Shown here: positions 1-64,000 of the stretch, one piece after another
Layout of the letters: every line of letters begins with the position of its first letter
Position numbering within the stretch: position 1 is the stretch's first letter
Source of the DNA: a virus
Length of the DNA stretch: 64,000 nucleotides
IMG/VR virus record: IMGVR_UViG_3300046003_004989
Location: 1-64,000 of that record
Strand: one strand, 5' to 3'
The notes under the pieces: model-generated
Seen by the model: the letters and a program-made list of their open reading frames with translations, nothing else
What the model was told of the DNA's origin: nothing
Database searches by the model: none
Position numbers and translations under genes: made by a program

Positions 1-676
1 TTATATCGGTATCTGTGAATTGAGGATTCACTCTTTCACCTTGGTCTTTATCTGAAGCTAAGTAATTTTCTTTAACTACTTTGTTCGATAGTGGATAGTC
101 ATCTACTCGATATTTACCGTTTGGCATTTCATAAGCAAAGAATGCTCTTTCAGGAGTTTCATCGATATACTTTAAGTGTATAGTATTACGATTCCAACCA
201 TAACCATATTGATGTTTTGTACCCAATGTAGCAATATTGAATGTGCCGAGATAAACCATAACGTTACCTTGCTTACAGATTGCACTGATTACTCGATCAC
301 CTGGAGTTAACTGTCGAACCGAATATGTTTTTGCTTCTTCCTTTTCTTTTTTATCGTGAAGCATTTCCGCATAGTCTAGAGTATCTGCTCTAACAAGAAC
401 CATTGACCCACCTTGCATAATCTCTTCAACGAAAGTGATAGGATTCTTAATGACTCCATACTCTAATTGAATCTTATCGAGTGGTAATTGATAGAAGTCT
501 ACCCAAATGTTTTTTGGTAAATCAGGGTGACTTAATTGAAAACCTTGATCGTTCCATCTTTCAATTTTAACTCCAGTCATTGGATCGTTTTTGAACGGGA
601 CTGTTGTTTTGTCTTTTGTTTTTCGTACTCGGAGACCGATATGTACGTCCTTGAGAATTCTGTAACTGCAATTCAT
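1..676 (-). CDS. Hypothetical phage protein, 3' end outside window
   Basis: An open frame starts at the ATG at 676-674 and runs without a stop off the left edge, giving at least 225 residues. The N-terminus reads MNCSYRILKDVHIGLRVRKT. A central segment (VRQLTPGDRVISAICKQGN) looks like a small beta domain, but no family is recognised. It follows the 51-residue gene on its right by 4 nt, so it belongs to the operon driven from the promoter at 858-889. The C-terminus and function are unknown. Confidence 0.75.
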   Translation of the reverse strand, partial: MNCSYRILKDVHIGLRVRKTKDKTTVPFKNDPMTGVKIERWNDQGFQLSHPDLPKNIWVDFYQLPLDKIQLEYGVIKNPITFVEEIMQGGSMVLVRADTLDYAEMLHDKKEKEEAKTYSVRQLTPGDRVISAICKQGNVMVYLGTFNIATLGTKHQYGYGWNRNTIHLKYIDETPERAFFAYEMPNGKYRVDDYPLSNKVVKENYLASDKDQGERVNPQFTDTDI

Positions 677-680
677 ATGT

Positions 681-836
681 TTAGTTTAATTCGTTTTCGA
701 TAATATCAAAACTTCTACCTAATGTATTTGCATATAGGTAAGCTTCATCCCAAGTAGAGAAACTCATAACTTCATTAGTGAATATTCCGTCGTCGGTATT
801 GAAAAAGTAAGGAATAACTGTGTAGATTGTTTTCAT
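681..836 (-). CDS. Small hypothetical protein (51 aa)
   Basis: The chosen start is the ATG at 836-834 (MKTIYTVIPYFF). The longer frame upstream reads through the promoter and terminator and is not credible. The protein is short and acidic at the C-terminus, with an aromatic-rich middle. It is the first gene after the promoter at 858-889. No family is recognised. Confidence 0.65.
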   Translation of the reverse strand: MKTIYTVIPYFFNTDDGIFTNEVMSFSTWDEAYLYANTLGRSFDIIENELN

Positions 837-857
837 ATGTATGATTAATTTGATATA

Positions 858-889
858 CAAATATAATACAAAAACTCGACAGTAAAAAC
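858..889 (-). promoter_or_regulatory. Bacteroidota-type promoter (TATATTTG with GTTTTTAC box)
   Basis: On the minus strand TATATTTG (858-865) matches the Bacteroidota -7 consensus TAnnTTTG. A T-rich GTTTTTAC box lies 16 nt upstream (882-889), inside the loop of the preceding terminator. It drives the genes from 836 leftward. Confidence 0.75.
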
Positions 890-897
890 TGCCGAGT
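874..897 (-). terminator. Intrinsic terminator after the thioredoxin operon
   Basis: A nine-pair stem (874-882 with 889-897) is followed on the minus strand by TTTTTG. It closes the operon ending at 922 and overlaps the next promoter. Confidence 0.8.
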
Positions 898-921
898 CTA
901 AAAGTTATTAACAAAAGTGGT

Positions 922-1185
922 TTATTTCCACTCATCCAACTTAGAAGTAAGATCTGATGAGCTAAGTACACCTACATGTTTAGCTACCAATTTATTATCT
1001 ACTTCTAAAACTGTTGCAGGAATAGAACGTATACCGTACTTCTCTGCTAATTCAGGTTTCTCGTCGATGTTTACCGATTCAAAAGTCCAGTCAGTCTTTT
1101 CACCTGCCACTTTGTTAAACGATGGTGCATATGCTTTGCATGGATTGCACCAATTAGCTGTAAATCTTATTGCTTTTCTTGTCAT
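922..1185 (-). CDS. Thioredoxin-like protein
   Basis: This 87-residue protein has the WCNPC redox motif at residues 12-16 after a short beta strand, and the cis-proline segment RSIPATVLEV near residue 54. It is a minimal thioredoxin or glutaredoxin fold (usual thioredoxin about 105 aa). A cytoplasmic dithiol reductant is likely, possibly for a phage or host ribonucleotide reductase, although no reductase gene is visible here. It is the last gene of its operon; a TTGTTAATAAC motif and a hairpin follow. Confidence 0.9.
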   Translation of the reverse strand: MTRKAIRFTANWCNPCKAYAPSFNKVAGEKTDWTFESVNIDEKPELAEKYGIRSIPATVLEVDNKLVAKHVGVLSSSDLTSKLDEWK

Positions 1186-1186
1186 T

Positions 1187-1450
1187 TTATCCGATTGTTA
1201 GTAATTTATAATCACGTTCCAAGATACGAGCTTTATCGTTAACGATATTGCTAACTTCTTGTTTGTGTTTGTTTGCGTTAAATTCCCCTTGAATTGATCG
1301 TACATCATTTTTGATCCACTCTTCGGCTTCAGCTATAGCTTCAGCTTCCCATTCAGCTATCTCTTCATTAGTAAGCTTAGACATCCAACCATAATTAACC
1401 ATAAAATTAATTTGTGGCATAGCTCTTAATTGTGGTATCGTATACTTCAT
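1187..1450 (-). CDS. Hypothetical protein (87 aa)
   Basis: The protein is mostly helical and charged, with a Glu/Ala-rich stretch (residues 30-45) and no membrane segment. It sits 1 nt from the thioredoxin gene and from the acidic-protein gene, so it is co-transcribed with both. No family is recognised. Confidence 0.7.
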   Translation of the reverse strand: MKYTIPQLRAMPQINFMVNYGWMSKLTNEEIAEWEAEAIAEAEEWIKNDVRSIQGEFNANKHKQEVSNIVNDKARILERDYKLLTIG

Positions 1451-1451
1451 T

Positions 1452-2138
1452 TTATCGATTTGAATTTGTCGTATATGTTACTATTATTCTGCTAGGACAT
1501 GCAGTTGAGTAACATGGTTTTGTACCGTCGTTTCCACAATGACATGTAGGTCCGTTGTAGGGATTTGGTTGCGGTGGAGTGTAAGGTTGATAAGGCCAAG
1601 TAGTATTAGGACGATTGAATGGATTCTCTTTTCCTTCTTTCAACTGTTTCATTAGACGATCAAATTCTTCAATCATTTCTTCGATAGCCGCAGTATCTTT
1701 GAGAATACCATTTTCGTCGAAGATTCCTTCTGACTCTCTATTTGCTGGTTGATCTAGTTCTTCCTCTTCATCTTCTTCATCATCCTCGAAATCTGTATCG
1801 ATTTCTAAATCGAAATGTTCCAATATGATTTGAGCGGATTCTTCAGGAGAAATACCTCTTTCTTGATTAAGTAGAACGAGGTTAACAAGTTCTCTTGCAC
1901 CTATTTCTCTACTGAATTCTTCTGGAGTTAGTTCTTCAAAGAATTCTGGTGAACTCTCAACTACTGCAGCAGACAAATAGAATTGAGGTTCGGCTCCAAA
2001 TGATAGAGTCATATATTCTAACCCTGGATTGTCCTCTAATACTTTCTCTCTGATGATTAAAGTGTTTGGTTCGATTGTTGAAAGCTTTACAGTTTTTCCT
2101 CCGTGGTGTGTGTAAGCTTTGATTAATTTGTAGTACAT
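1452..2138 (-). CDS. Acidic hypothetical protein with Pro-rich Cys tail
   Basis: A 228-residue protein in three parts: an N-terminal globular region, a strongly acidic linker around residues 115-132 (runs of D and E), and a Pro/Asn/Tyr-rich tail ending in a four-Cys cluster (CHCGNDGTKPCYSTAC) that could bind a metal. The acidic patch and low-complexity tail suggest a scaffold or nucleic-acid mimic, but no function can be assigned. Confidence 0.75.
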   Translation of the reverse strand: MYYKLIKAYTHHGGKTVKLSTIEPNTLIIREKVLEDNPGLEYMTLSFGAEPQFYLSAAVVESSPEFFEELTPEEFSREIGARELVNLVLLNQERGISPEESAQIILEHFDLEIDTDFEDDEEDEEEELDQPANRESEGIFDENGILKDTAAIEEMIEEFDRLMKQLKEGKENPFNRPNTTWPYQPYTPPQPNPYNGPTCHCGNDGTKPCYSTACPSRIIVTYTTNSNR

Positions 2139-2152
2139 ATTTTGATTTTATT

Positions 2153-2593
2153 TTAGTCTTGTTCTGGATGTATGTAATATCTGAAACGGTATTCAATTCT
2201 ACCAAAATGGTTTATGAAATTGTCTTTAATATTATCCCCTGCATCAGGTGTAACGACATTAATGAACATATAGAATCTGAACTTCCAAAGATTCTTATCT
2301 AGAACTTCTTTAGCTATTTTACGAGCAACTCTATGAAACTCATAAGGTCCGTTCATATAAGATTCACCTCTTAAAGTGACAAGCACTTCATTATTATAAG
2401 GCAGTGAATAAGGATCAGTCTTTACGAGTGAATCAATGCTTAGCTTACCGAATAAATCTCTCAAACTCTTCTCTGATTCCCTTTCGAATTTTTGTATTTC
2501 TTTCAAATATTTTTCTTCGGTTCGAGATTTCTCTTTATGACCTAGAAGAGGACCTAATATCGATTTGTTCAGATTTGGTATGATTCTTTCCAT
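2153..2593 (-). CDS. Hypothetical protein (146 aa)
   Basis: A charged alpha/beta protein with a basic N-terminus and an aromatic-rich C-terminal half. It begins 14 nt upstream of the acidic-protein gene. A CATATAAC box lies 30 nt upstream of its start. No family is recognised. Confidence 0.75.
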   Translation of the reverse strand: MERIIPNLNKSILGPLLGHKEKSRTEEKYLKEIQKFERESEKSLRDLFGKLSIDSLVKTDPYSLPYNNEVLVTLRGESYMNGPYEFHRVARKIAKEVLDKNLWKFRFYMFINVVTPDAGDNIKDNFINHFGRIEYRFRYYIHPEQD

Positions 2594-2623
2594 TACTAGA
2601 GTTTAAAATGATTACACTTATTT

Positions 2624-2632
2624 GTTATATGC
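2624..2632 (-). promoter_or_regulatory. CATATAAY box upstream of the gene at 2593
   Basis: Minus strand GCATATAAC, about 30 nt from the ATG. It is one of at least eleven such boxes placed just upstream of starts, and is a candidate second (phage-specific) promoter class. Confidence 0.4.
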
Positions 2633-2670
2633 TTCTCTGAAGATATTGGATATTTTTAGAGTATTCTTTG

Positions 2671-2979
2671 TTAGTAATTTTCTCTACTTCCTGCATTATA
2701 CGGTTGAGAAGCAGATATTGCTTGATTAATTTCAGACTTAGTTGCAAATCCGTCATTGGCTATTTCGGAAAGTTTTACAAGGTTTGCCATTGCTCTTTCG
2801 ATGTGATTAAGCACTTCTGTCTTTTGCGCAATAACAAAAGATTCATGAGATATTGCATGTCTTGGTTGTTCTTCAAGCTCAGTTAGTTCTGCTCTAAGAA
2901 CTATATGAGCAGATCTTAGAGATTCATAAGCTTGCTCGGCCCTTGTAAATTCATGCACAGGAATTATTACTGCTATCAT
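2671..2979 (-). CDS. Hypothetical helical protein (102 aa)
   Basis: Predominantly helical, with a likely coiled coil over residues 12-75 (regular Leu, Ala and Glu). No membrane segment or enzyme motif. It heads leftward after a run of tightly packed small genes (2984-4533). Confidence 0.7.
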   Translation of the reverse strand: MIAVIIPVHEFTRAEQAYESLRSAHIVLRAELTELEEQPRHAISHESFVIAQKTEVLNHIERAMANLVKLSEIANDGFATKSEINQAISASQPYNAGSRENY

Positions 2980-2983
2980 AGTA

Positions 2984-3226
2984 TTATGTATTTGATTCGA
3001 TTGTCTTCGGTCCTGAACCTAATTTGATGTCTCTTGCAAAAGCAGCTATATCTTCATAGAAAGCTTGTTTGATTGCTTCCATTCTTTTATGTACTGCATT
3101 TGCAGAATAATTTGTTCCGTGTGGAATATCACCTCTAGCTTCTTGTGAATAGCCTTCAATTTTTGCAATAGTCTTATTGAACTTTGCACGAACGATTTCC
3201 TCGTTATTTACTTTTAGTCTTATCAT
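2984..3226 (-). CDS. Hypothetical protein (80 aa)
   Basis: A basic small protein beginning MIRLKVNNEE, with no recognised domain. It is spaced 2-4 nt from its neighbours and is clearly part of the same transcript. Confidence 0.65.
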   Translation of the reverse strand: MIRLKVNNEEIVRAKFNKTIAKIEGYSQEARGDIPHGTNYSANAVHKRMEAIKQAFYEDIAAFARDIKLGSGPKTIESNT

Positions 3227-3228
3227 GA

Positions 3229-3453
3229 TTATCCGATTAGTAAGTATCTCATGTCTAATTTAGCTTCAGGTGCAGATGTTTCAGCTTTATGTCGAGTAGA
3301 CAAACCTTTCTTCTTGAATTCCGAAGGATGGTCTAATTCTCCCCATGCATTCCCGCTTCTGATCATTGCATCTATTTGCTTCGGATCTATGCCCATATCT
3401 CTTAGAGAATATGCATAAGTCTTATAGTCTCCGTATGTTGTTTCTTCTTTCAT
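3229..3453 (-). CDS. Hypothetical protein (74 aa)
   Basis: A small soluble protein starting MKEETTYGDYKTYAYSL. Its middle (GIDPKQIDAMIRSGNAW) looks like a short helix-turn-helix-like pair, but this is not diagnostic. Confidence 0.65.
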   Translation of the reverse strand: MKEETTYGDYKTYAYSLRDMGIDPKQIDAMIRSGNAWGELDHPSEFKKKGLSTRHKAETSAPEAKLDMRYLLIG

Positions 3454-3455
3454 AA

Positions 3456-3740
3456 TTATTTTGCTCCTTTACGTTTAATTACTTTAATCTTAGGAAGAAC
3501 TTTCCCACCTACAACTGCTAAATAAGTTTGATCTGCTTTTGTAGTATATGCTCCAAGAACCCAAAGACGATAACCTTCAGGACAAACAGAAGATGTTACT
3601 CTACATATTTCTGTAGTTCCGTCTTCGTTTGTATGTTCAATTCTAAAATAACCTTTTGAGTTAGCTAAGTCTTGTGCATACAAAGGCATTGCTTTGATCT
3701 CATCGTTTCCAAATGAAACAAATTCTTTATCTTTTGTCAT
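3456..3740 (-). CDS. Hypothetical protein (94 aa)
   Basis: A mixed alpha/beta small protein with a basic C-terminus (KVIKRKGAK). Its ATG overlaps the stop of the tRNA-binding-domain gene (TAATG junction), implying translational coupling. No family is recognised. Confidence 0.7.
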   Translation of the reverse strand: MTKDKEFVSFGNDEIKAMPLYAQDLANSKGYFRIEHTNEDGTTEICRVTSSVCPEGYRLWVLGAYTTKADQTYLAVVGGKVLPKIKVIKRKGAK

Positions 3741-4276
3741 TATAGAAGCTTATTACCGATTAGTGGATTTTGTCCTAGGTTAATGGTTCCGTCTTCCATT
3801 GTTGGTACCATTATCATAGCTTCAGATATGACACCCATGATCTTCGCAGGTTCTAGATTTGTTATATAAGGGAAGAACTTATGAAGTAACACTTCTAGAT
3901 CTTCTACTGATGAACCAATATTTGTCATAACTATTCTTTCTTCAGTTCCGAAATCAACAGTAAGTTTTAACATCTTATCGGACTTAGGCATACGCTCAAC
4001 TGAAGTGATTTTACCGTAACGGATTTCTAATTGCTTTTCAATCTCTAAAAATTGATTGAAATTTATCTTTACTTTCATATTTGATTTGATTGTTTCTTCT
4101 ATCGGATCGTTATCAATTGTCAATTCCGACATTCGCAAAACTTCAGTAACATCTTCGAATTTAACTTTAACTAATATGTCATGTGGCTCATTAGTGTGAG
4201 GATTGATAAAATCGTTATCTTTCCAAATTAATCTTCCTTTCTTGCCATTGACGATTACTCTGCTATCTATTTGCAT
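3740..4276 (-). CDS. tRNA-binding (EMAP/MetRS-C type) OB-fold protein
   Basis: The start is set at MQIDSRVIVNG, whose ATG overlaps the preceding gene's stop; the longer frame would run into that gene. The 178 residues comprise an N-terminal small beta region (1-60) and a C-terminal domain (about 80-178). That domain matches the tRNA_bind family (CsaA, MetRS C-terminus, Arc1p): QLEIRYGKITSVERMPKSDK, a conserved NLEPAKIMGVISEAM segment, and a hydrophobic end. Family members bind tRNA nonspecifically. Proximity to two tRNA-like genes suggests a role in tRNA handling, which is inference. Confidence 0.75.
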   Translation of the reverse strand: MQIDSRVIVNGKKGRLIWKDNDFINPHTNEPHDILVKVKFEDVTEVLRMSELTIDNDPIEETIKSNMKVKINFNQFLEIEKQLEIRYGKITSVERMPKSDKMLKLTVDFGTEERIVMTNIGSSVEDLEVLLHKFFPYITNLEPAKIMGVISEAMIMVPTMEDGTINLGQNPLIGNKLL

Positions 4277-4533
4277 TACTTTTTGATTGTCATGTTTAGT
4301 GAATCTACCATATGGACTGCATCTGACCAAGTAACCTCTTTTGAAAGTTGTATGGTATAGTCAGCTCCATTTTCTACATTTGCATTAATTGAAGGTACTC
4401 CATAAGAATATCTTCCATCTAATTCGTATTGAATTACTTTCTTAGGTGATGTAAGAAAATAAACAGCTACACTTACGAATGTAGCAATAACAGCCATTAA
4501 AAAGTATAGCCAAACCTTTTGCATTGTTTCCAT
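4276..4533 (-). CDS. Single-pass membrane protein (85 aa)
   Basis: One hydrophobic segment (about residues 7-29, VWLYFLMAVIATFVSVAVYF) is followed by a polar domain of about 55 residues. It probably sits in the inner membrane with one side exposed. Its stop overlaps the start of the tRNA-binding protein gene. Function unknown. Confidence 0.7.
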   Translation of the reverse strand: METMQKVWLYFLMAVIATFVSVAVYFLTSPKKVIQYELDGRYSYGVPSINANVENGADYTIQLSKEVTWSDAVHMVDSLNMTIKK

Positions 4534-4548
4534 AATTCGATATTTTTG

Positions 4549-4622
4549 TGGAAGTAACGGGACTCGAACCCGTGTTCTCGCAACTTCAGTCGCTTTATTC
4601 TATCCTATTAAACTATACTCCC
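4549..4622 (-). tRNA. tRNA-like gene, anticodon arm abnormal
   Basis: Read on the minus strand it has a 7-bp acceptor (GGGAGTA with TACTTCC), a D arm (GTTT...GAAT with GG in the loop), a 5-bp T arm with TTCGAGT loop, and discriminator A. CCA is not encoded in full. The anticodon arm does not fold normally. The best pairing is GCGAC with GTTGC around a four-base TGAA loop, whereas the register with T33 (CTGAAGT, anticodon GAA, Phe) leaves the stem unpaired. The amino acid is therefore not assigned. Confidence 0.7.
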
Positions 4623-4789
4623 ATTGTAGTTTTTGTAATGCCCCCAGAACTACTAACTGTGCTAACCTACGATTTAGAATGTAGTGTGCATATCATTAAT
4701 CATATCCGAAGATAAGAAACCTAAACGGTGTAGTTGGCCGACATTGCCTTCGATACGTACAAGTGCACTTGCAGAGGTCTTTCTGATAG
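4623..4789 (-). other. 167-nt spacer between the two tRNA genes
   Basis: No open frame and no complete cloverleaf. A segment near 4665-4690 can form a CTAC/GTAG stem around TTCTAAA, reminiscent of an anticodon arm, but the acceptor and T arms are missing. It may be a decayed tRNA or simple processing spacer. Confidence 0.3.
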
Positions 4790-4860
4790 TGGCCAATGAG
4801 GGAATCGAACCCTCATCCTCGGTTTTAGAGACCGGTGTTCTGCCGTTGAACTAATTAGCC
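4790..4860 (-). tRNA. tRNA with CTA anticodon (candidate amber suppressor)
   Basis: A complete 71-nt cloverleaf on the minus strand: acceptor GGCTAAT/ATTGGCC, D stem GTTC/GAAC, anticodon stem CCGGT/ACCGA (outermost pair C-A mismatched), loop CTCTAAA with T33 and A37, 4-nt variable loop, T stem GAGGG/CCCTC with TTCGATT, discriminator A. Positions 34-36 read CTA, complementary to UAG. CCA is not encoded. Amber stops are rare in this window (I found four: genes ending at 7851, 28446, 29042 and 43575), so readthrough of a few genes is conceivable. The charging amino acid cannot be told by eye. Confidence 0.85.
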
Positions 4861-4867
4861 TTGTATT

Positions 4868-4878
4868 GATTATATGCA
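4868..4878 (-). promoter_or_regulatory. CATATAAY box upstream of the tRNA genes
   Basis: Minus strand TGCATATAATC lies about 8-18 nt before the first base of the CTA tRNA. It fits the CATATAAY class seen upstream of many starts. Confidence 0.4.
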
Positions 4879-4885
4879 ATGACTA

Positions 4886-5104
4886 TTACTCTTGATTCTT
4901 GAGTTTAACAATCATTGCATTAACTTCTGATGTTTTTGCAAAGAAGACACATTTTTCATTATCAGTCATTGGACGTTGAAAGATGATCTTCATTGCTAAT
5001 GTTTTGATAACACCTTCAGGCACTTCTCCACTATCAATGAATTGATTGAATACTCGGTTGGTAACCTCAGTAGGCTCGAAGTATTTTTTGATTGATGCTA
5101 TCAT
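4886..5104 (-). CDS. Hypothetical protein (72 aa)
   Basis: A small helical protein (MIASIKKYFEPTEVTNRVF). Its ATG overlaps the stop of the repeat-protein gene on its right, indicating coupling. No family recognised. Confidence 0.65.
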   Translation of the reverse strand: MIASIKKYFEPTEVTNRVFNQFIDSGEVPEGVIKTLAMKIIFQRPMTDNEKCVFFAKTSEVNAMIVKLKNQE

Positions 5105-5487
5105 TATCTTCTATTGATTGTTACTCCGTCTACTTTACCATTTACATTACCACATTGAATAGTTGTACCATCGACATTTCCACCGACATTACCTCCAATT
5201 TTAATTGTAGTTCCATCTACATTTCCTTGAACATCACCTTTAATTTCTATTGTTGTTCCGTCGACATTAGCGACTGGACCTTCCCATTTAATCTGAGTGA
5301 TTCCACTTAAACCGCTTTCTATCAATTTACCGTCAACGTATACCTTATCGTTTTTGATTGATACGTTGTTACCCGAAACAACATGAGTCTTTCCATTGAT
5401 AGTGATTACTGAATTTGAATTGCCTGAAATTGTAGTGGTAATTTTATTTCCTTTACCGATTACCATCTGTTTGATTGTGCTAAACAT
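5104..5487 (-). CDS. Beta-helix-like repeat protein (127 aa)
   Basis: The C-terminal half consists of about five repeats of the form NVDGTTIxIxGxV (residues 70-127), alternating hydrophobic residues with Gly and Asp. This looks like a small right-handed beta solenoid, resembling bactofilin or pentapeptide-type coils. The N-terminal half has similar but less regular strands (NSVITINGKTHVVSGNN). Such folds form filaments or act as structural or mimicry proteins; the role here is unknown. Confidence 0.7.
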   Translation of the reverse strand: MFSTIKQMVIGKGNKITTTISGNSNSVITINGKTHVVSGNNVSIKNDKVYVDGKLIESGLSGITQIKWEGPVANVDGTTIEIKGDVQGNVDGTTIKIGGNVGGNVDGTTIQCGNVNGKVDGVTINRR

Positions 5488-5492
5488 ATCTT

Positions 5493-6158
5493 TTATTTTA
5501 CGTTATCTAATTTAGTTAATTCTGCTGTTTCGAAATCAATTCGATAAATACCAAGAGGTAGAGTAACTTCTTTGTTATACCAATCGTATCGATGTTCAAT
5601 GATGATACAATTAACACCTTTGATAGTTGTTGAAGACTTTGGAGCAATAGCTTTAGCTGTTCTTAAATCGTAGATGTAATTTCCGATTGAAGCTAAATGA
5701 CCACCGATATGATAAGGGTGATCAGAAGACCAAGTTCCACCTTTCAAAGCAATATCACCTACTTCGTTAATAAGAACATGTGTACCGAAGTCGAATCCGT
5801 CTGTAGATTTCTTTGGATCTTTGCTTGGCACATAATGAATTAGAGCACAATAACCGTCTTTGAATCCACTACACGTACCACCTTTACGAAACACTTCGCT
5901 TGAAACTTTCAAATCGTTATGATACAAATGAGAGTACGAATTTCGATTATCGATAACTTCACCTTTCTTATCCTTCATTTCAATCTTACGTAATTCGAAT
6001 CCAGCACCTAATCTTTCATGTGGATATTTTTCTTTCTCTTCACGTTGCATTCCACTGAATATCTTACCCATTATATTATGAATGCCTCCAGGAGTTGCAA
6101 GCAATTGCATGAATTCGTCTAATTCTTCAAATCCTTCTGATTTTTTCTTATTTGCCAT
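5493..6158 (-). CDS. Hypothetical protein (221 aa)
   Basis: A charged N-terminal helix (residues 1-50) is followed by a beta-rich domain with many Gly and aromatic residues (GTHVLINEVGDIALKGGTW). Two Cys flank residue 95-102. No transmembrane segment and no family recognised. It overlaps the two-pass membrane protein gene on its right by 11 nt. Confidence 0.75.
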   Translation of the reverse strand: MANKKKSEGFEELDEFMQLLATPGGIHNIMGKIFSGMQREEKEKYPHERLGAGFELRKIEMKDKKGEVIDNRNSYSHLYHNDLKVSSEVFRKGGTCSGFKDGYCALIHYVPSKDPKKSTDGFDFGTHVLINEVGDIALKGGTWSSDHPYHIGGHLASIGNYIYDLRTAKAIAPKSSTTIKGVNCIIIEHRYDWYNKEVTLPLGIYRIDFETAELTKLDNVK

Positions 6159-6552
6159 ATTTGTATTTAGTTTGCATTATTGTGTATTGTCTAGTTAGCT
6201 CAGATAGATGAGGTCCGCCTTGTGCTAGTTCTCTAAGAGATTGAAATTCACCTTTGTATATCGACCCTAATTCGTCTTTTGTTTCTGCTTTATCAATTAA
6301 GGCTTCTACTACTTTGGCATAGTCCCAGAATTTAGTAGACTTTCTCATCATTGATACCATGAGCATAAACATTAACCCGAAAGGTAAACCCATCGTAGCA
6401 CCGATACCTGCACTTTTTGCTAAATTGATTTGTGCTTCTACCGTACTAAAACCTGCAAATAGAATAAAAGTGAATGTTGCGGTGAATGCCCAACCGAATA
6501 AAAATACTTTGAATAGGTGAGCTTTGTCTAAGAAATTGTTAAGTGCTTTCAT
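6148..6552 (-). CDS. Two-pass membrane protein (134 aa)
   Basis: Start chosen at MKALNNFLDKAHLF, 1 nt from the upstream stop. Two hydrophobic segments (about residues 13-36 and 44-66) form a hairpin, followed by a soluble helical tail of about 65 residues. Likely an inner-membrane protein of unknown function. Confidence 0.7.
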   Translation of the reverse strand: MKALNNFLDKAHLFKVFLFGWAFTATFTFILFAGFSTVEAQINLAKSAGIGATMGLPFGLMFMLMVSMMRKSTKFWDYAKVVEALIDKAETKDELGSIYKGEFQSLRELAQGGPHLSELTRQYTIMQTKYKYGK

Positions 6553-6553
6553 A

Positions 6554-7102
6554 TTAGTAATTATCATTTTCAGGTAATAAGTCATTTACGTCTAATGCAT
6601 GTACTATTGATTCGATTGCATTTTTCATGTTCTTCGTACTTTCATTGAAATGACGAGTCAAAGATTCAGTTGCGTTATTTCTGCCAGCTTCATAAGCATA
6701 ATGCATTAATAAGTTGAGGTAATGTTCAGAGAAACCGAATTTGCCATAGTCATCCGTACCAACTTTTTGTTTGAATGTATAAATCTTATCGTCGGTACGC
6801 TTATCTAAAGTTTCGATACGATAGATTGCAGCTGCTTTTAACCAAAGTAGATGTTGACCAATTTCTTTTGGAGATGCAGGTAATTTATTAGCATCTTCGA
6901 TATTTCTTTCTCGCATTTTTTCGTAGAAAGATTTTTCTTTTACTGGTTCGATGTAAATTTCACAATCAGATTTTAGAGGTCTAACCTTTGCAAATGGATG
7001 TAAGATTGAACTTCCTAGATACGATTTTGGATTGATTTTTTCTACAGTAACGATATCACCTGAAGGGATATGTTTTACTTTTGAACCGATAGTTATTTCC
7101 AT
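6554..7102 (-). CDS. Hypothetical protein (182 aa)
   Basis: The start is MEITIGSKVKHIPSG. The apparent extension MYIKLKQFK is translated promoter sequence. The N-terminal 40 residues resemble a KOW/SH3-like beta barrel (GSKVKHIPSGDIVTVEKI), and the rest is helical and charged. It is the first gene after the promoter at 7127-7159. Confidence 0.75.
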   Translation of the reverse strand: MEITIGSKVKHIPSGDIVTVEKINPKSYLGSSILHPFAKVRPLKSDCEIYIEPVKEKSFYEKMRERNIEDANKLPASPKEIGQHLLWLKAAAIYRIETLDKRTDDKIYTFKQKVGTDDYGKFGFSEHYLNLLMHYAYEAGRNNATESLTRHFNESTKNMKNAIESIVHALDVNDLLPENDNY

Positions 7103-7126
7103 TTTGAATTGTTTTAATTTGATATA

Positions 7127-7159
7127 CAAATATAATCATTTTCTGATGGAGTAAAAAAC
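7127..7159 (-). promoter_or_regulatory. Bacteroidota-type promoter
   Basis: TATATTTG (7127-7134) with GTTTTTTAC (7151-7159) 16 nt upstream on the minus strand. The block CAGAAAATGAT between them is shared with the promoter at 40865. No terminator hairpin is evident here, although the TTGTTAATAAC motif of the upstream gene end is present. Confidence 0.7.
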
Positions 7160-7175
7160 TTTATACTAAAAGTTA

Positions 7176-7559
7176 TTAACAATTTTCAAAATACTCTGGC
7201 TCGGTATGATACAATTCACATATTCGATCAATGGTCAAGTAATGAACTGCACTGAAAGGTAAGCCAGTAATTCCATATCCATCAATCAACCAATGAAGAA
7301 CTTTTCTCTTTTCGTCTAATTCGTCTAAACAATCTTGCACTGTCTTCTTAGTATTCATTTCAATATAATCGATAAGGAATTGCAGATCATCTACGTAATT
7401 TTCTCTTGACCCGACTATCGTGAATCCTCGATAATATCTACCGAATGCGGATTTGTGGTCATGCACCCAAACACAATCTTTTGGATCCTTCTTATGATAC
7501 TTTACATACCATAAGAAGTCTCGGTAGTATTTGCTGATTACAGCTAATTTATACCTCAT
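7176..7559 (-). CDS. Hypothetical protein (127 aa)
   Basis: A soluble protein rich in Tyr, His and Trp (YYRDFLWYVKYHKKDPKD). It ends with Cys followed by tandem stops TAA TAA inside the conserved TTGTTAATAAC motif. Its start overlaps the stop of the gene at 7559-7858. No family recognised. Confidence 0.7.
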   Translation of the reverse strand: MRYKLAVISKYYRDFLWYVKYHKKDPKDCVWVHDHKSAFGRYYRGFTIVGSRENYVDDLQFLIDYIEMNTKKTVQDCLDELDEKRKVLHWLIDGYGITGLPFSAVHYLTIDRICELYHTEPEYFENC

Positions 7560-7858
7560 TATACTTTGAATCGTTTTAAGACTTTCATTCTGTCAATTTC
7601 ATAACCCATTCCTTCTAAACTTTTTGTATCGAATATCGGTTGATTTGTTTTGCCGTCTAACATTACTCGGTCATATACACCATTAGCTTTATTTCTAACA
7701 ACGAAACAATATACATTTAGAGCATCATCTTGAGTTCCACTACCCCAAAGTTCGGATTTCTTACGAGCATATTGAGTAGATGTCTTATCATGAAACCATT
7801 CATGAGTTTCGGATTCGAAGTACAATCCGTCATGTTCTAAAAATTCATTTCTATCCAT
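7559..7858 (-). CDS. Hypothetical protein (99 aa)
   Basis: An alpha/beta protein with a short beta hairpin region (LNVYCFVVRNKANGVYDRVM). It overlaps the gene at 7851-8066 by 8 nt (ATGGATAG junction). Unknown function. Confidence 0.7.
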   Translation of the reverse strand: MDRNEFLEHDGLYFESETHEWFHDKTSTQYARKKSELWGSGTQDDALNVYCFVVRNKANGVYDRVMLDGKTNQPIFDTKSLEGMGYEIDRMKVLKRFKV

Positions 7859-8066
7859 TGTATACGTAGAATCTAGGGTTACTATTAACTGGAGTGTTCC
7901 AAACTGCTAAAGGTCGAGCATAATATGTGCCAAATTGAATTGAACGATAGATAACCATCGTTTCGTCAGTTTCTGTGTTATTAGCTAAGTGAAGAACTTC
8001 ATACAGACCGCCTTTGTAATGCTGATAAATCTTTCCAGGAATTACATTTTTAAATTCGATGTTCAT
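7851..8066 (-). CDS. DUF1653-like small protein (71 aa)
   Basis: The sequence PGKIYQHYKGGLYEVLHLAN followed by ETMVIYRS resembles the DUF1653 fold (pattern: G.Y.HyKG..Y.V...A.h.et.e..VvYr). These are small beta-barrel proteins of unknown biochemical role, common in phages and bacteria. It ends with TAG, one of the few amber stops in the window, and that stop overlaps the next start. Confidence 0.65.
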   Translation of the reverse strand: MNIEFKNVIPGKIYQHYKGGLYEVLHLANNTETDETMVIYRSIQFGTYYARPLAVWNTPVNSNPRFYVYNG

Positions 8067-8067
8067 A

Positions 8068-8367
8068 TTATTTGATATGTTTGATTGTTCCTATTATATG
8101 CCCATTGTGTACAATATTATCTCCATCGATTTTACCCATCTGACGAAGACAATCTATTTCATTTGGAATCGGTAGAGGCTTCCAAGGTTTTCTCTTACCA
8201 CCGAATCGATAATCTAGTTGCTTTTGTAAATCTCGATAAGCTCCATCATTACTAGATGTTGCATTATTAAAGACTTCCTTAAACCAAAGGATGTTTGAAA
8301 GGTGTTGATGTCCTATTCGATCAAAACGTTTTCTACGTCCTAATGCTGTTGTCCAATATCTTGCCAT
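8068..8367 (-). CDS. Hypothetical basic protein (99 aa)
   Basis: A Lys/Arg-rich N-terminus (MARYWTTALGRRKRFDRIGH) and a helical middle. Could bind nucleic acid, but no domain is recognised. Confidence 0.65.
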   Translation of the reverse strand: MARYWTTALGRRKRFDRIGHQHLSNILWFKEVFNNATSSNDGAYRDLQKQLDYRFGGKRKPWKPLPIPNEIDCLRQMGKIDGDNIVHNGHIIGTIKHIK

Positions 8368-8369
8368 AA

Positions 8370-8579
8370 TTATTTGATTACTTTAAAGTATGCGTTATTT
8401 GCATATCTACCATAGATTTTACTACCGTCATTGGTAATGATATATTTTTCATCTAGGTCTATGTTAACTACGGCAACCTCTCTGAAGAATATTTCATCTG
8501 AATCAGAATCTTCGTCTTTATAACCGACTTTGATTTTATCGCCTAATTTGATTTCTAAGATATTAACGTAATTTGACAT
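8370..8579 (-). CDS. Small acidic beta protein (69 aa)
   Basis: Starts MSNYVNILEIKLGDKIKVGY and carries a Asp/Ser/Glu-rich loop (EDSDSDE). Probably a small barrel. It is the first gene of the operon driven from the promoter at 8605-8636. Confidence 0.65.
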   Translation of the reverse strand: MSNYVNILEIKLGDKIKVGYKDEDSDSDEIFFREVAVVNIDLDEKYIITNDGSKIYGRYANNAYFKVIK

Positions 8580-8604
8580 AGTGTTTCTGTTTTAATTTAT
8601 AAGA

Positions 8605-8636
8605 CAAATATAAAACAAAAACTCGACAGTAGAAAC
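8605..8636 (-). promoter_or_regulatory. Bacteroidota-type promoter
   Basis: TATATTTG at 8605-8612 and GTTTCTAC at 8629-8636 (minus strand), 16 nt apart. The upstream box lies in the terminator loop. Confidence 0.75.
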
Positions 8637-8644
8637 TGTCGAGT
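8621..8644 (-). terminator. Intrinsic terminator
   Basis: A perfect nine-pair stem (8621-8629 with 8636-8644) followed by TTTTTG on the minus strand. It ends the dehydrogenase operon. Confidence 0.85.
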
Positions 8645-8671
8645 CAATTATTTTCAAAAAGTTATTAACAA

Positions 8672-9553
8672 TTAGATGACTAATTCAGCAACTCCTACAG
8701 ATCTTCCGTTTTCATATGAGTAGAAACCTTTTCCACTTTTCATTCCTAAATTCCCTTGAAGAACCATTAGCTTAAGTAGAATGGAAGACTCATATTTGTT
8801 ATCATCAAGTCCTTCTTGCAATTCATTCATGATGCTTAGACAAACATCTAATCCAATATAATCTGCAAGTTGTAGTGGACCCATTGGATGAGCACAACCG
8901 AGTTTCATTGCAGTGTCTATTTCATTTACACCTGCAACTCCAGTATGTAGAATATCAATAGCTTCATTTAACATTGGAATGAGTAGTCTATTAACGATAA
9001 AACCTGGAGAGTTCTTTACATAGACAGGTGTCTTATCTAATTGAGTACATAGATGAGTAATTTCTACTGCAGTTTCAATTGATGTAGCTTCACCTAAAAC
9101 GATTTCAACTAACTTCATAGATGATACTGGATTGAAGAAGTGCATTCCGATGAATCTTGATCTGTGATTTGTTCGATGTGCTAAAGCATCAATTGAAAAC
9201 GATGAAGTGTTAGTAGCAAATATACAATCGGTTTGTGCATAATCTTCGATCAAAAGAAACAGATCCATCTTCTTCCTGAAAACCTCAGGGATAGCTTCAA
9301 TGACTAAATCGGCAACTCTAATAGACTCATAAGTCGTATCGAATGATAGATTTTCTTTGATGGTTTTTGCTTCTTCTTCGGTAATTCTACCTTTCTTAAG
9401 CGATGTTGCAACTGTTGAATTGATAGATTCTTCAGCAGCATTAATGGATTTCTCTTTAGGATTGATTAGAGTTACATCAAACCCTTTTGATGCAAATAGC
9501 TGAGCAATACCTTTACCCATTTGACCTGAACCGATAACTGAGATGTTCTTCAT
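8672..9553 (-). CDS. 3-hydroxyacyl-CoA (3-hydroxybutyryl-CoA) dehydrogenase
   Basis: This 293-residue protein is full length for the short 3-hydroxybutyryl-CoA dehydrogenase family (about 280 aa). It has the Rossmann motif GSGQMGKG (residues 8-15), the ATNTSSFSI substrate segment, the GMHFFNPV motif with catalytic His, the KNSPGFIVNRLL helix and the C-terminal GP.QLADYIGLD dimer domain. It interconverts 3-hydroxyacyl-CoA and acetoacyl-CoA using NAD(H). This is unusual in a phage. Together with the acyl carrier protein (14673) and thioesterase (52984) it suggests redirection of host acyl metabolism, which is inference. Confidence 0.93.
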   Translation of the reverse strand: MKNISVIGSGQMGKGIAQLFASKGFDVTLINPKEKSINAAEESINSTVATSLKKGRITEEEAKTIKENLSFDTTYESIRVADLVIEAIPEVFRKKMDLFLLIEDYAQTDCIFATNTSSFSIDALAHRTNHRSRFIGMHFFNPVSSMKLVEIVLGEATSIETAVEITHLCTQLDKTPVYVKNSPGFIVNRLLIPMLNEAIDILHTGVAGVNEIDTAMKLGCAHPMGPLQLADYIGLDVCLSIMNELQEGLDDNKYESSILLKLMVLQGNLGMKSGKGFYSYENGRSVGVAELVI

Positions 9554-9994
9554 TTATAGTAGTTTGTGCCAAAACTTATTTGGCAGATGAATGTTTCGTA
9601 CATATGTGCAATCTCTAAATAGAGGTGCTACATCTTTTGGCTTAAGCCCTGCTAACCCACAACCTACTTCCGTAACAAGGAATATGAGATGTGGATTGTC
9701 TTTTGCGAATTGAATAAAATCATCTACAAAAGGTTTAATTTCTGTTATTGTAAGAGTTCGACGAACCGATGCATCTTTTGTAGGTATTCCGTAAGTTCGA
9801 CCTTGCAGTCCAGCTCCTTGACCCCATTTAGCACCCCAACCCAAAGCAGTTTTTGCTGCACCCTTTCCATGTCTTCCAGAAAGGTTTGAGCCGAATACGA
9901 AAATCTCACCTTCAGATAATTTCTTTATTTCATCAGGTGTGATGCGATTATACACATCATTATCGTGCTGACGCATCAATTCATCTAGGCTCAT
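9554..9994 (-). CDS. Macro-domain-like phage protein (A1S_2505 type)
   Basis: The sequence GEIFVFGSNLSGRHGKGAAK and then GLQGRTYGIPTKD, with a later TEVGCGLAGLKPKDVAPLF, matches the A1S_2505-type family found widely in phages. It resembles macro domains in its Gly-rich ligand loops. Macro-type folds bind or hydrolyse ADP-ribose derivatives; the actual ligand of this family is not known to me. It overlaps the exonuclease gene by 14 nt and abuts the dehydrogenase. Confidence 0.8.
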   Translation of the reverse strand: MSLDELMRQHDNDVYNRITPDEIKKLSEGEIFVFGSNLSGRHGKGAAKTALGWGAKWGQGAGLQGRTYGIPTKDASVRRTLTITEIKPFVDDFIQFAKDNPHLIFLVTEVGCGLAGLKPKDVAPLFRDCTYVRNIHLPNKFWHKLL

Positions 9995-10655
9995 CTTTTA
10001 TCAAATTATAAAGTTTCATATTCCATTTAGCATCAATTAAAGCATCATGTTCACCTTCTGGATCAGGACAATTGTTATATTTCCATTCTGCTCCAAGACC
10101 TCGTTCAACCATCATTTGTTTAAGGTCCATACAGAAGTAAGGGAATCCTTTAGGTAAATCGATCATTCTACCGAACAACCAACAGAAAACTACCCAATCA
10201 TAATCAGCAAAATAACCGTAAAAGTCTACAGGAAATTTATGCTTAACTTCTTCCCAATTAGCAATTGCATTAGGATCGTTTATTCCAGATGTCTTATAGA
10301 CATATTCGGTAACTTCCTTTGCAATTCTAGCTCTAGATTTTCCGTGCCAATGAAGTAGATTTTTCAATCCACTCTTATTCCATTCCATTAGATCTGGATG
10401 ATATGTCTTACCGTAAGTTCCTTCATATGAGAGTAACTCTTGATAGACTTGATATAGGACGTTATCTCTTAACCATTCGTTATTCCATGCTGCATCGACA
10501 TCGAATTCATTACATATTGCATAGTAAGTTTCGTCATTTTCACTAACAATACCAATCGAGATCAGCTCAATTGTATCTACTTTATCAATGGTAATTCCTA
10601 AGAATTTTATAGGCTTTTTCCTTTCATGGAATTCAGTGTCTAAGAAGTATTTCAT
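9981..10655 (-). CDS. DEDD 3'-5' exonuclease/exoribonuclease-like protein
   Basis: The N-terminus MKYFLDTEFHE carries the DxE metal-binding pair, later Asp residues occur in DYDWVVFCWLFG, and the C-terminus has EGEHDALIDAKWN, the final H...D motif. This is the layout of the Rv2179c-type 3'-5' exoribonuclease family (PF16473). 224 residues is about one whole domain. Likely substrate is RNA or DNA 3' overhangs in the cytoplasm. It ends with TGA inside the next gene. Confidence 0.85.
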   Translation of the reverse strand: MKYFLDTEFHERKKPIKFLGITIDKVDTIELISIGIVSENDETYYAICNEFDVDAAWNNEWLRDNVLYQVYQELLSYEGTYGKTYHPDLMEWNKSGLKNLLHWHGKSRARIAKEVTEYVYKTSGINDPNAIANWEEVKHKFPVDFYGYFADYDWVVFCWLFGRMIDLPKGFPYFCMDLKQMMVERGLGAEWKYNNCPDPEGEHDALIDAKWNMKLYNLIKDEPR

Positions 10656-10664
10656 ATTTGTGTA

Positions 10665-10799
10665 TTAAAACCATAAGCCGGATAATCTAACTTCTCCGTC
10701 CGTATAGTGTATTATTTTGTATTTCCAAATAACGTAAGAATCCGGTTGTTTTGGAAATTCATGGTATGTTATTTTTTCAACAAGTTTATTCAATTCCAT
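10665..10799 (-). CDS. Small protein (44 aa) filling the gap
   Basis: An ATG at 10799-10797 overlaps the end of the gene at 10786-11304 and runs to TAA at 10665, filling the gap. The sequence starts MELNKLVEKITYHEFPKQPD and ends in an aromatic beta-like stretch. Unknown function; support is the exact fit between neighbours. Confidence 0.55.
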   Translation of the reverse strand: MELNKLVEKITYHEFPKQPDSYVIWKYKIIHYTDGEVRLSGLWF

Positions 10800-11304
10800 A
10801 TTGTCCTTTTACTATTCTGCCTTTGTCAATATCTGCTTGTATATAAAATGAAATAGCATCAATCCAAAATTCTACTGAACTCATTTCCATTCCAGGATAT
10901 ACTTTTAAGTCTTTGATGATTTTATCGTTGACAGCGATTCGATTTCCTCTACTTGCTTGAACTTTGTATTCGTTGAATTTTTCTTGTAACCCTTTAAGAA
11001 GTTGCCAATACGATCTGCACTTGTTTGCCAGATCGTTGTACTCTTCATCACCTGCAAACACCATTTTCCCACTTTCGTCAATAATGAAAAAGCCTTGCCC
11101 AAAGGCGTGTCCGTAGTCACCGTATAGATGTGTCGGATTGTAACTATGAATGGTTCTGCTACCATTTTCATAAACGGTAACATTATTTCCCATGTGGTCT
11201 TTGTAACTTTCTCTGATTTTTGGACCTTCCATCCTCGGGGATATTGGTATGATTTCTGATGCGATTGATTTGGCACTAACATTTTTTATTATAGGGAAGT
11301 TCAT
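10786..11304 (-). CDS. Hypothetical protein (172 aa)
   Basis: A mixed protein with a beta-rich middle (NVTVYENGSRTIHSYNP; YGHAFGQGFFIIDESGKM) and a helical C-terminus. No signal peptide or known motif. A second open frame across the same region (10905-11282) is a shadow. Confidence 0.7.
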   Translation of the reverse strand: MNFPIIKNVSAKSIASEIIPISPRMEGPKIRESYKDHMGNNVTVYENGSRTIHSYNPTHLYGDYGHAFGQGFFIIDESGKMVFAGDEEYNDLANKCRSYWQLLKGLQEKFNEYKVQASRGNRIAVNDKIIKDLKVYPGMEMSSVEFWIDAISFYIQADIDKGRIVKGQYGIE

Positions 11305-11305
11305 A

Positions 11306-11557
11306 TTAAGCTTTAAATTCTAACCATTCACCTTCTCTCTGCTCTGATCTCCAAACAATATCCTTCCAACCTGCTTCGATATATCTGCCTTTTAGAATTC
11401 TAAAGTGATTCGGTGTCATTCCACTAGGAATTGAAATAGATATTGAGGATCCGCCAGGAGAGAAGTGACTATTAGAAAGTAGATGATCTAATTTCTTTTC
11501 AATAATAGTTGCTTCAGATTTCAGTTTCTCATTGAGCATTTCTGGTGATATTGCCAT
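11306..11557 (-). CDS. Hypothetical protein (83 aa)
   Basis: A helical N-terminus followed by a Gly/Ser turn and a short beta segment (SSISISIPSGMTPNHFRILK). Its start overlaps the C-terminus of the membrane protein gene at 11529-11723. Unknown. Confidence 0.65.
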   Translation of the reverse strand: MAISPEMLNEKLKSEATIIEKKLDHLLSNSHFSPGGSSISISIPSGMTPNHFRILKGRYIEAGWKDIVWRSEQREGEWLEFKA

Positions 11558-11723
11558 TTGTCTTTTCTGTTAATCGGTTGTATAATAATTGGATAACGAA
11601 TTCAAGTCCTATGAGTTCTAACCAATGTTCCATTTTCATTATGTCTTCTCGTTGGTATATAAGTATGAATGATATAATAAATACGATAATCATACACAAT
11701 ACCCAAGTTGGTATTCTTTTCAT
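11529..11723 (-). CDS. Single-pass membrane protein (64 aa)
   Basis: One hydrophobic helix at residues 6-23 (TWVLCMIIVFIISFILIY), then an amphipathic segment. It overlaps the next gene by 29 nt and starts 1 nt after the NADAR gene stop, so it is co-expressed. Unknown function. Confidence 0.65.
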   Translation of the reverse strand: MKRIPTWVLCMIIVFIISFILIYQREDIMKMEHWLELIGLEFVIQLLYNRLTEKTNGNITRNAQ

Positions 11724-12200
11724 TTATTTCTGGTTTTGCCAGAACGTACGTATATTTGTTAGGATCTTTCCTAAATGATTTTGACCTTCACCATTTTCAT
11801 TACAACCCCATATCATGTCGTTCCAGTGATTAGTTTCTTCAAGATAAGCATTACCTGTTTCTAGAAGTTTTTCTCTAATGCCTTTGTTTCGATAGAATTT
11901 ATCAAAACATACGGTTGCCATTACGTCATACTTAACAGCTTCCCAATCTTCTCTCAATTTAATTTTTCTACCTAAGACTTTTGCTTCTTTAGGTTCAATG
12001 TATCTGAATTGTTCCCTTTGTAATGGGTCTACAGTTTTAGCAGCCATAAAAGCATTTTCAGTTGATGGGTACATGACACCATCGAAATACACTGGACATT
12101 GATGAAAGTTCGATAAGAATCTGTAAGGTCCGAAGAAGCCTTTGATTTCCTTTTCGTTATGTACGATATAAGGACGTTCTTGTAAATTAACTACTATCAT
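11724..12200 (-). CDS. NADAR-family protein (YbiA/RibX-like N-glycosidase fold)
   Basis: The segment FFGPYRFLSNFHQCPVYFDG followed by YPSTENAFMAAKT is the diagnostic NADAR signature. The C-terminus (WNDMIWGCNENGEGQNHLGK) carries the conserved W(G)...G.NxLG element. 158 residues is a full domain. Members hydrolyse N-glycosidic bonds of riboflavin intermediates, and some remove ADP-ribose from guanine in DNA, reversing DarT-type toxins. In a phage a counter-defence role is attractive but inferred. Confidence 0.92.
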   Translation of the reverse strand: MIVVNLQERPYIVHNEKEIKGFFGPYRFLSNFHQCPVYFDGVMYPSTENAFMAAKTVDPLQREQFRYIEPKEAKVLGRKIKLREDWEAVKYDVMATVCFDKFYRNKGIREKLLETGNAYLEETNHWNDMIWGCNENGEGQNHLGKILTNIRTFWQNQK

Positions 12201-12216
12201 AATTTTCTATTTAAGA

Positions 12217-12225
12217 GTTATATGA
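12217..12225 (-). promoter_or_regulatory. CATATAAY box upstream of the NADAR gene
   Basis: Minus strand TCATATAAC, 16 nt before the NADAR ATG, overlapping the end of the capsid-like gene. Confidence 0.4.
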
Positions 12226-13063
12226 GCCCTTTTGCCAATTGGATTTGTTGAGTGTAATAGATTGTATTAGACTCAGGAGTTGCAAGTATTTGTGAATGTT
12301 CGATCAGAGAATAAGTCTTTGCCATATGTTCAGGGGATTGAGTCTCAATCACTTCTCGATTAACGAAGAAATAATGTACACCTGCATCAACTTCAGTTCC
12401 ACTGAATCCATAAACGATAGTCTCATCACTAAATGGCAAATATCTATTAGCATAAACTGTAATTCGATTACTGAGAACTCCAATCTTTTCTATTTCACCT
12501 GCAAAAGTCTTCTGTTCGAGTGGAGCATGAACAAATGCAGGATGTTCTTGCAAAGCAGAAGCAACTCTTGAATTCACTACAATAAAATTATACGAACCCT
12601 TGTAATTATATTTGTAACCTTCACCTGCAGATCGATGAATGAATGCGCCTAAAGTATTGATGTCATTGAACTTCGGTAAAAATCGATAACCAAACCATTT
12701 TGTGATGAGATTCTTCAACCAAGCAAATCTGATAGGTTTGATAGATGGATTCTTTGAACCTAACTCTCTCATCATTTCATAGATCTTAATTTCATTTTGA
12801 GTATCTAACTCAACTTCCATTTTAGATCTAGCATAATCTGCTAGTCTCAATCCAACAACTGATAACTGTCTTTCTTGTTCGTTAGTCACTCGAAGAGTCA
12901 TAGTTTTCATATCAGTCTTATAGACCATCTTCATCTTTTCAAGTTCGATATGATCGAATTGAGTTTCTTCTTTCTTATGAAGAGTTTCCATCGGCTTTAG
13001 GTATTCAAAAATACCTTGCATTGTCGGCTTCTTATGAGTTCGAATGATATTGAGTAGTCTCAT
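12218..13063 (-). CDS. Capsid-like protein, possible gp23-type C-terminal domain
   Basis: The C-terminal third (about residues 165-255) reads VGVLSN-like: IGVLSNRITVYANRYL, then VYGFSGTEVDAGVHYFFVNR. This is reminiscent of the T4 gp23 major capsid end (agRykVyvd...VGykG..e.DaGiyYapY). The N-terminal part is helical. At 281 residues it is about half of gp23, so it may be a head vertex, a capsid paralogue or a derivative. No cleavage signal of the capsid-targeting type is visible. Evidence is by eye only. Confidence 0.45.
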   Translation of the reverse strand: MRLLNIIRTHKKPTMQGIFEYLKPMETLHKKEETQFDHIELEKMKMVYKTDMKTMTLRVTNEQERQLSVVGLRLADYARSKMEVELDTQNEIKIYEMMRELGSKNPSIKPIRFAWLKNLITKWFGYRFLPKFNDINTLGAFIHRSAGEGYKYNYKGSYNFIVVNSRVASALQEHPAFVHAPLEQKTFAGEIEKIGVLSNRITVYANRYLPFSDETIVYGFSGTEVDAGVHYFFVNREVIETQSPEHMAKTYSLIEHSQILATPESNTIYYTQQIQLAKGLI

Positions 13064-13557
13064 TATGCTAATTTGAAGTTACGTAAAAAAGATCTTAATG
13101 CAACTACTCTTTCTGCTTCTTCTCTGTCTTCAGAGAATTGAGATATCCAAGGAGCATAATCGGATTCAAGAGGTTTAGAATCCCATCCAGTAGAAACATA
13201 AGCACCTTTATAATCAGGATATGCGTCTTTGTCCCAAATTCTATCATCTACTAAAAATACAACTGCTGTCAATTGATCTCCTAAGTCCGGTTCGAAGAAC
13301 TCTGCAGTAGGTACTCCATATACGTCTTTCAACATTTCTGCATACTGATTCAATGTTCCAGGAGTTAAACCGCTCGTATTTGTAGTTCCACCGTTTAGGA
13401 TGATAAAAGTCTTATCAATACGGGACCATCTGTGGTATGCAGGTTCTTGGCTATATTGAATACCGTATTCAACTACAGCATGTCCATATTGAATACCTTG
13501 TTGAATCGGAGAAATGTTATACGGAACTAAGCCGTACATTCTATATTTTCTTTCCAT
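13063..13557 (-). CDS. Pth2-like (peptidyl-tRNA hydrolase fold) protein
   Basis: The N-terminus YGLVPYNISPIQQGIQYGHA resembles the Pth2 opening (strand, then S...K..aQ.gHA). The segments KTFIILNGGTTN and FFEPDLGDQLTAVVFLVDD resemble the central Pth2 strands and EPD-type substrate loop. 164 residues is somewhat longer than Pth2 (about 120). A role in recycling peptidyl-tRNA would fit the translation genes nearby, but catalysis is uncertain. Confidence 0.5.
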   Translation of the reverse strand: MERKYRMYGLVPYNISPIQQGIQYGHAVVEYGIQYSQEPAYHRWSRIDKTFIILNGGTTNTSGLTPGTLNQYAEMLKDVYGVPTAEFFEPDLGDQLTAVVFLVDDRIWDKDAYPDYKGAYVSTGWDSKPLESDYAPWISQFSEDREEAERVVALRSFLRNFKLA

Positions 13558-13921
13558 TTTTTACTTTTTTACATTTGATTGTAGGGTACCAACTATCACC
13601 TATAACGTTATTCATAGCTGACCAATCCCCTCTAAGTTCTAATTCATCTTTACGAATACCAACTACTTCAAATTGTTCGTTTTCGTAATAATCTGTAGTG
13701 ACTTTATCTCCTAAAGAATATCGATCTTCATTATACTCACTTAAGACTTTGATAAAGATGTTCTTGTTCATATCACAGCCAAGCGGCATTCGAACTTCTC
13801 GGTTTTCCTCTAATACACCTATCTTGATTTGAGAGATGTTATCTTCGAAAATTGAAATAGCTTTATCAACATCCACATCAGGGAATTTAGTTCTCATGTG
13901 AGCTTTGAAAGGTGTTTCCAT
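13541..13921 (-). CDS. Hypothetical protein (126 aa)
   Basis: The start is METPFKAHMRTKFP, whose ATG overlaps the PspC stop. The longer frame only reads PspC in another frame. Helical N-terminus, beta-rich C-terminus ending in a basic tail (KCKKVKNGKKI). Unknown. Confidence 0.7.
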   Translation of the reverse strand: METPFKAHMRTKFPDVDVDKAISIFEDNISQIKIGVLEENREVRMPLGCDMNKNIFIKVLSEYNEDRYSLGDKVTTDYYENEQFEVVGIRKDELELRGDWSAMNNVIGDSWYPTIKCKKVKNGKKI

Positions 13922-14094
13922 TATTTTTCTTCGGTTAAAATGAGTATAAGTAAGTAGGCAACTAACGATTGTGGAATGAAGATAAATGCTAATCTCCAAA
14001 AGATAGAGTCTATGCCTGTGTATTCCTCTAGACCTCCACAAACCCCTCCAAGCATACTGTTTTGCTTGGAGCGGTAGTATTTTTTATTATCCAT
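13921..14094 (-). CDS. PspC-domain mini membrane protein (57 aa)
   Basis: An ATG at 14094-14092 overlaps the ClpP stop, and the TAA at 13921 overlaps the next start. The sequence MDNKKYYRSKQNSMLGGVCG, then GLEEYTGIDSIFWRLAF, matches the PspC domain: basic start, GVCGGLAEY-like core, hydrophobic helix IFIPQSLVAYLLILIL. Membrane-stress regulators of the Psp system carry this domain. A phage copy may protect or signal at the inner membrane during infection (inference). Confidence 0.85.
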   Translation of the reverse strand: MDNKKYYRSKQNSMLGGVCGGLEEYTGIDSIFWRLAFIFIPQSLVAYLLILILTEEK

Positions 14095-14663
14095 TATAGT
14101 ACTTCGTCTATTACGCCTAATTTGAGAGCTTCATCTGTTTCGATAAACCAATCTTTTTTGCCTTTGTAAATTCTTTCCAATTTCTTAGCAGTAATTTTCG
14201 TATACTCTAATGTATGATCTTCAATCATCTTTTGAAGTCTCATTGTTTCTACTACTTCTTCCTCTAGATCTTTTGCTTTACCGATAGCACCTGAAGATAC
14301 TTGATGATATAAGTAAGTTGATTTTGGATATCCGAAACGACGATGTCCTGCAATCGAGATTAAGAATCCACAACTCATGGCACAACCTGTTACGATGGTA
14401 TGGACTGGGATTTTACTTGCTCTCATAATTCCAAGTAAACCGAAACATTGATAAACATATCCGCCATATGAATCGATAAACAAACGGATAGGTTTCGGTT
14501 CGTATTTCAAATCATAAGCTGCGTATATTTTTTCTAATTGCTCGTCATCTTCATTGATTGCAATAATAGCTTTAGATATTTCATTGATCGATGCTTGATC
14601 GACTTGTTTTGCTAAGAACAATTTACGTTCTATCGGAGCAGGTAAGTTAAGTGCTGATGCCAT
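14094..14663 (-). CDS. clpP: ATP-dependent Clp protease proteolytic subunit-like
   Basis: 189 residues with ClpP-fold features: oxyanion strand FIDSYGGYVYQCFGLLG (residues 63-79), nucleophile Ser97 in TGCAMSCGFL, catalytic His120 in YLYHQVSSGAIG, and Asp171 in KKDWFIETDEAL. The triad is intact. It lacks a long propeptide. It forms a barrel protease working with a Clp ATPase, probably of the host. In T4-like phages the prohead protease gp21 is of another class, so this is more likely for targeted degradation of host proteins or head maturation; the role is not settled. Confidence 0.9.
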   Translation of the reverse strand: MASALNLPAPIERKLFLAKQVDQASINEISKAIIAINEDDEQLEKIYAAYDLKYEPKPIRLFIDSYGGYVYQCFGLLGIMRASKIPVHTIVTGCAMSCGFLISIAGHRRFGYPKSTYLYHQVSSGAIGKAKDLEEEVVETMRLQKMIEDHTLEYTKITAKKLERIYKGKKDWFIETDEALKLGVIDEVL

Positions 14664-14672
14664 GTGTAAATT

Positions 14673-14909
14673 TTAAATTTTGTGATTTTCTATTGAATCA
14701 AGTACGTCTTTTACAGTTTCCCACTCTTCCATTTCTTTATCGGAAATTCTGATATCAAATTCCTTTTCAACTTCAAGTGTCAATTCAACAACGTCCAATG
14801 AGTCTAATTCTAAGTCGTTATGAAGATTCAATTCTAGTGAGATTTCTCCTCCTTCAAATGGAATACGTTCTATAATCATCATTTGAAGTCTTTCTAAATT
14901 AGTCTTCAT
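14673..14909 (-). CDS. acpP: Acyl carrier protein
   Basis: Start set at MKTNLERLQM, overlapping the acidic gene stop. 78 residues, the standard ACP length. The helix II motif DLELDSLDVVELTLEVEKEF contains the phosphopantetheine Ser37 in DSLD, followed by helix III (KEMEEWETVKDVLDSI). It carries acyl groups for fatty-acid synthesis. A phage-borne ACP could alter membrane lipids or interact with host ACP-binding proteins. It lies next to ClpP and IF-3. Confidence 0.93.
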   Translation of the reverse strand: MKTNLERLQMMIIERIPFEGGEISLELNLHNDLELDSLDVVELTLEVEKEFDIRISDKEMEEWETVKDVLDSIENHKI

Positions 14910-15231
14910 CTTCGTCATCCTCATCTTCTTCATCATCCCAATACTCTACTTGAGTTAGGAATTCAGTGAATCCAAATTCATCTCCGACATATTTTCGGAT
15001 AACTTTTGCATCTTCATCTGATATTTTCTTAAATGACAGTTCACCTAATAGTTCAGATCCATCTGAATATTCGATATCTTCATTTGTTCCCACACAGATA
15101 GTGAAAGATGTTTGTCGATCATTTAATTTTTTCTTAAGGTCTTTCGCTTCTTTGTCTGATACGATAGAAAATCCTGCGATATCCATTTCATCAGCCCAAT
15201 TCGAATCCCAAGTGATAATTACTTTACTCAT
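14899..15231 (-). CDS. Hypothetical protein with acidic tail (110 aa)
   Basis: Alpha/beta body starting MSKVIITWDSNWADEMDI and a C-terminal run of D and E (about residues 98-110). It overlaps the ACP start by 11 nt and the next gene by 4 nt. The acidic tail could be a nucleic-acid mimic. Unknown. Confidence 0.7.
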   Translation of the reverse strand: MSKVIITWDSNWADEMDIAGFSIVSDKEAKDLKKKLNDRQTSFTICVGTNEDIEYSDGSELLGELSFKKISDEDAKVIRKYVGDEFGFTEFLTQVEYWDDEEDEDDEDED

Positions 15232-15443
15232 TTTGCTTTTCGTTTTGCTGTTTTTAGTGCTTCTGTTAATTTTTGATATATGAGGTCAAGTTCTGCTTGA
15301 CTTTCAATTGAATATTGTGTTGAAGTTTCGAGGTCTAAAGTGATATAGCCCTCTAAAGAAACATGCACATCTATGTATTGACCGATATCATTTTCAAAAT
15401 GAAAATCATCGATAACGCATATTGTGCCTATTTTCTTTGCCAT
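15228..15443 (-). CDS. Hypothetical protein (71 aa)
   Basis: Start at MAKKIGTICVIDDFHFE, with ATG overlapping the IF-3 stop. A small beta-sheet protein ending in a Lys/Arg-rich helix (ALKTAKRKAK). Unknown, but translationally coupled with IF-3. Confidence 0.7.
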   Translation of the reverse strand: MAKKIGTICVIDDFHFENDIGQYIDVHVSLEGYITLDLETSTQYSIESQAELDLIYQKLTEALKTAKRKAK

Positions 15444-15964
15444 TACTTTTTTGCTTTTGGACGAATCATAACGATCCATCGATTACCTTCATATCGAGGC
15501 ATGGTTTCTGGTAAGCCTACTTCTTGAACTTTCTGTATAAAATTAAGCATTGTGATTTCTCCTCTTTCTGGAGCAGCTTTTTGTCTACCCTTTACGAGAA
15601 GAACTACCTTAACTTTATCGCCCTTTTCTAGAAATTTGATAGCACGATTAGACATCGTATTCATATCATGCTCTGCGATATTAACCGAAAGTTGTACTTC
15701 TTTTAATTCTGTTTTGTGCGTATTTTTCTTTCTTTCCTTATCAGCTTTCTCTTGCTCATAAAGGAATTTACCGTAGTCTACAATACGAACTACTGGTGGA
15801 TTTCCACTTTCATTGATTAAGACCAAGTCTAATTCAAGTGATTGTGCTTCTTTGAAAGCGTCTAAAGAACTCATGATACGAGGTTCACCTACACCGATTA
15901 CTCGGACTTGAGGGAAACGAACTTCGCTATTGATTTTGTGTTTTCGAGTTGTTTTACTCATCAA
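15443..15964 (-). CDS. infC: Translation initiation factor IF-3
   Basis: About 172 residues, complete for IF-3. The N-domain has NSEVRFPQVRVIG then SLDAFKEAQSLELDLVLINE, followed by PPVVRIVDYGKFLYEQEK, the hallmark C(R)I.DYGKf.YE. The linker is rich in Lys, and the C-domain has VQLSVNIAEHDMNT and RAIKFLEKGDKVKVVLL. It binds the 30S subunit and proofreads start codons. Phage IF-3 is rare; a host-takeover role that favours phage starts is inferred. The first or second Met could be the start. Confidence 0.95.
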   Translation of the reverse strand: MMSKTTRKHKINSEVRFPQVRVIGVGEPRIMSSLDAFKEAQSLELDLVLINESGNPPVVRIVDYGKFLYEQEKADKERKKNTHKTELKEVQLSVNIAEHDMNTMSNRAIKFLEKGDKVKVVLLVKGRQKAAPERGEITMLNFIQKVQEVGLPETMPRYEGNRWIVMIRPKAKK

Positions 15965-15984
15965 TTTAATATGTGTTAGTATAG

Positions 15985-15994
15985 AATTATATGA
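15985..15994 (-). promoter_or_regulatory. CATATAAY box upstream of infC
   Basis: Minus strand TCATATAATT, about 22 nt upstream of the IF-3 start in the only gap of this gene run. Confidence 0.45.
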
Positions 15995-16019
15995 TGTGAT
16001 TACTTACTGGTTTCGTATG

Positions 16020-16391
16020 TTAACATTTTTTCAAATCCAATTTGTAATATTTTTCTTCTCTACGATCAGTATAGAAGTACAAAATAATATACTCATGACA
16101 ATCTGGCTGTTGATAAGATCTTAAATTCGTTACATTACCGTTGCTTTCATGACAAGTGTATATGAATTGATCGGTTCTTACAAACTGTTGCTTGCTGTCT
16201 ATGTAGAATGTATACGTCTTATACGGTGTTTGAACTACGATACTATCACCTAAGAATCGGACTTCTCCAGGAGCTTTAATAATCTCCCAACCTTTATCGG
16301 TTCTTCTGTCTATTGTTTGAAATTCATAATCTCCTCGTTGAGAGAAAGATGATAAACTAAACATTAATATGAGTAGATAAATTTTAGCCAT
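16020..16391 (-). CDS. Exported small protein (123 aa)
   Basis: Start at MAKIYLLILMFSLSSFSQ, overlapping the upstream stop. This is a clean signal peptide (residues 1-17, cleavage near FSQ). The mature part is beta-rich (VRFLGDSIVVQTPYKTYTFY) with Cys at 88 and elsewhere. Likely periplasmic or envelope-associated; no family recognised. Confidence 0.7.
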   Translation of the reverse strand: MAKIYLLILMFSLSSFSQRGDYEFQTIDRRTDKGWEIIKAPGEVRFLGDSIVVQTPYKTYTFYIDSKQQFVRTDQFIYTCHESNGNVTNLRSYQQPDCHEYIILYFYTDRREEKYYKLDLKKC

Positions 16392-16680
16392 GACTTGGTT
16401 TGTATTCGATTTCGTTATTAATTTTTTCTGATACTCGGCTTGCATGTACAGAAGGATAGAGTTCTTCATACTCAAATTCTTCTACAGGAGTAAATCGATT
16501 TGCTGTTCCAGTCATAATACCTCTTCCTCGGAATCCATCGATTTCTACAAAAAGGATTGCAACTAATTCTGGATTGCTAATTCCATTTGGTGTTAGTTTG
16601 ACATCACGTAGAATACCGATTCTGCCATCTTCAAATTTTACTGGATTGCCTATTGCAATCTCAATCAGGGATGTTCTCAT
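16384..16680 (-). CDS. Hypothetical protein (98 aa)
   Basis: A barrel-like N-terminus (NPVKFEDGRIGILRDVKLTP), typical of small SH3-type phage proteins. It overlaps genes on both sides by 8 and 20 nt. Unknown. Confidence 0.65.
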   Translation of the reverse strand: MRTSLIEIAIGNPVKFEDGRIGILRDVKLTPNGISNPELVAILFVEIDGFRGRGIMTGTANRFTPVEEFEYEELYPSVHASRVSEKINNEIEYKPSHG

Positions 16681-16909
16681 CTGCTAGTCTTTTTAGTTTT
16701 TGATAATTCTTAACAATTCTACCGAATTGAGCAATTGATTCAAAGTCTTGCTTTGTTACTTCGGTATGTAATAGGCCATGTTTAGGTTCGATAGGAATGA
16801 TGATATTTTTAAAATCGTCGTCCATCATATCGTACAAGTCCATCATATAGAAGTCTGATAATTGCTCAAGTTCTGTAATGGTAGGTTCTTTCTTTTTTCT
16901 ACTAAACAT
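16661..16909 (-). CDS. Hypothetical protein (82 aa)
   Basis: A basic start (MFSRKKKEPTITELEQL), an acidic centre with repeated Met/Asp (FYMMDLYDMMDDDF) and a helical end. Unknown. Ends with TGA inside the next gene. Confidence 0.65.
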   Translation of the reverse strand: MFSRKKKEPTITELEQLSDFYMMDLYDMMDDDFKNIIIPIEPKHGLLHTEVTKQDFESIAQFGRIVKNYQKLKRLADENIPD

Positions 16910-16911
16910 AT

Positions 16912-17442
16912 TTATGGTTTGAAGGTTTTAAAAGATTTTTGAATATCTGCTAAATCGAAGTCTACTAACATGTTATCAGCAGCCCCAAAGATTTGAAGCA
17001 TATCAAAGATTCCTTGATCAGTCCAATCTTGGATTTGTCTATCTCTTTTTGCTGGACGCATTTGACCCAATTGATGGAATCGCATGTGATTTTTACAAAT
17101 AAGAGCAACAGTATCAGGATTTGCATTATGTTGAGTACAGAAAGCTCGTACTTGCATATTGTCCATAATCAATTGAAAAGCAACATCATCGTGACCGGGA
17201 GAAGTCGGAAAACCTGTTTTAGGATTCTGACGAACCGTATCAAATTTTGCAATATCGTGGAGAACACCTGCCATTATCAAGTTAGGATTGCCGGTAGGAA
17301 TCAACCTATCAGTTACAATCTGTATATGATGAAATGCAGATGGCTCTGGGTGAAAGTCAGGTCTTTCTCTTAGGAATTTAAGTTGCTCCAATTTTCGTTG
17401 GATGATATGAGGAGCAGTTTGGATGATGTCGATGAATTGCAT
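16912..17442 (-). CDS. HD-domain phosphohydrolase
   Basis: 176 residues with the HD metal-site order: H39 (HHIQIV), HD at 62-63 (GVLHDIAKFDT), H84 in SPGHDDVAFQ, and D about 157 (GAADNMLVDFDL). It resembles the HD domain of tRNA nucleotidyltransferases and other small nucleotide phosphohydrolases. Substrate may be a nucleotide or RNA end. Co-transcribed with the small genes around it. Confidence 0.85.
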   Translation of the reverse strand: MQFIDIIQTAPHIIQRKLEQLKFLRERPDFHPEPSAFHHIQIVTDRLIPTGNPNLIMAGVLHDIAKFDTVRQNPKTGFPTSPGHDDVAFQLIMDNMQVRAFCTQHNANPDTVALICKNHMRFHQLGQMRPAKRDRQIQDWTDQGIFDMLQIFGAADNMLVDFDLADIQKSFKTFKP

Positions 17443-17443
17443 A

Positions 17444-17662
17444 TTAATAGTTTGCTTTATGTGTTTTACCAGTGCTTAGATCTACCCATGTTTGTGGTTG
17501 AGAATGTTCTTCTCGTAGTTTACCTAAACGTTTTAATTCGTTGATTCCAGCTTCATGAGCGGTATCTTCGGTAGCACCACTATGATATTTTAGGTGAAAG
17601 TTGTAAGCTGTTTTGTACATTACCTTTTCAACCCCTTTTAATGTTTCAAAAAATGCATTCAT
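17444..17662 (-). CDS. Hypothetical protein (72 aa)
   Basis: A helical, His-containing small protein (MNAFFETLKGVEKVMYKTAY). First gene after the promoter at 17688-17721, so it leads the operon containing infC, acpP and clpP. Unknown. Confidence 0.65.
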   Translation of the reverse strand: MNAFFETLKGVEKVMYKTAYNFHLKYHSGATEDTAHEAGINELKRLGKLREEHSQPQTWVDLSTGKTHKANY

Positions 17663-17687
17663 ATTGTTATTGTTTTAAATTGATATA

Positions 17688-17721
17688 CAAATATAAAACA
17701 AAAACTCCACACTAAAAAATG
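17688..17721 (-). promoter_or_regulatory. Bacteroidota-type promoter
   Basis: TATATTTG at 17688-17695; T-rich CATTTTTTAG at 17712-17721 in the terminator loop, 16 nt apart. Drives the long operon leftward to the region of 8672. Confidence 0.75.
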
Positions 17722-17727
17722 TGGAGT
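17704..17727 (-). terminator. Intrinsic terminator
   Basis: Eight-pair stem (17704-17711 with 17720-17727) followed by TTTTTG on the minus strand. Different stem sequence from the other cassettes but the same layout. Confidence 0.8.
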
Positions 17728-17747
17728 CAATTATTTTCAAAAAGTTA

Positions 17748-18296
17748 TTAACAATTTTCTGATTCGTTCAGGGATGCTAGAATTTTTACTGCTGCTATCT
17801 TAGCCCAATCTTCAGGTAGACTTTTAGAATGCTTTTCATATTCTGTCTTGATTCGGCTTTCAATCATTTGAACTAAGCGTTCTCGTTTATTTGGCAGAAT
17901 AGGTCCTTCGATTTCATCTACTCGAATACAAGAACCTTGACCGTGCATGATTTGAATAACATAATTTCCGATATAATAAGCTTCACCTGTAAAGTCGTTC
18001 AAATACTTATCATCATCGCATTCAACGCAATAAGTACGAGCATATTCAAATGCTAACCAAAGCAAATCTTCTCTAGGTTCGTAACCCATTCGATACTCTC
18101 GGTCTCGATACTCATCAGATTCATATTTGGCTAACAGTTTTGCCATTGTGCCAGTGAGATCAGCTTCTGCTTTTTGTTTAAATCTTTCGACTTGTAAAGC
18201 TTTAATCTCGTCTTTACGTTTGAGAGTATTCCAATATCCGTTTGGATCTTCTAAGTCTGCTTCTAAAGCCTCTTTGAATTTATCTAAGTCTAACAT
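17748..18296 (-). CDS. Hypothetical protein (182 aa)
   Basis: A charged, helical soluble protein with an aromatic central part (DDKYLNDFTGEAYYIGNYVI) and a possible Cys at 91. Ends ENC followed by tandem TAA stops in the TTGTTAATAAC motif. Unknown. Confidence 0.7.
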   Translation of the reverse strand: MLDLDKFKEALEADLEDPNGYWNTLKRKDEIKALQVERFKQKAEADLTGTMAKLLAKYESDEYRDREYRMGYEPREDLLWLAFEYARTYCVECDDDKYLNDFTGEAYYIGNYVIQIMHGQGSCIRVDEIEGPILPNKRERLVQMIESRIKTEYEKHSKSLPEDWAKIAAVKILASLNESENC

Positions 18297-18298
18297 TA

Positions 18299-18874
18299 TT
18301 AATCACATGAAGATGATGAATCGAATGAAGAACCGGAATCCCATGAAGAAGAATCCGATGATGAGTAGTCTGATGAACTAGATGATGAGTAGTCTGATGA
18401 ACTAGATGAACCATAATCAAAATCATTATTTGAGCTATGATCGAATGTAGAATGATTATTATTGTCATCCGAATTCATCATATCATATACTAACATAGAA
18501 GTTAAAAAGTCACCATCTCGAGTTTCTACTCTTCGAAGCAAAGACTTATCTTCTTCTACTAAATAGTCATTCATCGGAGCTTGTTTCTTCTTGATTTTCT
18601 TGATTTTCTCGATATGTGATGATTTTACTTCATCAACTGAAGTAGCTCCAATAGTCCATTTAGGATTCGATGATGGGAAAGATCCTGTCATTGTAATAGT
18701 TTCCGAAGCAGATTCTTCAATAGATCTTCCAACTTTAATTGCTGATATTGATTCCATTTTGGATTCTTCGGCTCTTACCTTTCTTGAATTTTTAGCTTTA
18801 GCGATTAAGTAGATTGTTAATAAGACAATTACTGAACCTACGCCAAATAAAATTACCATTCCTTCGTATTTCAT
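18299..18874 (-). CDS. Membrane-anchored protein with Ser/Asp-rich tail
   Basis: Start at MKYEGMVILFGVGSVIVLL. N-terminal transmembrane helix (residues 5-27), a charged middle, and a low-complexity tail of about 35 residues dominated by Ser and Asp (repeats of SSSDYSS). Total 191 residues. The tail may bind cations or act as a flexible spacer. Unknown. Confidence 0.7.
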   Translation of the reverse strand: MKYEGMVILFGVGSVIVLLTIYLIAKAKNSRKVRAEESKMESISAIKVGRSIEESASETITMTGSFPSSNPKWTIGATSVDEVKSSHIEKIKKIKKKQAPMNDYLVEEDKSLLRRVETRDGDFLTSMLVYDMMNSDDNNNHSTFDHSSNNDFDYGSSSSSDYSSSSSSDYSSSDSSSWDSGSSFDSSSSCD

Positions 18875-18875
18875 A

Positions 18876-19412
18876 TTAAGAGTTTTTAGAAGTCCAATCA
18901 ATTTTTGGACAGTATTTATTGTAAGATGCTTTTATGAATTCAACAATCAAGTTAGGATCTTTTTGTTTAACAGGTTCCCAGATTCGATAACCATATTCAT
19001 CATACTTGATTTTAGATTGTTTATGTTTTTCTACGAGCCATCTAACTAAAAGACCGATTGATGTTCCAATTGCTACAACCCAGAGCATCAATCCGAGAAT
19101 TTGCATACCTTGAGCAAACGAATCTTTCGGAAATAAACCAACAAAGAAAATTGTTAATGACCAGAACATAGAAGCTACTAAGCCAAGTCCTACCCATATT
19201 AAAAATCCAGATCCAGGTTTTTCACCCCATGCAGATGATTTGTCTTTACCATTCAAAACCATATAAGGTAATGATAGGATTGTGTAAGGGATAATTGTCA
19301 AATACATTATCACTACTTTCCAAAAGTATGGACAAAGGCTTTGAGGCATGTTTTTTGTTGCATAGTACCATCGGTACAACGATGCAGTTGTTGATTCTTT
19401 ACTTAATTGCAT
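18876..19412 (-). CDS. Multi-pass membrane protein (178 aa)
   Basis: Three hydrophobic segments (about residues 27-52, 69-91 and 99-123) with a charged C-terminal domain. The first gene after promoter 19438-19470. No transporter motif is visible. Unknown inner-membrane protein. Confidence 0.7.
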   Translation of the reverse strand: MQLSKESTTASLYRWYYATKNMPQSLCPYFWKVVIMYLTIIPYTILSLPYMVLNGKDKSSAWGEKPGSGFLIWVGLGLVASMFWSLTIFFVGLFPKDSFAQGMQILGLMLWVVAIGTSIGLLVRWLVEKHKQSKIKYDEYGYRIWEPVKQKDPNLIVEFIKASYNKYCPKIDWTSKNS

Positions 19413-19437
19413 AATATTTACGTTTTAATTTATATGA

Positions 19438-19470
19438 CAAATATAAACAAAAAAGCTCGACAGTAAAAAC
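19438..19470 (-). promoter_or_regulatory. Bacteroidota-type promoter
   Basis: TATATTTG at 19438-19445 and GTTTTTAC at 19463-19470, 17 nt apart, again in the terminator loop. Confidence 0.75.
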
Positions 19471-19480
19471 TATCGAGCTT
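19453..19480 (-). terminator. Intrinsic terminator
   Basis: Eleven-pair stem with one G-U (19453-19463 with 19470-19480), followed by TTTTTTG on the minus strand. Ends the operon at 19498. Confidence 0.8.
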
Positions 19481-19497
19481 TAAGTTATTAACAAATG

Positions 19498-20442
19498 TTA
19501 TCCGAGAAGTAGATACTTCATTGGATGTGAGTCAAGTACGAAACCAGAACCATATACCATGTCCATGTAATAGAGAGTTCCAGTTGGAGGACTCATCGGT
19601 TTAGGACGGATATCATTAAATGATACTGAACCGATACTATCTTCTAAAGATATGATAGGTTCAATTACAAAATCCTCAGCTATTCCACCGATACTTCTGA
19701 ATGCTTCTTCTACTGTATCTCTACTAGAACCTTCAACTCGGAAAGTTGGCATTCCGTCGATTCGAGAATCTCCGAGATAAGTGAAAGTATAACCTTTACG
19801 ATTAACTCCTTCGTTTTCTACCCATGACCACCAATGTGGTTTTCTCATAGAATAAACTAATTTGAAGCAAAGCGATATATGCTCTGGTTGATTTTCAGCT
19901 TCGAAATTAGTAGAATACCAATCACTAAAAGAATTTGGCAATTCAATTTCTGCACAAGGATTTGAACTATAAGGGTCCCTTGTATCACAAGCAACAACCT
20001 TTTCTTTGTAACTGAAAACTTTTTTGACTGGTCTGTCTGTCATGCAGTCGACATAAAGTGTAGCATAATCGGTCCAATCAGTAGGGTTATCTAAATCCAT
20101 TGAACGGAAATTTGAAACAAAAAGACCTTCTTCTTCAAGATTCTCTAAGCATGTGATAACTAAAATTCTATCATCTGCATCCTTAACTTTCTTTTCCGTT
20201 AGCATTCTTTCGAATACTTGTACTTGAGAATAGATACCCTTACCTATTGTTACTGAATAATCATCACATTCACTAGGAAGGATAATCATCGAATCACAAG
20301 CGAGTAAATCGTCATGTGAGTAATTACCTCTGCCACCTTTAAACTCCTTTAACTCAACGTTTAGAGTTTGAAGGTACTTTCTAACACGGTCTGCTACTTT
20401 CGTAGAGACCGCACTAGATTTCGCAAAGTATAGTTTACGCAT
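19498..20442 (-). CDS. Hypothetical protein with TIR/deoxyribosyltransferase-like start
   Basis: The N-terminal 90 residues (KLYFAKSSAVSTKVADRVRK, then DDLLACDSMIILPSE) resemble a flavodoxin-like TIR or nucleoside deoxyribosyltransferase fold. The middle contains SNPCAEIELP, a string like the active-site loop of ribonucleotide reductases, but surrounding sequence does not support that enzyme. Beta-rich C-terminus. 314 residues. No safe function. Confidence 0.6.
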   Translation of the reverse strand: MRKLYFAKSSAVSTKVADRVRKYLQTLNVELKEFKGGRGNYSHDDLLACDSMIILPSECDDYSVTIGKGIYSQVQVFERMLTEKKVKDADDRILVITCLENLEEEGLFVSNFRSMDLDNPTDWTDYATLYVDCMTDRPVKKVFSYKEKVVACDTRDPYSSNPCAEIELPNSFSDWYSTNFEAENQPEHISLCFKLVYSMRKPHWWSWVENEGVNRKGYTFTYLGDSRIDGMPTFRVEGSSRDTVEEAFRSIGGIAEDFVIEPIISLEDSIGSVSFNDIRPKPMSPPTGTLYYMDMVYGSGFVLDSHPMKYLLLG

Positions 20443-20788
20443 TTTCAGTTCCGAACCACTCGTTAAAGATTTCTTCAGCTGCAGTTAATTCAATAACTTT
20501 CAACTTTAATTCCATCGTTGCTTTGTGAAGTTCTTTCACCCATTTAGCAGCATCGAAGTTTTCACCACCTGGACGTAAAGAGAAAGTAGTTTCTGGAGAC
20601 AAATCGGTCATATTCGCGATTTTGTTCTCTAAACTCAATTTTTCACGTTTCAAGTTTTGTACTAAAGTACTTGCTTCGATAGAAGCTAATTCACCAAGAT
20701 TTGCTGCTCTTGTTGATTTGATGTTTGCATCTGATGCAGATACTGTTGCAACGAATTTGTTAGTTGCTTTTACGTCATTTTTTGCCAT
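20435..20788 (-). CDS. Coiled-coil protein (117 aa)
   Basis: An Ala/Ser-rich N-terminus and a coiled coil over residues 38-60 and 85-110 (heptad-like Leu/Glu/Lys). Overlaps the gene at 19498 by 8 nt. Probably a structural or accessory oligomer. Unknown. Confidence 0.7.
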   Translation of the reverse strand: MAKNDVKATNKFVATVSASDANIKSTRAANLGELASIEASTLVQNLKREKLSLENKIANMTDLSPETTFSLRPGGENFDAAKWVKELHKATMELKLKVIELTAAEEIFNEWFGTENA

Positions 20789-20830
20789 GATACTTACTTT
20801 TAATTTGTTAAATTATTATTTAGATTAGTT

Positions 20831-21697
20831 TTATGCGTTTTCTTGTTCGAGGTTTTCGATGTTATTAACAACTTTTCCAGGAAGTAAATCCAAAATGAAT
20901 TTCTTGTCCTGAGAGAAGATTGGAGTTTCTACCGTTTCCCATTTAGTACGACGGATAGTTTGAGTCGGATCAATCACATGAGTTTTGTTATCATTAGCAA
21001 ATTTAAAGTCTTTTGCCAGATAAACATGTTCAACTTTTGTAATTACACCACCTCGTTTTTCTCGATAAGTGTAGTCATTCCAATTAATGCCTTTTTGAAA
21101 AATCATCTCTTGCATTTCATTAGTTTTCTTACCGTTTAGCTCTTTTGGAGAGTACATAGATTGTGCAACAGAAGAGATAGAGTTTCTAACTGCATCTTGC
21201 TGTCTCCAGATGAAGTAGTTAACAACCTCATCAATGAATGGAATCTGAAATACTCGAGCATCAAACATTGCTAGTTTGAAGTTTCGGATATCATCGTGAT
21301 CTAACATATCTTCGTAAATCCAATCGGCATGGGCTCGAGCTATTCGGAGTTGATTGAATTTTGCAGTTGCCATAGATGCAGCTACAGATGCCATTTTTTG
21401 AAGATTGTTATCGAACCAAGCATGAGTGCCTAGGTCGTCAAAGTCAGTAAGTACTAAAGAGATTTCATCGGATTGAACATATCCGAGTTTAGCACCTTGA
21501 ATGTTTTTGCAGAGGAAGGCAGTCGTTTCATTCATGTCTTCGATTAAACCTGCATCAAAAGGTCGTTTAAGTCCTTTCGTATAAGTGTGAAATGCTTTAC
21601 CATCAATACGGATGATAGTAAATGTTCTTCGAGGGAGCATAGTACGAGTTCTGTTTTCGTAGTAGTCCTTCATTCTGTCGCCTAATGTGTCGATCAT
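20831..21697 (-). CDS. Thg1-like tRNA-His guanylyltransferase (3'-5' polymerase)
   Basis: 288 residues with the Thg1 palm: IIRIDGKAFHTYTKG (metal Asp32) followed by RPFD and the second site GYVQSDEISLVLTDF (Asp77-Glu78). The C-terminal region has ARVFQIP...YFIWRQQDAVRNSI and a GINWNDY segment, typical of the family. Thg1-like enzymes add nucleotides to the 5' end of tRNA using 3'-5' chemistry and repair truncated 5' ends. A phage copy points to tRNA repair during infection. Confidence 0.93.
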   Translation of the reverse strand: MIDTLGDRMKDYYENRTRTMLPRRTFTIIRIDGKAFHTYTKGLKRPFDAGLIEDMNETTAFLCKNIQGAKLGYVQSDEISLVLTDFDDLGTHAWFDNNLQKMASVAASMATAKFNQLRIARAHADWIYEDMLDHDDIRNFKLAMFDARVFQIPFIDEVVNYFIWRQQDAVRNSISSVAQSMYSPKELNGKKTNEMQEMIFQKGINWNDYTYREKRGGVITKVEHVYLAKDFKFANDNKTHVIDPTQTIRRTKWETVETPIFSQDKKFILDLLPGKVVNNIENLEQENA

Positions 21698-21763
21698 AAT
21701 GTAAATTGTTTTTGTGTACTCGTTCGTTAGATTAAGTACGGGTTAGTAAAATTATTGTATGAG

Positions 21764-22201
21764 TTATTTTTCAATTTGTTTCACGATTACACCATTTGGA
21801 TAATTCGCTTTAAGATAGTTTCTTCGAATACAAATACCATAATGTCCATCATCTTCTCCACCTTCATTTAGATTACCATCAGTATCTACTAATTGCAGAT
21901 CATTCCAATCGGATACAATCGGTGCATCTAAAATAGGAAATAGATGACAAGCATTTACTGCTCGTTTTCTTTTTTCGAATGTGAAAGGATTTGTGATAGA
22001 ACCCCAAAGACCTCTTCGTTCTTCAACATCTTTTAATGTTGCTTTGAGATCGTTGAATTTTTCAACTACTCCAGTTACTACCATAACTGATCCATTAGAT
22101 TGTTGTGAGTAACCATACTTCTGTCCGATTACTACAGGATTTCCTAGAGCATCAGTCGGTGCTGCATTTAAGATTTCCTCGCTGTCTTTACTTTGTTCCA
22201 T
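21764..22201 (-). CDS. Hypothetical protein (145 aa)
   Basis: A soluble beta-containing protein (GQKYGYSQQSNGSVMVVTGV) with an acidic C-terminal loop. Overlaps the HNH-like gene by 34 nt, which suggests a possible later start (about MVVTGV or similar) but no better one is clear. Unknown. Confidence 0.6.
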   Translation of the reverse strand: MEQSKDSEEILNAAPTDALGNPVVIGQKYGYSQQSNGSVMVVTGVVEKFNDLKATLKDVEERRGLWGSITNPFTFEKRKRAVNACHLFPILDAPIVSDWNDLQLVDTDGNLNEGGEDDGHYGICIRRNYLKANYPNGVIVKQIEK

Positions 22202-22533
22202 TGTTTTAGTTTTGTATATAACAATTCAATTTCTTCGTTTGTTAAATTAGCTTTCTTACCGTTGATATCAACAGTACAAGCAACTACATTATCATCTACG
22301 TATCCGAGAGATGAATCTACTCTATCAACGCTTCTGCTAAGCGGTCCATCTTCTTCGAATGGTACGCCAGTGTAATAGCAAGTCTTTACTTGCAATAATT
22401 GTCTTACTTTCTTAAGCGTTAAATCAAAATCAATCTTTCTGTCTTTAGATGATTGATATAGCTTGATTAGCTTATTTGCTACTTCCAAGTCAGTTACGAC
22501 TTCGGAAGTCAGTTGTTCATTATTTTCTTCCAT
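22168..22533 (-). CDS. HNH-like (EndoVII-type) small nuclease
   Basis: Start at MEENNEQLTSEVV. The C-terminal half has CYYTGVPF (residues 52-59), SVDRVDSSLGYVDDNVVAC and NGKKANLT, the pattern C..TG...DRxD...GY..dNvv.C...N..K seen in many small HNH/recombination-endonuclease proteins. The usual second zinc Cys pair is incomplete, so activity is uncertain. 121 residues. Confidence 0.65.
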   Translation of the reverse strand: MEENNEQLTSEVVTDLEVANKLIKLYQSSKDRKIDFDLTLKKVRQLLQVKTCYYTGVPFEEDGPLSRSVDRVDSSLGYVDDNVVACTVDINGKKANLTNEEIELLYTKLKQWNKVKTARKS

Positions 22534-22615
22534 ATCTGTTATATGACAAAACCCAACCGAAGAATCCAATTTCCCAACCGTCCATTAATTTTTGAAACCA
22601 TACTTGCTTCTTCAT
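22520..22615 (-). CDS. Mini-protein (31 aa)
   Basis: ATG at 22615-22613 one base after the DUF2786 gene stop; TAA at 22520 inside the next gene. Sequence starts MKKQVWFQKLMDGWEIGFFG and is aromatic and basic, perhaps membrane-associated. Supported only by its exact fit. Confidence 0.45.
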   Translation of the reverse strand: MKKQVWFQKLMDGWEIGFFGWVLSYNRYGRK

Positions 22616-22616
22616 A

Positions 22617-23168
22617 TTAATTTAGCTTTTTGAAAAAATTGATATCGTCCATATTTTCTCGCATTCGAAGCATTTGCATGATTTCTTCCATTTCTTCTGG
22701 TGTAGGAAGTTTATCATCAACCGAATCGGACTTATCTTTAGAGTACATATCATGTTTAGAAACGAATGCATGTACAAGGAGTTTTAGCTCTTTCTGTTGT
22801 TGCTTTTTCTTTTTAAGAACTTCAGCTCTTAAAGCTTTACGATAGATTGGCCATCGTTCGCTAAAGTCGGACCACTCTTCATCGTTCATTTCCACTGCCC
22901 AATACCCAACTCCTCTACATTTATTGATTCGATAATCAGATCCAACTATCGAAGCAGTAAAGTTAATGAACATTTGTTTGATATCCCCACTAACCCCTTT
23001 GACTATTCGTCTTGTTCGAGTTTTCGGTTCGATATCTGTTATTTGAAGATCGTGCTTTTCCAAGTAAGATTGAAGCATAATCTTTGCAGTTTCTTGTTCA
23101 CCACCGATACCTTGTTGGGATAGAGCAAGTAGTTTACGACCTAGCTGAATAATTTTTTCTGATGCCAT
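22617..23168 (-). CDS. DUF2786-family protein
   Basis: The N-terminal segment KIIQLGRKLLALSQQGIGGE and AKIMLQSYLEKHDLQITDIE matches the DUF2786 opening (KLLALA...EA..A..KA..LM.kH.L). A beta region and a basic coiled helix follow (KKKKQQQKELKLL). 183 residues. Family function unknown; found in phages and mobile elements. Confidence 0.75.
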   Translation of the reverse strand: MASEKIIQLGRKLLALSQQGIGGEQETAKIMLQSYLEKHDLQITDIEPKTRTRRIVKGVSGDIKQMFINFTASIVGSDYRINKCRGVGYWAVEMNDEEWSDFSERWPIYRKALRAEVLKKKKQQQKELKLLVHAFVSKHDMYSKDKSDSVDDKLPTPEEMEEIMQMLRMRENMDDINFFKKLN

Positions 23169-23177
23169 AATTAGTAA

Positions 23178-23300
23178 TTAAGAATTGATAGCTTTACAAA
23201 CCCATGATTGAGAAACACCTAGTCGAGATGCAATAATTGAAGTTGTTAGATTTTCATTGAAGAATAAATCTTTGGCCGTTTGAGTCTTAGTAATTTTCAT
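23178..23300 (-). CDS. Mini helix-turn-helix protein (40 aa)
   Basis: ATG at 23300-23298, stop TAA at 23178, directly after the promoter at 23326-23358. The sequence SIIASRLGVSQSWVCKAIN is a canonical homeodomain-like helix-turn-helix (A..LGVS...V..aI). With only 40 residues it is a single DNA-binding unit that would need to dimerise. A regulator is likely. Confidence 0.75.
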   Translation of the reverse strand: MKITKTQTAKDLFFNENLTTSIIASRLGVSQSWVCKAINS

Positions 23301-23325
23301 AATTGAATTGTTTTATTTTGATATA

Positions 23326-23359
23326 CAAATATAATACTTTTCTACGAATAAAAAAAACT
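23326..23359 (-). promoter_or_regulatory. Bacteroidota-type promoter
   Basis: TATATTTG at 23326-23333, with AGTTTTTTTT 16 nt upstream (23350-23359). No terminator hairpin here. Confidence 0.7.
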
Positions 23360-23367
23360 TTTTTGAA

Positions 23368-23712
23368 TTAAATTTTGATTACTCTCAAAACTTTTGCCGT
23401 ATCTTGTTTAATTACCAAGTGTTGAAATCTCTCATAGAATCTAACATCTTCTGCATGAAACTCATGAATGAACCATCCGTGTTCTTGTAACCTTTTGATA
23501 TCTTCTTGAGTAAACCAAGCGTATAGAGTATCTAAACTATCCGTTGCTGATAACCATCCGACTAAGCTTTCGTCAAAGTCCATTTTGAGTTCTCTATTCC
23601 GACAGAAATTGAACTCATTATGAATCAATCCTGTAAATTTACCGTTGAATGCATACCATAAGCCTTGTAAGCTTTCTTCATGGCATACTCTGAAATAAGT
23701 TTTGTTGCTCAT
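23368..23712 (-). CDS. Hypothetical protein (114 aa)
   Basis: An aromatic, His-rich alpha/beta protein (RVCHEESLQGLWYAFNGKF) typical of phage accessory proteins. Unknown. Confidence 0.65.
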   Translation of the reverse strand: MSNKTYFRVCHEESLQGLWYAFNGKFTGLIHNEFNFCRNRELKMDFDESLVGWLSATDSLDTLYAWFTQEDIKRLQEHGWFIHEFHAEDVRFYERFQHLVIKQDTAKVLRVIKI

Positions 23713-23715
23713 ATC

Positions 23716-24192
23716 TTAGATGTTAAAAGGATTTGGACCGGAGTTTCCTCCGTGGATCCAGATTGAAAATTCTTTTGGTGTCATTTCTTCGAAAACTGAA
23801 GCATCTCCATCGATAACCTTATTGAAGATTCTTTGAACCTTTTCATTAGGTTGTACTACCGCTAATTTGTTAGTATTTTCGATAGTTGAATTGATATACC
23901 TAACGCACATTTTACCTTCAATGTCGTTACCTTCGTTACGTTTGTAATGATCAGGAATCATTACTGTTCCGATAATTCCATTCTTAGTGTGAGAAGGATG
24001 GAATGTGTCATACATCTGTCCTTGTGCATAATCTGCATGTAGTCGAATTGCTTTTACTTTGCCTTTCGCTTCGTCGAAACCAGTTATCTTATAGAGTATA
24101 GTTCCATACTCAGCTTTTACATTTCCTGCACCAGGGTAAGCACAGAAACATCCTATGGTAAGTTCGTTACCAATAAAGTCGTTAAATTTCAT
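23716..24192 (-). CDS. Hypothetical protein (158 aa)
   Basis: A barrel-like N-terminal region (NELTIGCFCAYPGAGNVKAE; KITGFDEAKGKVKAIRL) and a helical C-terminus (EEMTPKEFSIWIHGG). Unknown. Confidence 0.7.
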   Translation of the reverse strand: MKFNDFIGNELTIGCFCAYPGAGNVKAEYGTILYKITGFDEAKGKVKAIRLHADYAQGQMYDTFHPSHTKNGIIGTVMIPDHYKRNEGNDIEGKMCVRYINSTIENTNKLAVVQPNEKVQRIFNKVIDGDASVFEEMTPKEFSIWIHGGNSGPNPFNI

Positions 24193-24426
24193 TTATGATC
24201 GTTTAAGTTCGTAATATCCCGTTTGTGAATTCAATTCTGTTCGATAAGTTTCCTTTACGCCATTCTTAATATCCCAATAGAATCTTAGCAATCGGTTATA
24301 AGTCCAAAATTTTTCATTAGACTTTGTTCTTTCGTTGTTATTGAAACCTTTAGGATTGTGCCCAAATTCTGCTTCTAAAGCTTCGATAATTTGAGTACGA
24401 GTTTCAAACGTAGGGACTAATTGCAT
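24193..24426 (-). CDS. Hypothetical protein (77 aa)
   Basis: A small soluble helical protein (FETRTQIIEALEAEFGHNPK). Its start is 1 nt from the upstream stop. Unknown. Confidence 0.65.
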   Translation of the reverse strand: MQLVPTFETRTQIIEALEAEFGHNPKGFNNNERTKSNEKFWTYNRLLRFYWDIKNGVKETYRTELNSQTGYYELKRS

Positions 24427-24435
24427 ATTATATGA
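24427..24435 (-). promoter_or_regulatory. CATATAAY box overlapping a stop codon
   Basis: Minus strand TCATATAAT contains the stop of the gene at 24428 and ends 1 nt before the next ATG. Could be coincidence of coding. Confidence 0.25.
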
Positions 24436-24679
24436 GATTAATTAATTGAGGTTGTATCGAATGACCTAAACGAGCAGAGTAAGTACCAACCCCTTTTCTT
24501 AAAAGAGTATCTACCATTTTGCCGAAGTCGTTTTTATCGATTTGAAATGAATATAGATTGAAGAATCCACCGTTCGTTTTTGCGTAATTCTGCTTGATGA
24601 ATTGCTTTTCATCTTCGGTCAATTTAGAAGCTACGGATTGAAAAGCGTTTTGAGAATGTGTGTGAAAATCTACTTGCAT
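24428..24679 (-). CDS. Hypothetical protein (83 aa)
   Basis: Start at MQVDFHTHSQNAFQSVA; the MYIKLKQLI extension is promoter sequence, as at 7102. Alpha/beta, unknown. First gene after promoter 24704-24737. Confidence 0.65.
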   Translation of the reverse strand: MQVDFHTHSQNAFQSVASKLTEDEKQFIKQNYAKTNGGFFNLYSFQIDKNDFGKMVDTLLRKGVGTYSARLGHSIQPQLINLI

Positions 24680-24703
24680 TATTAATTGTTTTAATTTGAT
24701 ATA

Positions 24704-24737
24704 CAAATATAATACTTTTCTTTAGAAATAAAAAATG
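24704..24737 (-). promoter_or_regulatory. Bacteroidota-type promoter
   Basis: TATATTTG at 24704-24711 with CATTTTTTAT (24728-24737) 16 nt upstream. The TTGTTAATAAC motif lies further upstream at about 24760. Confidence 0.7.
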
Positions 24738-24784
24738 TTTTTACAATTATTTTCAAAAGTTATTAACAATTTAACGCACAAAAA

Positions 24785-24802
24785 GCTCGCCTTTCGACGA
24801 GC
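24785..24802 (-). terminator. Intrinsic terminator after the holin-like gene
   Basis: Seven-pair stem (24785-24791 with 24796-24802) around a GAAA loop, followed by TTTTTG on the minus strand. Confidence 0.85.
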
Positions 24803-24820
24803 CTTTAATTGAATTATCAA

Positions 24821-24985
24821 TTACTTCTTTTTAGCAGTAATTGACCAGATAACAGAAAATAGAGCCATTCCAGCACCAGTGAGTTCTACCCACATTACAT
24901 CTGAAATAAGTCCTTTAGCGATAAGAATACCACCTACTGCTGATAGTGCGTGACGCACTATACCTGTAACTTGTTCTTGTGTCAT
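24821..24985 (-). CDS. Holin-like small membrane protein (54 aa)
   Basis: ATG at 24985-24983, TAA at 24821. The sequence starts MTQEQVTGIVRHALSAVGGI and continues LIAKGLISDVMWVELTGAGM then a second hydrophobic stretch ending ITAKKK. This VRH.l...GG.lvakG layout resembles the Pam3-gp28 type holins. Holins form membrane holes that release endolysin; no endolysin is visible in the window. A strong terminator follows. Confidence 0.75.
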   Translation of the reverse strand: MTQEQVTGIVRHALSAVGGILIAKGLISDVMWVELTGAGMALFSVIWSITAKKK

Positions 24986-25025
24986 TTATACATTTTTGTT
25001 TAGGTAGACTTTAGCGTCTACTTCA

Positions 25026-25238
25026 TTAGTATGTCCAATCATCATGATGATGATGTTGATCTAGATGTGGATTTTGGTGTGGGTGTGAATCATGCTCATG
25101 ATGACGTTTTCTACCTCTTTCACGAACAGTTTTTCTTTCCTGTTCCATAGCCCATTTTTTTAGATTTTCCTCACGTCTAGAGCTAGGTCTACCTAAAACT
25201 TGTCCTACACCTATTTGTTTTAGAAATTGTAAAAACAT
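25026..25238 (-). CDS. His-rich-tailed protein (70 aa)
   Basis: A short N-terminal helix (MFLQFLKQIGVGQVLGR), a basic centre and a C-terminal tail with about a dozen His among the last 28 residues (RKRHHEHDSHPHQN...HHHHDDWTY), which should bind divalent metal such as Ni, Zn or Cu. It sits between the glycosyltransferase and holin genes. No family recognised; real as a coding frame by spacing. Confidence 0.65.
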   Translation of the reverse strand: MFLQFLKQIGVGQVLGRPSSRREENLKKWAMEQERKTVRERGRKRHHEHDSHPHQNPHLDQHHHHDDWTY

Positions 25239-25247
25239 ATTTTTAGT

Positions 25248-26258
25248 TTATTTTAGTGCTACTAACCAAGTTAGTTTTGCTTTATAGTTATAAATTTTTA
25301 GACTCAAGTTTTGCATCCATTTAGAAAGACCTCTCCACTTATAAGCGAAATTCAATCTTCTAATCATTGCTTTATGCGATGTGGGTGTACATTTAAGTAA
25401 ACTAGGCATCCATTCAATATCATCTGATGCTACGATAGGAACCCCAGCAGTTACGAAATCTGCAGTTACAATATTGAAAGATTCAGAAAATGAAACCTGC
25501 ATACCAATGTCCATTTTAGATGCTGTATGTAAGAATTCTCTATGTTTCATCCAAGGATGTTCGATTAAATCATGTGGAGAATTATCGAATAGAGCTTTTA
25601 AATTCTTTAGAACATTATCACCTGATTGCTCTACTCTAGATGAATTGACGTGGAATCTTAGTCGTTTTCCTTTTCTTTCTGCAAATTCAATTGCTGCTAA
25701 AGCTTGCTGATAGTTATTTTTCATTGGACGGATTGCTCCAAAGCATCCAATATCAATTATAGTCTTTTTATGCTCATATACTGGTGAGTGGAATTTCTTA
25801 GCATGATATATATTTGGCAAAAATACAAATTTTCCTCTAGGAAAAGCCGCATGCAACTGTTCGGTTAGCTCTTTCGTATTAGGAGCAATTATAATGTTAG
25901 GATGTTTGATTGTAGTGTATTGTTGAATCCATCTTGTAGCAAGACCTTCATTAGCAAGAAATGGAGCTTTCGAGTGTATACGAATTATCCATTTTCTTTT
26001 TTTGTGACGGTCAATTTTAAGAAGTTCATCAAATTTAGCAGGTGGAACCCATAAAGCTTCGATGATAACTACATCGGGATTGAATTCAGTTACAACTCTG
26101 TCTATTGAATTAGAGTCGGGAATAGGGGTAAGAATTGCATCGAAACCTGAGTCTCGAAGGAAATTTGCAACAAATGAGGCCGAGTTGAATAGACCAGAAG
26201 TTATGCCGTAAGAGTCTTTAACTCGATCACAAGTAATGAATTGAATTCTTTGTGACAT
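25248..26258 (-). CDS. Glycosyltransferase (GT-B, GT4-like)
   Basis: 336 residues. The C-terminal half has the donor-domain features IDIGCFGAIRPMKNNYQQAL and then SFSESFNIVTADFVTAGVPIVASDD (the E.F.....EA...G.PvV-like element). N-terminal Rossmann-like region (VVIIEALWVPPAKF). Probably adds a sugar to a host or phage surface glycan or to modified DNA. The second domain end is slightly short. Confidence 0.8.
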   Translation of the reverse strand: MSQRIQFITCDRVKDSYGITSGLFNSASFVANFLRDSGFDAILTPIPDSNSIDRVVTEFNPDVVIIEALWVPPAKFDELLKIDRHKKRKWIIRIHSKAPFLANEGLATRWIQQYTTIKHPNIIIAPNTKELTEQLHAAFPRGKFVFLPNIYHAKKFHSPVYEHKKTIIDIGCFGAIRPMKNNYQQALAAIEFAERKGKRLRFHVNSSRVEQSGDNVLKNLKALFDNSPHDLIEHPWMKHREFLHTASKMDIGMQVSFSESFNIVTADFVTAGVPIVASDDIEWMPSLLKCTPTSHKAMIRRLNFAYKWRGLSKWMQNLSLKIYNYKAKLTWLVALK

Positions 26259-26416
26259 TGATGAGTTGGTTTTTTATATCTATCTATCATAACGGAAAAA
26301 ATGACCTCTATTGCATATTTTTCTCTAGTAGACAATCTAGTTAAAAACACACTAAAGTATCAAAAACGTAATATAGAGATTACAAATACATACAGTCAAG
26401 CATATCAAATGAAAAA
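26259..26416. other. Intergenic stretch, no convincing gene
   Basis: About 158 nt between the glycosyltransferase start and the Ro-like gene terminator. A plus-strand open frame (26301-26492) crosses the terminator and enters the neighbouring gene antisense. A GATA-type microrepeat precedes the glycosyltransferase start. A leader or promoter is expected here, but no consensus box is found. Confidence 0.5.
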
Positions 26417-26438
26417 AGAGGACCCTTTCGGATCCTCT
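26417..26438 (-). terminator. Intrinsic terminator after the Ro-like gene
   Basis: Nine-pair stem with one G-U (26417-26425 with 26430-26438), GAAA loop, followed by TTTTTT on the minus strand. Confidence 0.9.
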
Positions 26439-26460
26439 TGTGTTGAATGGCTGATAAAGA

Positions 26461-27897
26461 TTATTGAATTGCTTCGTATCTTTCAGTGTTAAGTGCTTTT
26501 AACATAATACTTACTGGATTCATTGAGTCACCAGAAAGTACTGCTTTCAAAATAGAAGGTGAGAATCCACTAATTAAAGCAGTATTTTCATCTTTAGATT
26601 GAACTGGGAAGTTGTTATGACGAGAACAAAGATTCCAGAAAACTACTTTTGGTAATTCATAACCTGATTCTTTGTACTTGTTTGCAATCATTTGGATTGC
26701 AGAAGATCTTCCATCGATAGCAGAGTTAAATTCCATATCTGACATAATCAAGATACAAGTTGGCATTTCGTTCGCTGGAACGTTATGTTTTGTTGCTTGA
26801 TCTAATACCATACGGAATGTAGCTTCAAGATCGGTTGACATACCCCAATCTGCTCTTTGCAATTGTTGGTAACGAGCTTTAAGGTCGCCTTTCAAATATT
26901 GCAATTGTGGACGAGATGAGAATGTTACGAATGCATCTTGGAAAGGACCTACATTTCTTTCAGAAATATAAAGACCTAATGAGATACAAACATCCATTGC
27001 AGTTGTCATTCCTGAAACAGCAGTGGACATTGATCCAGAGACATCACATACAGGAAGTACTCGTTCTTTCGAACCTTCCATGAAGTTAGGTAGAGATTTC
27101 CATTGTTCAGATGCCAAAGTTTGGTCACCTCTCTGAATAGTCTTTAAGATATCGTATGGGAATACGGCACCTGCATTTACCTTAGCTTCACCTTTCACTA
27201 AAGATGCTTTGTAAGTTTCGAAACCAGAAGGATCATTCTTAGCGAATGCTTTTGTATAACGAGACATTGCAACTGAAGGAACGTGTTGGTAGTTAATGTT
27301 AGCAAATTCCTTTGCACACATTTTTTGTTCAACTACTTGAGTTTGTTCAACCAACATTTTACGGAAGTCTTTTGGAGTCATTCTCATTGCTACTCTAACT
27401 TTGTTAGCAATAGCTTTTTTATCAGCACCAACTTTTCCACCAGTTCTTGGCATCCACTTAGCAAGTAAGCCATTACCTTCTTGAAGATTTTTCACAATCA
27501 TAGCGATTGCTGCATCTTCTACTGGAGTTCCGAATGTTACGAAAACGTCATCCCAACGACCATATTCGGCAATCAAGTGAATGTTATCAATAACTTCAGA
27601 TGGATAATTAGTTGAAGCATATTTCAACAATGTACGAAAAGCTTCTCTTTCACCGGCTCCACCTCTTACGTCTCTACCCCAGAACATCATCTTACGAGTA
27701 AGTAATGCATCTTCAGCATGAGCATGTTCGAATTTACCGATCAAGCGCTGTTTACCATCTTCTGTTTTCATTTGGTTACGAACTGCTCCCATAATGAAGA
27801 ACAAGTCTAGACAACCATTCAATGAAGAAGAGTTAGTCACCATTCCATTTTCGGTGTAAGTATCACCTGTACGCATTGCATCAATTAGCTTTGTCAT
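26461..27897 (-). CDS. Ro60-like protein: DUF2828-type helical domain plus vWA
   Basis: 478 residues. Helical N-terminal region with MFWGRDVRGGAGEREAFRTL (residues 71-90) and AEYGRWDDVFVTFGTP, the DUF2828 signature. C-terminal von Willebrand A domain with MIDAS motif DVSGS (285-289), Thr355 and Asp387 (IMSDME). This is the same arrangement as TROVE/Ro60: a helical repeat ring plus vWA. Ro proteins bind misfolded RNA and Y RNAs. The kinship of DUF2828 with TROVE is my inference. It is preceded by an array of structured repeats and followed by a strong terminator, so the two may form one transcription unit. Confidence 0.85.
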   Translation of the reverse strand: MTKLIDAMRTGDTYTENGMVTNSSSLNGCLDLFFIMGAVRNQMKTEDGKQRLIGKFEHAHAEDALLTRKMMFWGRDVRGGAGEREAFRTLLKYASTNYPSEVIDNIHLIAEYGRWDDVFVTFGTPVEDAAIAMIVKNLQEGNGLLAKWMPRTGGKVGADKKAIANKVRVAMRMTPKDFRKMLVEQTQVVEQKMCAKEFANINYQHVPSVAMSRYTKAFAKNDPSGFETYKASLVKGEAKVNAGAVFPYDILKTIQRGDQTLASEQWKSLPNFMEGSKERVLPVCDVSGSMSTAVSGMTTAMDVCISLGLYISERNVGPFQDAFVTFSSRPQLQYLKGDLKARYQQLQRADWGMSTDLEATFRMVLDQATKHNVPANEMPTCILIMSDMEFNSAIDGRSSAIQMIANKYKESGYELPKVVFWNLCSRHNNFPVQSKDENTALISGFSPSILKAVLSGDSMNPVSIMLKALNTERYEAIQ

Positions 27898-27928
27898 TGT
27901 TTATATTGTTTAAAAGTTGTTAAAAAAA

Positions 27929-28378
27929 TTCAGAGTGTGCTTTGGTCAAAATTAAAAGGTTTGAGTTTGTAAAGTTGCTGTATACACTCTTTGTATTAAA
28001 AGTTCAGGTAGAGGTTTTGCTATTTCCAATAATTGCTTTTAGTAAGTTGCTGTATTCTACCTTTAATGTGTTAACAAATTTTCAGGGTGACTTTCTGTTT
28101 AATTCAAATTTGGCTGAGTTGTAGAGAAAAGTTGCTGTATGCACCCTTTAAATAAGTTTCAGATTGGCTATTTATATTTTTAGAAGACCTATAGAAACTT
28201 CCATCATGTTTTTTAATTGGTAATGAACCCAATCATCGTGTTTTAAATTGGTAATGAACCAACCGTCATTTGTTTTGAATGTGACGAAACCATTGTATTG
28301 CTTGTGAGAGCCCGAAGGTTTTTACAAGCGTTGCTTATCATAGTTTTTGTATGGTAAGTTTGCTGTACCCAATCTTTA
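27929..28378 (-). repeat. Array of four structured units with covarying closing stems
   Basis: Each unit has TTCAG plus a 6-7 nt arm, a spacer, then AGTTGCTGTA(T), the complementary arm and a T run (plus-strand view). The arms are: AGAGTGT 27932-27938 with ACACTCT 27984-27990; AGGTAGA 28006-28012 with TCTACCT 28056-28062; AGGGTG 28084-28089 with CACCCT 28142-28147; AGATTGG 28161-28167 with CCAATCT 28369-28375. TTCAG repeats at 74, 78 and 77 nt. Arm sequences change but stay complementary, indicating selected secondary structure. On the minus (likely RNA) strand each unit reads AAAG-arm-(A)TACAGCAACTT-spacer-arm-GAA. The array lies in the leader of the Ro-like gene. Confidence 0.85.
28168..28368 (-). 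pseudogene. Insert in unit 4 with a start-less open frame and 31-bp repeats
   Basis: The spacer of the fourth unit is about 200 nt, against 43-52 in the others. It holds a tandem 30-31 bp repeat around 28200-28290 (ATTGGTAATGAACC seen twice, a third copy degenerate). On the minus strand a frame of about 49 codons (GFVTFKTNDGWFITNLKHDD...) ends with TAA and has no start codon, preceded by an in-frame TAA. It may be a gene remnant or coincidence. Confidence 0.35.
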
Positions 28379-28445
28379 TTATATTTTCAATGAACTGTTT
28401 TGGTTATTGTTTAGATTTTATGTAGCTGAATTTTGAAAGTTTCAA
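28379..28445. other. Leader end, 67 nt
   Basis: AT-rich stretch between the stop of the PD-(D/E)XK gene and the repeat array. No box or hairpin is recognised in it. Confidence 0.3.
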
Positions 28446-28844
28446 CTAAATAATAATTTTTTCTAAAAAAGTGTAAGTACCGTTATCATACTTGAATATG
28501 ATATAGTATTTAGACTTGTTCCAATTACCTGTTCTTATGCGGTAAAGGTCGTTTTGAACCGATGGTGCATTTGAACTGTAAATGTTATATGCTTTGACTT
28601 CAATGAAGTTTCCTTCTGAATCAATTAAATCGTGATAGATATCAGAAGATAATCTGAAGTCGTAGTTTTCTGTTAACCAAACTTCTAATGTCTTTCCTTG
28701 TCTAACTGCTGATTTGATAGCTTCTAACGTTCTACCTTTTCTTGCTCTATCAGATTCAAATAACCTCTTTGCTTCATGTTCTATTTCTCTTTCTAACAGA
28801 TCTACATTTTTAATGTCAGATGCTGTGAATTTAGCATTATTCAT
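28446..28844 (-). CDS. PD-(D/E)XK-like nuclease
   Basis: Start at MNNAKFTASDIKNVD, whose ATG overlaps the upstream TAA. Residues around 80-105 read SDIYHDLIDSEGNFIEVKAY, the D...ExK core of restriction-type nucleases, followed by a beta strand YYIIFKYDNGTYTFLE. 132 residues, one domain. Ends with TAG; readthrough by the CTA tRNA would add about 14 residues. Lies upstream of the hairpin array and Ro-like gene. Confidence 0.65.
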   Translation of the reverse strand: MNNAKFTASDIKNVDLLEREIEHEAKRLFESDRARKGRTLEAIKSAVRQGKTLEVWLTENYDFRLSSDIYHDLIDSEGNFIEVKAYNIYSSNAPSVQNDLYRIRTGNWNKSKYYIIFKYDNGTYTFLEKIII

Positions 28845-29082
28845 TAAGGAGTGATTGTAAGTATTGAATACGTTCACTCACTGCTGAATCAGCTGAAAAT
28901 CTTGATAGCTCTTTAATAGATAGCTCAATTGCTAATCTGCTATAAACTGCTTGTACTTCATCCATTGAGATAGATGTCTTCCAATCACATTCTTCACAAA
29001 TGTTATCTACCCATCTAGCGTAATTTTTCTGTATCTGTTTTCTAGGATTTGTTACTTCCAAATCTCTGTTGGTATCGCTCAT
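28837..29082 (-). CDS. Hypothetical protein (81 aa)
   Basis: A helical acidic small protein (NPRKQIQKNYARWVDNICEE). Overlaps both neighbours, so it is tightly coupled. Unknown. Confidence 0.65.
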   Translation of the reverse strand: MSDTNRDLEVTNPRKQIQKNYARWVDNICEECDWKTSISMDEVQAVYSRLAIELSIKELSRFSADSAVSERIQYLQSLLNE

Positions 29083-29476
29083 AATCGAATAAGGTTTGAC
29101 GGATTCTTTCTCTGCCTGCTGGATTCATAGAATGAACCAAACATTCAGGTAATTCGATAGACACATCAATACAAAACTGAACAAAGAATTTAGCTGAATC
29201 CAATCCAGTTTTTTCTTTGAATTCGATTGCTTTGTTATTGTAAGCATCTACCCCATGATACATAGCTGGATCGTAATGTTCGTCTGCTAAGTCATGGTCA
29301 AATGAAACCAATTCAGGAAATTCACCTTCTGCCCAACGACTAAGAATAGTAGAGACAAATTCGTCATGAGTTCTTGCAACAACCCATTCACGAGTTCCAT
29401 ATCTTGGATCGTGTAAGTATGTTAAGCACTCTCTCGGCTCTCTAATATCGTCTAAAAATAGACTGTAGGTTTTCAT
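29042..29476 (-). CDS. cREC-type receiver-domain protein (cyclic-phosphate processing)
   Basis: Start at MKTYSLFLDDIREPREC; upstream Met codons lie very close to a CATATAAC box. Receiver-like strand LFLDDIREP (residues 5-13), then WVVARTHDEFVS and PELVSFDHDLADE match the cREC_REC family named for cyclic-phosphate processing in RNA repair systems. 144 residues. Ends with TAG. Its neighbours are the nuclease, the hairpin array and the Ro-like protein, which supports an RNA-processing module. Confidence 0.75.
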   Translation of the reverse strand: MKTYSLFLDDIREPRECLTYLHDPRYGTREWVVARTHDEFVSTILSRWAEGEFPELVSFDHDLADEHYDPAMYHGVDAYNNKAIEFKEKTGLDSAKFFVQFCIDVSIELPECLVHSMNPAGRERIRQTLFDYERYQQRFGSNKS

Positions 29477-29502
29477 ATTCATGATGTGATTTTTCATTAT
29501 AA

Positions 29503-29511
29503 GTTATATGA
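29503..29511 (-). promoter_or_regulatory. CATATAAY box upstream of the cREC gene
   Basis: Minus strand TCATATAAC about 27 nt before the chosen ATG. It follows a 98-nt gap with no gene (29498-29595), so it is a good candidate promoter for the RNA-processing unit. Confidence 0.5.
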
Positions 29512-29595
29512 GGATGGATGTATTTTGATTAATTATCTTCTATCTTTTGTCATTAGATTAACTCTTGGTCTTCTTATTGCATACTGATACAATGC

Positions 29596-30144
29596 TTATA
29601 CCTTTTCATCAAAGAAAACTTCACAGTGATCTTTCGAATAGCAGCCAAGAATACCTCTTGCTTCATTTATATTTTTTGTTCCTAAATAATCGTCACTCGG
29701 CAGACGATAATTAAGAGACATTTTAGAGAAAGCTTTTTCCCAAGCTTTGATTGATGTTTTTACCCAAGAACCGTGTCGAGAAACAATTTCATTATGTTCG
29801 GTATATTCTGCTAAGTGATGCCAAATTTCACCTTTCGTTTTTGTGAATTCTTTTCTCATTCCAGAGATTGCTTTGTCGTATCGCTTATTAAAGTCATCCC
29901 AAAATTTATCAGATTCTTCGTCGGATAAATCTTCAGGCTGATTAGGATGTTTTGGTACAGTATAAGGTTGATAGTGACTCATACCACCGATCAAAAAGAA
30001 TTCTTGTGCAATCTTAGGCATTGCATAAAAACCTTTCGGTGCAGGAGGAGAGTGATAAGTTTTTTGCTCGGATGTATATCCTCTTTGCTTTTTGAGATTC
30101 AACCCACCAAATCTTACGAATACTGTTAATGTCTTTCCTTTCAT
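29596..30144 (-). CDS. Hypothetical protein (182 aa)
   Basis: Start at MKGKTLTVFVRFGGLN, 1 nt from the upstream stop; the longer frame overlaps the neighbour by 62 nt. Basic and aromatic, with SHYQPYTVPKHPNQPEDLSD in the middle and a helical region after. Unknown. Confidence 0.7.
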   Translation of the reverse strand: MKGKTLTVFVRFGGLNLKKQRGYTSEQKTYHSPPAPKGFYAMPKIAQEFFLIGGMSHYQPYTVPKHPNQPEDLSDEESDKFWDDFNKRYDKAISGMRKEFTKTKGEIWHHLAEYTEHNEIVSRHGSWVKTSIKAWEKAFSKMSLNYRLPSDDYLGTKNINEARGILGCYSKDHCEVFFDEKV

Positions 30145-30145
30145 A

Positions 30146-30445
30146 TTATTTACGCTTAAACCAACGTCTAAAGAAGAATTTGAAAGATCCAAATTCAGGA
30201 TCTTCAACGAATTCGATTACATTTAGTTTGCTTTTTTCTGATTCATTATCAAAATTATAGAATGCTGAAATTAAATCGGATGCCATAATAATACCAATGT
30301 TGTCGTTAGTTTCCAAATTCTTACGGAAGAGTTTTTCAAATTCTTCGTTGGAAATGTGAATGTAATTTTGCAAAGTTTTGATTTTTGGAGATTTCTTTGC
30401 TTGGTTTTTACCTAAAGAAGATGGAACGATGATTGGTACGAACAT
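30146..30445 (-). CDS. Hypothetical protein (99 aa)
   Basis: Begins MFVPIIVPSSLGKNQAKK (a hydrophobic N-terminus) and ends in basic RRWFKRK. First gene after promoter 30471-30502. Unknown. Confidence 0.65.
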   Translation of the reverse strand: MFVPIIVPSSLGKNQAKKSPKIKTLQNYIHISNEEFEKLFRKNLETNDNIGIIMASDLISAFYNFDNESEKSKLNVIEFVEDPEFGSFKFFFRRWFKRK

Positions 30446-30470
30446 AATGTTTTTGTTTTAATTTATAAGA

Positions 30471-30502
30471 CAAATATAATACAAAAACTCGACAGTAAAA
30501 AC
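30471..30502 (-). promoter_or_regulatory. Bacteroidota-type promoter
   Basis: TATATTTG at 30471-30478 with GTTTTTAC at 30495-30502, 16 nt apart, in the terminator loop. Nearly identical to the cassette at 858. Confidence 0.75.
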
Positions 30503-30510
30503 TGCCGAGT
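30487..30510 (-). terminator. Intrinsic terminator
   Basis: Nine-pair stem (30487-30495 with 30502-30510) followed by TTTTTG on the minus strand. Terminates the capsid-targeted gene operon. Confidence 0.85.
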
Positions 30511-30537
30511 CATTTATTTTCAAAAAGTTATTAACAA

Positions 30538-30852
30538 TTACGAGTTAATCTGTTCATCAGTAACTTCTCCCGTAGGATGTACTTGAGTTCCGTCTTTTTT
30601 CTCTTTTTGTATTTGATTAACCATGTAACCTGCAACTGCAAATTCAATACCTGCCCAGATAGCAATATCCGAAGAAGTCATTGTATCGATTTTCTTTACG
30701 AGAAATTCTATCATTCCCCACTGAGAAATTGCAAATGCTATACCTGATTCGATACGTTTTTTAGAGAAATAAGAATCTTTGGAAGAGTACATTTTCCCTA
30801 TTTCCGATATGAACCATTTAATGTTAGTCCATCCAAAGAAGTAAGTTTTCAT
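30538..30852 (-). CDS. Membrane-associated hypothetical protein (104 aa)
   Basis: Two moderately hydrophobic helices (SGIAFAISQWGMIEFLV; DIAIWAGIEFAVAGYMV) and a polar tail. Resembles small phage membrane proteins but no family is assigned. It ends the capsid-targeted operon. Confidence 0.65.
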   Translation of the reverse strand: MKTYFFGWTNIKWFISEIGKMYSSKDSYFSKKRIESGIAFAISQWGMIEFLVKKIDTMTSSDIAIWAGIEFAVAGYMVNQIQKEKKDGTQVHPTGEVTDEQINS

Positions 30853-30866
30853 TCATATTGTTTATT

Positions 30867-31940
30867 TTAAAGCGATATTGCAAATGCTCCACCTTGAGTT
30901 CCAGCTGCATTTGAGAAGCTAGGTGGTGCAGTTATTTTAATCACGTTTTTATCGTAGTACGACATAAAGTCATTTGGATTGATAATTAGGAAAATTCCTG
31001 ATGAACTCGTCATCGAGAAATAATCGAATTTTTCAATTGCATAATAATAATCGAAAAAGATTTGCAATAGAGCTCTATTATAACCTTTAACGTCGATACT
31101 TCCGTCTTTATTGATACATTTTACAAAGGCTCCAGAATTAGTTGCTACATCTAAGTTGATTAAGTAAGTAGACCATGCATTAACAAGTTCAGAGGAAACA
31201 TAAACTATATCTCTAGGTTTGAATCCACCAGTTTGAGATGCGATAGCTTTTAAATTCTCTTCTAAACCTCTTGCATCTTTCTTAGTAATATTCCAATACT
31301 TATCATCTCCTGAAGTAACAGTGAAGTTTTTCAGTTTGAAAGATTTTGCTATTCTTTCCATTGTAGATTCGAAAGATTTTCTCATAGACTTAGCATCTCC
31401 ATAACCATGTTGTCCAACTAAACGAGCACCTGAACCTTTAACTTCCAGTTCAGATCCACTAACTACTACGTCACCTTTATCTTTTGTGCCTGGTCGTTTT
31501 CCACCATCAAGTATAGTACTCAAATAAACTTCACCAGGACCCATAGGTGGTGAGGTTCTCCATGAGAAATTAAAGAATTCTAATGAAGTCTTCTTATCAA
31601 TACCTAATGTAGAATTAATAACGTATGAATCAGTAACTTTACCGAGGAATGAATCCAGTTTATTTGTACGATTAGCAAAATAATTAGCTAATATGTTCAT
31701 ATCTGCTCCATGCATTAGAGTATCAAATAAGAAATTTGCTTGTTGTAGAGGATAACCTATATCAGTTAGGAAAGCTATGACTGAACTTTTAGAAGCTGAT
31801 GAACCAGCAATCTTAGTAATTTTGTCCTTTGCTTCACTATCATCCATTTTAATATGACCCACAATTTCTTTTCCGATCTCTACAGGAACAGTTGCACCAG
31901 CTTCATTTAGCCAATTTTGGAATTCTTTAAATTTTAACAT
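30867..31940 (-). CDS. Capsid-targeted PD-(D/E)XK nuclease-like protein
   Basis: Start at MLKFKEFQNWLNEAG, which aligns with the shared N-terminal signal; nine extra upstream residues precede it in the open frame. The nuclease-like core is Glu137 (GPGEVYLS), Asp157 (KGDVVV) and Glu166-x-Lys168 (ELEVKGSGARL). 357 residues. Predicted cleavage is after LNE by a gp21-type prohead protease. It could act on host DNA on entry. The nuclease call rests on the core motif only. Confidence 0.65.
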   Translation of the reverse strand: MLKFKEFQNWLNEAGATVPVEIGKEIVGHIKMDDSEAKDKITKIAGSSASKSSVIAFLTDIGYPLQQANFLFDTLMHGADMNILANYFANRTNKLDSFLGKVTDSYVINSTLGIDKKTSLEFFNFSWRTSPPMGPGEVYLSTILDGGKRPGTKDKGDVVVSGSELEVKGSGARLVGQHGYGDAKSMRKSFESTMERIAKSFKLKNFTVTSGDDKYWNITKKDARGLEENLKAIASQTGGFKPRDIVYVSSELVNAWSTYLINLDVATNSGAFVKCINKDGSIDVKGYNRALLQIFFDYYYAIEKFDYFSMTSSSGIFLIINPNDFMSYYDKNVIKITAPPSFSNAAGTQGGAFAISL

Positions 31941-31967
31941 TTTGTCTTCGTTTGAATTTGTATTCAT

Positions 31968-33152
31968 TTATGCAAATAAATTAGGGAAGTCTTCTTCAAC
32001 TTCGGTTGGTACTGGAACTTTGGAAGAAACGATGTAAATCTTGAATCTTTGTAGAATTGCATCGAATTTATCCTTGTGAATGAAATTCTTATCTGTAAAA
32101 TGTTTCCAGATGTTTTCGAATGTCATTATATCTGACGGTTGTACATTAGGACCGAATGCAATTTCAGTAACCGCTTCTGGTGTATTCGTAACAAACTTAT
32201 CTTGATCGTGTAGAAGTTTAGCTGTTTTAACTAGACCTTTTGCACCCATAAGAGTTTTTGTTACTTCGAAAATACCTTGACCTAAACGTATAACGAATTG
32301 TTTGTATTCTTGAGTCTCACCTTTATCTGTAAGTTTCGTTGCTTCTTTTTTGCATTCAGAAACAACTGACATGAGAAGTACATTTCTGTACATCCCTTTA
32401 TATTTTGATTCTGCTGCTCTAAAATCAGGTGAGTGATACATGAAAGTTGACCAATCTAGTGAAGATGTCATCATCAAATCAACTTGAGCAATTCCATTAG
32501 ATGCTTTACCTGCAATTGGAACGCCAATAGAAACTTGATTAAATCCAACTGATTTTACTACAGTTATGCCGTTCTTCTTCATTGTTGCTTCAACAAAATC
32601 AAGAACATCAGGGATAGAAATTGAATTTACTCCAGCAATACGATCCATTGAACAAGCAATATCCAAGTCACCTGAAAGCTGATCAGCTAGTTTTTTATTG
32701 AATGAACCGATCGGTTTTGCAGAATCTTTATCTAAACCGATAAGTGGAAGAATCTTCTTTACTACATAATCGAATGTACCTACAGCTTCTTCTTGTGTCA
32801 TAGGACGAGATTCAACTGCATTACCACCCTCATTAACAAATTCTACGGATTCTTCAACGAAATTCTCAACTCGTATAATTGATTTCGGATGATCTTTCAT
32901 TGCATCGTGGTCATGAGGAACTAGGAATTCTTCACCGTCTTTCTTTCTAACATTATTCCAAACTCTTTTCAGGATGAATCCTTTCTTAGTATTGCTAATT
33001 ACACGAGAAACTTCTCCTACATTTGGTCCATCGGCAATATAATCACCTGGAGCAACGTCATCCCAATTAACATTTTGAGTTTTGTATTTGTTACTTGTTC
33101 TGTTGAACTTGTTTTCTAGAACAGTATCAACGAATTGTTTGAATTTTAACAT
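31968..33152 (-). CDS. Capsid-targeted pol-beta-type nucleotidyltransferase
   Basis: 394 residues. Capsid-targeting-like start MLKFKQFVDTVLE, and a second signal-like stretch EESVEFVNEGG near residue 102-110. The core PIGSFNKKLADQLSGDLDIA gives Gly149-Ser150 and Asp162/Asp164, with Asp225 in IAQVDLMM as third metal ligand. This is the pol-beta superfamily pattern (CCA enzymes, poly(A) polymerases, Cas/defence NTases). Substrate unknown; co-packaging suggests action early in infection. Confidence 0.8.
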   Translation of the reverse strand: MLKFKQFVDTVLENKFNRTSNKYKTQNVNWDDVAPGDYIADGPNVGEVSRVISNTKKGFILKRVWNNVRKKDGEEFLVPHDHDAMKDHPKSIIRVENFVEESVEFVNEGGNAVESRPMTQEEAVGTFDYVVKKILPLIGLDKDSAKPIGSFNKKLADQLSGDLDIACSMDRIAGVNSISIPDVLDFVEATMKKNGITVVKSVGFNQVSIGVPIAGKASNGIAQVDLMMTSSLDWSTFMYHSPDFRAAESKYKGMYRNVLLMSVVSECKKEATKLTDKGETQEYKQFVIRLGQGIFEVTKTLMGAKGLVKTAKLLHDQDKFVTNTPEAVTEIAFGPNVQPSDIMTFENIWKHFTDKNFIHKDKFDAILQRFKIYIVSSKVPVPTEVEEDFPNLFA

Positions 33153-33769
33153 TATTTAATTTGGCTTATGTTAGTTACTTTTTTACCTTTTTTCTCTTCA
33201 TCATCAGCATCTGCAAAGAAAAGTAAACCTGCTTTAATTAATCTATTGTAGATTTCGTCTTTAACGATTCCAAAATCAATTGTGTCTGATGAATTTTCCC
33301 AAGTATCAGCAACGTATTCTGGATCGATCCAACCGTAACCTGATTTGATATTCTTAACCATGTCTGCAAAATCCATCTCAAATGCTTTTACTGCTCCTTC
33401 ATTCACAGACTCTTGAATATTCAACGGCTTCACTTTTGGATTTCTAGATCCTCTATAAACTGCGTTAAGCAATTTCTTATAGTCTTCAGGAGAATAGAAT
33501 TCTTCTTCCAATCCACAATAAACGAATTTAACATCCGAAGTGTTCATTGATTTTCCTGCATCTTTTCCGTGAGATATGAGGTTCGATGTTCTTTGTGTTA
33601 CAATTGCTGATCTTCCATCTTTCGTAAAGAAGATATCAATACCTTGACCTTCATATGCCTTAACAAAAGTTAAAGGTAAATCATGGTTCAGGTTATATGC
33701 AAGTTCTTCACCCCAAGTTATTCTTGCTTCATTGACAAAATCTTCGAAGCTTGGTATGTGTTTGTTCAT
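33152..33769 (-). CDS. Capsid-targeted hypothetical protein (205 aa)
   Basis: N-terminal signal MNKHIPSFEDFVNEA, with a second cleavage-like site NIQESVNEGAV near residue 116-126. Mature body alpha/beta with charged tail (DDEEKKGKKV). Its ATG overlaps the stop of the nucleotidyltransferase gene. Unknown function. Confidence 0.75.
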   Translation of the reverse strand: MNKHIPSFEDFVNEARITWGEELAYNLNHDLPLTFVKAYEGQGIDIFFTKDGRSAIVTQRTSNLISHGKDAGKSMNTSDVKFVYCGLEEEFYSPEDYKKLLNAVYRGSRNPKVKPLNIQESVNEGAVKAFEMDFADMVKNIKSGYGWIDPEYVADTWENSSDTIDFGIVKDEIYNRLIKAGLLFFADADDEEKKGKKVTNISQIK

Positions 33770-33771
33770 TT

Positions 33772-34446
33772 TTATGATTGTTTGTTTAGTATTTCGAATG
33801 TTCTAGGTTGCTCGTCTAAGTATGCTTTAGTATCAACCCAAACTTGTCCTAAATGCTTCTCGTTTTCCTTATCAGTGATATCATATATCGTTAGTAAGGT
33901 TGTGTTAACTGATTGACCTTCCTTACCTTGCATTTTAAGTTGATAATCATTCAACCAATATTGAGAATTATGAATTCTGTATGTAGGTCTGTCTGGTCTA
34001 TTACCATGAGGCTTAACTATGAAATATTGAAAGTGTGCGAACATTGTTCCACCTTCAAAATCCCAGATTCTTTCCATTGCTTCATCCGTTGTTGCAGATG
34101 TTCTAGGCATAAGCTTCTTAAACAGCTTAGGATCGATAGAATTCTTTTTGTCCAAGACTACAGGTTTGAAATTATTAAATGTAGTTTCATTTAGAACTGA
34201 TTCATTTAGAATTTCTTGAACTCTAGAAATTATCTCGTCTTTCATTCCTTTCTTTGTAGCTTGGAATAAAGCTGGACTATATTTCTTAATTGCTTTTTCT
34301 ATTTGTTCATCAGTGAATTTTCCGTCTTCATCAGCACTAGTATGATTTGGCATAGAATAAGCTAGATCTTTTGCAGCTTTTTCTATTCCAGGATGAGATA
34401 TTTTAGCCTCATTAACGAATGATTCGAATGTAGGTATATTTTTCAT
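33772..34446 (-). CDS. Capsid-targeted hypothetical protein (224 aa)
   Basis: Signal MKNIPTFESFVNEAKIS; an internal EILNESVLNETTF near residue 78-91 may be a second processing site. The rest is a globular domain with IWDFEGGTMFAHFQYFIVKP and a helical end. Unknown. Confidence 0.75.
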   Translation of the reverse strand: MKNIPTFESFVNEAKISHPGIEKAAKDLAYSMPNHTSADEDGKFTDEQIEKAIKKYSPALFQATKKGMKDEIISRVQEILNESVLNETTFNNFKPVVLDKKNSIDPKLFKKLMPRTSATTDEAMERIWDFEGGTMFAHFQYFIVKPHGNRPDRPTYRIHNSQYWLNDYQLKMQGKEGQSVNTTLLTIYDITDKENEKHLGQVWVDTKAYLDEQPRTFEILNKQS

Positions 34447-35252
34447 TATGATAGATTCTTTTTAAGTTCGTTATAGAATGGATGTACAGACTTAGGAGTC
34501 ATTTCGTCAAATGTTTTCTTATCATCTGCAAGGATTGCTTCACGTACTTTAGTACCTGAAGGACCTCCAGTTTGACGATCATCTACATTTTTTAGAATGA
34601 ATGGTTCAGATACAGGTACGTCCGATTTTTCAGAATTGATGTATTTAATTTGTGGTTCGTAAGCTTTCATACGATCAGAACCAGCACCCATTCCGATTGA
34701 TTCATATCCTTTTTCACGTAGGAATTTAACCATTTGTGGAATTACTGTCTTTCTATCGGATGGATATAAGAAGTAGTCTGCCATAAAGCTAAATTCTTTT
34801 GCAACTGCTTTACCAATCTTTTGAAGTAAAGCATCAGGAAAAGGAGACTTATCAGTTTTAGATAGGATTTGAAGTGGAATAACTTTCACACCGAATTGTT
34901 TTGAAGTTCTTTCTAGAGCTGCAATATGTCCGTTATGAAAAGGTTGGAAACGGCCAGGGAAGATACAAACTCTTTCACCGCTAGCAGCTTCAAACATAAA
35001 TAGACCTGCAGTTTCATTAATGGCACCTTTCTGAATAAACATATTCAAATTGATAGTCATTGTGCTACCACCTTTAATAGGTTTTACTGTAAGTATTGCA
35101 CCATTGTTTTTAACGACTTCGTATCTTGATCCTAGATAGAGGACGATTGAACCTACTTCGATAGCTTCAAATTCCTCGACACTCATCTTTTGACCATAAG
35201 CTTTCTTAAAGCCTTCATTAATAAATTGGTCGAATGCAGGTATGTTTTTCAT
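34446..35252 (-). CDS. Capsid-targeted HxGH nucleotidylyltransferase (NMNAT-like)
   Basis: 268 residues. Signal MKNIPAFDQFINEGF, a small barrel (30-80) and an internal GAINETAG. The catalytic domain has GRFQPFHNGH at 100-109 and SGTKVREAIL from 232, the two hallmark motifs of HxGH adenylyl/cytidylyltransferases such as NMN adenylyltransferase. GMGAGSDRMK lies between. Possible NAD synthesis or repair enzyme delivered with the DNA; exact substrate (NMN, pantetheine-P, glycerol-P) cannot be told by eye. Confidence 0.8.
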   Translation of the reverse strand: MKNIPAFDQFINEGFKKAYGQKMSVEEFEAIEVGSIVLYLGSRYEVVKNNGAILTVKPIKGGSTMTINLNMFIQKGAINETAGLFMFEAASGERVCIFPGRFQPFHNGHIAALERTSKQFGVKVIPLQILSKTDKSPFPDALLQKIGKAVAKEFSFMADYFLYPSDRKTVIPQMVKFLREKGYESIGMGAGSDRMKAYEPQIKYINSEKSDVPVSEPFILKNVDDRQTGGPSGTKVREAILADDKKTFDEMTPKSVHPFYNELKKNLS

Positions 35253-35268
35253 ATTACTTTTTATAAGA

Positions 35269-35301
35269 CAAATATAATCAATTTCTGCTTAACAGAAAAA
35301 C
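35269..35301 (-). promoter_or_regulatory. Internal Bacteroidota-type promoter
   Basis: TATATTTG at 35269-35276 and GTTTTTCTG at 35293-35301, 16 nt apart, with the inverted repeat TTTCTGTTAAGCAGAAA over the upstream part. Drives the HxGH enzyme and downstream packaged genes. Confidence 0.75.
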
Positions 35302-35323
35302 TTTTTGTCAATTATTTTTGATT

Positions 35324-35602
35324 TTATTTTACTTCTTCAGTTGAATCTTTGTCCCATTCACCCTTTTTAACAAATCCATGAACTGCAAAGTTAGCACGAG
35401 GTTCACCAGTAGTTTTCACCAATTTATCAATTGCCATATCTTCAGCTTTAGTGTTTTTAACACCTTTAATGTATCGAGCCTTGTATTGCTTTTTGGTTTT
35501 AAAATCTCCAAGAATAAATCCATCATAGAATTTAGTCATATCTCCTTCATTAATTATAGATTCATTAATGAAGTCTTCGAATGTTGGTATGTGTTTATTC
35601 AT
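35324..35602 (-). CDS. Capsid-targeted small protein (92 aa)
   Basis: Signal MNKHIPTFEDFINESIINEG; cleavage after INE would leave about 72 residues. Basic middle with RYIKGVKNTKAEDMAIDK. Possibly DNA-associated internal head protein, like the T4 IP proteins. Unknown. Confidence 0.75.
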   Translation of the reverse strand: MNKHIPTFEDFINESIINEGDMTKFYDGFILGDFKTKKQYKARYIKGVKNTKAEDMAIDKLVKTTGEPRANFAVHGFVKKGEWDKDSTEEVK

Positions 35603-35603
35603 T

Positions 35604-36071
35604 TTAGTATACTCTTTTTAGGTTTATTGATTTTTTATGACGATGTCCCATCATTTCATTTGCTGCAAATGATTCAAATCCAAGTTCTTTAATTGCATCA
35701 AGGATTCCATTTTCTCTTGTTATCCACTCTTCTAATGCATTGAACATATCTTCCAATTCAGCTTTTGATGTTTCTTTTGTAATTCCTCTCATAGGCAAGT
35801 GTTTATCACAAACACCTTTCCATTGTTGAACTAGGCTATCGAAGTATTGTTGATGATATAGTGTATAAGCTGCTTGGAATTCTGGATTCAAAACAATAGA
35901 AACTTTATCTTCTTTGGTTTTAGCTTTTGTAGCAGGGAATCTCTTTCCTACCTCATAGCTTTTACTAACCAACCATTTATGTATGTCGGCTGCTTTAATT
36001 TTTGGATCGTCTAATGTTTTGTATTGAACTGATTCATTTACAAAATCTTCAAATGTTGGTATATTTTTCAT
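35604..36071 (-). CDS. Capsid-targeted hypothetical protein (155 aa)
   Basis: Signal MKNIPTFEDFVNESVQYK. Helical body with a KGVCDKHLPMRG segment and a basic C-terminus (GHRHKKSINLKRVY). Unknown. Confidence 0.75.
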   Translation of the reverse strand: MKNIPTFEDFVNESVQYKTLDDPKIKAADIHKWLVSKSYEVGKRFPATKAKTKEDKVSIVLNPEFQAAYTLYHQQYFDSLVQQWKGVCDKHLPMRGITKETSKAELEDMFNALEEWITRENGILDAIKELGFESFAANEMMGHRHKKSINLKRVY

Positions 36072-36748
36072 TACTTTAATAATTTTCTAATGTTTTCGAT
36101 AACTATTGATCGATGATTGATAACTGCCTGAGCTTCTTTAGGATGTCTTTGCATAAGTTTCATCGTTTCTCTTGCCCAATTTTCTATTTCACGAGTTAGC
36201 TCAAGAGTTTTTGGCCAAGTAGAATCGTTAACGACATCAAAATCTTGATTACCTTCTAGAGATTCAATTCCAGTTTCTACGCTTTTATCGATGTTCGACC
36301 AATATCCACCTCCTTTAGAACTTATGATAGTTCCAACTGGTACTTTTACTTTTCTAGTTCCTCTGATATTTTTAACTTCGGTGTCTTTATTAGCAATATA
36401 AACATTCCAATATTCTCCACCAACTGATAAAAATCTAGATTCATTCATAGCCGATTCAGTAAGATTACCTCCACTGTCAATTCCAGCACTATGCCAATAA
36501 TCGCCTTTACCATTATAAGTTTTAGTAAATGCTACATATTCTTTTGTTTTAGGATTCCAAAAGTGACTTTCACCATTAGAGGCTGCCATCATTTTCAAAA
36601 TACCGCTTTTAGCATCTTTTATGAGTTTTAATTGAACTGCTCTAGTTAGAGGCTCTCTGACAGTTAATTTATCCGTAGATGCTGCAGAGAGAGCTTCATT
36701 GAGAACAGGCTCATTAACAAAGTCTTCAAATTGTGGTATATTTTTCAT
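36071..36748 (-). CDS. Capsid-targeted hypothetical protein (225 aa)
   Basis: Signal MKNIPQFEDFVNEPVLNEAL; the LNE-A site is a good gp21-type cleavage site. Body basic and beta-containing (EYWNVYIANKDTEVKNIRGT), helical end (ENWARETMKLMQRHPKEAQA). Unknown. Its start is 6 nt from the upstream gene. Confidence 0.75.
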   Translation of the reverse strand: MKNIPQFEDFVNEPVLNEALSAASTDKLTVREPLTRAVQLKLIKDAKSGILKMMAASNGESHFWNPKTKEYVAFTKTYNGKGDYWHSAGIDSGGNLTESAMNESRFLSVGGEYWNVYIANKDTEVKNIRGTRKVKVPVGTIISSKGGGYWSNIDKSVETGIESLEGNQDFDVVNDSTWPKTLELTREIENWARETMKLMQRHPKEAQAVINHRSIVIENIRKLLK

Positions 36749-36754
36749 AATTGA

Positions 36755-37621
36755 TTAGTTGCTCCAACTAGCTGCTACGCTTAATCGAAGATTATATTTT
36801 TTTGCGAATTTTTCTAATTGGTCCATGATTCTTCCTTGGAAAGTTGAGAATTTGCTATACTCTTTAGAAGATGTAGTATTTCCTCCATATTCATTTTCAT
36901 GACGATACTCTCTAGGTTCATCAATTCTCATACGAACTTCTCGATTTTTCAAATCTAAATAAGGAGATCTTACTTCAATTCTTAATTTACTAGCATAAGT
37001 TCTCATTTCATTGTATAGAGGATCTATCTTAGCAGAAAGTTTTCTGAAGTCGTCTTCAATACGCTTTCTATCATTAGCGAGTTTTTGAGCTTGTCTAGGA
37101 TTGAAATATGCACCCATTTTCTTTTCATATTCATCGAAAATATGTACAATATCTTGTAAAACTCCAGTATGATTAGAGATTGATTTGTAACCTCCATAAA
37201 CTACATTTCCAGTTTTAAGAATATCACCATCTGTGTCTCTTATACCGTCGAAATAATGACCGAATGAATATTGAGGCTTACTCGTTGAATTACCTGAAGA
37301 GTATTGGAAAGGTCCGTCTGCATAAGTAGATCTACTCATACCTTTCACAGCAATAACTACTACGAGATTTCCACCATAATTCCATTCAGAACGATAAACA
37401 TATACGTCTAGTGGAACTTTGAGATTTTTGCTTAGATATTTAACAGCTTCAATTCCTTTACCGAAGTTAGTATTAGTTTCGTTACCTTCAGGAGTTCCTT
37501 TAATAGCTTTTAAGAAATTAGCTGGAGACATCGGCTCCATTGAATTGAAAAGAGGTTTTTTGTCTTTAGTATAGAGCATATCTTCATTAATAAAGTCCTC
37601 AAATATTGGAATGTTTATCAT
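36755..37621 (-). CDS. Capsid-targeted hypothetical protein (288 aa)
   Basis: Signal MINIPIFEDFINEDML, slightly divergent. The body has an alpha/beta segment with GGNLVVVIAVKGMSRS, an aromatic middle and a helical region around residues 180-215. Unknown. Confidence 0.75.
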   Translation of the reverse strand: MINIPIFEDFINEDMLYTKDKKPLFNSMEPMSPANFLKAIKGTPEGNETNTNFGKGIEAVKYLSKNLKVPLDVYVYRSEWNYGGNLVVVIAVKGMSRSTYADGPFQYSSGNSTSKPQYSFGHYFDGIRDTDGDILKTGNVVYGGYKSISNHTGVLQDIVHIFDEYEKKMGAYFNPRQAQKLANDRKRIEDDFRKLSAKIDPLYNEMRTYASKLRIEVRSPYLDLKNREVRMRIDEPREYRHENEYGGNTTSSKEYSKFSTFQGRIMDQLEKFAKKYNLRLSVAASWSN

Positions 37622-37658
37622 TATCTTCTTTTACTTTAGTTATTTATTCGAGATCAAA

Positions 37659-38417
37659 TTAGTCCCAAACTTCGGTGTATGTTCCACCAACAATCATAAC
37701 TCCTTGTTTCCAATCGAAATCAACTCTATCTTTTCTAAAGAAAAAATGATTTTTGATTATTTCTTCGGTTTGTTCTTCAGTCTTACCAAAAGCTACATTA
37801 AGATCTTTAATTACATAAGCTTTATCGTAAGATTTTGTGATATGAGTTGATGCTTGACTTCCATAACCCTGATCTCTTGTATTGATCGTTTTATAGTCGG
37901 CTTTTGATGATTTCCAGAATTGTATGATTCTATTAATCATATCATCATTAAGGGGTTGTTTCTGTGAGAATTTGATCCAATCTTTTACTTGCTTTGCGAT
38001 ATTAGCTTTCTTCGGATTTGATAGATCGAAAGCACGATAATTGTTAATGTAATCGTTTCCTGATACGCCAATTCCACCTCTAGGTTCTCTAGGCTGCTTA
38101 TCAGAAATTACTTCGGTGATCGTGATTGAAGCTTTTATCCACATATTACCAACATTACAGTTTTGTAAAATTTTTGCACGTTTAGCATCTATCCAAGACC
38201 AATCGTTAGTCTCATATTTATTAGATATGTGAATATGTCCGTTACCGTAGTCATAATACTTATCTTCTTTTCCACCTCTTTGATATGCTACATCTTTAAA
38301 GTTAGAAGTTAGTGCAGTTTGTAATTGTCTATCTAGAGCAGCATCTAGAGGATTGATTGTTCCTTCATTTAGAGTTGATTCATTAATGAAGTCTTCGAAT
38401 TGTGGGATATTTTTCAT
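37659..38417 (-). CDS. Capsid-targeted hypothetical protein (252 aa)
   Basis: Signal MKNIPQFEDFINESTLNEGT, with LNE-G site near residue 18. The body is mixed and contains WSWIDAKRAKILQNCNVGNM and a Gly-rich segment. Unknown. Overlaps the next upstream gene at TAATG. Confidence 0.75.
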   Translation of the reverse strand: MKNIPQFEDFINESTLNEGTINPLDAALDRQLQTALTSNFKDVAYQRGGKEDKYYDYGNGHIHISNKYETNDWSWIDAKRAKILQNCNVGNMWIKASITITEVISDKQPREPRGGIGVSGNDYINNYRAFDLSNPKKANIAKQVKDWIKFSQKQPLNDDMINRIIQFWKSSKADYKTINTRDQGYGSQASTHITKSYDKAYVIKDLNVAFGKTEEQTEEIIKNHFFFRKDRVDFDWKQGVMIVGGTYTEVWD

Positions 38418-38818
38418 TATTTGTAATTTTTATTTAAGTACCAATCAATATCAGCCTTATCATAACCTAAAAGCTCACCGATTTTTTTGCTTTCCTGTTT
38501 AGTAGCCTCATATGATAGAAACCCACCATATTTATTAGCAATCTTTGCTAATTCTTTGGCTTTTTTCTCGGCACCTTTATTAAAATAAATATAAGCTTCG
38601 TATGGATTTTCAGGTAATTTGATTGTTCCTAAATTATTAGTCTTAATTAAATTCCAAAATTCATCTTTATTTATATCGACCGAAGTTTTGATAGTAATAA
38701 ATCCCACATCTCGCTTTCCGTCGATAACAGTTTGTATACCACTTTTATCTCGGTGAGCTTCTTCCGCTTTGATACTTTCAGATACGAATTCGTCGAATGT
38801 AGGAATGTGTATGTTCAT
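38417..38818 (-). CDS. Capsid-targeted hypothetical protein (133 aa)
   Basis: Signal MNIHIPTFDEFVSESIKAEE. The body has a beta-alpha-beta pattern (VGFITIKTSVDINKDEFWN; YEAYIYFNKGAEKKAKELAK) like an ACT/ferredoxin fold. Unknown. Confidence 0.75.
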   Translation of the reverse strand: MNIHIPTFDEFVSESIKAEEAHRDKSGIQTVIDGKRDVGFITIKTSVDINKDEFWNLIKTNNLGTIKLPENPYEAYIYFNKGAEKKAKELAKIANKYGGFLSYEATKQESKKIGELLGYDKADIDWYLNKNYK

Positions 38819-38827
38819 TTCACCTTT

Positions 38828-39517
38828 TTATATTTTTCCAGCTTTTACTCTATCTCTAGAAACACTGTTGATGTATTTTAGCTCATCTGCAGTCAATTTA
38901 GGAGAGATTAATTTTTTCCATTGTCCTTCTTGTTTAGCTTTAGGTAACTGCAAAAATTCAATAACGTCTTGATCGTTTTTTAGCTTATCAAGTATTGATT
39001 GAACTGCTTTATCTCTCTTATGTTCTCTCCACCAATCTTTTAAATCTTCAATTGGATGGAAGTCTACTCTATTTGCTAACATTGCAATTTGACCACCTAC
39101 TGCAGCTGCTTGTAGCATTAGTATCACTGTCATTGCGTCTTCATTAATAGGTTCAACTGATTCTCTAACGATATCGAAAAATTTCTTACGATCTGCAGGC
39201 CAAAATTGTTTTTGTCCTGGAATCTCGTCTAAGCATCTAAATGACATAGGCATAGAAGATCCTAAATCATTTTCATGTTCATCTTGATATGAAGTTACCC
39301 ATTTTCTAACTTTGTCATTTGCGTCTTTAACGACTACTCTAACAGCAAAACCTTTTGGGTGAGATTTTAACATTTGATAATCTATTGCATCAATTTTTAA
39401 TTCTCTTTCTAGGTCATCAATGAATTTAGCTGCAACTTTATTAGCTTTATCAGCAGCTGAGGCTTCGTTAAGAATAGATTCATTAACGAATTCTTCGAAT
39501 TGGGGAATATTTTTCAT
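38828..39517 (-). CDS. Capsid-targeted hypothetical protein (229 aa)
   Basis: Signal MKNIPQFEEFVNESILNEAS; a later REPVEPINEDAM-like stretch (ESVEPINEDAMT) may be another site. Hydrophobic segment MTVILMLQAAAVGGQIAMLA around residues 131-150 suggests membrane interaction on ejection. Basic C-terminus. Unknown. Confidence 0.75.
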   Translation of the reverse strand: MKNIPQFEEFVNESILNEASAADKANKVAAKFIDDLERELKIDAIDYQMLKSHPKGFAVRVVVKDANDKVRKWVTSYQDEHENDLGSSMPMSFRCLDEIPGQKQFWPADRKKFFDIVRESVEPINEDAMTVILMLQAAAVGGQIAMLANRVDFHPIEDLKDWWREHKRDKAVQSILDKLKNDQDVIEFLQLPKAKQEGQWKKLISPKLTADELKYINSVSRDRVKAGKI

Positions 39518-39777
39518 TTATGTTTAATGATTTTTATTTGTAAGTCTTTAGTCCCTTTGATTACTCGATGCATAGCACCTTTAGGGATGAATATCTCTTT
39601 ATTGAGCGATATAGGCAATTCATTATCGAATTGGAATTGCCAATCCGTTTTCTTAATTGCTTTTATCGTTCTGTCTTCTTCGTCCCAATGCCATTTTAAC
39701 TCCTCTTCTTCTGTTGATTGAAGGAAAGTTCGAATGTATGTGCATTCGTCTGATTGATATTCACAGTATGCTTTCAT
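39514..39777 (-). CDS. Cupin-like small protein (87 aa)
   Basis: Beta-strand-rich with PKGAMHRVIKGTKDLQIKII, resembling the second half of a small cupin or metal-binding barrel. It lacks the packaging signal and overlaps the packaged gene upstream by 4 nt, so it sits inside the array as an outlier. Possibly a chaperone or regulator; unknown. Confidence 0.55.
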   Translation of the reverse strand: MKAYCEYQSDECTYIRTFLQSTEEEELKWHWDEEDRTIKAIKKTDWQFQFDNELPISLNKEIFIPKGAMHRVIKGTKDLQIKIIKHK

Positions 39778-39778
39778 A

Positions 39779-40324
39779 TTACCAAGGTAGATCGGACTGA
39801 AGTCCTAATTGTTTATTGAAGAGTGAAGGTGCATAGCAAGACCAAAACTTTGCAGTTAGCGGATCTTGTGATTTTTTTAAGTCACATTGTTGTCTTGCCC
39901 AGTAAGAAGCTGCTGCTCCTGGATTGTCGTTTTTAATAACCATCTTAGGTTGACCCCAACCGATTTCAACGGCAATAATATTTCCGTCGTCGTCTTTCTT
40001 ACCACTATCATGATAGACTTTAAATTTTCTTTCTCCACCTCTAGTAGGTTCATCGAGTTTTACATCGATCCATTTACCATCAGCGGTTTCAAATTTCGCC
40101 TTTTCTCCGACTTTAAGATTCTTAGACATCCAAGCTTCTTTATCATTGAGAATAACGTTACCCTTATCCCACCATTCTTTAGTTTCTTCGAATAGTTTTT
40201 GATATGCTTCTGATCCAATACGGAATACAGATTCTGTAATGCCTAATCCACGATCTAAGTGATAAAGGAATGCTTCTGATGCATTCTCTCTCAAGTATTG
40301 ATCGAATTCTGGTATATTTTTCAT
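39779..40324 (-). CDS. Capsid-targeted hypothetical protein (181 aa)
   Basis: A variant signal MKNIPEFDQYLRENASEAF. Beta-rich domain around residues 68-125 (GEKAKFETADGKWIDVKLDE). Ends in a C-terminal Cys/Trp-containing region. Unknown. Confidence 0.7.
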   Translation of the reverse strand: MKNIPEFDQYLRENASEAFLYHLDRGLGITESVFRIGSEAYQKLFEETKEWWDKGNVILNDKEAWMSKNLKVGEKAKFETADGKWIDVKLDEPTRGGERKFKVYHDSGKKDDDGNIIAVEIGWGQPKMVIKNDNPGAAASYWARQQCDLKKSQDPLTAKFWSCYAPSLFNKQLGLQSDLPW

Positions 40325-40325
40325 T

Positions 40326-40847
40326 TTACTTTTCTGATTTTTCTATATGTTGATCAGCTTTCTTTTTATCGCTTGCTGATAATTCATTGTAAAGTTTTTG
40401 TACAAATACATCATGATTTTTACCGCTATCGTAAGCTCTTGGATCGTCTGCATACATATAGTATTTATCAGACATCTCGTAATGACGTAACCATTTATCG
40501 AAAGGTTTGTACATTTTATCTTCTATTTGCTTACGGATTTGAGAATCTTGCATTTTCTTTTTATTCAAATACCATTCCCAAGAACCTCTAAACTGTCCTG
40601 TCTTAAAAGCGTGAATTATATCACCATCTTTTAATTTGATTTCGAATTTAATGCCTTTCGCATCATCACTAACGTCTTCGATAGATTTGATTTGCTTTTC
40701 AGCTTCTTCCCATTTAACAGGAATCAAATGCTTAACTGAAATAGTAACATCCATCTTAAGGTCTTCGGGAGTTCCCCAACCTTTTTTGAAGTCTGAGTAA
40801 GTTTGATACTCATTTACGAATGATTCGAATGTAGGTATATTTTTCAT
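40326..40847 (-). CDS. Capsid-targeted hypothetical protein (173 aa)
   Basis: Signal MKNIPTFESFVNEYQTYS. Body helical and charged with KGIKFEIKLKDGDIIHAFK and a Lys-rich end. First gene after promoter 40865-40897. Unknown. Confidence 0.75.
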   Translation of the reverse strand: MKNIPTFESFVNEYQTYSDFKKGWGTPEDLKMDVTISVKHLIPVKWEEAEKQIKSIEDVSDDAKGIKFEIKLKDGDIIHAFKTGQFRGSWEWYLNKKKMQDSQIRKQIEDKMYKPFDKWLRHYEMSDKYYMYADDPRAYDSGKNHDVFVQKLYNELSASDKKKADQHIEKSEK

Positions 40848-40864
40848 ATTGTATGTTTATTTAG

Positions 40865-40897
40865 CAAATATAATCATTTTCTGATTAACAGAAAAAC
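40865..40897 (-). promoter_or_regulatory. Internal Bacteroidota-type promoter with palindrome
   Basis: TATATTTG at 40865-40872; GTTTTTCTG at 40889-40897, 16 nt apart. The stretch TTTTCTGTTAATCAGAAAA (about 40878-40896) is a perfect inverted repeat and may be an operator or short terminator. Confidence 0.75.
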
Positions 40898-40899
40898 TT

Positions 40900-41337
40900 T
40901 TAGCTACATGTTTTTCTAATAGTTTCAACTTGTGAACCACTAAAGCCCATTTCTCTTAGAGCTTTTTCGCATTCAAGACCAACGTTGATTCTATCTTTTT
41001 CAACTGGTAAACCTCTAGAATAACCAACTGATTCTGAATATCCGTAATTTGAGATGAAAGCTTTACATCTTCTGATCATTTTAATTGGATCTTTGATAGC
41101 TTTTAATTGTGCTCTTGTCTTACCTGCATAAGGAGCTCTATTACCATAGAAAGAACTACCCATCCATTGCAAATCTTCTGCACGGTCTAGGTCTTTTTTA
41201 TCTGGCATGATTTTTGATATCTCTTCATCTGTCATAGATGATGGAATGACTGCTGATTCGTTGATAGCGTCATCTTGGTCAATAGATTCATTGATAGCGC
41301 TTCTATTCAAGAATTCGTCAAATGTAGTTAATTTCAT
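40900..41337 (-). CDS. Capsid-targeted hypothetical protein (145 aa)
   Basis: Divergent signal MKLTTFDEFLNRSAINES with two further INES copies (residues 14-18, 26-29), giving tandem cleavage-like sites. Body with DLQWMGSSFYGNRAPYAGK and a Cys-containing C-terminus. Unknown. Confidence 0.7.
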   Translation of the reverse strand: MKLTTFDEFLNRSAINESIDQDDAINESAVIPSSMTDEEISKIMPDKKDLDRAEDLQWMGSSFYGNRAPYAGKTRAQLKAIKDPIKMIRRCKAFISNYGYSESVGYSRGLPVEKDRINVGLECEKALREMGFSGSQVETIRKTCS

Positions 41338-41348
41338 TTCTTTATATT

Positions 41349-41645
41349 TTATTTTTCTATAACGTCTATTACGGAATCTTCAGATCCTTCGTAGTCTACA
41401 TCGAAACCTGATGAATCTGCTAGATCAATAAACTGATCAAACTCTCTCCTAGGAAGAGAGTAATATGAATCTCCTTTAATATCTTCAAAATCTAAATTAC
41501 GAGCAAACTTATCATTTAAGATTTGATCTAATTTATCATCATCTACACTAAATAAAACAACATCACTGTGTTTATATGTAGTTTTCATTCTCGCTTCATT
41601 AACAGATTCATTTACGAACTCATCAAAAGTTGGTATGTAATTCAT
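41349..41645 (-). CDS. Capsid-targeted small protein (98 aa)
   Basis: Signal MNYIPTFDEFVNESVNEAR. Acidic alpha/beta body with DVVLFSVDDDKLDQILND. Its shape resembles a small ferredoxin-like repeat. Unknown. Confidence 0.7.
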   Translation of the reverse strand: MNYIPTFDEFVNESVNEARMKTTYKHSDVVLFSVDDDKLDQILNDKFARNLDFEDIKGDSYYSLPRREFDQFIDLADSSGFDVDYEGSEDSVIDVIEK

Positions 41646-41659
41646 TTTTATGTTTGATT

Positions 41660-42109
41660 TTATTTTGCAGAATATGCTATATGTTTAAAGAATCTTTGTT
41701 GTACAAAACTTTGTATGCTAGATATTGCAAACATCGATGTAAAATTACCTTTAAATTTTTGTTTGTTTATATCCAATGAGCATGTAAGATAACCTTTAAC
41801 TACGTTACCTTCAGTTATCATTACCAGTGCCTGATCAGAAGATATCGATATTTGTCCGATATTCCACTTATTTTTATTGTCTTTGATTTTTTTCCAAAGT
41901 TCGTTCATTGGATTTTGGACTTGAACGTCAATTGAACCGGAAACAAAATTATAACTCATATTATTTGTTGCAGATTGAACCTCTTCAGCTGCATCTAAAA
42001 TAACTTCCCAAATCATTTGAGCAGTTTCTTCAGTTAATCTAACGTCTTTTATTGCTTCATTTATCGTAGATTCATTTATGAATTCTTCAAAACTCGGTAT
42101 GTAATTCAT
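41660..42109 (-). CDS. Capsid-targeted hypothetical protein (149 aa)
   Basis: Start at MNYIPSFEEFINESTINEAI, matching the shared signal; the longer frame begins inside the upstream mini-protein. Body with NFVSGSIDVQVQNPMNELWK and a beta strand VVKGYLTCSLDI. Unknown. Confidence 0.75.
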   Translation of the reverse strand: MNYIPSFEEFINESTINEAIKDVRLTEETAQMIWEVILDAAEEVQSATNNMSYNFVSGSIDVQVQNPMNELWKKIKDNKNKWNIGQISISSDQALVMITEGNVVKGYLTCSLDINKQKFKGNFTSMFAISSIQSFVQQRFFKHIAYSAK

Positions 42110-42210
42110 TTCTTTCTTTTTATTTTTATATCCTCTAAAAGGATTGTGATTGCAAATATTGCCAATATAGTGAATAATACTATTGGTGGACAAGTTGGGT
42201 CCTGTGACAT
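42106..42210 (-). CDS. Mini membrane protein (34 aa)
   Basis: ATG at 42210-42208 and TGA at 42106, which overlaps the next ATG. The sequence MSQDPTCPPIVLFTILAIFA has one hydrophobic helix followed by a basic tail (KIKRKK). Likely real because of its coupling. Unknown. Confidence 0.5.
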   Translation of the reverse strand: MSQDPTCPPIVLFTILAIFAITILLEDIKIKRKK

Positions 42211-42222
42211 TTTTCTATCTAC

Positions 42223-43518
42223 TTATTTTTTATAAGCAAGGATAGATCGGATTTGATGCAATGGTGCAAAAATTCCAGTGTACTTGTAAAGTTTACCTTT
42301 GAATAAGAATGTAATACCTTCAGTCGGTACAATTGATTCTAATCCACCAGCAGCAGAAACACGAGTTAGCTCATGTTCCATCTTTTCTACATCAACTTCA
42401 TCTCCATTTGTACGGATCTTAGAAATTGTAGAATCGATTTCTTTACGCATATCTTCAGCGGCTTTAGTAGGATTTGCAGAAAGGAAAGATGAAATATTTT
42501 TCATCATTTCTGTTCCAATTTCGAGGAAGATAGATTCAAGTGGTGCATATACTGCACGTTTCCATTTCTTAGCCATTTTCTTTTCAAGATCAGTGAACCA
42601 AGTAGCATTATCACCTAAGTCTTTCTTAATCATAGGAACTGAGTAAGACTTATCGATATCTGCTATTCTTCTAGCAAGACCATCAAGAGATTGTTCAGGA
42701 AGTGTGATTTTTGCTGAAGCAGCTTCAGCTTTAATGATATTCTTACCCATACCTAGTGCATAATCACCTACAGTAGAATTCTGAGAACAACCACTTTCTT
42801 TCATGATTGATGCCAATTTAGATTTGTAGTATGATGCTCTAGCTTTTGTATTAGGGAGTGGTTTTGATGCGATGTCTTGAGGACCTCTAACAAAGAATGT
42901 TTCTTGTGCTGCTGCATTTGCATCTGCAACTATTTTACCGAGATCTCTACCAGCTTGTTTATCTTCATCAATTACTTTTCCTGCTTCGTCATATTCGAGT
43001 ACTCCATGGAATACTAACATATTAAGTCCGTAAGGAACAGTGTTTTGAGTTACAGGTGTAATGATTTCAATAGATGCGAATTTCTTACCTTCTGCGAAGT
43101 ATTTTTCTTTGTCTTTAGGTGAAAGTGCTCCGATTGAAGCAGTTAGATCTTTCATTGCTGCATTATAAACAATTTCTATATCACCTCTACCAGCGAAAAG
43201 ATCTGCAACACCTTGAATTGTCATTGCATTTTCACCAGCATTCTTTAAATGAGAACCGTTTCTAGCAGCTATTAAAGCACCATTTTTCCAAGAGATGGAA
43301 AGTTGTTGACCGTCAGTTTTTTCTTGTACGAAGTTTTCAGGACCGAAAGCTCCATTAACTGTAGTCATTAGCATTTCTTCCAAATCCAAAAAGGTCAACC
43401 CAATATCCTCGAAAGGATGTGTGAGATGACCGTAAGCACCACCTTCATTTAAAGGTTCTACTTTAATGGATTCATTAAGATATGCTACAAATTCTGTAAA
43501 TTTGAGTAATTTTCGCAT
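42223..43518 (-). CDS. Capsid-targeted ligase/nucleotidyltransferase-fold protein
   Basis: 431 residues. Signal-like MRKLLKFTEFVAYLNES then PLNEGG. The core VQEKTDGQQLSISWKNG gives the KxDG motif at 67-70 (nucleophile Lys67), AARNGSHL follows (motif Ia/RNG) and KKFASIEIITPVTQNTVPY gives an E-containing motif III. This is the covalent nucleotidyltransferase pattern of DNA/RNA ligases and capping enzymes. Substrate not assignable by eye. Co-packaged with the nuclease and pol-beta enzymes. Confidence 0.8.
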   Translation of the reverse strand: MRKLLKFTEFVAYLNESIKVEPLNEGGAYGHLTHPFEDIGLTFLDLEEMLMTTVNGAFGPENFVQEKTDGQQLSISWKNGALIAARNGSHLKNAGENAMTIQGVADLFAGRGDIEIVYNAAMKDLTASIGALSPKDKEKYFAEGKKFASIEIITPVTQNTVPYGLNMLVFHGVLEYDEAGKVIDEDKQAGRDLGKIVADANAAAQETFFVRGPQDIASKPLPNTKARASYYKSKLASIMKESGCSQNSTVGDYALGMGKNIIKAEAASAKITLPEQSLDGLARRIADIDKSYSVPMIKKDLGDNATWFTDLEKKMAKKWKRAVYAPLESIFLEIGTEMMKNISSFLSANPTKAAEDMRKEIDSTISKIRTNGDEVDVEKMEHELTRVSAAGGLESIVPTEGITFLFKGKLYKYTGIFAPLHQIRSILAYKK

Positions 43519-43522
43519 TGAT

Positions 43523-43573
43523 TGTGAGTCTTTTATTTCATTTTATATATCTTCGAAGAAGACATAAGACTCA
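43523..43573 (-). repeat. Inverted repeat after the TAG-stopped gene
   Basis: GTGAGTCTT...AAGACTCAC flanks 43523-43573, with a small inner hairpin TCTTC/GAAGA. No T run follows, so it is not a typical terminator. It lies between a TAG stop and the next start. Confidence 0.45.
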
Positions 43574-43574
43574 C

Positions 43575-43805
43575 CTAGTCCTTTTTAGCTTTCTTTGCAG
43601 CCTTTTCTTCGGCTTTCAAAGCAGCTTTTTCTTCAGCGATACGTTTAGCTTCTTCTTTACCGAAGTCTCTTACGTTAGTTTTCCATTCAGATTTCGGACA
43701 AAATGTCCAACCTTGGTAAGCAACAGCGTGATCTGCTACTTTATCTTCTGATCTACGGTATTCAACCTCATTAGTTTTCGGGTTGATTTTCTTTAATGTC
43801 TTCAT
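43575..43805 (-). CDS. Basic Lys/Ala-rich protein (76 aa)
   Basis: Starts MKTLKKINPKTNEVEYRRSE, with a Gln-Gly-Trp-Thr-Phe-Cys centre and a C-terminal Ala/Lys/Glu helix (AEEKAALKAEEKAAKKAKKD), like a histone-tail-type nucleic-acid binder. Ends with TAG; readthrough would add about 14 residues. Unknown. Confidence 0.65.
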   Translation of the reverse strand: MKTLKKINPKTNEVEYRRSEDKVADHAVAYQGWTFCPKSEWKTNVRDFGKEEAKRIAEEKAALKAEEKAAKKAKKD

Positions 43806-43992
43806 ATTTGATGTATTTTTTGATTTCTATTTTAACTTGATTGTTTGTTTTTCGATCAATCAGAACGAGTAGAATTACATCATCTTTGGAGTCATCATGA
43901 GAATAAACTTCCCACTCAGGGGAAGTTATCTCTTTATCATTGATCCAAGAAGCAACCGTAATGTCTTCTCTTCTATTCAATTTTAGTTGCAT
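43771..43992 (-). CDS. Hypothetical protein (73 aa)
   Basis: Overlaps the upstream gene by 35 nt but starts from its own ATG overlapping the glycosyltransferase stop. A small beta protein (MQLKLNRREDITVASWINDK). Unknown. Confidence 0.6.
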   Translation of the reverse strand: MQLKLNRREDITVASWINDKEITSPEWEVYSHDDSKDDVILLVLIDRKTNNQVKIEIKKYIKYEDIKENQPEN

Positions 43993-45230
43993 TATTTAGC
44001 GAAAAATTTCTTATTGTTTGTTAATCTCTCGATTTCCCATTCAGGTACGATACCACCCTTTTCTACTAATTTCCAAAGCTTTTTGAAAGTTTCTTCAGAT
44101 TCTTGTCTACGACCTGACCACCAACAAGAAATTGAATGTAGATCGTATATTTTCCAAGCATAGATTGCTCCATCTATGAATAGTGCAGATGTTGGCATTG
44201 GATTCTTACCAGCGAATTTCATAGCATGTGAGCTATAGATATATGCAGTGTCGAACTCCTTAATTGAATGATAGTGTAGAATGATAGGAATTAAGTGTTC
44301 TGTTCTATGAACGTTAGCTTTACCACATTTACGATAATCTTCTAGGATTTCATTAACTGGATAATTAAGAGCACCTTTCAAAGAAGCAACCATTAACAAC
44401 GAATAATAAACTTCTTCCCAGAATCCATCATTAATCATATTAGATCTTTTCTCGTACCACTCTAATGCTTTTGCTTGATTTTCTGGGGTTCCTGCATCTC
44501 GATAAGATTGAGCTAAATAGAATACCCAACGTGGATCTTTCTTCGGATCATTTTCTACATAATCAAGTAGAATCTTAGCATGACCTTCGTATTTTTGTTG
44601 TTGAGTTTCAGAAGTCCAAGAGTTACCATCTGGAGTTACTAAAGTCGTTAGACCTTCGGCTTCACCTACATGAAAACCGTTTGGATCGTCATTTACAAGT
44701 ACTTCGTGTACTGGACCGTACCACCTCCAAGGTGATGTCGTGCTAAAGAATTGCATACGGAAGTAATTCTGACCTCCATAAGAAACTTTAATATTTGCCC
44801 CTGTAAATTGTGTAAGATTTGCTTTAAACATTTGAAGATTGAATCGAGGATCGATAATCAATTGCTCATCGGCATCAATCCAGAAACCGAAGTCTGCTTT
44901 ACCTTCAACAGCTTTTAAAGCTGTATTACGAGCATCTTCGAAGTTTTTCCAAGGATGATCGATTACTTCTCCTGGAATATTTTTCTCTTCAAAGAATTTT
45001 CTGATAATGTCTTGAGTTCCATCAGTAGATCCTGTATCGATAACTACATAATAATCGAGAATAGGATAAACAGAGTTTAACATACGCTCTATTACTTTTG
45101 CTTCGTTCTTAACGATAATGGAAAGTGATACAGTAGCTGGTTTGCCTGTTGGCATTTTTGCTACTTGAGGTCTTTGTACCTGAGGCCTTTGATTTTGCGA
45201 GGGCTTACGCTTTTTGTTATTCTTCGCCAT
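43992..45230 (-). CDS. GT2 glycosyltransferase with TPR-like C-terminal helices
   Basis: 412 residues. Basic Gln/Arg-Pro-rich N-terminus, then the GT-A signature LSIIVKNEAKVIERMLNSVY and VVIDTGSTDGTQDIIRKFF, then FWIDADEQL (DxD-like). The C-terminal half is helical with repeated W.Y..A pattern like TPR. Such GT2-TPR enzymes glycosylate surface or virion proteins (SunS/TagF-like). Target unknown. Contrast with the GT4 at 25248. Confidence 0.85.
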   Translation of the reverse strand: MAKNNKKRKPSQNQRPQVQRPQVAKMPTGKPATVSLSIIVKNEAKVIERMLNSVYPILDYYVVIDTGSTDGTQDIIRKFFEEKNIPGEVIDHPWKNFEDARNTALKAVEGKADFGFWIDADEQLIIDPRFNLQMFKANLTQFTGANIKVSYGGQNYFRMQFFSTTSPWRWYGPVHEVLVNDDPNGFHVGEAEGLTTLVTPDGNSWTSETQQQKYEGHAKILLDYVENDPKKDPRWVFYLAQSYRDAGTPENQAKALEWYEKRSNMINDGFWEEVYYSLLMVASLKGALNYPVNEILEDYRKCGKANVHRTEHLIPIILHYHSIKEFDTAYIYSSHAMKFAGKNPMPTSALFIDGAIYAWKIYDLHSISCWWSGRRQESEETFKKLWKLVEKGGIVPEWEIERLTNNKKFFAK

Positions 45231-45420
45231 GTTTTGTTATTTTTGTTTCTTCTCCACGAAGTGTGTCTTCGGTTCCGCGAATTCTACCTTCATCAAAGGC
45301 GAATCCTACAATATCATAAAGCAATTCTCGGTCACGTTGAGTAGCATCAATTCTACCAATGTAAGCGTCGATTGCAATCTGTAATGCTGGAGAAACGTAG
45401 TCTAAGTTTTTAAATGACAT
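45217..45420 (-). CDS. Hypothetical protein (67 aa)
   Basis: Short, helical and acidic (ALQIAIDAYIGRIDATQRDR). Overlaps the glycosyltransferase by 14 nt. A CATATAAY box is just upstream. Unknown. Confidence 0.65.
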   Translation of the reverse strand: MSFKNLDYVSPALQIAIDAYIGRIDATQRDRELLYDIVGFAFDEGRIRGTEDTLRGEETKITKHGEE

Positions 45421-45442
45421 AGGAGTTATTTAGAGTTCTATA

Positions 45443-45451
45443 ATTATATGA
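45443..45451 (-). promoter_or_regulatory. CATATAAY box upstream of the gene at 45420
   Basis: Minus strand TCATATAAT about 22 nt before the ATG, in an intergenic gap downstream of a terminator. Placement is good for a promoter. Confidence 0.55.
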
Positions 45452-45476
45452 AGATATTTGGTTTTGATTCAACACG

Positions 45477-45506
45477 AAAAGCAATAAACCGAAGTCTATT
45501 GCTTTT
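45477..45506 (-). terminator. Hairpin terminator after the gene at 45527
   Basis: Ten-pair stem (45477-45486 with 45497-45506) with a CTTCGG-type loop; the stem's own T-rich arm ends it. Closes the operon ending at 45527. Confidence 0.75.
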
Positions 45507-45526
45507 CATTGTTAAAATTTTAATTC

Positions 45527-46069
45527 TTATTTGATCCATCCATAATCGTCGATAGATCCATCATGCTTTAACTCTTGATATCTTGTGCCCTTATCGAAAA
45601 GAGTACCGAAATGTTTACCTTTATTAAAGAAGTAAATCTCTTCACCTCTACTAATATGTTCATAACGATCAAGCATATCTCGGAGTAAATTACTTTTCAA
45701 ACCTACTAGGATTTTAGTTTTACTTCCACTAAAATCTTTTACATCTTTCAATGTAACTGATTCATTTAGAAATTGTTCAAATGATTCAGTGAGTTTATTT
45801 AACTCAGCTTTATCATATGTACCGAAATCTTGATGAGGTAGAGTAGTTTTAGTTTGAACTTTTTTCACAGGATGTGTGAGTTCAACTCCTTCATAAGGAT
45901 CGGCTTTTACACCTCTCTTCTCCCAATAATCGAAGAAGTTCTTCCATGTTCCGTGATAATAGCGAATCTTTTCTAGATCGGAATCTTGTCCATGAGTCAT
46001 ATCAACTGTTTCTTGACCTGACCCCTTTGGGTTCTTTTCTGGTATTGGCATAATTTGAAATAACTTCAC
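45527..46069 (-). CDS. Protein with internal capsid-signal-like motif
   Basis: 180 residues. A polar N-terminal region with YYHGTWKNFFDYWEKRG is followed at about residue 92-107 by LTESFEQFLNESVTLKD, which matches the packaging signal core (F-E-x-F-x-N-E-S) but not at the N-terminus. The remaining 75 residues form an alpha/beta domain (TKILVGLKSNLLRDMLDRY). The frame may start later (no good Met next to the motif), or the motif may be a prohead cleavage site. Confidence 0.6.
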   Translation of the reverse strand: MKLFQIMPIPEKNPKGSGQETVDMTHGQDSDLEKIRYYHGTWKNFFDYWEKRGVKADPYEGVELTHPVKKVQTKTTLPHQDFGTYDKAELNKLTESFEQFLNESVTLKDVKDFSGSKTKILVGLKSNLLRDMLDRYEHISRGEEIYFFNKGKHFGTLFDKGTRYQELKHDGSIDDYGWIK

Positions 46070-46229
46070 CTTTAAGATGAATGTTTAATTTTTTTATTCC
46101 TGCAAAATCTTCTTCGGTTTCCTTGATAATATCAAGTACTCTGACAAAAACCCCAGGTTCAACTTCTAAGATATCTCCAATTTGAAGAGAAGAATCAATA
46201 TCTTCACCTTCTTTAAAAAGTCGTATCAC
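46002..46229 (-). CDS. Hypothetical protein (75 aa)
   Basis: A small barrel-like protein (LQIGDILEVEPGVFVRVLDI) overlapping the downstream gene by 68 nt. A shorter C-terminus is possible. Unknown. Confidence 0.55.
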   Translation of the reverse strand: MIRLFKEGEDIDSSLQIGDILEVEPGVFVRVLDIIKETEEDFAGIKKLNIHLKGEVISNYANTRKEPKGVRSRNS

Positions 46230-46236
46230 GGAAAAA

Positions 46237-46251
46237 GGCTTTTTTTAAGCC
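46237..46251 (-). terminator. Hairpin terminator at the stop of the gene at 46245
   Basis: On the minus strand a five-pair GGCTT/AAGCC stem (46247-46251 with 46237-46241) around AAAAA is followed by TTTTTCC. It overlaps the stop codon itself, as in compact phage operons. Confidence 0.6.
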
Positions 46252-46451
46252 GTAGGTCCTTCTTCTAATGTTTCGGTTTCAGGTTCTACTGGCTGAGATT
46301 GGCCATTCATTGCCATTAAAAAATCGATTGAAGATTTTACGATAATAGCGTCATCGAATGATAGAATTCCACTCTTTTGAGCTAATTCTGCTGTTTGAAC
46401 TAATACGGAGATTGCTTCTCCAACATTTTCTACTTGTTTTCTTTTTGACAT
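46245..46451 (-). CDS. Hypothetical helical protein (68 aa)
   Basis: Helical start (KQVENVGEAISVLVQTAELA), an acidic Pro/Glu tail (PVEPETETLEEGPTA). Unknown, small accessory protein of the tail region. Confidence 0.65.
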   Translation of the reverse strand: MSKRKQVENVGEAISVLVQTAELAQKSGILSFDDAIIVKSSIDFLMAMNGQSQPVEPETETLEEGPTA

Positions 46452-46468
46452 ATGATTTGTTTTTAGAA

Positions 46469-46477
46469 GTTATATGA
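46469..46477 (-). promoter_or_regulatory. CATATAAY box upstream of the gene at 46451
   Basis: Minus strand TCATATAAC, 17 nt from the ATG. It follows the structural gene cluster starting at 46495. Confidence 0.5.
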
Positions 46478-46494
46478 TATTCTTGTTGTTTTGA

Positions 46495-47727
46495 TTAATC
46501 GTAGTAGTTTAGATTTGCAACTACTGCTCTAATTTTTGTAGATCCAGAAATTACTAAAGGTGTTACACATATCCACATAATATCTCGTGTTCCATCAATA
46601 CAAACACCCGGTTTAATCAAGTTGTCTAATAATTGGAAGTTATCTGTGGTTGCGGCATTACCTTTTCCAATATATGATTTGATGATATTTCCTGAAACAT
46701 TAACGGTCATAGTACCGTTACCTTGAGAGAATTCGACTGGAGTGTCTGGAATCTGAGTATAAGTAGGTGTACCACCTGTAATGCCAGGATTCATTTCAAC
46801 AGTAATTAGATAATCTGTACCTGTTACTTGATTCAATGCGAATAGAGAATCTAATACGATATTAGCACCTCTCCAATCTTGATCGCATCTATATCCGAGA
46901 AGTGGATATTTAACTCCAGGAGTTAGAAGAGTTCTTTCCGTTGAATTTTGTATCGATACTGCTTTAAGAAGTGCATTTTGAGAACCTTCTACAGCATAAT
47001 GAGAACATAATTGATGGAAAACTCCTGAACCTGCACCAGTTTGACGAATTTCATAACGGATAGGTTGATTAGGATTTGTCATGTAAGGATCTTCGATAGT
47101 GTTAGCTGAACAAACTTCACCAAATTGTACGAAACCTTCATCAGGTAGAACTAAACCGAAACGCATTCTACCAACACCTAACCATTGGAAGTCACACCAG
47201 AATAACTGATCTAATTGCCAATCTATAGTTAGAGGATCAAATTTATCAGTTCTCCATTGTGAGATATCAATGCTATAAATTTGAGTTCCAGTTCTCCAAA
47301 CCTGAAAAGTTATAGTATTTGTATCTCCATTGGATTCTAAAAAGAATCCATCTAAAGCTGTATTGTAAGGAGCCGTAGTACTGCTAGAAAAGTAACCTAC
47401 TCTCTTTATTACATTATCTTGAACGTGGAAATTCATAAATGTAGCTTCAAATAAACCACCTTTTCCAGGGGAATAAACTCCTCTAGCTTTAGTTGAACGG
47501 ATAACATAATCACCATTTAGTGACGTATCCATTTCAACGTCGGAATTAGTTGGAGTCCAAGTCGAAGTTGCTGATCCACCTTTAAGTTCATCGATAAGAA
47601 GAGGATTTTTATCGTAAACGTGTTTGATTTCTAGTATACTGTTTAATTGAGAAGTACGGAATCTGCTAAATGCATCAACCTGAGGAGTACCTTCAAATGA
47701 AACTGTATTATTAAATGCGTATGACAT
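46495..47727 (-). CDS. Virion structural (tail/baseplate-type) protein
   Basis: 410 residues. The N-terminus QVDAFSRFRTSQLNSILEIK matches the DAFGRLRVS..TLFD-type element found at the start of many large-phage tail and capsid-decoration proteins. The body is beta-rich (GDYVIRSTKARGVYSPGKGG; FGLVLPDEGFVQFGEVC). No catalytic motif. Most likely a receptor-binding or tail structural protein because it abuts the collagen-like fibre genes. Confidence 0.75.
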   Translation of the reverse strand: MSYAFNNTVSFEGTPQVDAFSRFRTSQLNSILEIKHVYDKNPLLIDELKGGSATSTWTPTNSDVEMDTSLNGDYVIRSTKARGVYSPGKGGLFEATFMNFHVQDNVIKRVGYFSSSTTAPYNTALDGFFLESNGDTNTITFQVWRTGTQIYSIDISQWRTDKFDPLTIDWQLDQLFWCDFQWLGVGRMRFGLVLPDEGFVQFGEVCSANTIEDPYMTNPNQPIRYEIRQTGAGSGVFHQLCSHYAVEGSQNALLKAVSIQNSTERTLLTPGVKYPLLGYRCDQDWRGANIVLDSLFALNQVTGTDYLITVEMNPGITGGTPTYTQIPDTPVEFSQGNGTMTVNVSGNIIKSYIGKGNAATTDNFQLLDNLIKPGVCIDGTRDIMWICVTPLVISGSTKIRAVVANLNYYD

Positions 47728-47742
47728 TTGTGTATATTTATT

Positions 47743-49608
<1,866 letters not shown>

Positions 49609-49624
49609 TTATATTGTTCTTATT

Positions 49625-49960
49625 TTAGAATATTCTCGTACCAGAAAACTTAAACCATTGAGTGCCATTATGCACAAACATATCTGCACCAGTGGATCCG
49701 GTATTTCTAAATGCCATTTGACCTAAAGAACCAGCTGAGTTATAAGCGGTTGGTGGAGAAACTATAATATATGAACCCATATAAGTTCCACCAGTAGGTC
49801 CTAAAAGTCCAAATTTACCAGTCATACCGACAGGACCCATAAGAAGAGAGTCTTCAGCTCGATTATATGATGAGTCAATCAAATCTGTAAAGTATGATTC
49901 GGTTGCCATGTTTCCGTCTTGAAATTCGGCCTTAAGATTGTTTCTATTGATTACTGACAT
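49625..49960 (-). CDS. Short fibre paralogue with collagen-like start
   Basis: 111 residues. N-terminal MATESYFTDLIDSSYNRAED aligns with the fibre gene's [19 protein letters not shown] (about 12 of 19 positions), and a short Gly-Pro-Thr stretch follows (GPTGG). Probably an attachment or adaptor segment. May be a chaperone-type or truncated copy. Confidence 0.75.
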   Translation of the reverse strand: MSVINRNNLKAEFQDGNMATESYFTDLIDSSYNRAEDSLLMGPVGMTGKFGLLGPTGGTYMGSYIIVSPPTAYNSAGSLGQMAFRNTGSTGADMFVHNGTQWFKFSGTRIF

Positions 49961-49969
49961 TGTTTTATA

Positions 49970-50503
49970 TTAATTTGCGTAAAGTACGGATACTGAAACT
50001 GGATATGGAGATATGTTGTTTATCTTCATAGGAGTTGTTAATTGAGAATTTGAATTCAAATGAAACAAATCTTTCATAACCATGTGCTTATATGTAGTAG
50101 AAGTTGGCAATCCGATTAAGAAAGGAATTGTCATTCCAACGTATCCAGGTTGTTCACCTATACCAATTTCAATTAGCTTTTGTTCTTCTAATGCTGTAGA
50201 AGGCCAAGCAGCTTTTGCTAAAACATACTTGGAATATAAGTCAACATAAGCAACTTCTTCTGGTTGCAATAGAACTGTTACAAAATTGTAAGTATCTACT
50301 ACTTGAAACCAGCTACATAGAGCAAAGTCGTTAGATGTAAATAAAGTTTGTGAAGATTTGAATACGCTAGGCTTACATCCTACCCAACGTATAACTTTTC
50401 TGCCATCTGTATCATTACAACAAAAAGTAGATTGATTGTCTATTGTTTGTTGTGAGAAATGAGAAGCGTTAAGTCCTTCTACTGTAGTATAGATTTCTGT
50501 CAT
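49970..50503 (-). CDS. Structural hypothetical protein (177 aa)
   Basis: Beta-rich with many aromatic and polar residues (MTEIYTTVEGLNASHFSQQT; STFCCNDTDGRKVIRWVGC). Adjacent to the fibre genes and close in style to tail-fibre accessory proteins. Unknown. Confidence 0.65.
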   Translation of the reverse strand: MTEIYTTVEGLNASHFSQQTIDNQSTFCCNDTDGRKVIRWVGCKPSVFKSSQTLFTSNDFALCSWFQVVDTYNFVTVLLQPEEVAYVDLYSKYVLAKAAWPSTALEEQKLIEIGIGEQPGYVGMTIPFLIGLPTSTTYKHMVMKDLFHLNSNSQLTTPMKINNISPYPVSVSVLYAN

Positions 50504-50506
50504 TTT

Positions 50507-51346
50507 TTACATTCCACTGGTTATTCTACGGACTTCCTGAGGTGCTTCAGATTCTTGATCTCCCTCGATCGTAGGTGTTTCAGTTTTAGTATATTTATCT
50601 TCTCCCTCGATTTCTCTTAGTTTGTCTTCAATTTGTTTTTTGATTTCAGGATTTTTAGCAATAACCTTTGCTATTTTCTGCTCTGTCTTCTTAGATTTCT
50701 CTTTGTTAGACAGATTTTCATCTTCTTGAATGTTTTCTATCTCAGTTTCTAATGCTTCTAGAGTAGGATTCTCGGCAGACTCCTCGATAGCTTCTAAAAG
50801 TTCTTCAGATATTCCAAGTTCTTCAGCAGCTTCTATTCTAGCCTCTCTTTCAAGTTCCTCTTCAATAGCATGTTTAGCTTCAAATTCAGCTTTAATCTCT
50901 TCTGCATTAGAAGGACGGATATAATCAACAAGGGATTTGATGAATCCTAAAGCAACAAGTGGAAGGATAGCTCCAGAAACAATGGATAGTACACGTTTCT
51001 GGAATATCGGTTCTTCTTCAATCAGACCAAATAGTTCTGACCAATTTTTATAGTCTTCTAAATGAGTATAAGCGAAGTACATATTACCCATCATTTGCAT
51101 TAATGTGATGGTTATAAATAGACCCCAAACCATACTTTTACTTGTTTTATCAAGAATGATAATAGCTGCCAATGAAGCAGCAGCACCAACCTCGAAAGCG
51201 ATAGCTAATGTTACAGCTAACCAATCAGGATTAGATAATTTAAAGAAGTCTATCACGTGGATAGTGGAGATTATCGATACCATCGCATATAGACCTACGA
51301 ATATCGAGATAATCGACCATTTAATAATGTTGTCTCTTTTACTCAT
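50507..51346 (-). CDS. Membrane protein with acidic coiled-coil tail
   Basis: 279 residues. Four hydrophobic segments (about residues 10-33, 40-64, 72-92 and 118-141), then a long acidic helical domain with coiled-coil character (EEELEREARIEAAEELGISE; SKKTEQKIAKVIAKNPEIKK). The C-terminus is likely cytoplasmic. No channel motif. Could organise membrane assembly; unknown. Confidence 0.75.
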   Translation of the reverse strand: MSKRDNIIKWSIISIFVGLYAMVSIISTIHVIDFFKLSNPDWLAVTLAIAFEVGAAASLAAIIILDKTSKSMVWGLFITITLMQMMGNMYFAYTHLEDYKNWSELFGLIEEEPIFQKRVLSIVSGAILPLVALGFIKSLVDYIRPSNAEEIKAEFEAKHAIEEELEREARIEAAEELGISEELLEAIEESAENPTLEALETEIENIQEDENLSNKEKSKKTEQKIAKVIAKNPEIKKQIEDKLREIEGEDKYTKTETPTIEGDQESEAPQEVRRITSGM

Positions 51347-51351
51347 TTTAT

Positions 51352-51654
51352 TTAATTTTCTTTTACGAAAGTGCCATTGACCATTTGACCTTTACGTTTA
51401 GCTATTACTCCATAAGATCCGTTAATACAATCTTCAATGTTATAGCCTTTTAATTTTGCTAGATTTGTCAGAACGACTACACAATCACCAATAGCGTCTT
51501 GAAACTCATCATCATTTTTCTTTAATAATGACATTGCCAATTCACCCATTTCTTCGGATAGTTTAGCAAATTGTGTTAAAGGATCACCCTTTTCATAGAT
51601 GCCTTTGTCTTGTGCCCATTCTCTAATTGAATGGAATTCGTTAGTTAAGTTCAT
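51352..51654 (-). CDS. MazG-like nucleotide pyrophosphohydrolase
   Basis: 100 residues. FAKLSEEMGELAMSLLKKND followed by FQDAIGDCVVVLTNLAKLKG gives the EExxE...DxxxD metal pattern of the MazG/dCTPase family. These hydrolyse (d)NTPs to monophosphates, or ppGpp-type substrates. Phage copies are thought to adjust nucleotide pools and stress signalling. Near ThyA. Confidence 0.9.
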   Translation of the reverse strand: MNLTNEFHSIREWAQDKGIYEKGDPLTQFAKLSEEMGELAMSLLKKNDDEFQDAIGDCVVVLTNLAKLKGYNIEDCINGSYGVIAKRKGQMVNGTFVKEN

Positions 51655-51681
51655 ATAGTTATGTATCTTGTTTAAAATTGA

Positions 51682-52041
51682 TTAAATTGAGAAGTGTTTT
51701 GTTACAAAATGTGATGTATTCATTTCAGTTGTTGCTGATTCAACTAGTCTATGAGAACCTTCAAAAATCATTTTCAGATCGAAGTTCACTCTAATCATAT
51801 CAGGATTCTTGATGTCTGGTGCTGTTTGATAGCCTTTAACTTCAAATACTCCAAGAACTTTGTTTGCTTTAACAGGGAATATGTACTTCATATTTTCTGC
51901 TACTTCAGGTTTCATGACCCACCAACCTCTTGAAACTTTTAGAAGATCCGAAAGAGGATATTTTCCGTTTGCTGTTGGTACCGATATCGTTACATTTACG
52001 AACGATGCATTGTTTGTTGAATTTTCCATTGAATTTTCCAT
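51682..52041 (-). CDS. Hypothetical protein (119 aa)
   Basis: Start at MENSMENSTNNASFVNV; the longer frame reads the promoter. Beta-rich with a conserved-looking GWWVMKPEVAENMKYIFPVK segment. First gene after promoter 52066-52096. Unknown. Confidence 0.65.
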   Translation of the reverse strand: MENSMENSTNNASFVNVTISVPTANGKYPLSDLLKVSRGWWVMKPEVAENMKYIFPVKANKVLGVFEVKGYQTAPDIKNPDMIRVNFDLKMIFEGSHRLVESATTEMNTSHFVTKHFSI

Positions 52042-52065
52042 TTTAGAATTATTTAAGATTATATA

Positions 52066-52096
52066 CAAAGATAACAAAAAGTTCCCCTAAAAGGAA
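52066..52096 (-). promoter_or_regulatory. Bacteroidota-type promoter variant
   Basis: TATCTTTG at 52066-52073 with T-rich upstream stretch; the short hairpin below overlaps it. Confidence 0.55.
52082..52096 (-). terminator. Weak hairpin terminator
   Basis: A four- to five-pair TTCC/GGAA stem followed by TTTTTG on the minus strand, after the sugar dehydrogenase gene. Weak but in the same layout as the stronger cassettes. Confidence 0.4.
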
Positions 52097-52123
52097 AGAT
52101 TTCGATCAAAAGTTATTAACATT

Positions 52124-52981
52124 TTACTCGGCTGATACAGCTCTTCCTACTTGTTTTGTCCAATCTAGATCTGTTCTTACTTCAGTATTTTTTGCAATAG
52201 TAGCAGTTAACATTGTAGTATCGACATTTAAAGATTTTGCTAAGAATTGTAAAGCTGCTATATCTTTAGGGAAGCAGTGTCCACCGAATCCAAAATCGCC
52301 ATCAGGGCCTGGAACTGACCAATGTGAATTACCTAAACGATCATCATAACGAGCATATTCAATTACCTTATCATAATCAATACCTAAGCCTTGACATAAT
52401 TGGAATATTTCATTTGCATAGGAAACTTTCATTGCTAAGAATGTATTTGTTACATATTTGATAGTTTCTGCAATAGTAGAAGATGTTTTGATGATAGGCA
52501 CTTTAGGGAATGCTTTTGCGAAAATAGCTTTTACTTTCGTAGAGCCAGGTCTTTCACCACCTACAATGATTCTATTTTGATTTTTGTAGTCTTCATTCGC
52601 ATTAGCTTCTGTTAAGAATTCTGGATTGAAAACGATATCTAGAGTTTGATATATTGAATTGAGTGTTTCTGTAGTTCTTGGTGGAATAGTTGATTTGATA
52701 ACTACGATATAACCGTCTTTATTAAGTGCTTTTACGCAATCAGCTATTTCGTTTAGTGCAGATGCAAGAATGCCTAAATCACATTCACCTGATTTTTTCA
52801 TTGGAGTCGGTACGCATAAGAATGTCATTTCTGTGTTTTCTACAACTTCAAAAATACTTCTTACCGTACTGTTTTTATTAGGGTCTTTGTCGAATGCAGC
52901 TATATTGTAATAGTTTTTCATTCCTTCTCGAACAGCTGATCCTACAAAGCCTTGTCCGATGATACCGATTGTCTCTTTCAT
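52124..52981 (-). CDS. UDP-glucose/GDP-mannose dehydrogenase family, C-terminally short
   Basis: 285 residues. Rossmann motif GQGFVG (9-14), LCVPTPMKKSGECDLG, the Lys site FLAMKVSYANE (Lys185) and the catalytic Cys236 in GFGGHCFPKD. Bacterial members have about 430 residues, so the UDP-binding C-terminal domain is missing, though the next gene is unrelated. It might oxidise a nucleotide sugar to a uronate for glycan or DNA modification, or be a different substrate variant. Confidence 0.85.
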   Translation of the reverse strand: MKETIGIIGQGFVGSAVREGMKNYYNIAAFDKDPNKNSTVRSIFEVVENTEMTFLCVPTPMKKSGECDLGILASALNEIADCVKALNKDGYIVVIKSTIPPRTTETLNSIYQTLDIVFNPEFLTEANANEDYKNQNRIIVGGERPGSTKVKAIFAKAFPKVPIIKTSSTIAETIKYVTNTFLAMKVSYANEIFQLCQGLGIDYDKVIEYARYDDRLGNSHWSVPGPDGDFGFGGHCFPKDIAALQFLAKSLNVDTTMLTATIAKNTEVRTDLDWTKQVGRAVSAE

Positions 52982-52983
52982 TT

Positions 52984-53391
52984 TTATTTAGTTAGTTCTT
53001 CAATTAATTTAGTGATACGATTACGTCCTTTCTCTCCGATAGGAATTGGATTTCCTTCTTCGTCGATATGTACAAACTTTATATGCGTTTTAAGAACTAA
53101 AGTTTGCTTTCCAGTGTAAACGTTATGTGCTCTTGCTTCAAGATAGAGTGTGATGGATGAATTTCCTAATGCACTCGGTTGTCCGTATATTTTTAGTAAT
53201 TGACTCTCTTTTGCAGGTTTTTCAAATATACATTTGTCTATCGAAACAGTAACCATTCGTGGAGAATCACACAACTGCATGGAAAACCCTGCGGCTGCAG
53301 CGTCAATCCATGCTAGTAATTTCCCACCAAACAAATTGCCATGGAAACCAAGGTCAGATTTCTTAATGGGATGTGTGTTCAGTAATTCCAT
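52984..53391 (-). CDS. Acyl-CoA thioesterase (hotdog, YciA/ACOT type)
   Basis: 135 residues. HGNLFGGKLLAWIDAAAAGF is the hallmark loop with Asp catalytic residue of YciA-type hotdog thioesterases, followed by VSIDKCIFEKPAKESQLLK. One full domain. Hydrolyses acyl-CoA. Part of the acyl-metabolism set with the 3-hydroxyacyl-CoA dehydrogenase and ACP. Overlaps the vWA gene at TAATG. Confidence 0.9.
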   Translation of the reverse strand: MELLNTHPIKKSDLGFHGNLFGGKLLAWIDAAAAGFSMQLCDSPRMVTVSIDKCIFEKPAKESQLLKIYGQPSALGNSSITLYLEARAHNVYTGKQTLVLKTHIKFVHIDEEGNPIPIGEKGRNRITKLIEELTK

Positions 53392-54041
53392 TATTGTACG
53401 TCTTTACGATCTTCTTCAGTGAAAGAAAGAGCATCAGCTACTGCAGCAGATGAGATATTAACATCCATCTTAGCTGAACGATAGTTAGAAATTTTAGATG
53501 AGAAGTTCATGTACATTTTTGAATTAGAAGCATCATTTGCATTGAAAGTCATTGAATTTCCAGCATTGATACCCATAGCACCACCTGCTTTAATTGCATC
53601 TTGATTAGCTGCTAAGAATAAGAAATTCCATCCATCTTTCTTTTTGTCTTCAATCAATTTGAAAACTTTTGCTTGATCGTATTCTTTACTTGCATTTTCA
53701 TAACCATCGGTGATGATTACGAATACTACATCATTTTTAGTTTTTACATCTTTTATCGTTTGACCTACTGCATCGTAAAGAGCAGTTGTTGCACGAGGTA
53801 CAAATGTTTCACCTAAAATAAGGTCTTTTGCTTCATTGATTGGAAGCTCTTTATAATCAACTTGATATTGATTATCGAATTGCACTAAAGTGATATTTGC
53901 TTCACCTTCTGCAGCTTTCTGTTCTTTAACGAAAGTATTGAATCCGTCTACGGTAGACTGACCAATAGAATCCATAGAACCAGAACGGTCTAAAACAACG
54001 ATAATATCAGTTGCTTTAGGAGTTACTTTTTTCTTTGCCAT
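53391..54041 (-). CDS. vWA-domain protein
   Basis: 216 residues with a MIDAS motif DRSGS (18-22), Thr in PRATTALYDAV and Asp in IITDGYENAS, so the metal site is intact. Similar to TerY or phage VWA proteins used in stress and ion-binding. C-terminal part has SNSKMYMNFSSKISNYRSAK. Its own TAATG overlap ties it to ThyA and the thioesterase. Role unknown; a second vWA protein (26461) exists in the window. Confidence 0.9.
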   Translation of the reverse strand: MAKKKVTPKATDIIVVLDRSGSMDSIGQSTVDGFNTFVKEQKAAEGEANITLVQFDNQYQVDYKELPINEAKDLILGETFVPRATTALYDAVGQTIKDVKTKNDVVFVIITDGYENASKEYDQAKVFKLIEDKKKDGWNFLFLAANQDAIKAGGAMGINAGNSMTFNANDASNSKMYMNFSSKISNYRSAKMDVNISSAAVADALSFTEEDRKDVQ

Positions 54042-55312
54042 TAGTTATTGAGTTTTGCTTTTATTGTGTCGTGATGTTTATAATCTACAAGACGGAAATA
54101 TGAGATATCCATATCTTTACTTGTTATCATATTCCTAACTGGTGTATCGAATACTAATTTAGGAAGTGGGAAAGGTTGTCTTGTGTGGACTTGAATTTTT
54201 GAAACGAATTTTTTCTCTTCAGCTCTTGCAGCAGCTGCTTCTTCATATTTCTTTTCTTTAACCAAAGAAATTTTTCTTTTACGGATTTCTGCTAATTCTG
54301 GATGAGCTTCATCTAACTCTTCTTCAGTGAAGAATCTTCCAATTTGTTCTGCTGCTTGTTCTAAATGATTCAAGTATAAATGAGTATCACCTAGATTACC
54401 AATTAATTGATCTGGCATCATACCAACTTCTCTTGCTAAGATTTCTAATAGAAGACCGTAAGATGCTATATTGAAGGGTAAACCGAGTAGTGTATCTACG
54501 GATCTTTGATTCCACATTAAAGAAAGAGCTTTCTTTGGAATACGAAGAGCATCACAATGCATTTCAGATATAGTTTGACCAATTTTCCAAAGTTGATTAC
54601 GATCTCCATAAGCAATTCTTTCTTGCATAGTTAAATCTCTCGTATAACATTGAAAACCGTAATGACAAGGAGGGAGAGTCATTTTATCAATTTCTCCTGG
54701 ATTCCAAGCATTAACCATTAATCTTCTACTATCAGGATTATTCTTCAAGTCATGAATCAGATCAGCAATTTGATCGATATGATTTTCATTAACCATTGGA
54801 CGTGAACCGTTCATCCACCAATCTCCATGAAACCAATCTCTCCACTGTTTACCGTAAATAGGTCCAAGATTACCGAATTGAGTATTGAAGTCATCATTTG
54901 CGAGGATCTCTTCTTCAAATTCCTTTTCTGTTAACATAACCATTGCATCAGCTTTAACAAATTCTGCAATTGCTTCTTGTCCGGTTGTTTGTGGATTTGC
55001 TACAGAATCTTTTAAACCATTGAACCATTTTTGATACTTCTTATAAGCATCTCCTGTCCAAATATGAATTCCATTTTGTAGAAGATAACGTAAGTTTGTG
55101 TCTCCGTTCAAGAACCAAATAAGTTCTCCTACAACTCCTTTAAAAAACAACTTTTTAGTTGTTAATGCAGGGAATCCTTCTTGCATATTATGTCGAATCG
55201 TATACCCGAAAATGGATTTCGTTCCAACACCTGTTCTGTCTTTCTTTTCAATACCATACTCTAAAATGATTTGTAGTAAGTCTTGGTATTGTACGTCGAT
55301 GTTTCTTTTCAT
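54041..55312 (-). CDS. thyA: Thymidylate synthase with extra insertions
   Basis: 423 residues against about 264 for ThyA. N-terminus YQDLLQIILEYGIEKKDRTG and the catalytic segment LPPCHYGFQCYTRDL are standard, as are QRSVDTLLGLPFNIASY and NLGDTHLYLNHLEQ. Extra sequence lies in the middle (KYQKWFNGLKDSVANPQTTG) and in a C-terminal insert of helical, Glu/Lys-rich sequence (EIRKRKISLVKEKKYEEAAA) resembling a UVR motif. Makes dTMP from dUMP. Confidence 0.95.
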   Translation of the reverse strand: MKRNIDVQYQDLLQIILEYGIEKKDRTGVGTKSIFGYTIRHNMQEGFPALTTKKLFFKGVVGELIWFLNGDTNLRYLLQNGIHIWTGDAYKKYQKWFNGLKDSVANPQTTGQEAIAEFVKADAMVMLTEKEFEEEILANDDFNTQFGNLGPIYGKQWRDWFHGDWWMNGSRPMVNENHIDQIADLIHDLKNNPDSRRLMVNAWNPGEIDKMTLPPCHYGFQCYTRDLTMQERIAYGDRNQLWKIGQTISEMHCDALRIPKKALSLMWNQRSVDTLLGLPFNIASYGLLLEILAREVGMMPDQLIGNLGDTHLYLNHLEQAAEQIGRFFTEEELDEAHPELAEIRKRKISLVKEKKYEEAAAARAEEKKFVSKIQVHTRQPFPLPKLVFDTPVRNMITSKDMDISYFRLVDYKHHDTIKAKLNN

Positions 55313-55594
55313 TTAATTAACTTTGTGTAAAGGTTCGCCTATAAATTTTTCTAGTACTTCAAGTTTCGGTTTAGCGTTTGAATGTTCTTTAGCAAAATTC
55401 CATTCTTTGTTATGAGAATCTAATATTGAAGTTCGTCCTTCTATAAATTCTCGCATTTCATCATCTAGCATAATTGCTACAATTTCTTTCCATTGATCAG
55501 TAATAATGAATAGGTTTTGTCTTTTGTGAGCTACAAGGACATCACCTTCAAAATTTAGCAAACCTAGCTTAGGAAACGGAATCATTTTTTTCAT
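55313..55594 (-). CDS. Hypothetical protein (93 aa)
   Basis: Alpha/beta protein with NFEGDVLVAHKRQNLFIITD and helical end. The ORF overlaps its upstream neighbour by 26 nt. Unknown, but co-transcribed with ThyA. Confidence 0.65.
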   Translation of the reverse strand: MKKMIPFPKLGLLNFEGDVLVAHKRQNLFIITDQWKEIVAIMLDDEMREFIEGRTSILDSHNKEWNFAKEHSNAKPKLEVLEKFIGEPLHKVN

Positions 55595-55814
55595 CTTCTA
55601 CGAATATTAGTTTAACGGTTTTCATTTCAGTTCCTTCAGGAAGGATAGTATTCTCGGGAAGAATACGAAACAGAATTTCCATATCTGCTTCGGGACTCAT
55701 TAATTGAGGCATCGATGAATGTCCCCAATGAACTTCATCAGATAGAGGAGAAAATTCGAAATGTACGAATTGACCGTGCTTAGCTTCCCATAATGTTTTG
55801 TAAGTGTTTTCCAT
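55569..55814 (-). CDS. Hypothetical protein (81 aa)
   Basis: Soluble, acidic (FHFEFSPLSDEVHWGHSSMP region) with a short Val/Ile strand near the end (TVKLIFVEDEKND). Unknown. Confidence 0.65.
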   Translation of the reverse strand: MENTYKTLWEAKHGQFVHFEFSPLSDEVHWGHSSMPQLMSPEADMEILFRILPENTILPEGTEMKTVKLIFVEDEKNDSVS

Positions 55815-55815
55815 A

Positions 55816-56691
55816 TTAATTGTTATATGTAGATTTTAGAGATAGAATATAATTCGATAGAATATGTTCGGCTTTCCAGCCTAATTTTGCATACGTTTCT
55901 ACAGTATTACATAGAGTATGTTGTCCTTCATTTTTTCTGAGTGGTACAAATTTTATTTTTGTAGTATCATTTCCACAATAAAGCATAGCTACTTCTAATA
56001 TGGAAATAGGCATACCTCTACCTAAATCGAAGTTATCACCTTTTCTTTTTTCGTTACTAGCTGCAATAAGTCCTTTACAAATATCTTCAACATGAGTAAA
56101 GTCTCTACTTTGTTTTCCGTCACCTACAATCGTTATCGGTTCACCTTCTTCAAATTGTCTACCGAATTTAGCTACTACGGTTGCCCATTCACCAATACGA
56201 GGTTCTCTCGGTCCATACACATTATAAAATGTACACATTGATGCATTCAAATCAAAACACTCAACATAAGTTTTTAGAATTCCTTCACCTGCTACTTTTG
56301 AGAACGTATAAGGTGTTAGATAGGGTGTTCCGTGATTCTTAGAAGAAGTTGTTGCATACACAAGAGATGCGTTAGAAATTCTTGCGAGTTCACATACGGC
56401 TGCAGTTCCAAGAGTATTTGCGTCGAAGTATTCAAGAGGTTTTTCAAATGAAGGTTGGATTCTAGCCAATGCGGCTAAGTGAAATATTTTATCAAATTTT
56501 ATGTTTGCATAATGTACATTAACGTTTTGTACATCTCCGAGGATGTATTCTGCAAACTCATTCGAATATTTTAAAGAAGAAGATTCAGAAGATAGATTAT
56601 CGATCCCATAAACTTCATGTCCTTGTGCTACTAACATATCTACCAGATTGGATCCGACGAATCCCAAAGCACCTGTGACTAAAATTTTCAT
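55816..56691 (-). CDS. NAD-dependent sugar epimerase/dehydratase
   Basis: Start at MKILVTGALGFVGSNLVDML; upstream residues read a CATATAAC box. 291 residues. GxxGxxG at 7-13, active-site STSSxxY-K: YATTSSKNHGTPYLTPYTFSK (Tyr and Lys), then a C-terminal substrate domain with QSRDFTHVEDICKGLIAASN. Extended SDR (UDP-glucose 4-epimerase/GDP-mannose dehydratase type). Likely supplies a sugar nucleotide for the glycosyltransferases of this cluster. Confidence 0.92.
   Translation of the reverse strand: MKILVTGALGFVGSNLVDMLVAQGHEVYGIDNLSSESSSLKYSNEFAEYILGDVQNVNVHYANIKFDKIFHLAALARIQPSFEKPLEYFDANTLGTAAVCELARISNASLVYATTSSKNHGTPYLTPYTFSKVAGEGILKTYVECFDLNASMCTFYNVYGPREPRIGEWATVVAKFGRQFEEGEPITIVGDGKQSRDFTHVEDICKGLIAASNEKRKGDNFDLGRGMPISILEVAMLYCGNDTTKIKFVPLRKNEGQHTLCNTVETYAKLGWKAEHILSNYILSLKSTYNN
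55822..55830 (-). promoter_or_regulatory. CATATAAY box upstream of the gene at 55814
   Basis: Minus strand ACATATAAC, 8 nt before the ATG. Partly inside the end of the epimerase gene. Confidence 0.3.
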
Positions 56692-56709
56692 ATTATTTAG
56701 TTTATTATT

Positions 56710-56718
56710 GTTATATGA
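56710..56718 (-). promoter_or_regulatory. CATATAAY box upstream of the epimerase gene
   Basis: Minus strand TCATATAAC about 19 nt before the epimerase ATG, just after the terminator at 56740. Good placement. Confidence 0.55.
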
Positions 56719-56739
56719 AGAAAGCACTCCAAAGTACAA

Positions 56740-56761
56740 AAGACCGAATTTCTTCGGTCTT
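56740..56761 (-). terminator. Intrinsic terminator after the gene at 56786
   Basis: Nine-pair stem (56740-56748 with 56753-56761) with a GAAA loop, then TTGTAC on the minus strand. Confidence 0.8.
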
Positions 56762-56785
56762 TGTTGTTGAGTTAAGGCAACTCTG

Positions 56786-57076
56786 TTATTTTGAAAGGCT
56801 TTCTAGTTCTTTGTCTATTTGAGATTGACGATTAACATCTAGAATTTTACGATCAGTTGATTGTATCATTCTTTTCTCAGACTTAAGACCTTCAATTTGT
56901 AGGTCTTTCTTAGTGACAGTTGTAGATTGGAGCGTATCAACTTTTTCTGTAAGCTTATCAATTCGCTTATTGATACTTTTTGTGTCACTGCTGCAAGTTC
57001 GTAGGAATAGAATAACTAGCAAAGATAGAACTATTAGGTTGAAATACCTTCCAATAAATTCGTTAAATTTATTCAT
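56786..57076 (-). CDS. Membrane-anchored coiled-coil protein (96 aa)
   Basis: One hydrophobic helix (residues 10-25, YFNLIVLSLLVILFLRTC) then a coiled coil (INKRIDKLTEKVDTLQSTT) and a helical end. Topology like an inner-membrane spanin (i-spanin) but without the outer partner; alternatively a scaffold. Unknown. Confidence 0.65.
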   Translation of the reverse strand: MNKFNEFIGRYFNLIVLSLLVILFLRTCSSDTKSINKRIDKLTEKVDTLQSTTVTKKDLQIEGLKSEKRMIQSTDRKILDVNRQSQIDKELESLSK

Positions 57077-57311
57077 TTTCTTTCTTTTTAGGTTTTATGA
57101 TCTTGTTAGGTCTCGGTGTTTGCTGTGAGATTTTAGCATTATAATAATCATCGGTATAACATTCGCAAGGAAGTTTAGATTGTCCACATTTAGGACATGC
57201 TAGATTATCATCAGGGCTTGCATTCGGTTTAGGGACTTCAACCTCTTCGATATCCTTTTTGTTTGGTTTTTTACCTTCTACTAAAAACTCAATAAATTTC
57301 TTAAAAGCCAT
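57069..57311 (-). CDS. Zinc-ribbon-like protein (80 aa)
   Basis: Central CPKCGQSKLPCECYTDDY with four Cys (C-x2-C...C-x-C), a likely zinc ribbon, flanked by Lys-rich segments. Could bind nucleic acid. Unknown. Confidence 0.65.
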   Translation of the reverse strand: MAFKKFIEFLVEGKKPNKKDIEEVEVPKPNASPDDNLACPKCGQSKLPCECYTDDYYNAKISQQTPRPNKIIKPKKKENE

Positions 57312-57340
57312 TTTGTATGTGTACTTTTAAGTTATTTATC

Positions 57341-57874
57341 TTAGCGTCCTTGATTCTGTAATTGAGCTTGAGCTTCCAATGACTTAACCAAATCTTCTAC
57401 TGGAATTCCTTGTTCAATTGAAACTAATTCCAACGAAAGATCTCTCAATTCTTGACGGTCTTCATTAACTTCTTTCACAGGTAAAGCGAATTGGTCACAA
57501 ATACCTTTGAATAATTTAGCAGATTCTTGTCCACGAGATACGTAATTTTTCAAGAAGTGGAAGATAGCTTCAGTGATTTCTACTTCAGTTTTACCTTTCA
57601 ATTCACCTTTATCGTTTCTAAGAACTGATAAACGATCAAATGTTTCAGAGATTGCGTAAGACTCATAACCTTTCCATTCTACGTTATTATAAAAAGTATC
57701 GAAGAAGAATGCTGTTTGTTCAGCAGTTAAGTAGATGTCATACTTCTTAGTTTCTAGTAGTTGACGGAAATTGTCAAACTTTTCTTGTGCTGCAGCTAGA
57801 GCTTTTTGATCTACTACTGGAGCTTGAGTTGGTTGAGTTGCTTCAGCAACTTCATCAGCTTTAATTACTTTCAT
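57341..57874 (-). CDS. Hypothetical helical protein (177 aa)
   Basis: Start at MKVIKADEVAEATQPTQAPV; earlier residues read a CATATAAT box. Long alpha-helical, Gln/Glu-rich with aromatic middle (DTFYNNVEWKGYESYAISET). Probably a virion-associated or scaffold protein. Unknown. Confidence 0.7.
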   Translation of the reverse strand: MKVIKADEVAEATQPTQAPVVDQKALAAAQEKFDNFRQLLETKKYDIYLTAEQTAFFFDTFYNNVEWKGYESYAISETFDRLSVLRNDKGELKGKTEVEITEAIFHFLKNYVSRGQESAKLFKGICDQFALPVKEVNEDRQELRDLSLELVSIEQGIPVEDLVKSLEAQAQLQNQGR

Positions 57875-57895
57875 GTTTATTGATTTGTTTAGTTT

Positions 57896-57904
57896 ATTAT
57901 ATGT
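57896..57904 (-). promoter_or_regulatory. CATATAAY box upstream of the gene at 57874
   Basis: Minus strand ACATATAAT about 22 nt before the ATG. A gap separates it from the glycosyltransferase upstream. Confidence 0.5.
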
Positions 57905-57921
57905 TGATTTTGAATTTTTGT

Positions 57922-58653
57922 TTATGCTGGACCGTTCTGTGCAAATAAATTTTTCCATTTATCGTTAAAAACTTTCTCTTGTTCTACCGTAATTTTGCTC
58001 TGTTCCGCAGAAGTGAGAGAATTACCAGTCTTTCCTAACATATTTTCGTGATGATTAACTACGGATGCAGGAACTAAAAAGTGATTGATATTTTTAGTTT
58101 GTAACTCTAATGCATAATCGTTATCACAATACCAAAATGTGAATTTTTCATCAAGTTCTCCAATGATATCATAGATTTTTCTTTGTTGAAATATACACCA
58201 ACCAGCAATTTCACCTCTTACTCGATATCCTGCAAATAGAGAATTGCCATGTGGTTTATTATCACCTTGTGTTTGAGGACACCAAGGAGAAGCTGAAAGG
58301 AATTGAGGGTGAGCTTCCATCGCTAAAATGATGTTAGAAGCCCAAGAATTTTCAAAAGTTAGATCAGAATTACAAAGAACTACATAAGGTGAATTACCTG
58401 CACGTCTTCCTATATTTAGGAATTTATGATATCCGAAAGTTTGGTTTGGGTGTATCGTGGTAGTTGTATGTTTACGATATGTTTGATTGAATTGATCGTA
58501 ATTTACATCTGGATTTGTTTCTACTACATATGCATGAAAAGTTACATCACCGGAAGGTTCAGATCCAAAAAGAGAATCTAAGCCTTGATGAGTTACTTGA
58601 AGAAGCTCTTCATTTTTAGCCCATGAAATAATTACTATGTCTACGTGTTTCAT
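57922..58653 (-). CDS. GT2-type glycosyltransferase
   Basis: Start at MKHVDIVIISWAKNEELL; the longer frame overlaps its neighbour. 243 residues: N-terminal nucleotide-binding strand, VVLCNSDLTFENSWASNI (DxD-type), FWYCDNDYALELQ and VVNHHENMLGK. A classical GT-A fold (rhamnosyl/galactosyl-type). Sits in the glycan cluster. Confidence 0.85.
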   Translation of the reverse strand: MKHVDIVIISWAKNEELLQVTHQGLDSLFGSEPSGDVTFHAYVVETNPDVNYDQFNQTYRKHTTTTIHPNQTFGYHKFLNIGRRAGNSPYVVLCNSDLTFENSWASNIILAMEAHPQFLSASPWCPQTQGDNKPHGNSLFAGYRVRGEIAGWCIFQQRKIYDIIGELDEKFTFWYCDNDYALELQTKNINHFLVPASVVNHHENMLGKTGNSLTSAEQSKITVEQEKVFNDKWKNLFAQNGPA

Positions 58654-59108
58654 TGATTTTTGTATTTTGTTATTATGTCCGAACATATAGCTATACATTC
58701 AGTTATGTTATCGTTATGTATTTCTGGCATTACTGCAATGCTATTTTTGATAGGTTGCTTTCCAGGATAAGCCCAAATATATTTATGTGAAGTTAGTGTT
58801 AATGTATCTTCTTCATGCCAAAAGAAATTATAGTCATATTCATGACTAGCAAAAAATTCAACAGCTTCAATATTTTTACAATGAATCCAAAGCTTATTAA
58901 TTCTATCAGAAAACCATCTAAAATCTACACCATACTGCGGTTTGTCATGTCCTAGAAAAAGCTGCCAACCGAATTGTTCAGTTTTAATGTACCAAACATC
59001 TACTTCTACATCGAACCCTTCTTTGATAGCTTGGTCTATGTAATTTGGTTCATTTTCATATGACTCAAATTTACCGTTAGTATTTCCTCTATGTGCAATA
59101 TACTTCAT
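58650..59108 (-). CDS. Glycerophosphodiester phosphodiesterase-like protein (short)
   Basis: 152 residues. IAHRGNTNGKFESYENEPNY and EGFDVEVDVWYIKT match the N-terminal catalytic motifs (HRG...EN...E.DV) of GDPD/PLC-like TIM barrels. The full domain has about 240 residues, so it is short; it may be a reduced form. Possibly processes phosphodiester-linked glycans. Confidence 0.65.
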   Translation of the reverse strand: MKYIAHRGNTNGKFESYENEPNYIDQAIKEGFDVEVDVWYIKTEQFGWQLFLGHDKPQYGVDFRWFSDRINKLWIHCKNIEAVEFFASHEYDYNFFWHEEDTLTLTSHKYIWAYPGKQPIKNSIAVMPEIHNDNITECIAICSDIITKYKNQ

Positions 59109-59875
59109 TATGTGATGTATTTGATTAATTGTTCTTCAGTTATTCCGTAATTTTTTGCCATTTCTAAATTGAATACGCCTTTATCTTTAGGAATCCAGCC
59201 CAATCTTCTAACTAATTCTTGATCGTTTCCTGCAATAATATTATCTCCTTGAAAAGGAGTATTAGAATTTGCCATATGTCTGCTATAGACTTCATGTGGA
59301 TTCGGTTGATTGAACAAGCTAATCGAATCAAAAGTAGATTTTAATGTATGTAAATGTTTAGTGCTTAACACGAAATGAAAGTCTCCTCTATTACCTACAA
59401 AATTATTACAATACACTACATCTTGATTGTAATTAGAGAGAATCATATCTTTCCATAGCAAGACATCTGGACGATAGAAAATTAATCGATCATACTCATT
59501 AGCAAAAGGTTCAATTAATTCACAAGATTTTTTAATTGATAGAGCTTGTGAAACTTGACTAAATTTACTACTATCAGATAGGGAATCTGATAGTTTCTTG
59601 TTTATTGCGTCTTTGTATATATCGTTATCTTCGAAAGAATGAGCTATCGGTGAATATATTTCAATCAAATCTTCTTTTAGATCTGGATTCCAAGATTGAA
59701 TAAAAAAATCGAAATCGTATTCAGAGTTTGTTTCTATTATATGCTTTTGAATGCTCTCGAAGACACATTTAAAATTTATGTACTCATCATCTCTATAGAT
59801 ATCATTCGGATTCGAAAACCCTCCAGATATCTTGGACATTCCACCTCTTAATATTATAGCTACTTTTGATTTCAT
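59108..59875 (-). CDS. Glycan-related hypothetical protein (255 aa)
   Basis: Starts KSKVAIILRGGMSKISGGFS, continues with a nucleotide-like binding pattern and FYRPDVLLWKDMILSNYNQD. It looks like a capsular polysaccharide or stealth-type transferase but not diagnostic. Lies in the glycan operon, overlapping at TAATG. Confidence 0.6.
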   Translation of the reverse strand: MKSKVAIILRGGMSKISGGFSNPNDIYRDDEYINFKCVFESIQKHIIETNSEYDFDFFIQSWNPDLKEDLIEIYSPIAHSFEDNDIYKDAINKKLSDSLSDSSKFSQVSQALSIKKSCELIEPFANEYDRLIFYRPDVLLWKDMILSNYNQDVVYCNNFVGNRGDFHFVLSTKHLHTLKSTFDSISLFNQPNPHEVYSRHMANSNTPFQGDNIIAGNDQELVRRLGWIPKDKGVFNLEMAKNYGITEEQLIKYIT

Positions 59876-59880
59876 TGCAT

Positions 59881-60561
59881 TTATTTCTTACATCTAACGT
59901 AAATCCAATTTGTATGATTAACGTCTGAATAAGGTTCGTGTATCTCGAAAGTGATATCTGTGAATCCGATTTTTATTAGATCGTCTACTAATTGCTGCGG
60001 ATCCGTAACTTTAGTATCATTTCCACCATTAGAAGTAGTTGCATCATATCCATTATCATAATAATCTCTATTATTACGATTTGAATCTTGTGTATCGTAT
60101 CCCATTTGAAAAGAGAATATTCCACCTTTCTTAAGGACTCTGAAAATTTCTTTCTTGATGTTATATCTAATCTCATGTACACATATATGTTGTAAAACTA
60201 TAGTAGACATTATGAAGTCATATTCGTTTGATTTCAAATCAGACAAATCTTCTCCATTATTTTTATAGAAGTTAGATTTCGTTAAGTTGAAATTTTTCTT
60301 ATTAGAATTGATGTTATCGACACTCACATCAACACCGTCAATTCTTGCAAAATCTGCTAAAGAAAACATATTAGTTATGTTTCTGCCTTTCCCACAGCCG
60401 AAGTCTAATGCTATTTTGTTTTCAAATAGTGATGGATTTTCTTTAATATCTTTTAGAAGCAAATCCCAATAAAGTGGATTTGAGTTATGTTCTGCGTGAT
60501 TAGTTGTACCTTTTAAATAAAACTCATTGAGCATTTGAAGATAATCGTTTACTGTTTTCAT
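59881..60561 (-). CDS. SAM-dependent methyltransferase
   Basis: 226 residues, class I fold: ALDFGCGKGRNITNMFSLAD (motif I), GVDVSVDNINSNKKNF, EYDFIMSTIVLQHI (post-I) and GGIFSFQMGYD. Likely O- or N-methylates a sugar or small molecule of the cluster. Confidence 0.9.
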   Translation of the reverse strand: MKTVNDYLQMLNEFYLKGTTNHAEHNSNPLYWDLLLKDIKENPSLFENKIALDFGCGKGRNITNMFSLADFARIDGVDVSVDNINSNKKNFNLTKSNFYKNNGEDLSDLKSNEYDFIMSTIVLQHICVHEIRYNIKKEIFRVLKKGGIFSFQMGYDTQDSNRNNRDYYDNGYDATTSNGGNDTKVTDPQQLVDDLIKIGFTDITFEIHEPYSDVNHTNWIYVRCKK

Positions 60562-61301
60562 TAAAATCGTAGTATTTTTATTTTGTCCATTCTTGGATTT
60601 TCTAGACCTTCCAATAGAGGTCTTTCATATCTTTCAAATTCTTCAGGATGAGATTCTCTTGTGATTCCCATAATTTCCCACTGTTTCATTTCCCATGCAT
60701 GTACCGATTCATCATTATGTTCATGTGTCATACCGTATGTGTAAGGTGAATAGTCAATGAAAGAGTATATGTTAAAATTTAGATCAGGATATGCAGCTTC
60801 AATAGCTTCACATAATTCCACAGGAACAGAATTATATCGCATTAAGATGAAGTTGATTTTATCGTAATTGCTAAGATAGTATCTAAAATTCTCTATTCGT
60901 TTATTGTATCTTTCAATGAATAATTCAAAATTGTTATCGACAAAATGATTGATTCCGTTTGGCCATCTTTCATTCAGATACAAATCTCCATGTCCAGGAG
61001 ATTCATGATTAAAAACGAATCCGTAATATGTGTTAACTATTTGAAATTCGGTTTTTGGTTGTGCATGCATTGCAAAATGCTCAGAACAAAAAGTACCTTC
61101 AACTAATTTCAAATGATTTGGATCTGTAAAGTATTTAAAGTCATCTTTAATACATTCAACTACTCCAAGGTAGTTGCTATTATGTAAGTCAAAAGGACCT
61201 GTTCGATAGCCTTCAGATCTTACTCCACGTAAACCTAAATTTACGCCTATCTGTGCTGATTCACAACGCCATCCAAGACTAATTGCTTCTGTCTGTGTCA
61301 T
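60561..61301 (-). CDS. DUF1796 (papain-like) family protein
   Basis: Start at MTQTEAISLGWRCESAQIGV. 246 residues. SLGWRCESAQIGVNLGLRGV and TGPFDLHNSNYLGVVE match DUF1796 (LG..C..a..L...gL....PFDW). The Cys/His residues predicted for a papain-like fold are visible (Cys14, His51). Role unknown; in glycan loci such proteins may act as glycosyl or peptide transferases. Confidence 0.75.
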   Translation of the reverse strand: MTQTEAISLGWRCESAQIGVNLGLRGVRSEGYRTGPFDLHNSNYLGVVECIKDDFKYFTDPNHLKLVEGTFCSEHFAMHAQPKTEFQIVNTYYGFVFNHESPGHGDLYLNERWPNGINHFVDNNFELFIERYNKRIENFRYYLSNYDKINFILMRYNSVPVELCEAIEAAYPDLNFNIYSFIDYSPYTYGMTHEHNDESVHAWEMKQWEIMGITRESHPEEFERYERPLLEGLENPRMDKIKILRF

Positions 61302-61303
61302 TT

Positions 61304-62665
61304 TTATATTTTGTTTTTGAGATAAAAATCGAGATCTTCTGGAGTTCCTATACCCCACATTTCCTCTGCGTTATAAGTTCTAATTTGCTTTCCGTCTTCA
61401 ATAGCTTGATTGAATACTGGACAAACATAAAATTCATTGTTTACTCTGATATCCTTTTCGATCATTTCTTCGGCATATTTAACAAAATCAGAACCATTCT
61501 TCCAATAATAGAATCCTACTGTTGCTAAGTCTGAAATTGGATTCTTTTCTGCTACTTCAGTAACAAAGCCATTTTCGTCAGTTTTAGCAAACGACCATTT
61601 AGGATGAGTGGCTTTAAATGTAACTATTCCACCATCGCATTGAGTTTCATTCATCTTGTACATAAATTCGTTAGAATCCCATTCTACATACTGATCAGAA
61701 TTTGCAAAAAATAGAGGAGCGTCATTATCAATAAATTCTTTTGCCATTAAAGCAGTACAAGCTGCACCTTCAGTTAGACCATTAACTTCAACAATTTTAC
61801 ATCCAGGAGCTATGATATTTAATAATGTGTCTAAATTGTATTTTTCTCTATGAGCTTTTTGTACGATAAAAATGTAATTTGCATCTATGTTAAGATTTTC
61901 AACTACTACTTGAATCATCGGTTTTTTGTTTACTTCTATAATTGGCTTAGGGAAAGTGTAACCGGCATTCTCAAATCGACTACCTGCACCAGCCATAGGA
62001 ATTAAAATGTTCAATTTAGAATCCTTCCATTTTGGTGTTGTCATAAGTTTATTTTCTTTTATGTTTTTTATCTTTTCGGAGATGTTTAGATAATTCACTT
62101 CTTCTGGATTTCTAACTCTCAATATATGAGATTTGCTTCTAGAAGCAGCTAATAAACCATAAGGTGAATCTTCAACGATTAATGTTTCTTCGGGTAAGCA
62201 ACTCATTTTGGATATTGCTTTCCAATACATTTCTGGATGTGGTTTAGAATTTTGAACGTCTTCGTTGGATACGATATAATCAAAGAATTCAATGATACCT
62301 AATTTAGAAAGAACCGTTAGTACAGTCTTTCTAATACTATTTGAACAAACGGCTAATCTATAACCTTCTGTTGTTAAATTTTGCATAGTAGAGATTAGAT
62401 TCTCATCAGCTTTTAAATTTCTTAAAGCTTGAAGAGTGTACATCTGTTTGTTGTCCCATACTTCTTTATGCATTTCTAAAGGAAGACCTTTATTTTGAGT
62501 TAACATATCCAATTTCTGATTAGTCTTCAGACCGTCATAAATTGATAAATGTTCGTTCCATTCGATGGAGTATTCAGGACCTAAAGCATCATTTAATGCT
62601 TCATAGTGTATTGTTTTAGCTTCAACTAAAACTCCGTCCAAATCGAATATGATTAGTTTTATCAT
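61304..62665 (-). CDS. Bifunctional HAD phosphatase plus sugar nucleotidyltransferase
   Basis: 453 residues. N-terminal HAD domain (1-205): FDLDGVLVEAKT (Asp8, Asp10), SNSIRKT, and EDSPYGLLAASRS. C-terminal nucleotidyltransferase (215-450): ILIPMAGAGSRFENAGYTFP and KPIIEVNKKPMIQVV, then FFANSDQYVEWD. Fusion of HAD and NTP-transferase occurs in sugar-1-phosphate routes. Likely makes a nucleotide sugar for the glycosyltransferases. Confidence 0.92.
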   Translation of the reverse strand: MIKLIIFDLDGVLVEAKTIHYEALNDALGPEYSIEWNEHLSIYDGLKTNQKLDMLTQNKGLPLEMHKEVWDNKQMYTLQALRNLKADENLISTMQNLTTEGYRLAVCSNSIRKTVLTVLSKLGIIEFFDYIVSNEDVQNSKPHPEMYWKAISKMSCLPEETLIVEDSPYGLLAASRSKSHILRVRNPEEVNYLNISEKIKNIKENKLMTTPKWKDSKLNILIPMAGAGSRFENAGYTFPKPIIEVNKKPMIQVVVENLNIDANYIFIVQKAHREKYNLDTLLNIIAPGCKIVEVNGLTEGAACTALMAKEFIDNDAPLFFANSDQYVEWDSNEFMYKMNETQCDGGIVTFKATHPKWSFAKTDENGFVTEVAEKNPISDLATVGFYYWKNGSDFVKYAEEMIEKDIRVNNEFYVCPVFNQAIEDGKQIRTYNAEEMWGIGTPEDLDFYLKNKI

Positions 62666-63324
62666 GCTCTATAATTGATTATTTTTCGGAATTGTGTATA
62701 TTGATCGTTAATCAATCGGTAATAATCATATGCGCCTTCTAGTGGATCGATATTAATTCCATACATATCGAAAAGAACACCCCAACCTCGTTCAAGACCC
62801 ATTTGTAACATTTTATTTGTAGGCCAAACTAGGTGTTTTTTATCAATCTTTTGAGCATCTTCATTCATGATAGCAAACATAGGACCGAAAATTCCTTGAC
62901 TAAATTCAGCTTTACCGAAGTTATTCAAGCAAAAGTCTATTTGTTCTTGACTATCATATGTGTTTGCTGGAAATGTTATGAGAGGAACTACAGTTCCCGG
63001 CTTTAATTTCGAATCGATATTTTTAAAGAAGTTCAATGTTTTTATACGAATCGAATCTTGTATAAAGTAAAAACGTTCAGCTTTTATATTATTTATCGCA
63101 TACATATATGCACCACTATCAAACCCACGATAAGGAGTTTGATGAATTTGTAATTTGAATCGATAAGGATTTTTTTCGTCTAGCTCATTAAGGAATTTTA
63201 TAGTTTCCTCATCATTAGATTGAGTGTCTATGATAGAAACTCCACAATCGGGGTTAATCACGTTTATAACCGAGAGTAGTTCGATCAAGTGATTCTTTCC
63301 ATTATTTGTTGCTATTACGATCAT
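62662..63324 (-). CDS. Glycosyltransferase-like (GT-A) hypothetical protein
   Basis: 220 residues. N-terminal Rossmann-like strand (MIVIATNNGKNHLIELLSVI), YRGFDSGAYMYAINNIKAER and FYFIQDSIRIKT look like a GT-A donor site. C-terminus rich in Asp and Tyr. Probably an added glycosyltransferase of the cluster; weaker evidence than the other two. Confidence 0.6.
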   Translation of the reverse strand: MIVIATNNGKNHLIELLSVINVINPDCGVSIIDTQSNDEETIKFLNELDEKNPYRFKLQIHQTPYRGFDSGAYMYAINNIKAERFYFIQDSIRIKTLNFFKNIDSKLKPGTVVPLITFPANTYDSQEQIDFCLNNFGKAEFSQGIFGPMFAIMNEDAQKIDKKHLVWPTNKMLQMGLERGWGVLFDMYGINIDPLEGAYDYYRLINDQYTQFRKIINYRA

Positions 63325-63328
63325 ATTT

Positions 63329-63338
63329 GATTATATGC
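63329..63338 (-). promoter_or_regulatory. CATATAAY box upstream of the gene at 63324
   Basis: Minus strand GCATATAATC, 5-14 nt before the ATG. Close placement; could be coincidence. Confidence 0.3.
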
Positions 63339-63356
63339 TGATTAAACGGGTCAGTT

Positions 63357-64000
63357 TCAATTATTAGGGAACTTCTCATGATACGTTCGTAGATCTTTAT
63401 GGAATTCATTAAACCAGTGTTTGATTTCCTCTCTACCCATTTCAAAAAGCTGAACTTCACCAGTTTCACAACTGATCCAAATTTCACATGAATCTGGAAA
63501 GATTCCATGTCTTTCATGTAAAGCTACGGAATATGCTGCTGTTTGTTTCTTATATCCTCCAATCCATTCCTCTTTCTTCGGTTTTCTACTCGTTTTAAAG
63601 TCGATAACTCTAGGAGATTTCGGTTTACCCCAAATAGACAAGTCCATTCTACCTGCATATCCACCTCCAATAAAAGACCAAAGTGGAATTTCTTGAAACA
63701 TAACAGATTCAATTCTTTCATAGAAGTCTGAATTGTTATGAAATTGTAAGAACAGATTTTTACCACATTCGATTTCCTCTTTGGTCAGTGTATTACACTC
63801 TGCCATAGCCTTAATAAATGCTTGTTGTAGTGGTTTTGCTTCATTATATACGAAGCGAGAATTAAGATAGTGTTCGTGAAGTGCATGCATGAAAGTTCCT
63901 CGGTTTGCAGAGAAAGTAGATATTCTTTCTGCTTCAGCTTCACCTACTCGATTTTTCCACTCAATTAACCCAGACTTATCAGAAGTCTCGGTTAATATTG
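63357..64000 (-). CDS. RecB-type PD-(D/E)XK exonuclease, N-terminus outside window
   Basis: The frame stays open from 63890 to the right edge, adding residues such as SDKSGLIEWKNRVGEAEAER and ISTFSANRGTFMHALHEHYL, so the true start lies beyond 64000. Motifs: NRGTFMHALHEH (His before), YAGRMDLSIWGK (Asp), PRVIDFKTSRKP (D..K) and GYKKQTAAYSVAL (Q...Y). This is the Cas4/RecB/lambda-exo type nuclease core. Likely acts in phage DNA processing or recombination. Confidence 0.9.
   Translation of the reverse strand, partial: ILTETSDKSGLIEWKNRVGEAEAERISTFSANRGTFMHALHEHYLNSRFVYNEAKPLQQAFIKAMAECNTLTKEEIECGKNLFLQFHNNSDFYERIESVMFQEIPLWSFIGGGYAGRMDLSIWGKPKSPRVIDFKTSRKPKKEEWIGGYKKQTAAYSVALHERHGIFPDSCEIWISCETGEVQLFEMGREEIKHWFNEFHKDLRTYHEKFPNN

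Follow-up and report, generated by a model that had tools for sequence, protein, structure and literature searches.

What do the Ro-like gene of this viral DNA and the repeats in front of it encode, and do they belong with the genes lying upstream? A sequence-only reading of the window (the whole 64,000-nucleotide stretch that was analysed) had joined a cREC-type receiver protein, a small protein, a nuclease, structured repeats and a Ro-like protein in one RNA-processing module. Taken as a whole, our results are best explained by a Ro-type ribonucleoprotein encoded by the Ro-like gene and four upstream elements (Table 1), a reading to which we assign a probability of about 0.82.

Table 1. Features of the Ro-like locus and its neighbours in the window (R1, covariance model of the element).
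Feature	Positions	Strand	Basis and details
Intrinsic terminator, 3' of Ro gene	26439-26416	minus	terminator scan
Ro-like protein, 478 aa, DUF2828+DUF7788	26461-27897	minus	Pfam and PHROG matches, predicted fold
E4, 59 nt	27932-27990	minus	stem AGAGTGT/ACACTCT, ATACAGCAA, then GAAT; R1 46.1 bits (training member)
E3, 57 nt	28006-28062	minus	stem AGGTAGA/TCTACCT, ATACAGCAA, then GAAC; R1 47.1 bits (training member)
E2, 64 nt	28084-28147	minus	stem AGGGTG/CACCCT, CATACAGCAA, then GAAA; R1 45.7 bits (training member)
E1, 215 nt	28161-28375	minus	stem AGATTGG/CCAATCT, GTACAGCAA, 192-nt interior, then GAAA
Nuclease-like ORF, probable PD-(D/E)XK	28446-28877	minus	neighbour, non-conserved part
Small ORF	28837-29082	minus	neighbour
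cREC domain protein	29042-29497	minus	PF20274, 7e-16; neighbour, non-conserved part
CATATAAC promoter-like box	29503-29510	minus	upstream of cREC

A predicted Ro60-fold protein of the DUF2828 branch

The Ro-like ORF (27897-26461) matched phrog_850, 'RNA-binding protein', at 4e-146, and its product combines a HEAT-like ring part with a vWA domain carrying MIDAS residues. The MIDAS motif reads DxSxS, T, D; residues D285, S287, S289, T355 and D387 were invariant across the 31 proteins of alignment A1. The AlphaFold model (pLDDT 89.3) gave a Foldseek E-value of 1.4e-7 against Ro60, and all 10 Foldseek matches at E<=1e-3 were Ro/TROVE proteins; in VIA it reached Z 23.1 against Ro60, with 9.4 for the top non-Ro row. 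The PHROG match and the predicted two-domain Ro60 fold, a helical-repeat ring plus vWA, bear out the Ro-like assignment of the sequence-only reading: the product of this phage gene is related to the human Ro autoantigen. Pfam TROVE (PF05731) was not among the families matched at E<=1, and the protein is filed in the DUF2828/DUF7788 branch, outside Pfam TROVE. Proteins of the Ro60 superfamily bind Y RNA on the outside and 3' ends of misfolded RNA in the ring.

The window protein matched 682 of 50,697 phage records, and a scan of bacterial and archaeal genomes yielded at least 552 confirmed DUF2828 places. Names among the phage matches listed (60 rows) were mostly hypothetical or RNA-binding protein; the matches include mio and radambza, whose host is E. 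coli K-12 MG1655. The strong terminator that had been said to close the run was located 3' of the gene, just beyond the range first given for the run.

Four elements of one plan precede the Ro gene

Directly before the Ro gene, four elements span 28375-27932 of the minus strand, the last ending about 35 nt from the Ro start codon. They share one plan: the first strand of a 7-bp closing stem is followed by (U)(A/U)CAGCAA and an interior that varies, and the second stem strand and a G complete the element. Their closing stems, of 6-7 bp each, all differ in sequence and all pair. The interior of E1 holds two near-identical GGTTCATTACC hairpins, and its closing stem is kept unchanged in the nearest relative, L001. 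The structured repeats noted earlier are thus real, but they are not the simple hairpins that had been supposed; a reading as plain hairpins was rejected, the conserved feature being a stem of each element's own that encloses a long interior. By MFE folding, the 548-nt region was ordinary (z -1.21, 11 of 100 shuffles as good), and the support for these putative structured elements is comparative.

Other candidates were set aside. ARAGORN and Rfam found no tRNA genes in the array, and an H/ACA snoRNA match (20.2 bits, gathering score 130) was taken as chance, as were four loose pattern matches and one R1 match of 23.0 bits in the rest of the 144,480-base record. Among phage records, no near DNA relatives of the window were found.

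The element is conserved beside DUF2828 genes

The element also accompanies related DUF2828 genes in other phages, in many bacteria and in some archaea. It is found beside the DUF2828 gene, and on its strand, in 63 of 93 phage/viral protein clusters and in 66 of 75 bacterial/archaeal clusters, the clusters being proteins merged at >60% shared 4-mers, so that related clusters are not independent; those lacking an element near Ro (30 of 93 and 9 of 75, respectively) count against the ribonucleoprotein reading. The strict form of the element was found 81 times in 98.4 kb of Ro flanks vs. 11 times in 1.34 Mb elsewhere, and 0.4 times per shuffled set. Among hexamers following a perfect 7-bp stem CAGCAA ranked first (77 vs. 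1.25 expected). Nine other hexamers gave 0-5 flank matches per group, except CTGCAA, probably a variant core, with 13 in viral loci.

In alignment A2, whose rows had been selected for pairing, 99.5% of the stem cells were paired and stem covariation was 0.952 vs. at most 0.20 when slid; the pair counts lean towards a stem because the search patterns required pairing. Of 61 short elements listed, 52 entered the alignment, and nine had been dropped before counting (L114, L110, L108, L128, L112, L080, L210, L201 and L064:2401; five are six-pair bacterial stems). The fair tests of the element are flank vs. rest, other hexamers, shuffles and R1 outside its training set. On 58 loci missed by the pattern, R1 gave 17 matches, all 17 on the gene strand and 16 within 480 nt of Ro. 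On 80 bacterial/archaeal loci it gave 72 matches, all on the gene strand and 71 upstream, and 38 of the 73 bacterial/archaeal loci without a training row were matched.

The element is specific to DUF2828-type, as against TROVE-type, Ro loci. No R1 match was obtained in 19 TROVE-type loci. Seven-pair CAGCAA stems do occur there, 10 in 132 kb with both strands counted, but most of them lack the stem ends that the element has. Over 10 whole genomes, with 150 candidates scored in each, R1 matched in two of five DUF2828 genomes and in none of five TROVE genomes; the TROVE Pfam model matched one of the five DUF2828 genomes.

A proposed Ro-type ribonucleoprotein

As expected of Y RNAs, the elements adjoin the Ro gene on the same strand, and their 5' and 3' ends pair in a conserved helix. 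From these sequence comparisons we conclude that they are Y-RNA-like, putative partners of the DUF2828 branch of Ro proteins. Each element would be expressed in the window phage as a small RNA or be processed as a piece cut from a common transcript, its ends pairing in a short stem that is free in sequence and fixed in length. The unpaired (U)(A/U)CAGCAA, which keeps a fixed distance (about 10 nt) from the start of the stem, may be the mark that a DUF2828-branch Ro reads, and the Ro-like protein of the window would bind its elements. The interior would form a changeable second module, mostly short, long in E1 and often a tRNA mimic in relatives. The bound RNA could shield the outside of the Ro ring or control access to it, as bacterial Y RNA does, and tether a client such as a nuclease or a tRNA-handling enzyme, while the ring would take damaged or misfolded RNA by its 3' ends; such action would presumably benefit the phage.

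The same stems could instead serve in cis, Ro binding its own mRNA through them and controlling translation or stability with no free Y RNA. The position of the window elements, directly ahead of the start codon, and the 71 of 72 bacterial model matches lying upstream suit such a leader; yet of the 117 elements at the loci of cluster representatives 45 are downstream of Ro, some of them just ahead of a terminator-like hairpin, and a leader has no need of multiple copies per locus with unrelated, in some cases tRNA-like, interiors. We consider cis-acting leaders an unlikely explanation of the elements, although the two roles could coexist.

The neighbouring genes are not a conserved part of the unit

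Several components of the run held up individually: the cREC receiver protein, the small protein and, preceding them, the CATATAAY box, of which the window has 18 copies, all on the minus strand (8.15 expected over both strands). Thg1, claimed elsewhere in the window, is present at 20831-21697 (3.8e-28). The PD-(D/E)XK-like nuclease is plausible only: D86, E93 and K95 are invariant in three homologues and PD-(D/E)XK nucleases dominate the Foldseek and VIA rows, but Pfam gave nothing at cut-off and the fold matches are all weak (best E 8.7e-3, Z <=7.6), with no Foldseek row at E<=0.001 and no VIA row at Z>=8. A ligase-type enzyme and a pol-beta transferase, also claimed, were not found among the families listed (25 of 33) for 63 ORFs.

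The claim that these genes are linked fared worse. Neighbours lying up to 5 kb from Ro were sought with profiles built on the proteins of the window itself, with a motif check in addition. A cREC gene lay near Ro in at least 2 of 93 phage/viral clusters (the window and L001), the nuclease-like ORF in at least 3 of 93, and the small ORF in the window and L001. These counts are lower bounds, since in Enterococcus phage L072 a phrog_1479 gene (cREC family) 1.3 kb upstream of Ro was missed by the profile search. Viral contigs searched with the cREC protein gave four pattern stretches and no relative. With cREC and nuclease near Ro in so few clusters, the module is not a conserved linkage; the conserved unit is smaller and consists of Ro and the RNA elements only.

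A single RNA-repair operon of Ro, cREC, nuclease and RNA, acting against tRNA- or RNA-cleaving defences, is improbable, even though all parts lie on one strand with no minus-strand terminator-like site found between them and Thg1 is present. The available text on jumbo phages (PMC7824862) proposes that cREC opens 2',3'-cyclic ends and that Ro/TROVE serves as an RNA-repair platform, which would suit an operon of this kind; the rarity of the neighbours beside Ro and the lack of an RNA ligase match in the ten neighbour ORFs scanned speak against it.

Some relatives carry tRNA-like interiors

Element interiors vary: many are short, and in some relatives they are tRNA-like, either in ordinary order, with a tRNA body, or permuted as in the bacterial Y RNA YrlA (T arm, acceptor hairpin, D arm). 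Matches to the YrlA model (RF02553) in or at relatives' elements scored 32.5-53.6 bits, the top one in L107 and none of them reaching the gathering score of 69, and tRNA model matches also fall within relatives' elements. T-arm matches lay within 75 nt of 14 of 204 control anchors; a T-arm match on its own is therefore weak, and the tRNA and YrlA model matches carry the point. In the window elements neither a tRNA-like nor a YrlA match was detected, which counts against the ribonucleoprotein reading; the tRNA-like domain that marks YrlA-type membership, expected in one or more copies at each locus, is found at the loci of some relatives.

Such interiors within Ro stems, and the tRNA genes that often adjoin Ro loci (9 of 16 annotated phage loci), might suggest that the tRNA-like elements act as decoys, stabilised by Ro, for tRNA-cleaving toxins or tRNA-modifying enzymes; since most elements, including all detected in the window, lack a tRNA-like part and elements occur in bacterial genomes too, we hold this to be quite unlikely. 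A role of the repeats as DNA elements (an origin, or sites for recombination or packaging), which a short motif repeated in a non-coding stretch might have, is hardly credible, given that CAGCAA is strand-locked to the gene (221:30, 141:40 and 36:4, gene:opposite strand), the stem pairs change together and the interiors are RNA-like.

Implications for DUF2828 proteins

Phage Ro and Y RNAs were already known in outline. Given a conserved partner RNA that bears a six-letter mark, the RNA partners of the DUF2828 family become predictable from sequence; through the conserved elements beside its genes, this common protein of unknown function therefore becomes a testable RNA-protein machine, and the predicted partners are open to bench tests, phages of laboratory E. 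coli included. Because the handle half varies here independently of the effector half, the two also give comparative access to the long open question of what Ro proteins and Y RNAs do.

More tentatively, and with some doubt, bacterial, archaeal and phage DUF2828 proteins may be a second large Ro system that has an RNA code of its own, in which a closing stem of free sequence together with CAGCAA would be a universal Ro handle and the interior an exchangeable plug-in. The plug-ins named are short loops, permuted tRNA mimics, ordinary-order tRNA bodies and long structured domains. If this were true, several handles with different plug-ins per genome would allow one Ro to be programmed with several clients, and phages, with a set of their own, might redirect RNA decay or protect tRNA while infecting.

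Comparison with known systems

The jumbo-phage cREC/RNA-repair clusters described in the available part of PMC7824862 list cREC, Ro/TROVE and Thg1, and the window has cREC, a Ro-like protein and Thg1; there is no conserved cREC-Ro linkage in the relatives examined. For Listeria phage CKA15, Y RNAs have been proposed by the authors of PMC12282133 (available text) to lie ahead of an Rsr-like DUF2828 gene, and three CAGCAA elements lie in the gap before this gene. The authors' region 26,236-26,727 is a ROOL RNA match (90.1 bits, gathering 99.1) and not the CAGCAA elements; the single highly transcribed non-coding region given with coordinates in that text is this ROOL locus rather than the CAGCAA array, which counts against the ribonucleoprotein reading.

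The Ro-side sequence printed for YrlA is without CAGCAA, unlike the elements, and the window elements differ from YrlA in having no detected tRNA-like part and no match to its model. Both YrlA and the elements adjoin a Ro gene and are closed by end pairing, and the permuted tRNA-like half occurs in YrlA and in some relatives' elements alike. At about 11-16% identity to Ro60/TROVE proteins and with no Pfam TROVE match, the window protein is nevertheless predicted to share their two-domain fold of about 420 residues (vertebrate Ro60 1yvp/2i91, D. radiodurans Rsr 2nvo, Thermus phage phiLo Ro60 9l5y), and has in common with them a MIDAS-type vWA domain and an adjoining RNA gene.

The Ro-like protein and its locus

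The window Ro-like protein matches Pfam DUF7788 and DUF2828; TROVE was not matched in this search. With its AlphaFold model (pLDDT 89.3, pTM 0.89, 31 aligned proteins), Foldseek returned 10 matches at E<=1e-3, all 10 of them Ro or TROVE entries. In VIA, the model gave Z 23.1 across 420 residues with 1yvp (Ro60), and the best non-Ro row reached Z 9.4 for the vWA part only. The MIDAS residues are invariant in the alignment. We assign the protein, by prediction, the Ro fold and place it in the DUF2828 branch rather than among TROVE members.

In the non-coding stretch preceding the Ro-like ORF, one design is present in four copies (E1-E4): a 6-7-base stem strand beginning A-G, 3-4 bases ending TA and then CAGCAA lead into an interior, after which come the complementary strand and a G. 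The four stems are all different (AGATTGG, AGGGTG, AGGTAGA, AGAGTGT), and each has its own partner strand. A search, in pieces, of the full 144,480-base virus record, of which the window is bases 1-64000, found strict elements in this array only. The record is consistent with a tailed phage, as indicated by a Gp23-like major capsid match.

Features of the Ro locus and other matches in the window
Feature	Coordinates	Strand	Remark
cREC ORF	29497-29042	minus	
Small ORF	29082-28837	minus	
Nuclease-like ORF	28877-28446	minus	
Non-coding stretch		minus-strand run	548 bases, between nuclease-like and Ro-like ORFs
Ro-like ORF	27897-26461	minus	
Intrinsic terminator	26439-26416	minus	
tRNA	4789-4860		
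tRNA	4548-4622		
3-Hydroxyacyl-CoA dehydrogenase	8672-9553		two domains, 1.5e-57; unusual for a phage
Rv2179c-like 3'-5' exoribonuclease	9981-10655		7.8e-8
Gp23-like major capsid match	12218-13063		

Across the window, CATATAAY, which resembles a phage promoter box, occurs at 18 sites, twice the chance count and 18/18 on the minus strand. One tRNA has anticodon CTA (ARAGORN label Pyl) and is possibly a suppressor; TAG is the stop in just 3 of 142 ORFs >=120 aa in the record pieces. Pfam tallies for 63 window ORFs include, among the matches listed, translation initiation factor IF-3 (N and C domains), NADAR and a tRNA_bind domain. The Rv2179c-like exoribonuclease is a possible Ro partner.

An RNA element accompanies many DUF2828 Ro genes

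The RNA element beside Ro is not due to chance. We gathered 56 viral loci, 80 further viral loci (contigs partly shared with the 56), 16 loci from annotated phages and 80 from bacteria or archaea. With the window this made 233 loci, whose proteins fell into 168 clusters (78 viral, 15 phage, 75 genome) when those sharing >60% of 4-mers were merged. Across 73 loci, Ro flanks totalling 98.4 kb contained 81 strict elements vs. 11 in 1.34 Mb outside them, some of these 11 lying barely past the 700-nt flank cut-off; shuffled controls gave 0.4 per set. When the core was not assumed, CAGCAA was the top hexamer behind a perfect 7-bp stem in the flanks of 93 clusters (77 vs. 1.25 expected). With stem ends unconstrained, CAGCAA stems numbered 157 vs. 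5.2 expected in genome loci (65/75 clusters), 83 vs. 3.9 in viral loci (49/78) and 26 vs. 1.3 in phage loci (10/15). Bare CAGCAA was distributed between gene and opposite strands at 221:30, 141:40 and 36:4, respectively. The element is present in 63 of 93 viral and phage clusters (30 without) and 66 of 75 genome clusters (9 without). CTGCAA, with 13 hits in viral Ro flanks, looks like a variant of the core.

The sequence-only reading had placed Ro, cREC, nuclease and hairpins in one RNA-processing module. This linkage was not borne out: of 93 clusters searched within 5 kb of Ro with profiles grown from the window proteins, 2 had cREC, 3 had the nuclease-like ORF and no more than 2 had the small ORF. 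These counts are lower bounds, as the annotated Ro locus L072 shows. tRNA genes lie near Ro in 9/16 annotated phage loci and in 8 of the 39 viral loci scanned (from the 56 gathered).

Covariation and specificity

Among 117 elements from cluster representatives, 93 distinct 5' stems were found. Stem pairs 4 to 7 show all four Watson-Crick types, as does pair 3, two of them rarely, and stem length plus gap equals 10 nt in 106/117. In 52 short elements 99.5% of stem cells pair, with a covariation score of 0.952 vs. <=0.20 when the partner was slid. As these 52 rows were picked for pairing, independent support comes from searches with R1, the covariance model built from the elements, outside its training set. 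In 58 loci missed by the pattern, R1 gave 17 matches, all on the gene strand and 16 of them <=480 nt from Ro. The 80 genome loci gave 72 matches (gene strand 72/72, upstream of Ro 71/72), and 38 of the 73 genome loci contributing no training row were matched. The element is specific for this Ro branch: R1 had no match at E<=1 in 19 TROVE-type loci, where YrlA was matched in 3 of 5 scanned.

Element interiors and a proposed role

Interiors are mostly 25-46 nt (longest 284), and some in relatives contain a tRNA-like domain. The permuted order of bacterial Y RNA (T arm, acceptor hairpin, D arm) is likewise seen in Klebsiella phage KP13-26 (L066; YrlA 40.1 and 32.5 bits), mycobacteriophage MiniLon (L059; 37.7), locus L047 (34.0), Anaerocolumna (L107; 53.6) and Blautia (L122; 41.4 and 37.4); none of these scores reaches the Rfam gathering cut-off of 69. 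Unlike this permuted YrlA mimic, nine tRNA-model matches (41.8-53.2 bits) in seven bacterial loci, upstream of Ro (L098, L110, L114, L121, L136, L139, L146), are ordinary-order tRNA bodies placed between CAGCAA and the returning stem. Of 24 tRNA and YrlA matches checked for enclosure, 14 lay within an element; the others were seven further tRNA matches in these bacterial loci, one of the two L122 YrlA matches (the second), L038, and L047, scored so because the script counts G-U pairs past the stem, its element being seen in the pattern search. At L038:4597-4711, a mid-body insertion with a TACAGCAA hairpin stretches the tRNA-model match (49.2 bits). A search of the window elements found no tRNA-like domain; E1 carries two near-identical GGTTCATTACC hairpins, which by eye only are similar to a degenerate T arm.

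In the Ro60 and bacterial Y RNA systems, Y RNA sits on the ring exterior, gates entry of misfolded RNA and tethers PNPase or other partners. By analogy, the stem and CAGCAA would be a handle for the DUF2828 branch and the interior a tether, with the phage furnishing several RNAs per Ro protein. The position of 45/117 elements downstream of the gene argues against a purely leader role. The phage might gain RNA turnover, tRNA protection or a decoy.

Comparison with known systems

Chen et al. in 2014 reportedly found Y RNAs close to Ro60 in many bacteria and phages. No description of the CAGCAA element was found in Rfam release 15 or the portions of literature searched, and earlier Y RNA work may contain one; matches to the term DUF2828 concern plants, judging by titles and abstract openings. 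Ro/TROVE, cREC and Thg1 are listed among RNA-repair functions of jumbo phages (PMC7824862), and a Vibrio phage has a Ro60-like protein (PMC7765460).

PMC12282133 describes Listeria phage CKA15, in which plentiful non-coding RNA, regarded by its authors as possible Y RNAs, arises upstream of the gene for the DUF2828 homologue CKA15_055, an Rsr-like protein. The region named there, 26,236-26,727, coincides in record OR088597.1 with a ROOL RNA match (90.1 bits, gathering 99.1). Its location is secure despite the differing genome lengths (133,943 bases in that text vs. 137,077 in the record), because gene tags CKA15_059-061 fix the place. This ROOL locus is the top transcribed non-coding region of CKA15 and the one such region with published coordinates. 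ROOL matches occur ~1-2 kb upstream of DUF2828 Ro genes, beside tRNA genes (L058:968-1519, 86.0 bits; L251:2569-3120, 90.1; L110:644-1218, 310.4). Three CAGCAA elements lie in a separate gap preceding the CKA15 Ro gene, with R1 scores of 44.4, 41.3 and 28.8 bits from a training set that included two elements of its close relative P100.

What the first reader, a model, noticed from the sequence alone, without database searches (positions are those of the whole stretch)
27929..28378. Tandem structured RNA units upstream of a Ro60-like gene
Seen: four units at 74-78 nt spacing share TTCAG and AGTTGCTGTA flanks (plus-strand view), while their closing stems are four different, internally complementary pairs (AGAGTGT/ACACTCT, AGGTAGA/TCTACCT, AGGGTG/CACCCT, AGATTGG/CCAATCT). 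Covariation between copies implies selected RNA (or DNA) structure. Known: bacterial Ro proteins (Rsr) are often encoded beside Y RNAs. Inference: this is a phage RNP in which a DUF2828/vWA Ro-like protein (26461-27897) works with a family of short structured RNAs made from its leader. I do not recognise the units as any known riboswitch or Y RNA.
Basis: partly seen in the sequence, partly recalled or inferred. Interest (0 to 1): 0.92.

Follow-up and report, generated by a model that had tools for sequence, protein, structure and literature searches.

The report
Phage Ro-like protein's own RNA family
Next to a phage gene whose protein is predicted to fold like the human Ro60 RNA-binding ring lies an array of four small structured RNAs, and the same RNA signature recurs beside this gene in phages and bacteria of many phyla, often carrying pieces that imitate tRNA, which points to a widespread and largely undescribed RNA-protein machine for tRNA damage or defence.

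Summary
On the minus strand (gene sense) upstream of the DUF2828 gene lie four units: a 6-7 bp closing stem, a 3-nt linker, CAGCAA, a variable loop, the 3' stem, then G. Across 48 DUF2828 loci, 68 of 156 CAGCAA sites have the exact partner plus TG (1.5 expected from swapped stems; 43 different stems; 1 on the other strand). In a held-out test the inner two pairs are Watson-Crick in 94% and 87% of cases. In bacterial genomes the units form arrays of up to seven. The protein's predicted fold matches Ro60 (all six best PDB hits). Nine TROVE/rsr loci have none of these units; the two with Rfam-detectable Y RNAs carry the different canonical signature. So this is a Ro/Y-RNA-like system with its own RNA signature. 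Two further results: many loops display tRNA parts (12 canonical anticodon stem-loops in 109 short units, 0.24 expected; YrlA-like tRNA domains in others), and 30 of 80 bacterial loci carry the RNA ligase RtcB. Most likely: RNA scaffolds or decoys of a Ro-like RNP acting in tRNA repair or protection. RNA binding and transcription were not shown here.

The parts
26461..27897 (-). DUF2828/DUF7788 (vWA) Ro60-fold protein, 478 aa
   Evidence: Pfam DUF7788 6.6e-52, DUF2828 4.4e-33; phrog_850 'RNA-binding protein' 4e-146; AlphaFold model pLDDT 88.3, pTM 0.87; best six PDB hits all Ro60, E 3e-7 to 6e-6, TM up to 0.65/0.60; MIDAS-type residues D285, S287, S289, T355, D387 invariant in 36 relatives
27931..27990 (-). 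unit A (proximal): AGAGUGU-AUA-CAGCAA ... ACACUCU-G
   Evidence: sequence; model R1 43.4 bits (unit is in the training set); positional orthologs L008:4911-4970 and L009:4908-4969 with changed stems
27946..27964 (-). possible anticodon-stem-loop-like hairpin in unit A: UCAAA-C-CUUUUAA-U-UUUGA (tRNA-Lys UUU loop closed by a C.U mismatch)
   Evidence: sequence; its ortholog in L008 is the exact form UCAAA-CUUUUAA-UUUGA. Weak on its own: it is not the minimum-energy fold of unit A
28005..28062 (-). unit B: AGGUAGA-AUA-CAGCAA ... UCUACCU-G
   Evidence: sequence; strict finder; model R1 45.9 bits (in the training set)
28083..28147 (-). unit C: AGGGUG(C)-AUA-CAGCAA ... (U)CACCCU-G, one C.U mismatch
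   Evidence: sequence; model R1 37.7 bits (in the training set)
28160..28375 (-). unit D (distal, 216 nt): AGAUUGG-GUA-CAGCAA ... CCAAUCU-G, loop with several internal hairpins
   Evidence: strict finder; positional orthologs L008 4630-4819 and L009 4699-4825; fold z-score -2.98
26416..26439 (-). terminator-like hairpin + T run just downstream of the gene
   Evidence: consensus scan
29042..29497 (-). neighbouring gene upstream: cREC (cyclic-phosphate processing receiver domain)
   Evidence: Pfam PF20274 7e-16; link to the RNP is inference

Best explanation
The four units are the RNA partners of the adjacent DUF2828 protein, a divergent Ro60-type ring: a Ro/Y-RNA-like RNP. Shown by comparison: every unit carries the same module (7-bp helix, 3-nt linker, CAGCAA on one strand, CUG on the other), and that module travels with DUF2828 genes across phages and bacteria while stem sequence, loop and position vary. 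Inferred: the module is the protein's binding handle. Inferred: the variable loops are payloads, and a significant share imitate tRNA parts (anticodon stem-loops, or T-arm/D-arm domains like YrlA). The RNP would therefore present tRNA-like surfaces, either to tether tRNA-acting enzymes (RNA ligase, nucleases, modification enzymes) to the ring, or to occupy nucleases that cut tRNA anticodons. Bacterial versions sit in operons with the RNA ligase RtcB and a WYL regulator, so a role in tRNA damage and repair is favoured. In the phage the likely use is protecting or repairing tRNAs during infection. My estimates: RNA partners of the Ro-like protein about 0.85; tRNA-related function of the family about 0.55; decoy rather than tether about 0.3.
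For: Swap test: 68 of 156 CAGCAA sites have the exact hexamer partner + TG, against 1.5 expected; only at linker length 3; only on the gene strand; 43 distinct stems. Held-out test: selecting on the outer 4 bp + TG, the unused inner pairs are Watson-Crick in 175/187 and 163/187 sites. Pair counts on 42 aligned units: 99.3% paired, covariation score 1.005 against 0.25 shuffled and 0.11-0.18 slid (units mostly preselected for pairing). Bacterial loci: 94 of 205 sites against 8.7 expected, arrays of up to 7. Ro60 fold. Discrimination: nine TROVE loci have 0 units in 21 CAGCAA sites; two of them, L164 and L171, carry Rfam YrlA and 3 and 5 copies of GRCGAAUGC. tRNA mimicry: anticodon loops CUNNNAA 12 against 0.24 expected in 109 short units, 0 in antisense form; T-loops 23 against 0.2 in 170 units; YrlA matches in Enterococcus phage 113 units. 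RtcB in 30 and WYL/WCX in 33 of 80 bacterial loci (Pfam). Listeria phage P100 units have an 11/12 promoter 23 nt upstream; its relative cka15 has the same three units and, in PMC12282133, three very highly transcribed noncoding regions within 2 kb upstream of the Ro-like gene.
Against: No binding, transcript or phenotype data for this phage. The cka15 region named with coordinates (26236-26727) does not contain the module; whether the 25288-25553 units are among the three regions is not stated in the text read. Anticodon-loop payloads are seen in only about 11% of short units, and in this window only as an imperfect form in unit A. No RtcB or Rnl-type ligase was found in this phage by tblastn. 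Some DUF2828 loci (Acinetobacter ME3, Erwinia SNUABM_50, L016, L033) show no recognisable unit.
Confidence: 0.8

Rival explanations
1. Cis-acting leader: the protein binds its own mRNA leader through the repeated module and regulates its own translation or mRNA stability.
For: In this window and most loci the units sit directly upstream (175 of 205; median 204 nt), on the gene strand.
Against: In nine loci units occur only downstream of the gene; in KVP40 and Cronobacter phage S13 they lie kilobases away among tRNA genes; numbers range from 1 to 7; loops are individually tailored to tRNA parts, which autoregulation does not need.
Confidence: 0.12
2. Canonical bacterial Y RNAs (YrlA family) that the standard model misses because they are divergent.
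For: Units in Mycobacterium phage Faith1 and Enterococcus phage 113 enclose a permuted tRNA-like domain; Rfam YrlA scores 45.9 and 34.4 bits for the latter. Ro60 fold.
Against: YrlA beside true rsr genes has a near-invariant stem with GRCGAAUGC and no CAGCAA; window units have no Rfam match and most units are too short for the tRNA-like domain.
Confidence: 0.3
3. DNA-level repeats: recombination cassettes or protein-binding inverted repeats rather than RNA.
For: Tandem arrays with variable inserts resemble cassette arrays; no transcript data for this phage.
Against: Strict single orientation with the gene (68 vs 1; all 56 model hits on the gene strand), asymmetric module (CAGCAA only on one side), tRNA-like loops, promoter before the P100 units.
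Confidence: 0.04
4. Type III toxin-antitoxin-like array (ToxI-type tandem RNA upstream of a protein gene).
For: Tandem RNA repeats directly upstream of a protein gene.
Against: Neighbour protein is a Ro60-type fold, not an endoribonuclease of the ToxN kind; ToxI repeats are near-identical within an array (my knowledge), whereas these stems all differ.
Confidence: 0.02

Closest known systems
Bacterial Rsr (Ro60/TROVE) with YrlA-type Y RNAs, e.g. the Salmonella rsr-yrlBA-rtcBA operon (PMC7790460); here L164 and Rhizobium plasmid L171
   Same: Ro60 fold; noncoding RNAs closed by pairing of 5' and 3' ends, beside the gene, often several; tRNA-like payload; RtcB neighbour; transcription regulator neighbour
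   Different: Protein family DUF2828/DUF7788, not TROVE; stems vary freely instead of the fixed GRCGAAUGC strand; invariant CAGCAA and CUG; many units are only 50-60 nt; payloads include single anticodon stem-loops; WYL instead of RtcR regulator
Putative Y RNAs of mycobacteriophages (Chen et al. 2014, cited in PMC12282133) and Listeria phage CKA15 noncoding transcripts
   Same: Ro-like gene with nearby noncoding RNA in phages
   Different: For CKA15 no sequence signature was given; the module found here unifies phages of Listeria, Enterococcus, Staphylococcus, Mycobacterium, Campylobacter, enterobacteria, Vibrio and others with bacterial chromosomes
D. radiodurans Rsr-Y RNA-PNPase (cited in PMC12282133 and PMC7790460)
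   Same: Idea of Y RNA as tether between a Ro ring and an enzyme
   Different: No enzyme partner known here; not tested

Membership tests
Ro60/TROVE protein family | matches the TROVE domain model (PF05731) | tested here: not met
   No match in the own genome; the protein matches DUF2828 and DUF7788; the family profile reaches TROVE and Ro60 chains only at E 0.03-0.6, over the vWA part
Ro60/TROVE protein family | helical-repeat ring plus vWA/MIDAS fold of Ro60 | tested here: met
   AlphaFold model; top six PDB hits all Ro60 over more than 500 columns; MIDAS-type residues invariant
Bacterial Y RNA (YrlA, RF02553) | 5' and 3' ends pair into a closing stem, gene beside a Ro protein | tested here: met
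Bacterial Y RNA (YrlA, RF02553) | scores above the Rfam threshold / tRNA-like domain | tested here: not met
   No hit in window or own genome; some relatives do carry the domain below threshold
Bacterial Y RNA (YrlA, RF02553) | canonical Ro-binding strand GRCGAAUGC | tested here: not met
   Present in TROVE loci L164 (3) and L171 (5), absent from units; CAGCAA units absent from nine TROVE loci
Bacterial Y RNA (YrlA, RF02553) | binds the Ro protein | not testable with these tools
   needs pull-down or CLIP
DUF2828-associated CAGCAA RNAs (family defined here) | 6-7 bp stem, 3-nt linker, CAGCAA, 3' stem, UG, gene strand, beside DUF2828 | tested here: met
   units A, B, D strictly, C with one mismatch
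Cis-regulatory leader / riboswitch | fixed position in the 5' leader | tested here: not met
   nine loci with units only downstream; no Rfam riboswitch
RNA repair operon (rtcBA type) | RNA ligase in the neighbourhood | tested here: inconclusive
   30 of 80 bacterial loci and Listeria P100 have RtcB; not found in the window's phage by tblastn

The most novel reading that the evidence does not exclude
Phages and bacteria carry arrays of small Ro-bound RNAs in which each unit displays a copy of a different tRNA's anticodon stem-loop (Lys, Phe, Glu, Leu, Arg, Asn and others). The array is a set of swappable baits or docking sites for enzymes that cut, repair or modify tRNA anticodons, so its composition would record which anticodon nucleases the genome meets.
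Probability: 0.25. Interest if true: 0.95.

Novelty: new variant of a known kind. Interest (0 to 1): 0.82.

Why it matters
It supplies a simple, searchable signature for the RNA partner of a protein family with relatives in 682 phage records and hundreds of bacterial contigs, most of which are annotated only 'hypothetical' or 'RNA-binding'. It separates two Ro lineages by RNA signature, ties one of them to RtcB operons in Clostridia, and makes the function of bacterial Y RNAs testable. If the loops are anticodon baits or docks, phage RNAs of this type would be an RNA-based counter to anticodon-nuclease defences. PMC7790460 raised the possibility that YrlA competitively inhibits such a nuclease.

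Tried and rejected
Permuted intron-exon / circular RNA idea (from tRNA-like loci L045 and L047, where the module is circularly permuted in a tRNA-Asn-like anticodon arm): dropped as an explanation of the tandem units because Ro-type binding of one helix explains both connectivities. CRISPR array: repeats are not identical and stems covary. attC-type recombination sites: strict orientation and one-sided CAGCAA. Matching cka15's top transcript to a unit: the 26236-26727 region has no CAGCAA. RNA ligase in this phage: tblastn with P100 and Erwinia ligases found none; Pfam on nine more neighbours gave only a cytidylyltransferase-like domain. Whole-class control in Clostridia (196 genomes): model hits in 4 of the 7 genomes with DUF2828 above the Pfam cut-off, each within about 2 kb of the gene; nine other genomes have single hits, and six of those checked have no DUF2828, TROVE, RtcB or WYL relative nearby, taken as background. 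Strand folding energies are not significant for the short units. The key papers on bacterial Y RNAs (Chen 2014; Sim and Wolin 2018, 2020; Burroughs and Aravind 2016) are not held, so comparisons to them rest on sequences fetched here and on citations in open papers.

Full report
What was checked. The window is the first 64 kb of a 144,480-bp virus record. The named stretch lies between a DUF2828 gene (26461-27897, minus strand) and the next gene upstream (28446-28877, minus strand), with no plausible coding sequence in between. Read in the sense of the gene, four units follow each other, D (28160-28375), C (28083-28147), B (28005-28062) and A (27931-27990). Each has a 6-7 nt strand, three linker bases, CAGCAA, a loop, the complementary strand, and a G directly after it.

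Is it more than chance? In this genome the strict pattern exists only here. The decisive test uses relatives. I fetched 56 viral relatives of the protein, 14 named phages and 80 loci from bacterial and archaeal genome records. For each CAGCAA on the gene strand within 2.5 kb of the gene, I asked whether the hexamer lying exactly three bases before it recurs as its reverse complement, followed by TG, within 330 nt. In the viral and phage set 68 of 156 do, against 1.5 when hexamers are exchanged between sites; with other linker lengths 0-3 do, on the other strand 1, and 43 different hexamers take part. In the bacterial set 94 of 205 do, against 8.7. As a test free of selection, sites were chosen on the outer four pairs and TG only; the two inner pairs, not used, are Watson-Crick in 94% and 87% of 187 cases. 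Aligned units give 99.3% paired cells and a covariation score of 1.005 against 0.25 shuffled and 0.11-0.18 slid, with the caveat that most of these units had been chosen for pairing. A covariance model built from 42 units finds 56 matches in 55 other DUF2828 loci, all on the gene strand, and none in nine TROVE loci or the rest of this genome. The structure is therefore under selection and belongs with this gene.

What the protein is. It matches DUF2828 and DUF7788 (vWA) in Pfam and the phage family phrog_850, 'RNA-binding protein'. It does not match TROVE, the Ro60 domain model. An AlphaFold model from 22 sequences (pLDDT 88.3, pTM 0.87) has Ro60 structures as its six best PDB matches (E 3e-7 to 6e-6, up to TM 0.65/0.60), followed by unrelated vWA domains at E >= 0.027. 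The metal-site type residues D285, S287, S289, T355 and D387 are invariant in 36 relatives. Fold membership is met; TROVE sequence-family membership is not.

Is it the known Y RNA? To compare, I fetched nine loci of true TROVE genes from phages, plasmids and a gammaproteobacterial genome. L164 holds three YrlA matches (92, 66 and 49 bits) and L171 two (92 and 63 bits). Their stem strand is the near-constant GRCGAAUGC, with three copies in L164 and five in L171, and not one of the 21 CAGCAA sites in the nine TROVE loci is a unit. Conversely the units here lack that strand. So the closing module differs in kind: fixed sequence in YrlA, free stem plus CAGCAA/CUG here. Yet some DUF2828 units carry a YrlA-like body. 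In Enterococcus phage 113 two units match YrlA at 45.9 and 34.4 bits, below the threshold of 69. In Mycobacterium phage Faith1 the loop reads T-arm, joined acceptor strands, D-arm, which is a circularly permuted tRNA. The two systems are therefore likely sister forms of one idea.

What the loops carry. Among 109 perfect units with a loop of at most 60 nt (too short for a tRNA), hairpins with seven-base loops are enriched (26 against 5.8 for five-pair stems). Twelve have the canonical anticodon-loop form CUNNNAA, against 0.24 in dinucleotide shuffles, 0.4 in random windows of the same loci, and 0 for the antisense form. The implied anticodons are UUU (six loci), UUC, UAA, GAA, CCU, UCU and GUU; longer units add GCU, UGU, CAU and CUU, and one loop with a GCC anticodon has the form CUGCCAC. 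In longer units T-loops dominate (23 against 0.2). In this window, unit A has UCAAA-C-CUUUUAA-U-UUUGA, an imperfect version of the exact tRNA-Lys-type hairpin in its ortholog in L008; this single case is weak (it is not the minimum-energy fold), but the family-wide excess is not.

Neighbours. Of 80 bacterial loci, 30 have the RNA ligase RtcB and 33 a WYL/WCX regulator in the flanks (domains confirmed). The order is often WYL, RtcB or array, DUF2828. Listeria phage P100 has RtcB and an RNA ligase downstream. This parallels the rsr-yrlBA-rtcBA operon, which is switched on by tRNA halves and whose Y RNA was suggested as a competitive inhibitor of an anticodon nuclease (PMC7790460). The present phage has a cREC domain gene nearby (29042-29497) and a Thg1-like gene (20831-21697); no RNA ligase was found.

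Transcription. Not testable here for this phage. In P100 an 11/12 promoter with a 17-nt spacer lies 23 nt before the first of three units. The P100-like phage CKA15 has the same three units at 25288-25553, and its RNA-seq showed three very highly transcribed noncoding regions within 2 kb upstream of its Ro-like gene, which the authors suggested may be Y RNAs (PMC12282133). The one region given coordinates there (26236-26727) does not contain the module, so the match is suggestive only.

How it probably works. Shown: a conserved module, its strict link to a Ro60-fold protein, variable loops enriched in tRNA parts, frequent RtcB linkage. Inferred: the module is the protein's binding handle; loops are payloads; the RNP acts on tRNA damage, as tether or decoy. 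Rivals are listed with their refuting results. In nine loci the units lie only downstream of the gene, which speaks against a pure leader element.

Novelty. Ro-like genes and candidate Y RNAs in phages have been noted before, so this is not a new kind of system. The defining RNA signature, its breadth, the clear split from TROVE-type Y RNAs, the WYL-RtcB operons and the anticodon-loop payloads were not found described in the open literature searched; papers not held could contain some of it.

Noticed in passing
window 4548-4622 and 4789-4860 (-): Two tRNA genes, one with anticodon CUA (called tRNA-Pyl by ARAGORN, i.e. a possible amber suppressor) and one with an undetermined anticodon. Whether the phage recodes UAG was not checked.
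   Followed up: no
window 31968-36071 (-): Several consecutive proteins start with nearly the same leader, M(K/N)(N/K)IP(T/A)F(E/D)(D/S/Q)F(V/I)NE, as if a common capsid-targeting tag were fused to unrelated cargo, including a cytidylyltransferase-like protein (34446-35252).
   Followed up: no
window 20831-21697 (-): Thg1-like (tRNA-His guanylyltransferase) gene in the phage.
   Followed up: no
L045:4597-4711, L047 about 4020-4130 (+): tRNA-Asn-like genes whose anticodon arm contains the same module in circularly permuted order (stem3'-CUGUUAA-stem5'-linker-CAGCAA), upstream of the DUF2828 gene.
   Followed up: partly
L171:4646-5330: Rhizobium plasmid rsr locus with at least five tandem copies of the canonical Y RNA strand GRCGAAUGC between rsr and rtcB; Rfam reports only two as YrlA.
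   Followed up: partly
L078 (cka15 26236-26727): The most abundant phage transcript region in PMC12282133 has no CAGCAA module; it looks like a different structured RNA.
   Followed up: no
L016:6390-6590: A relative without recognisable units has a GC-richer, structured-looking noncoding stretch directly downstream of DUF2828 that may be a replacement RNA.
   Followed up: no
L067:5416-8313: Felix-O1-like phage: a 2.9-kb stretch without annotated genes downstream of DUF2828 holds four units interleaved with many unannotated tRNA-like genes.
   Followed up: partly
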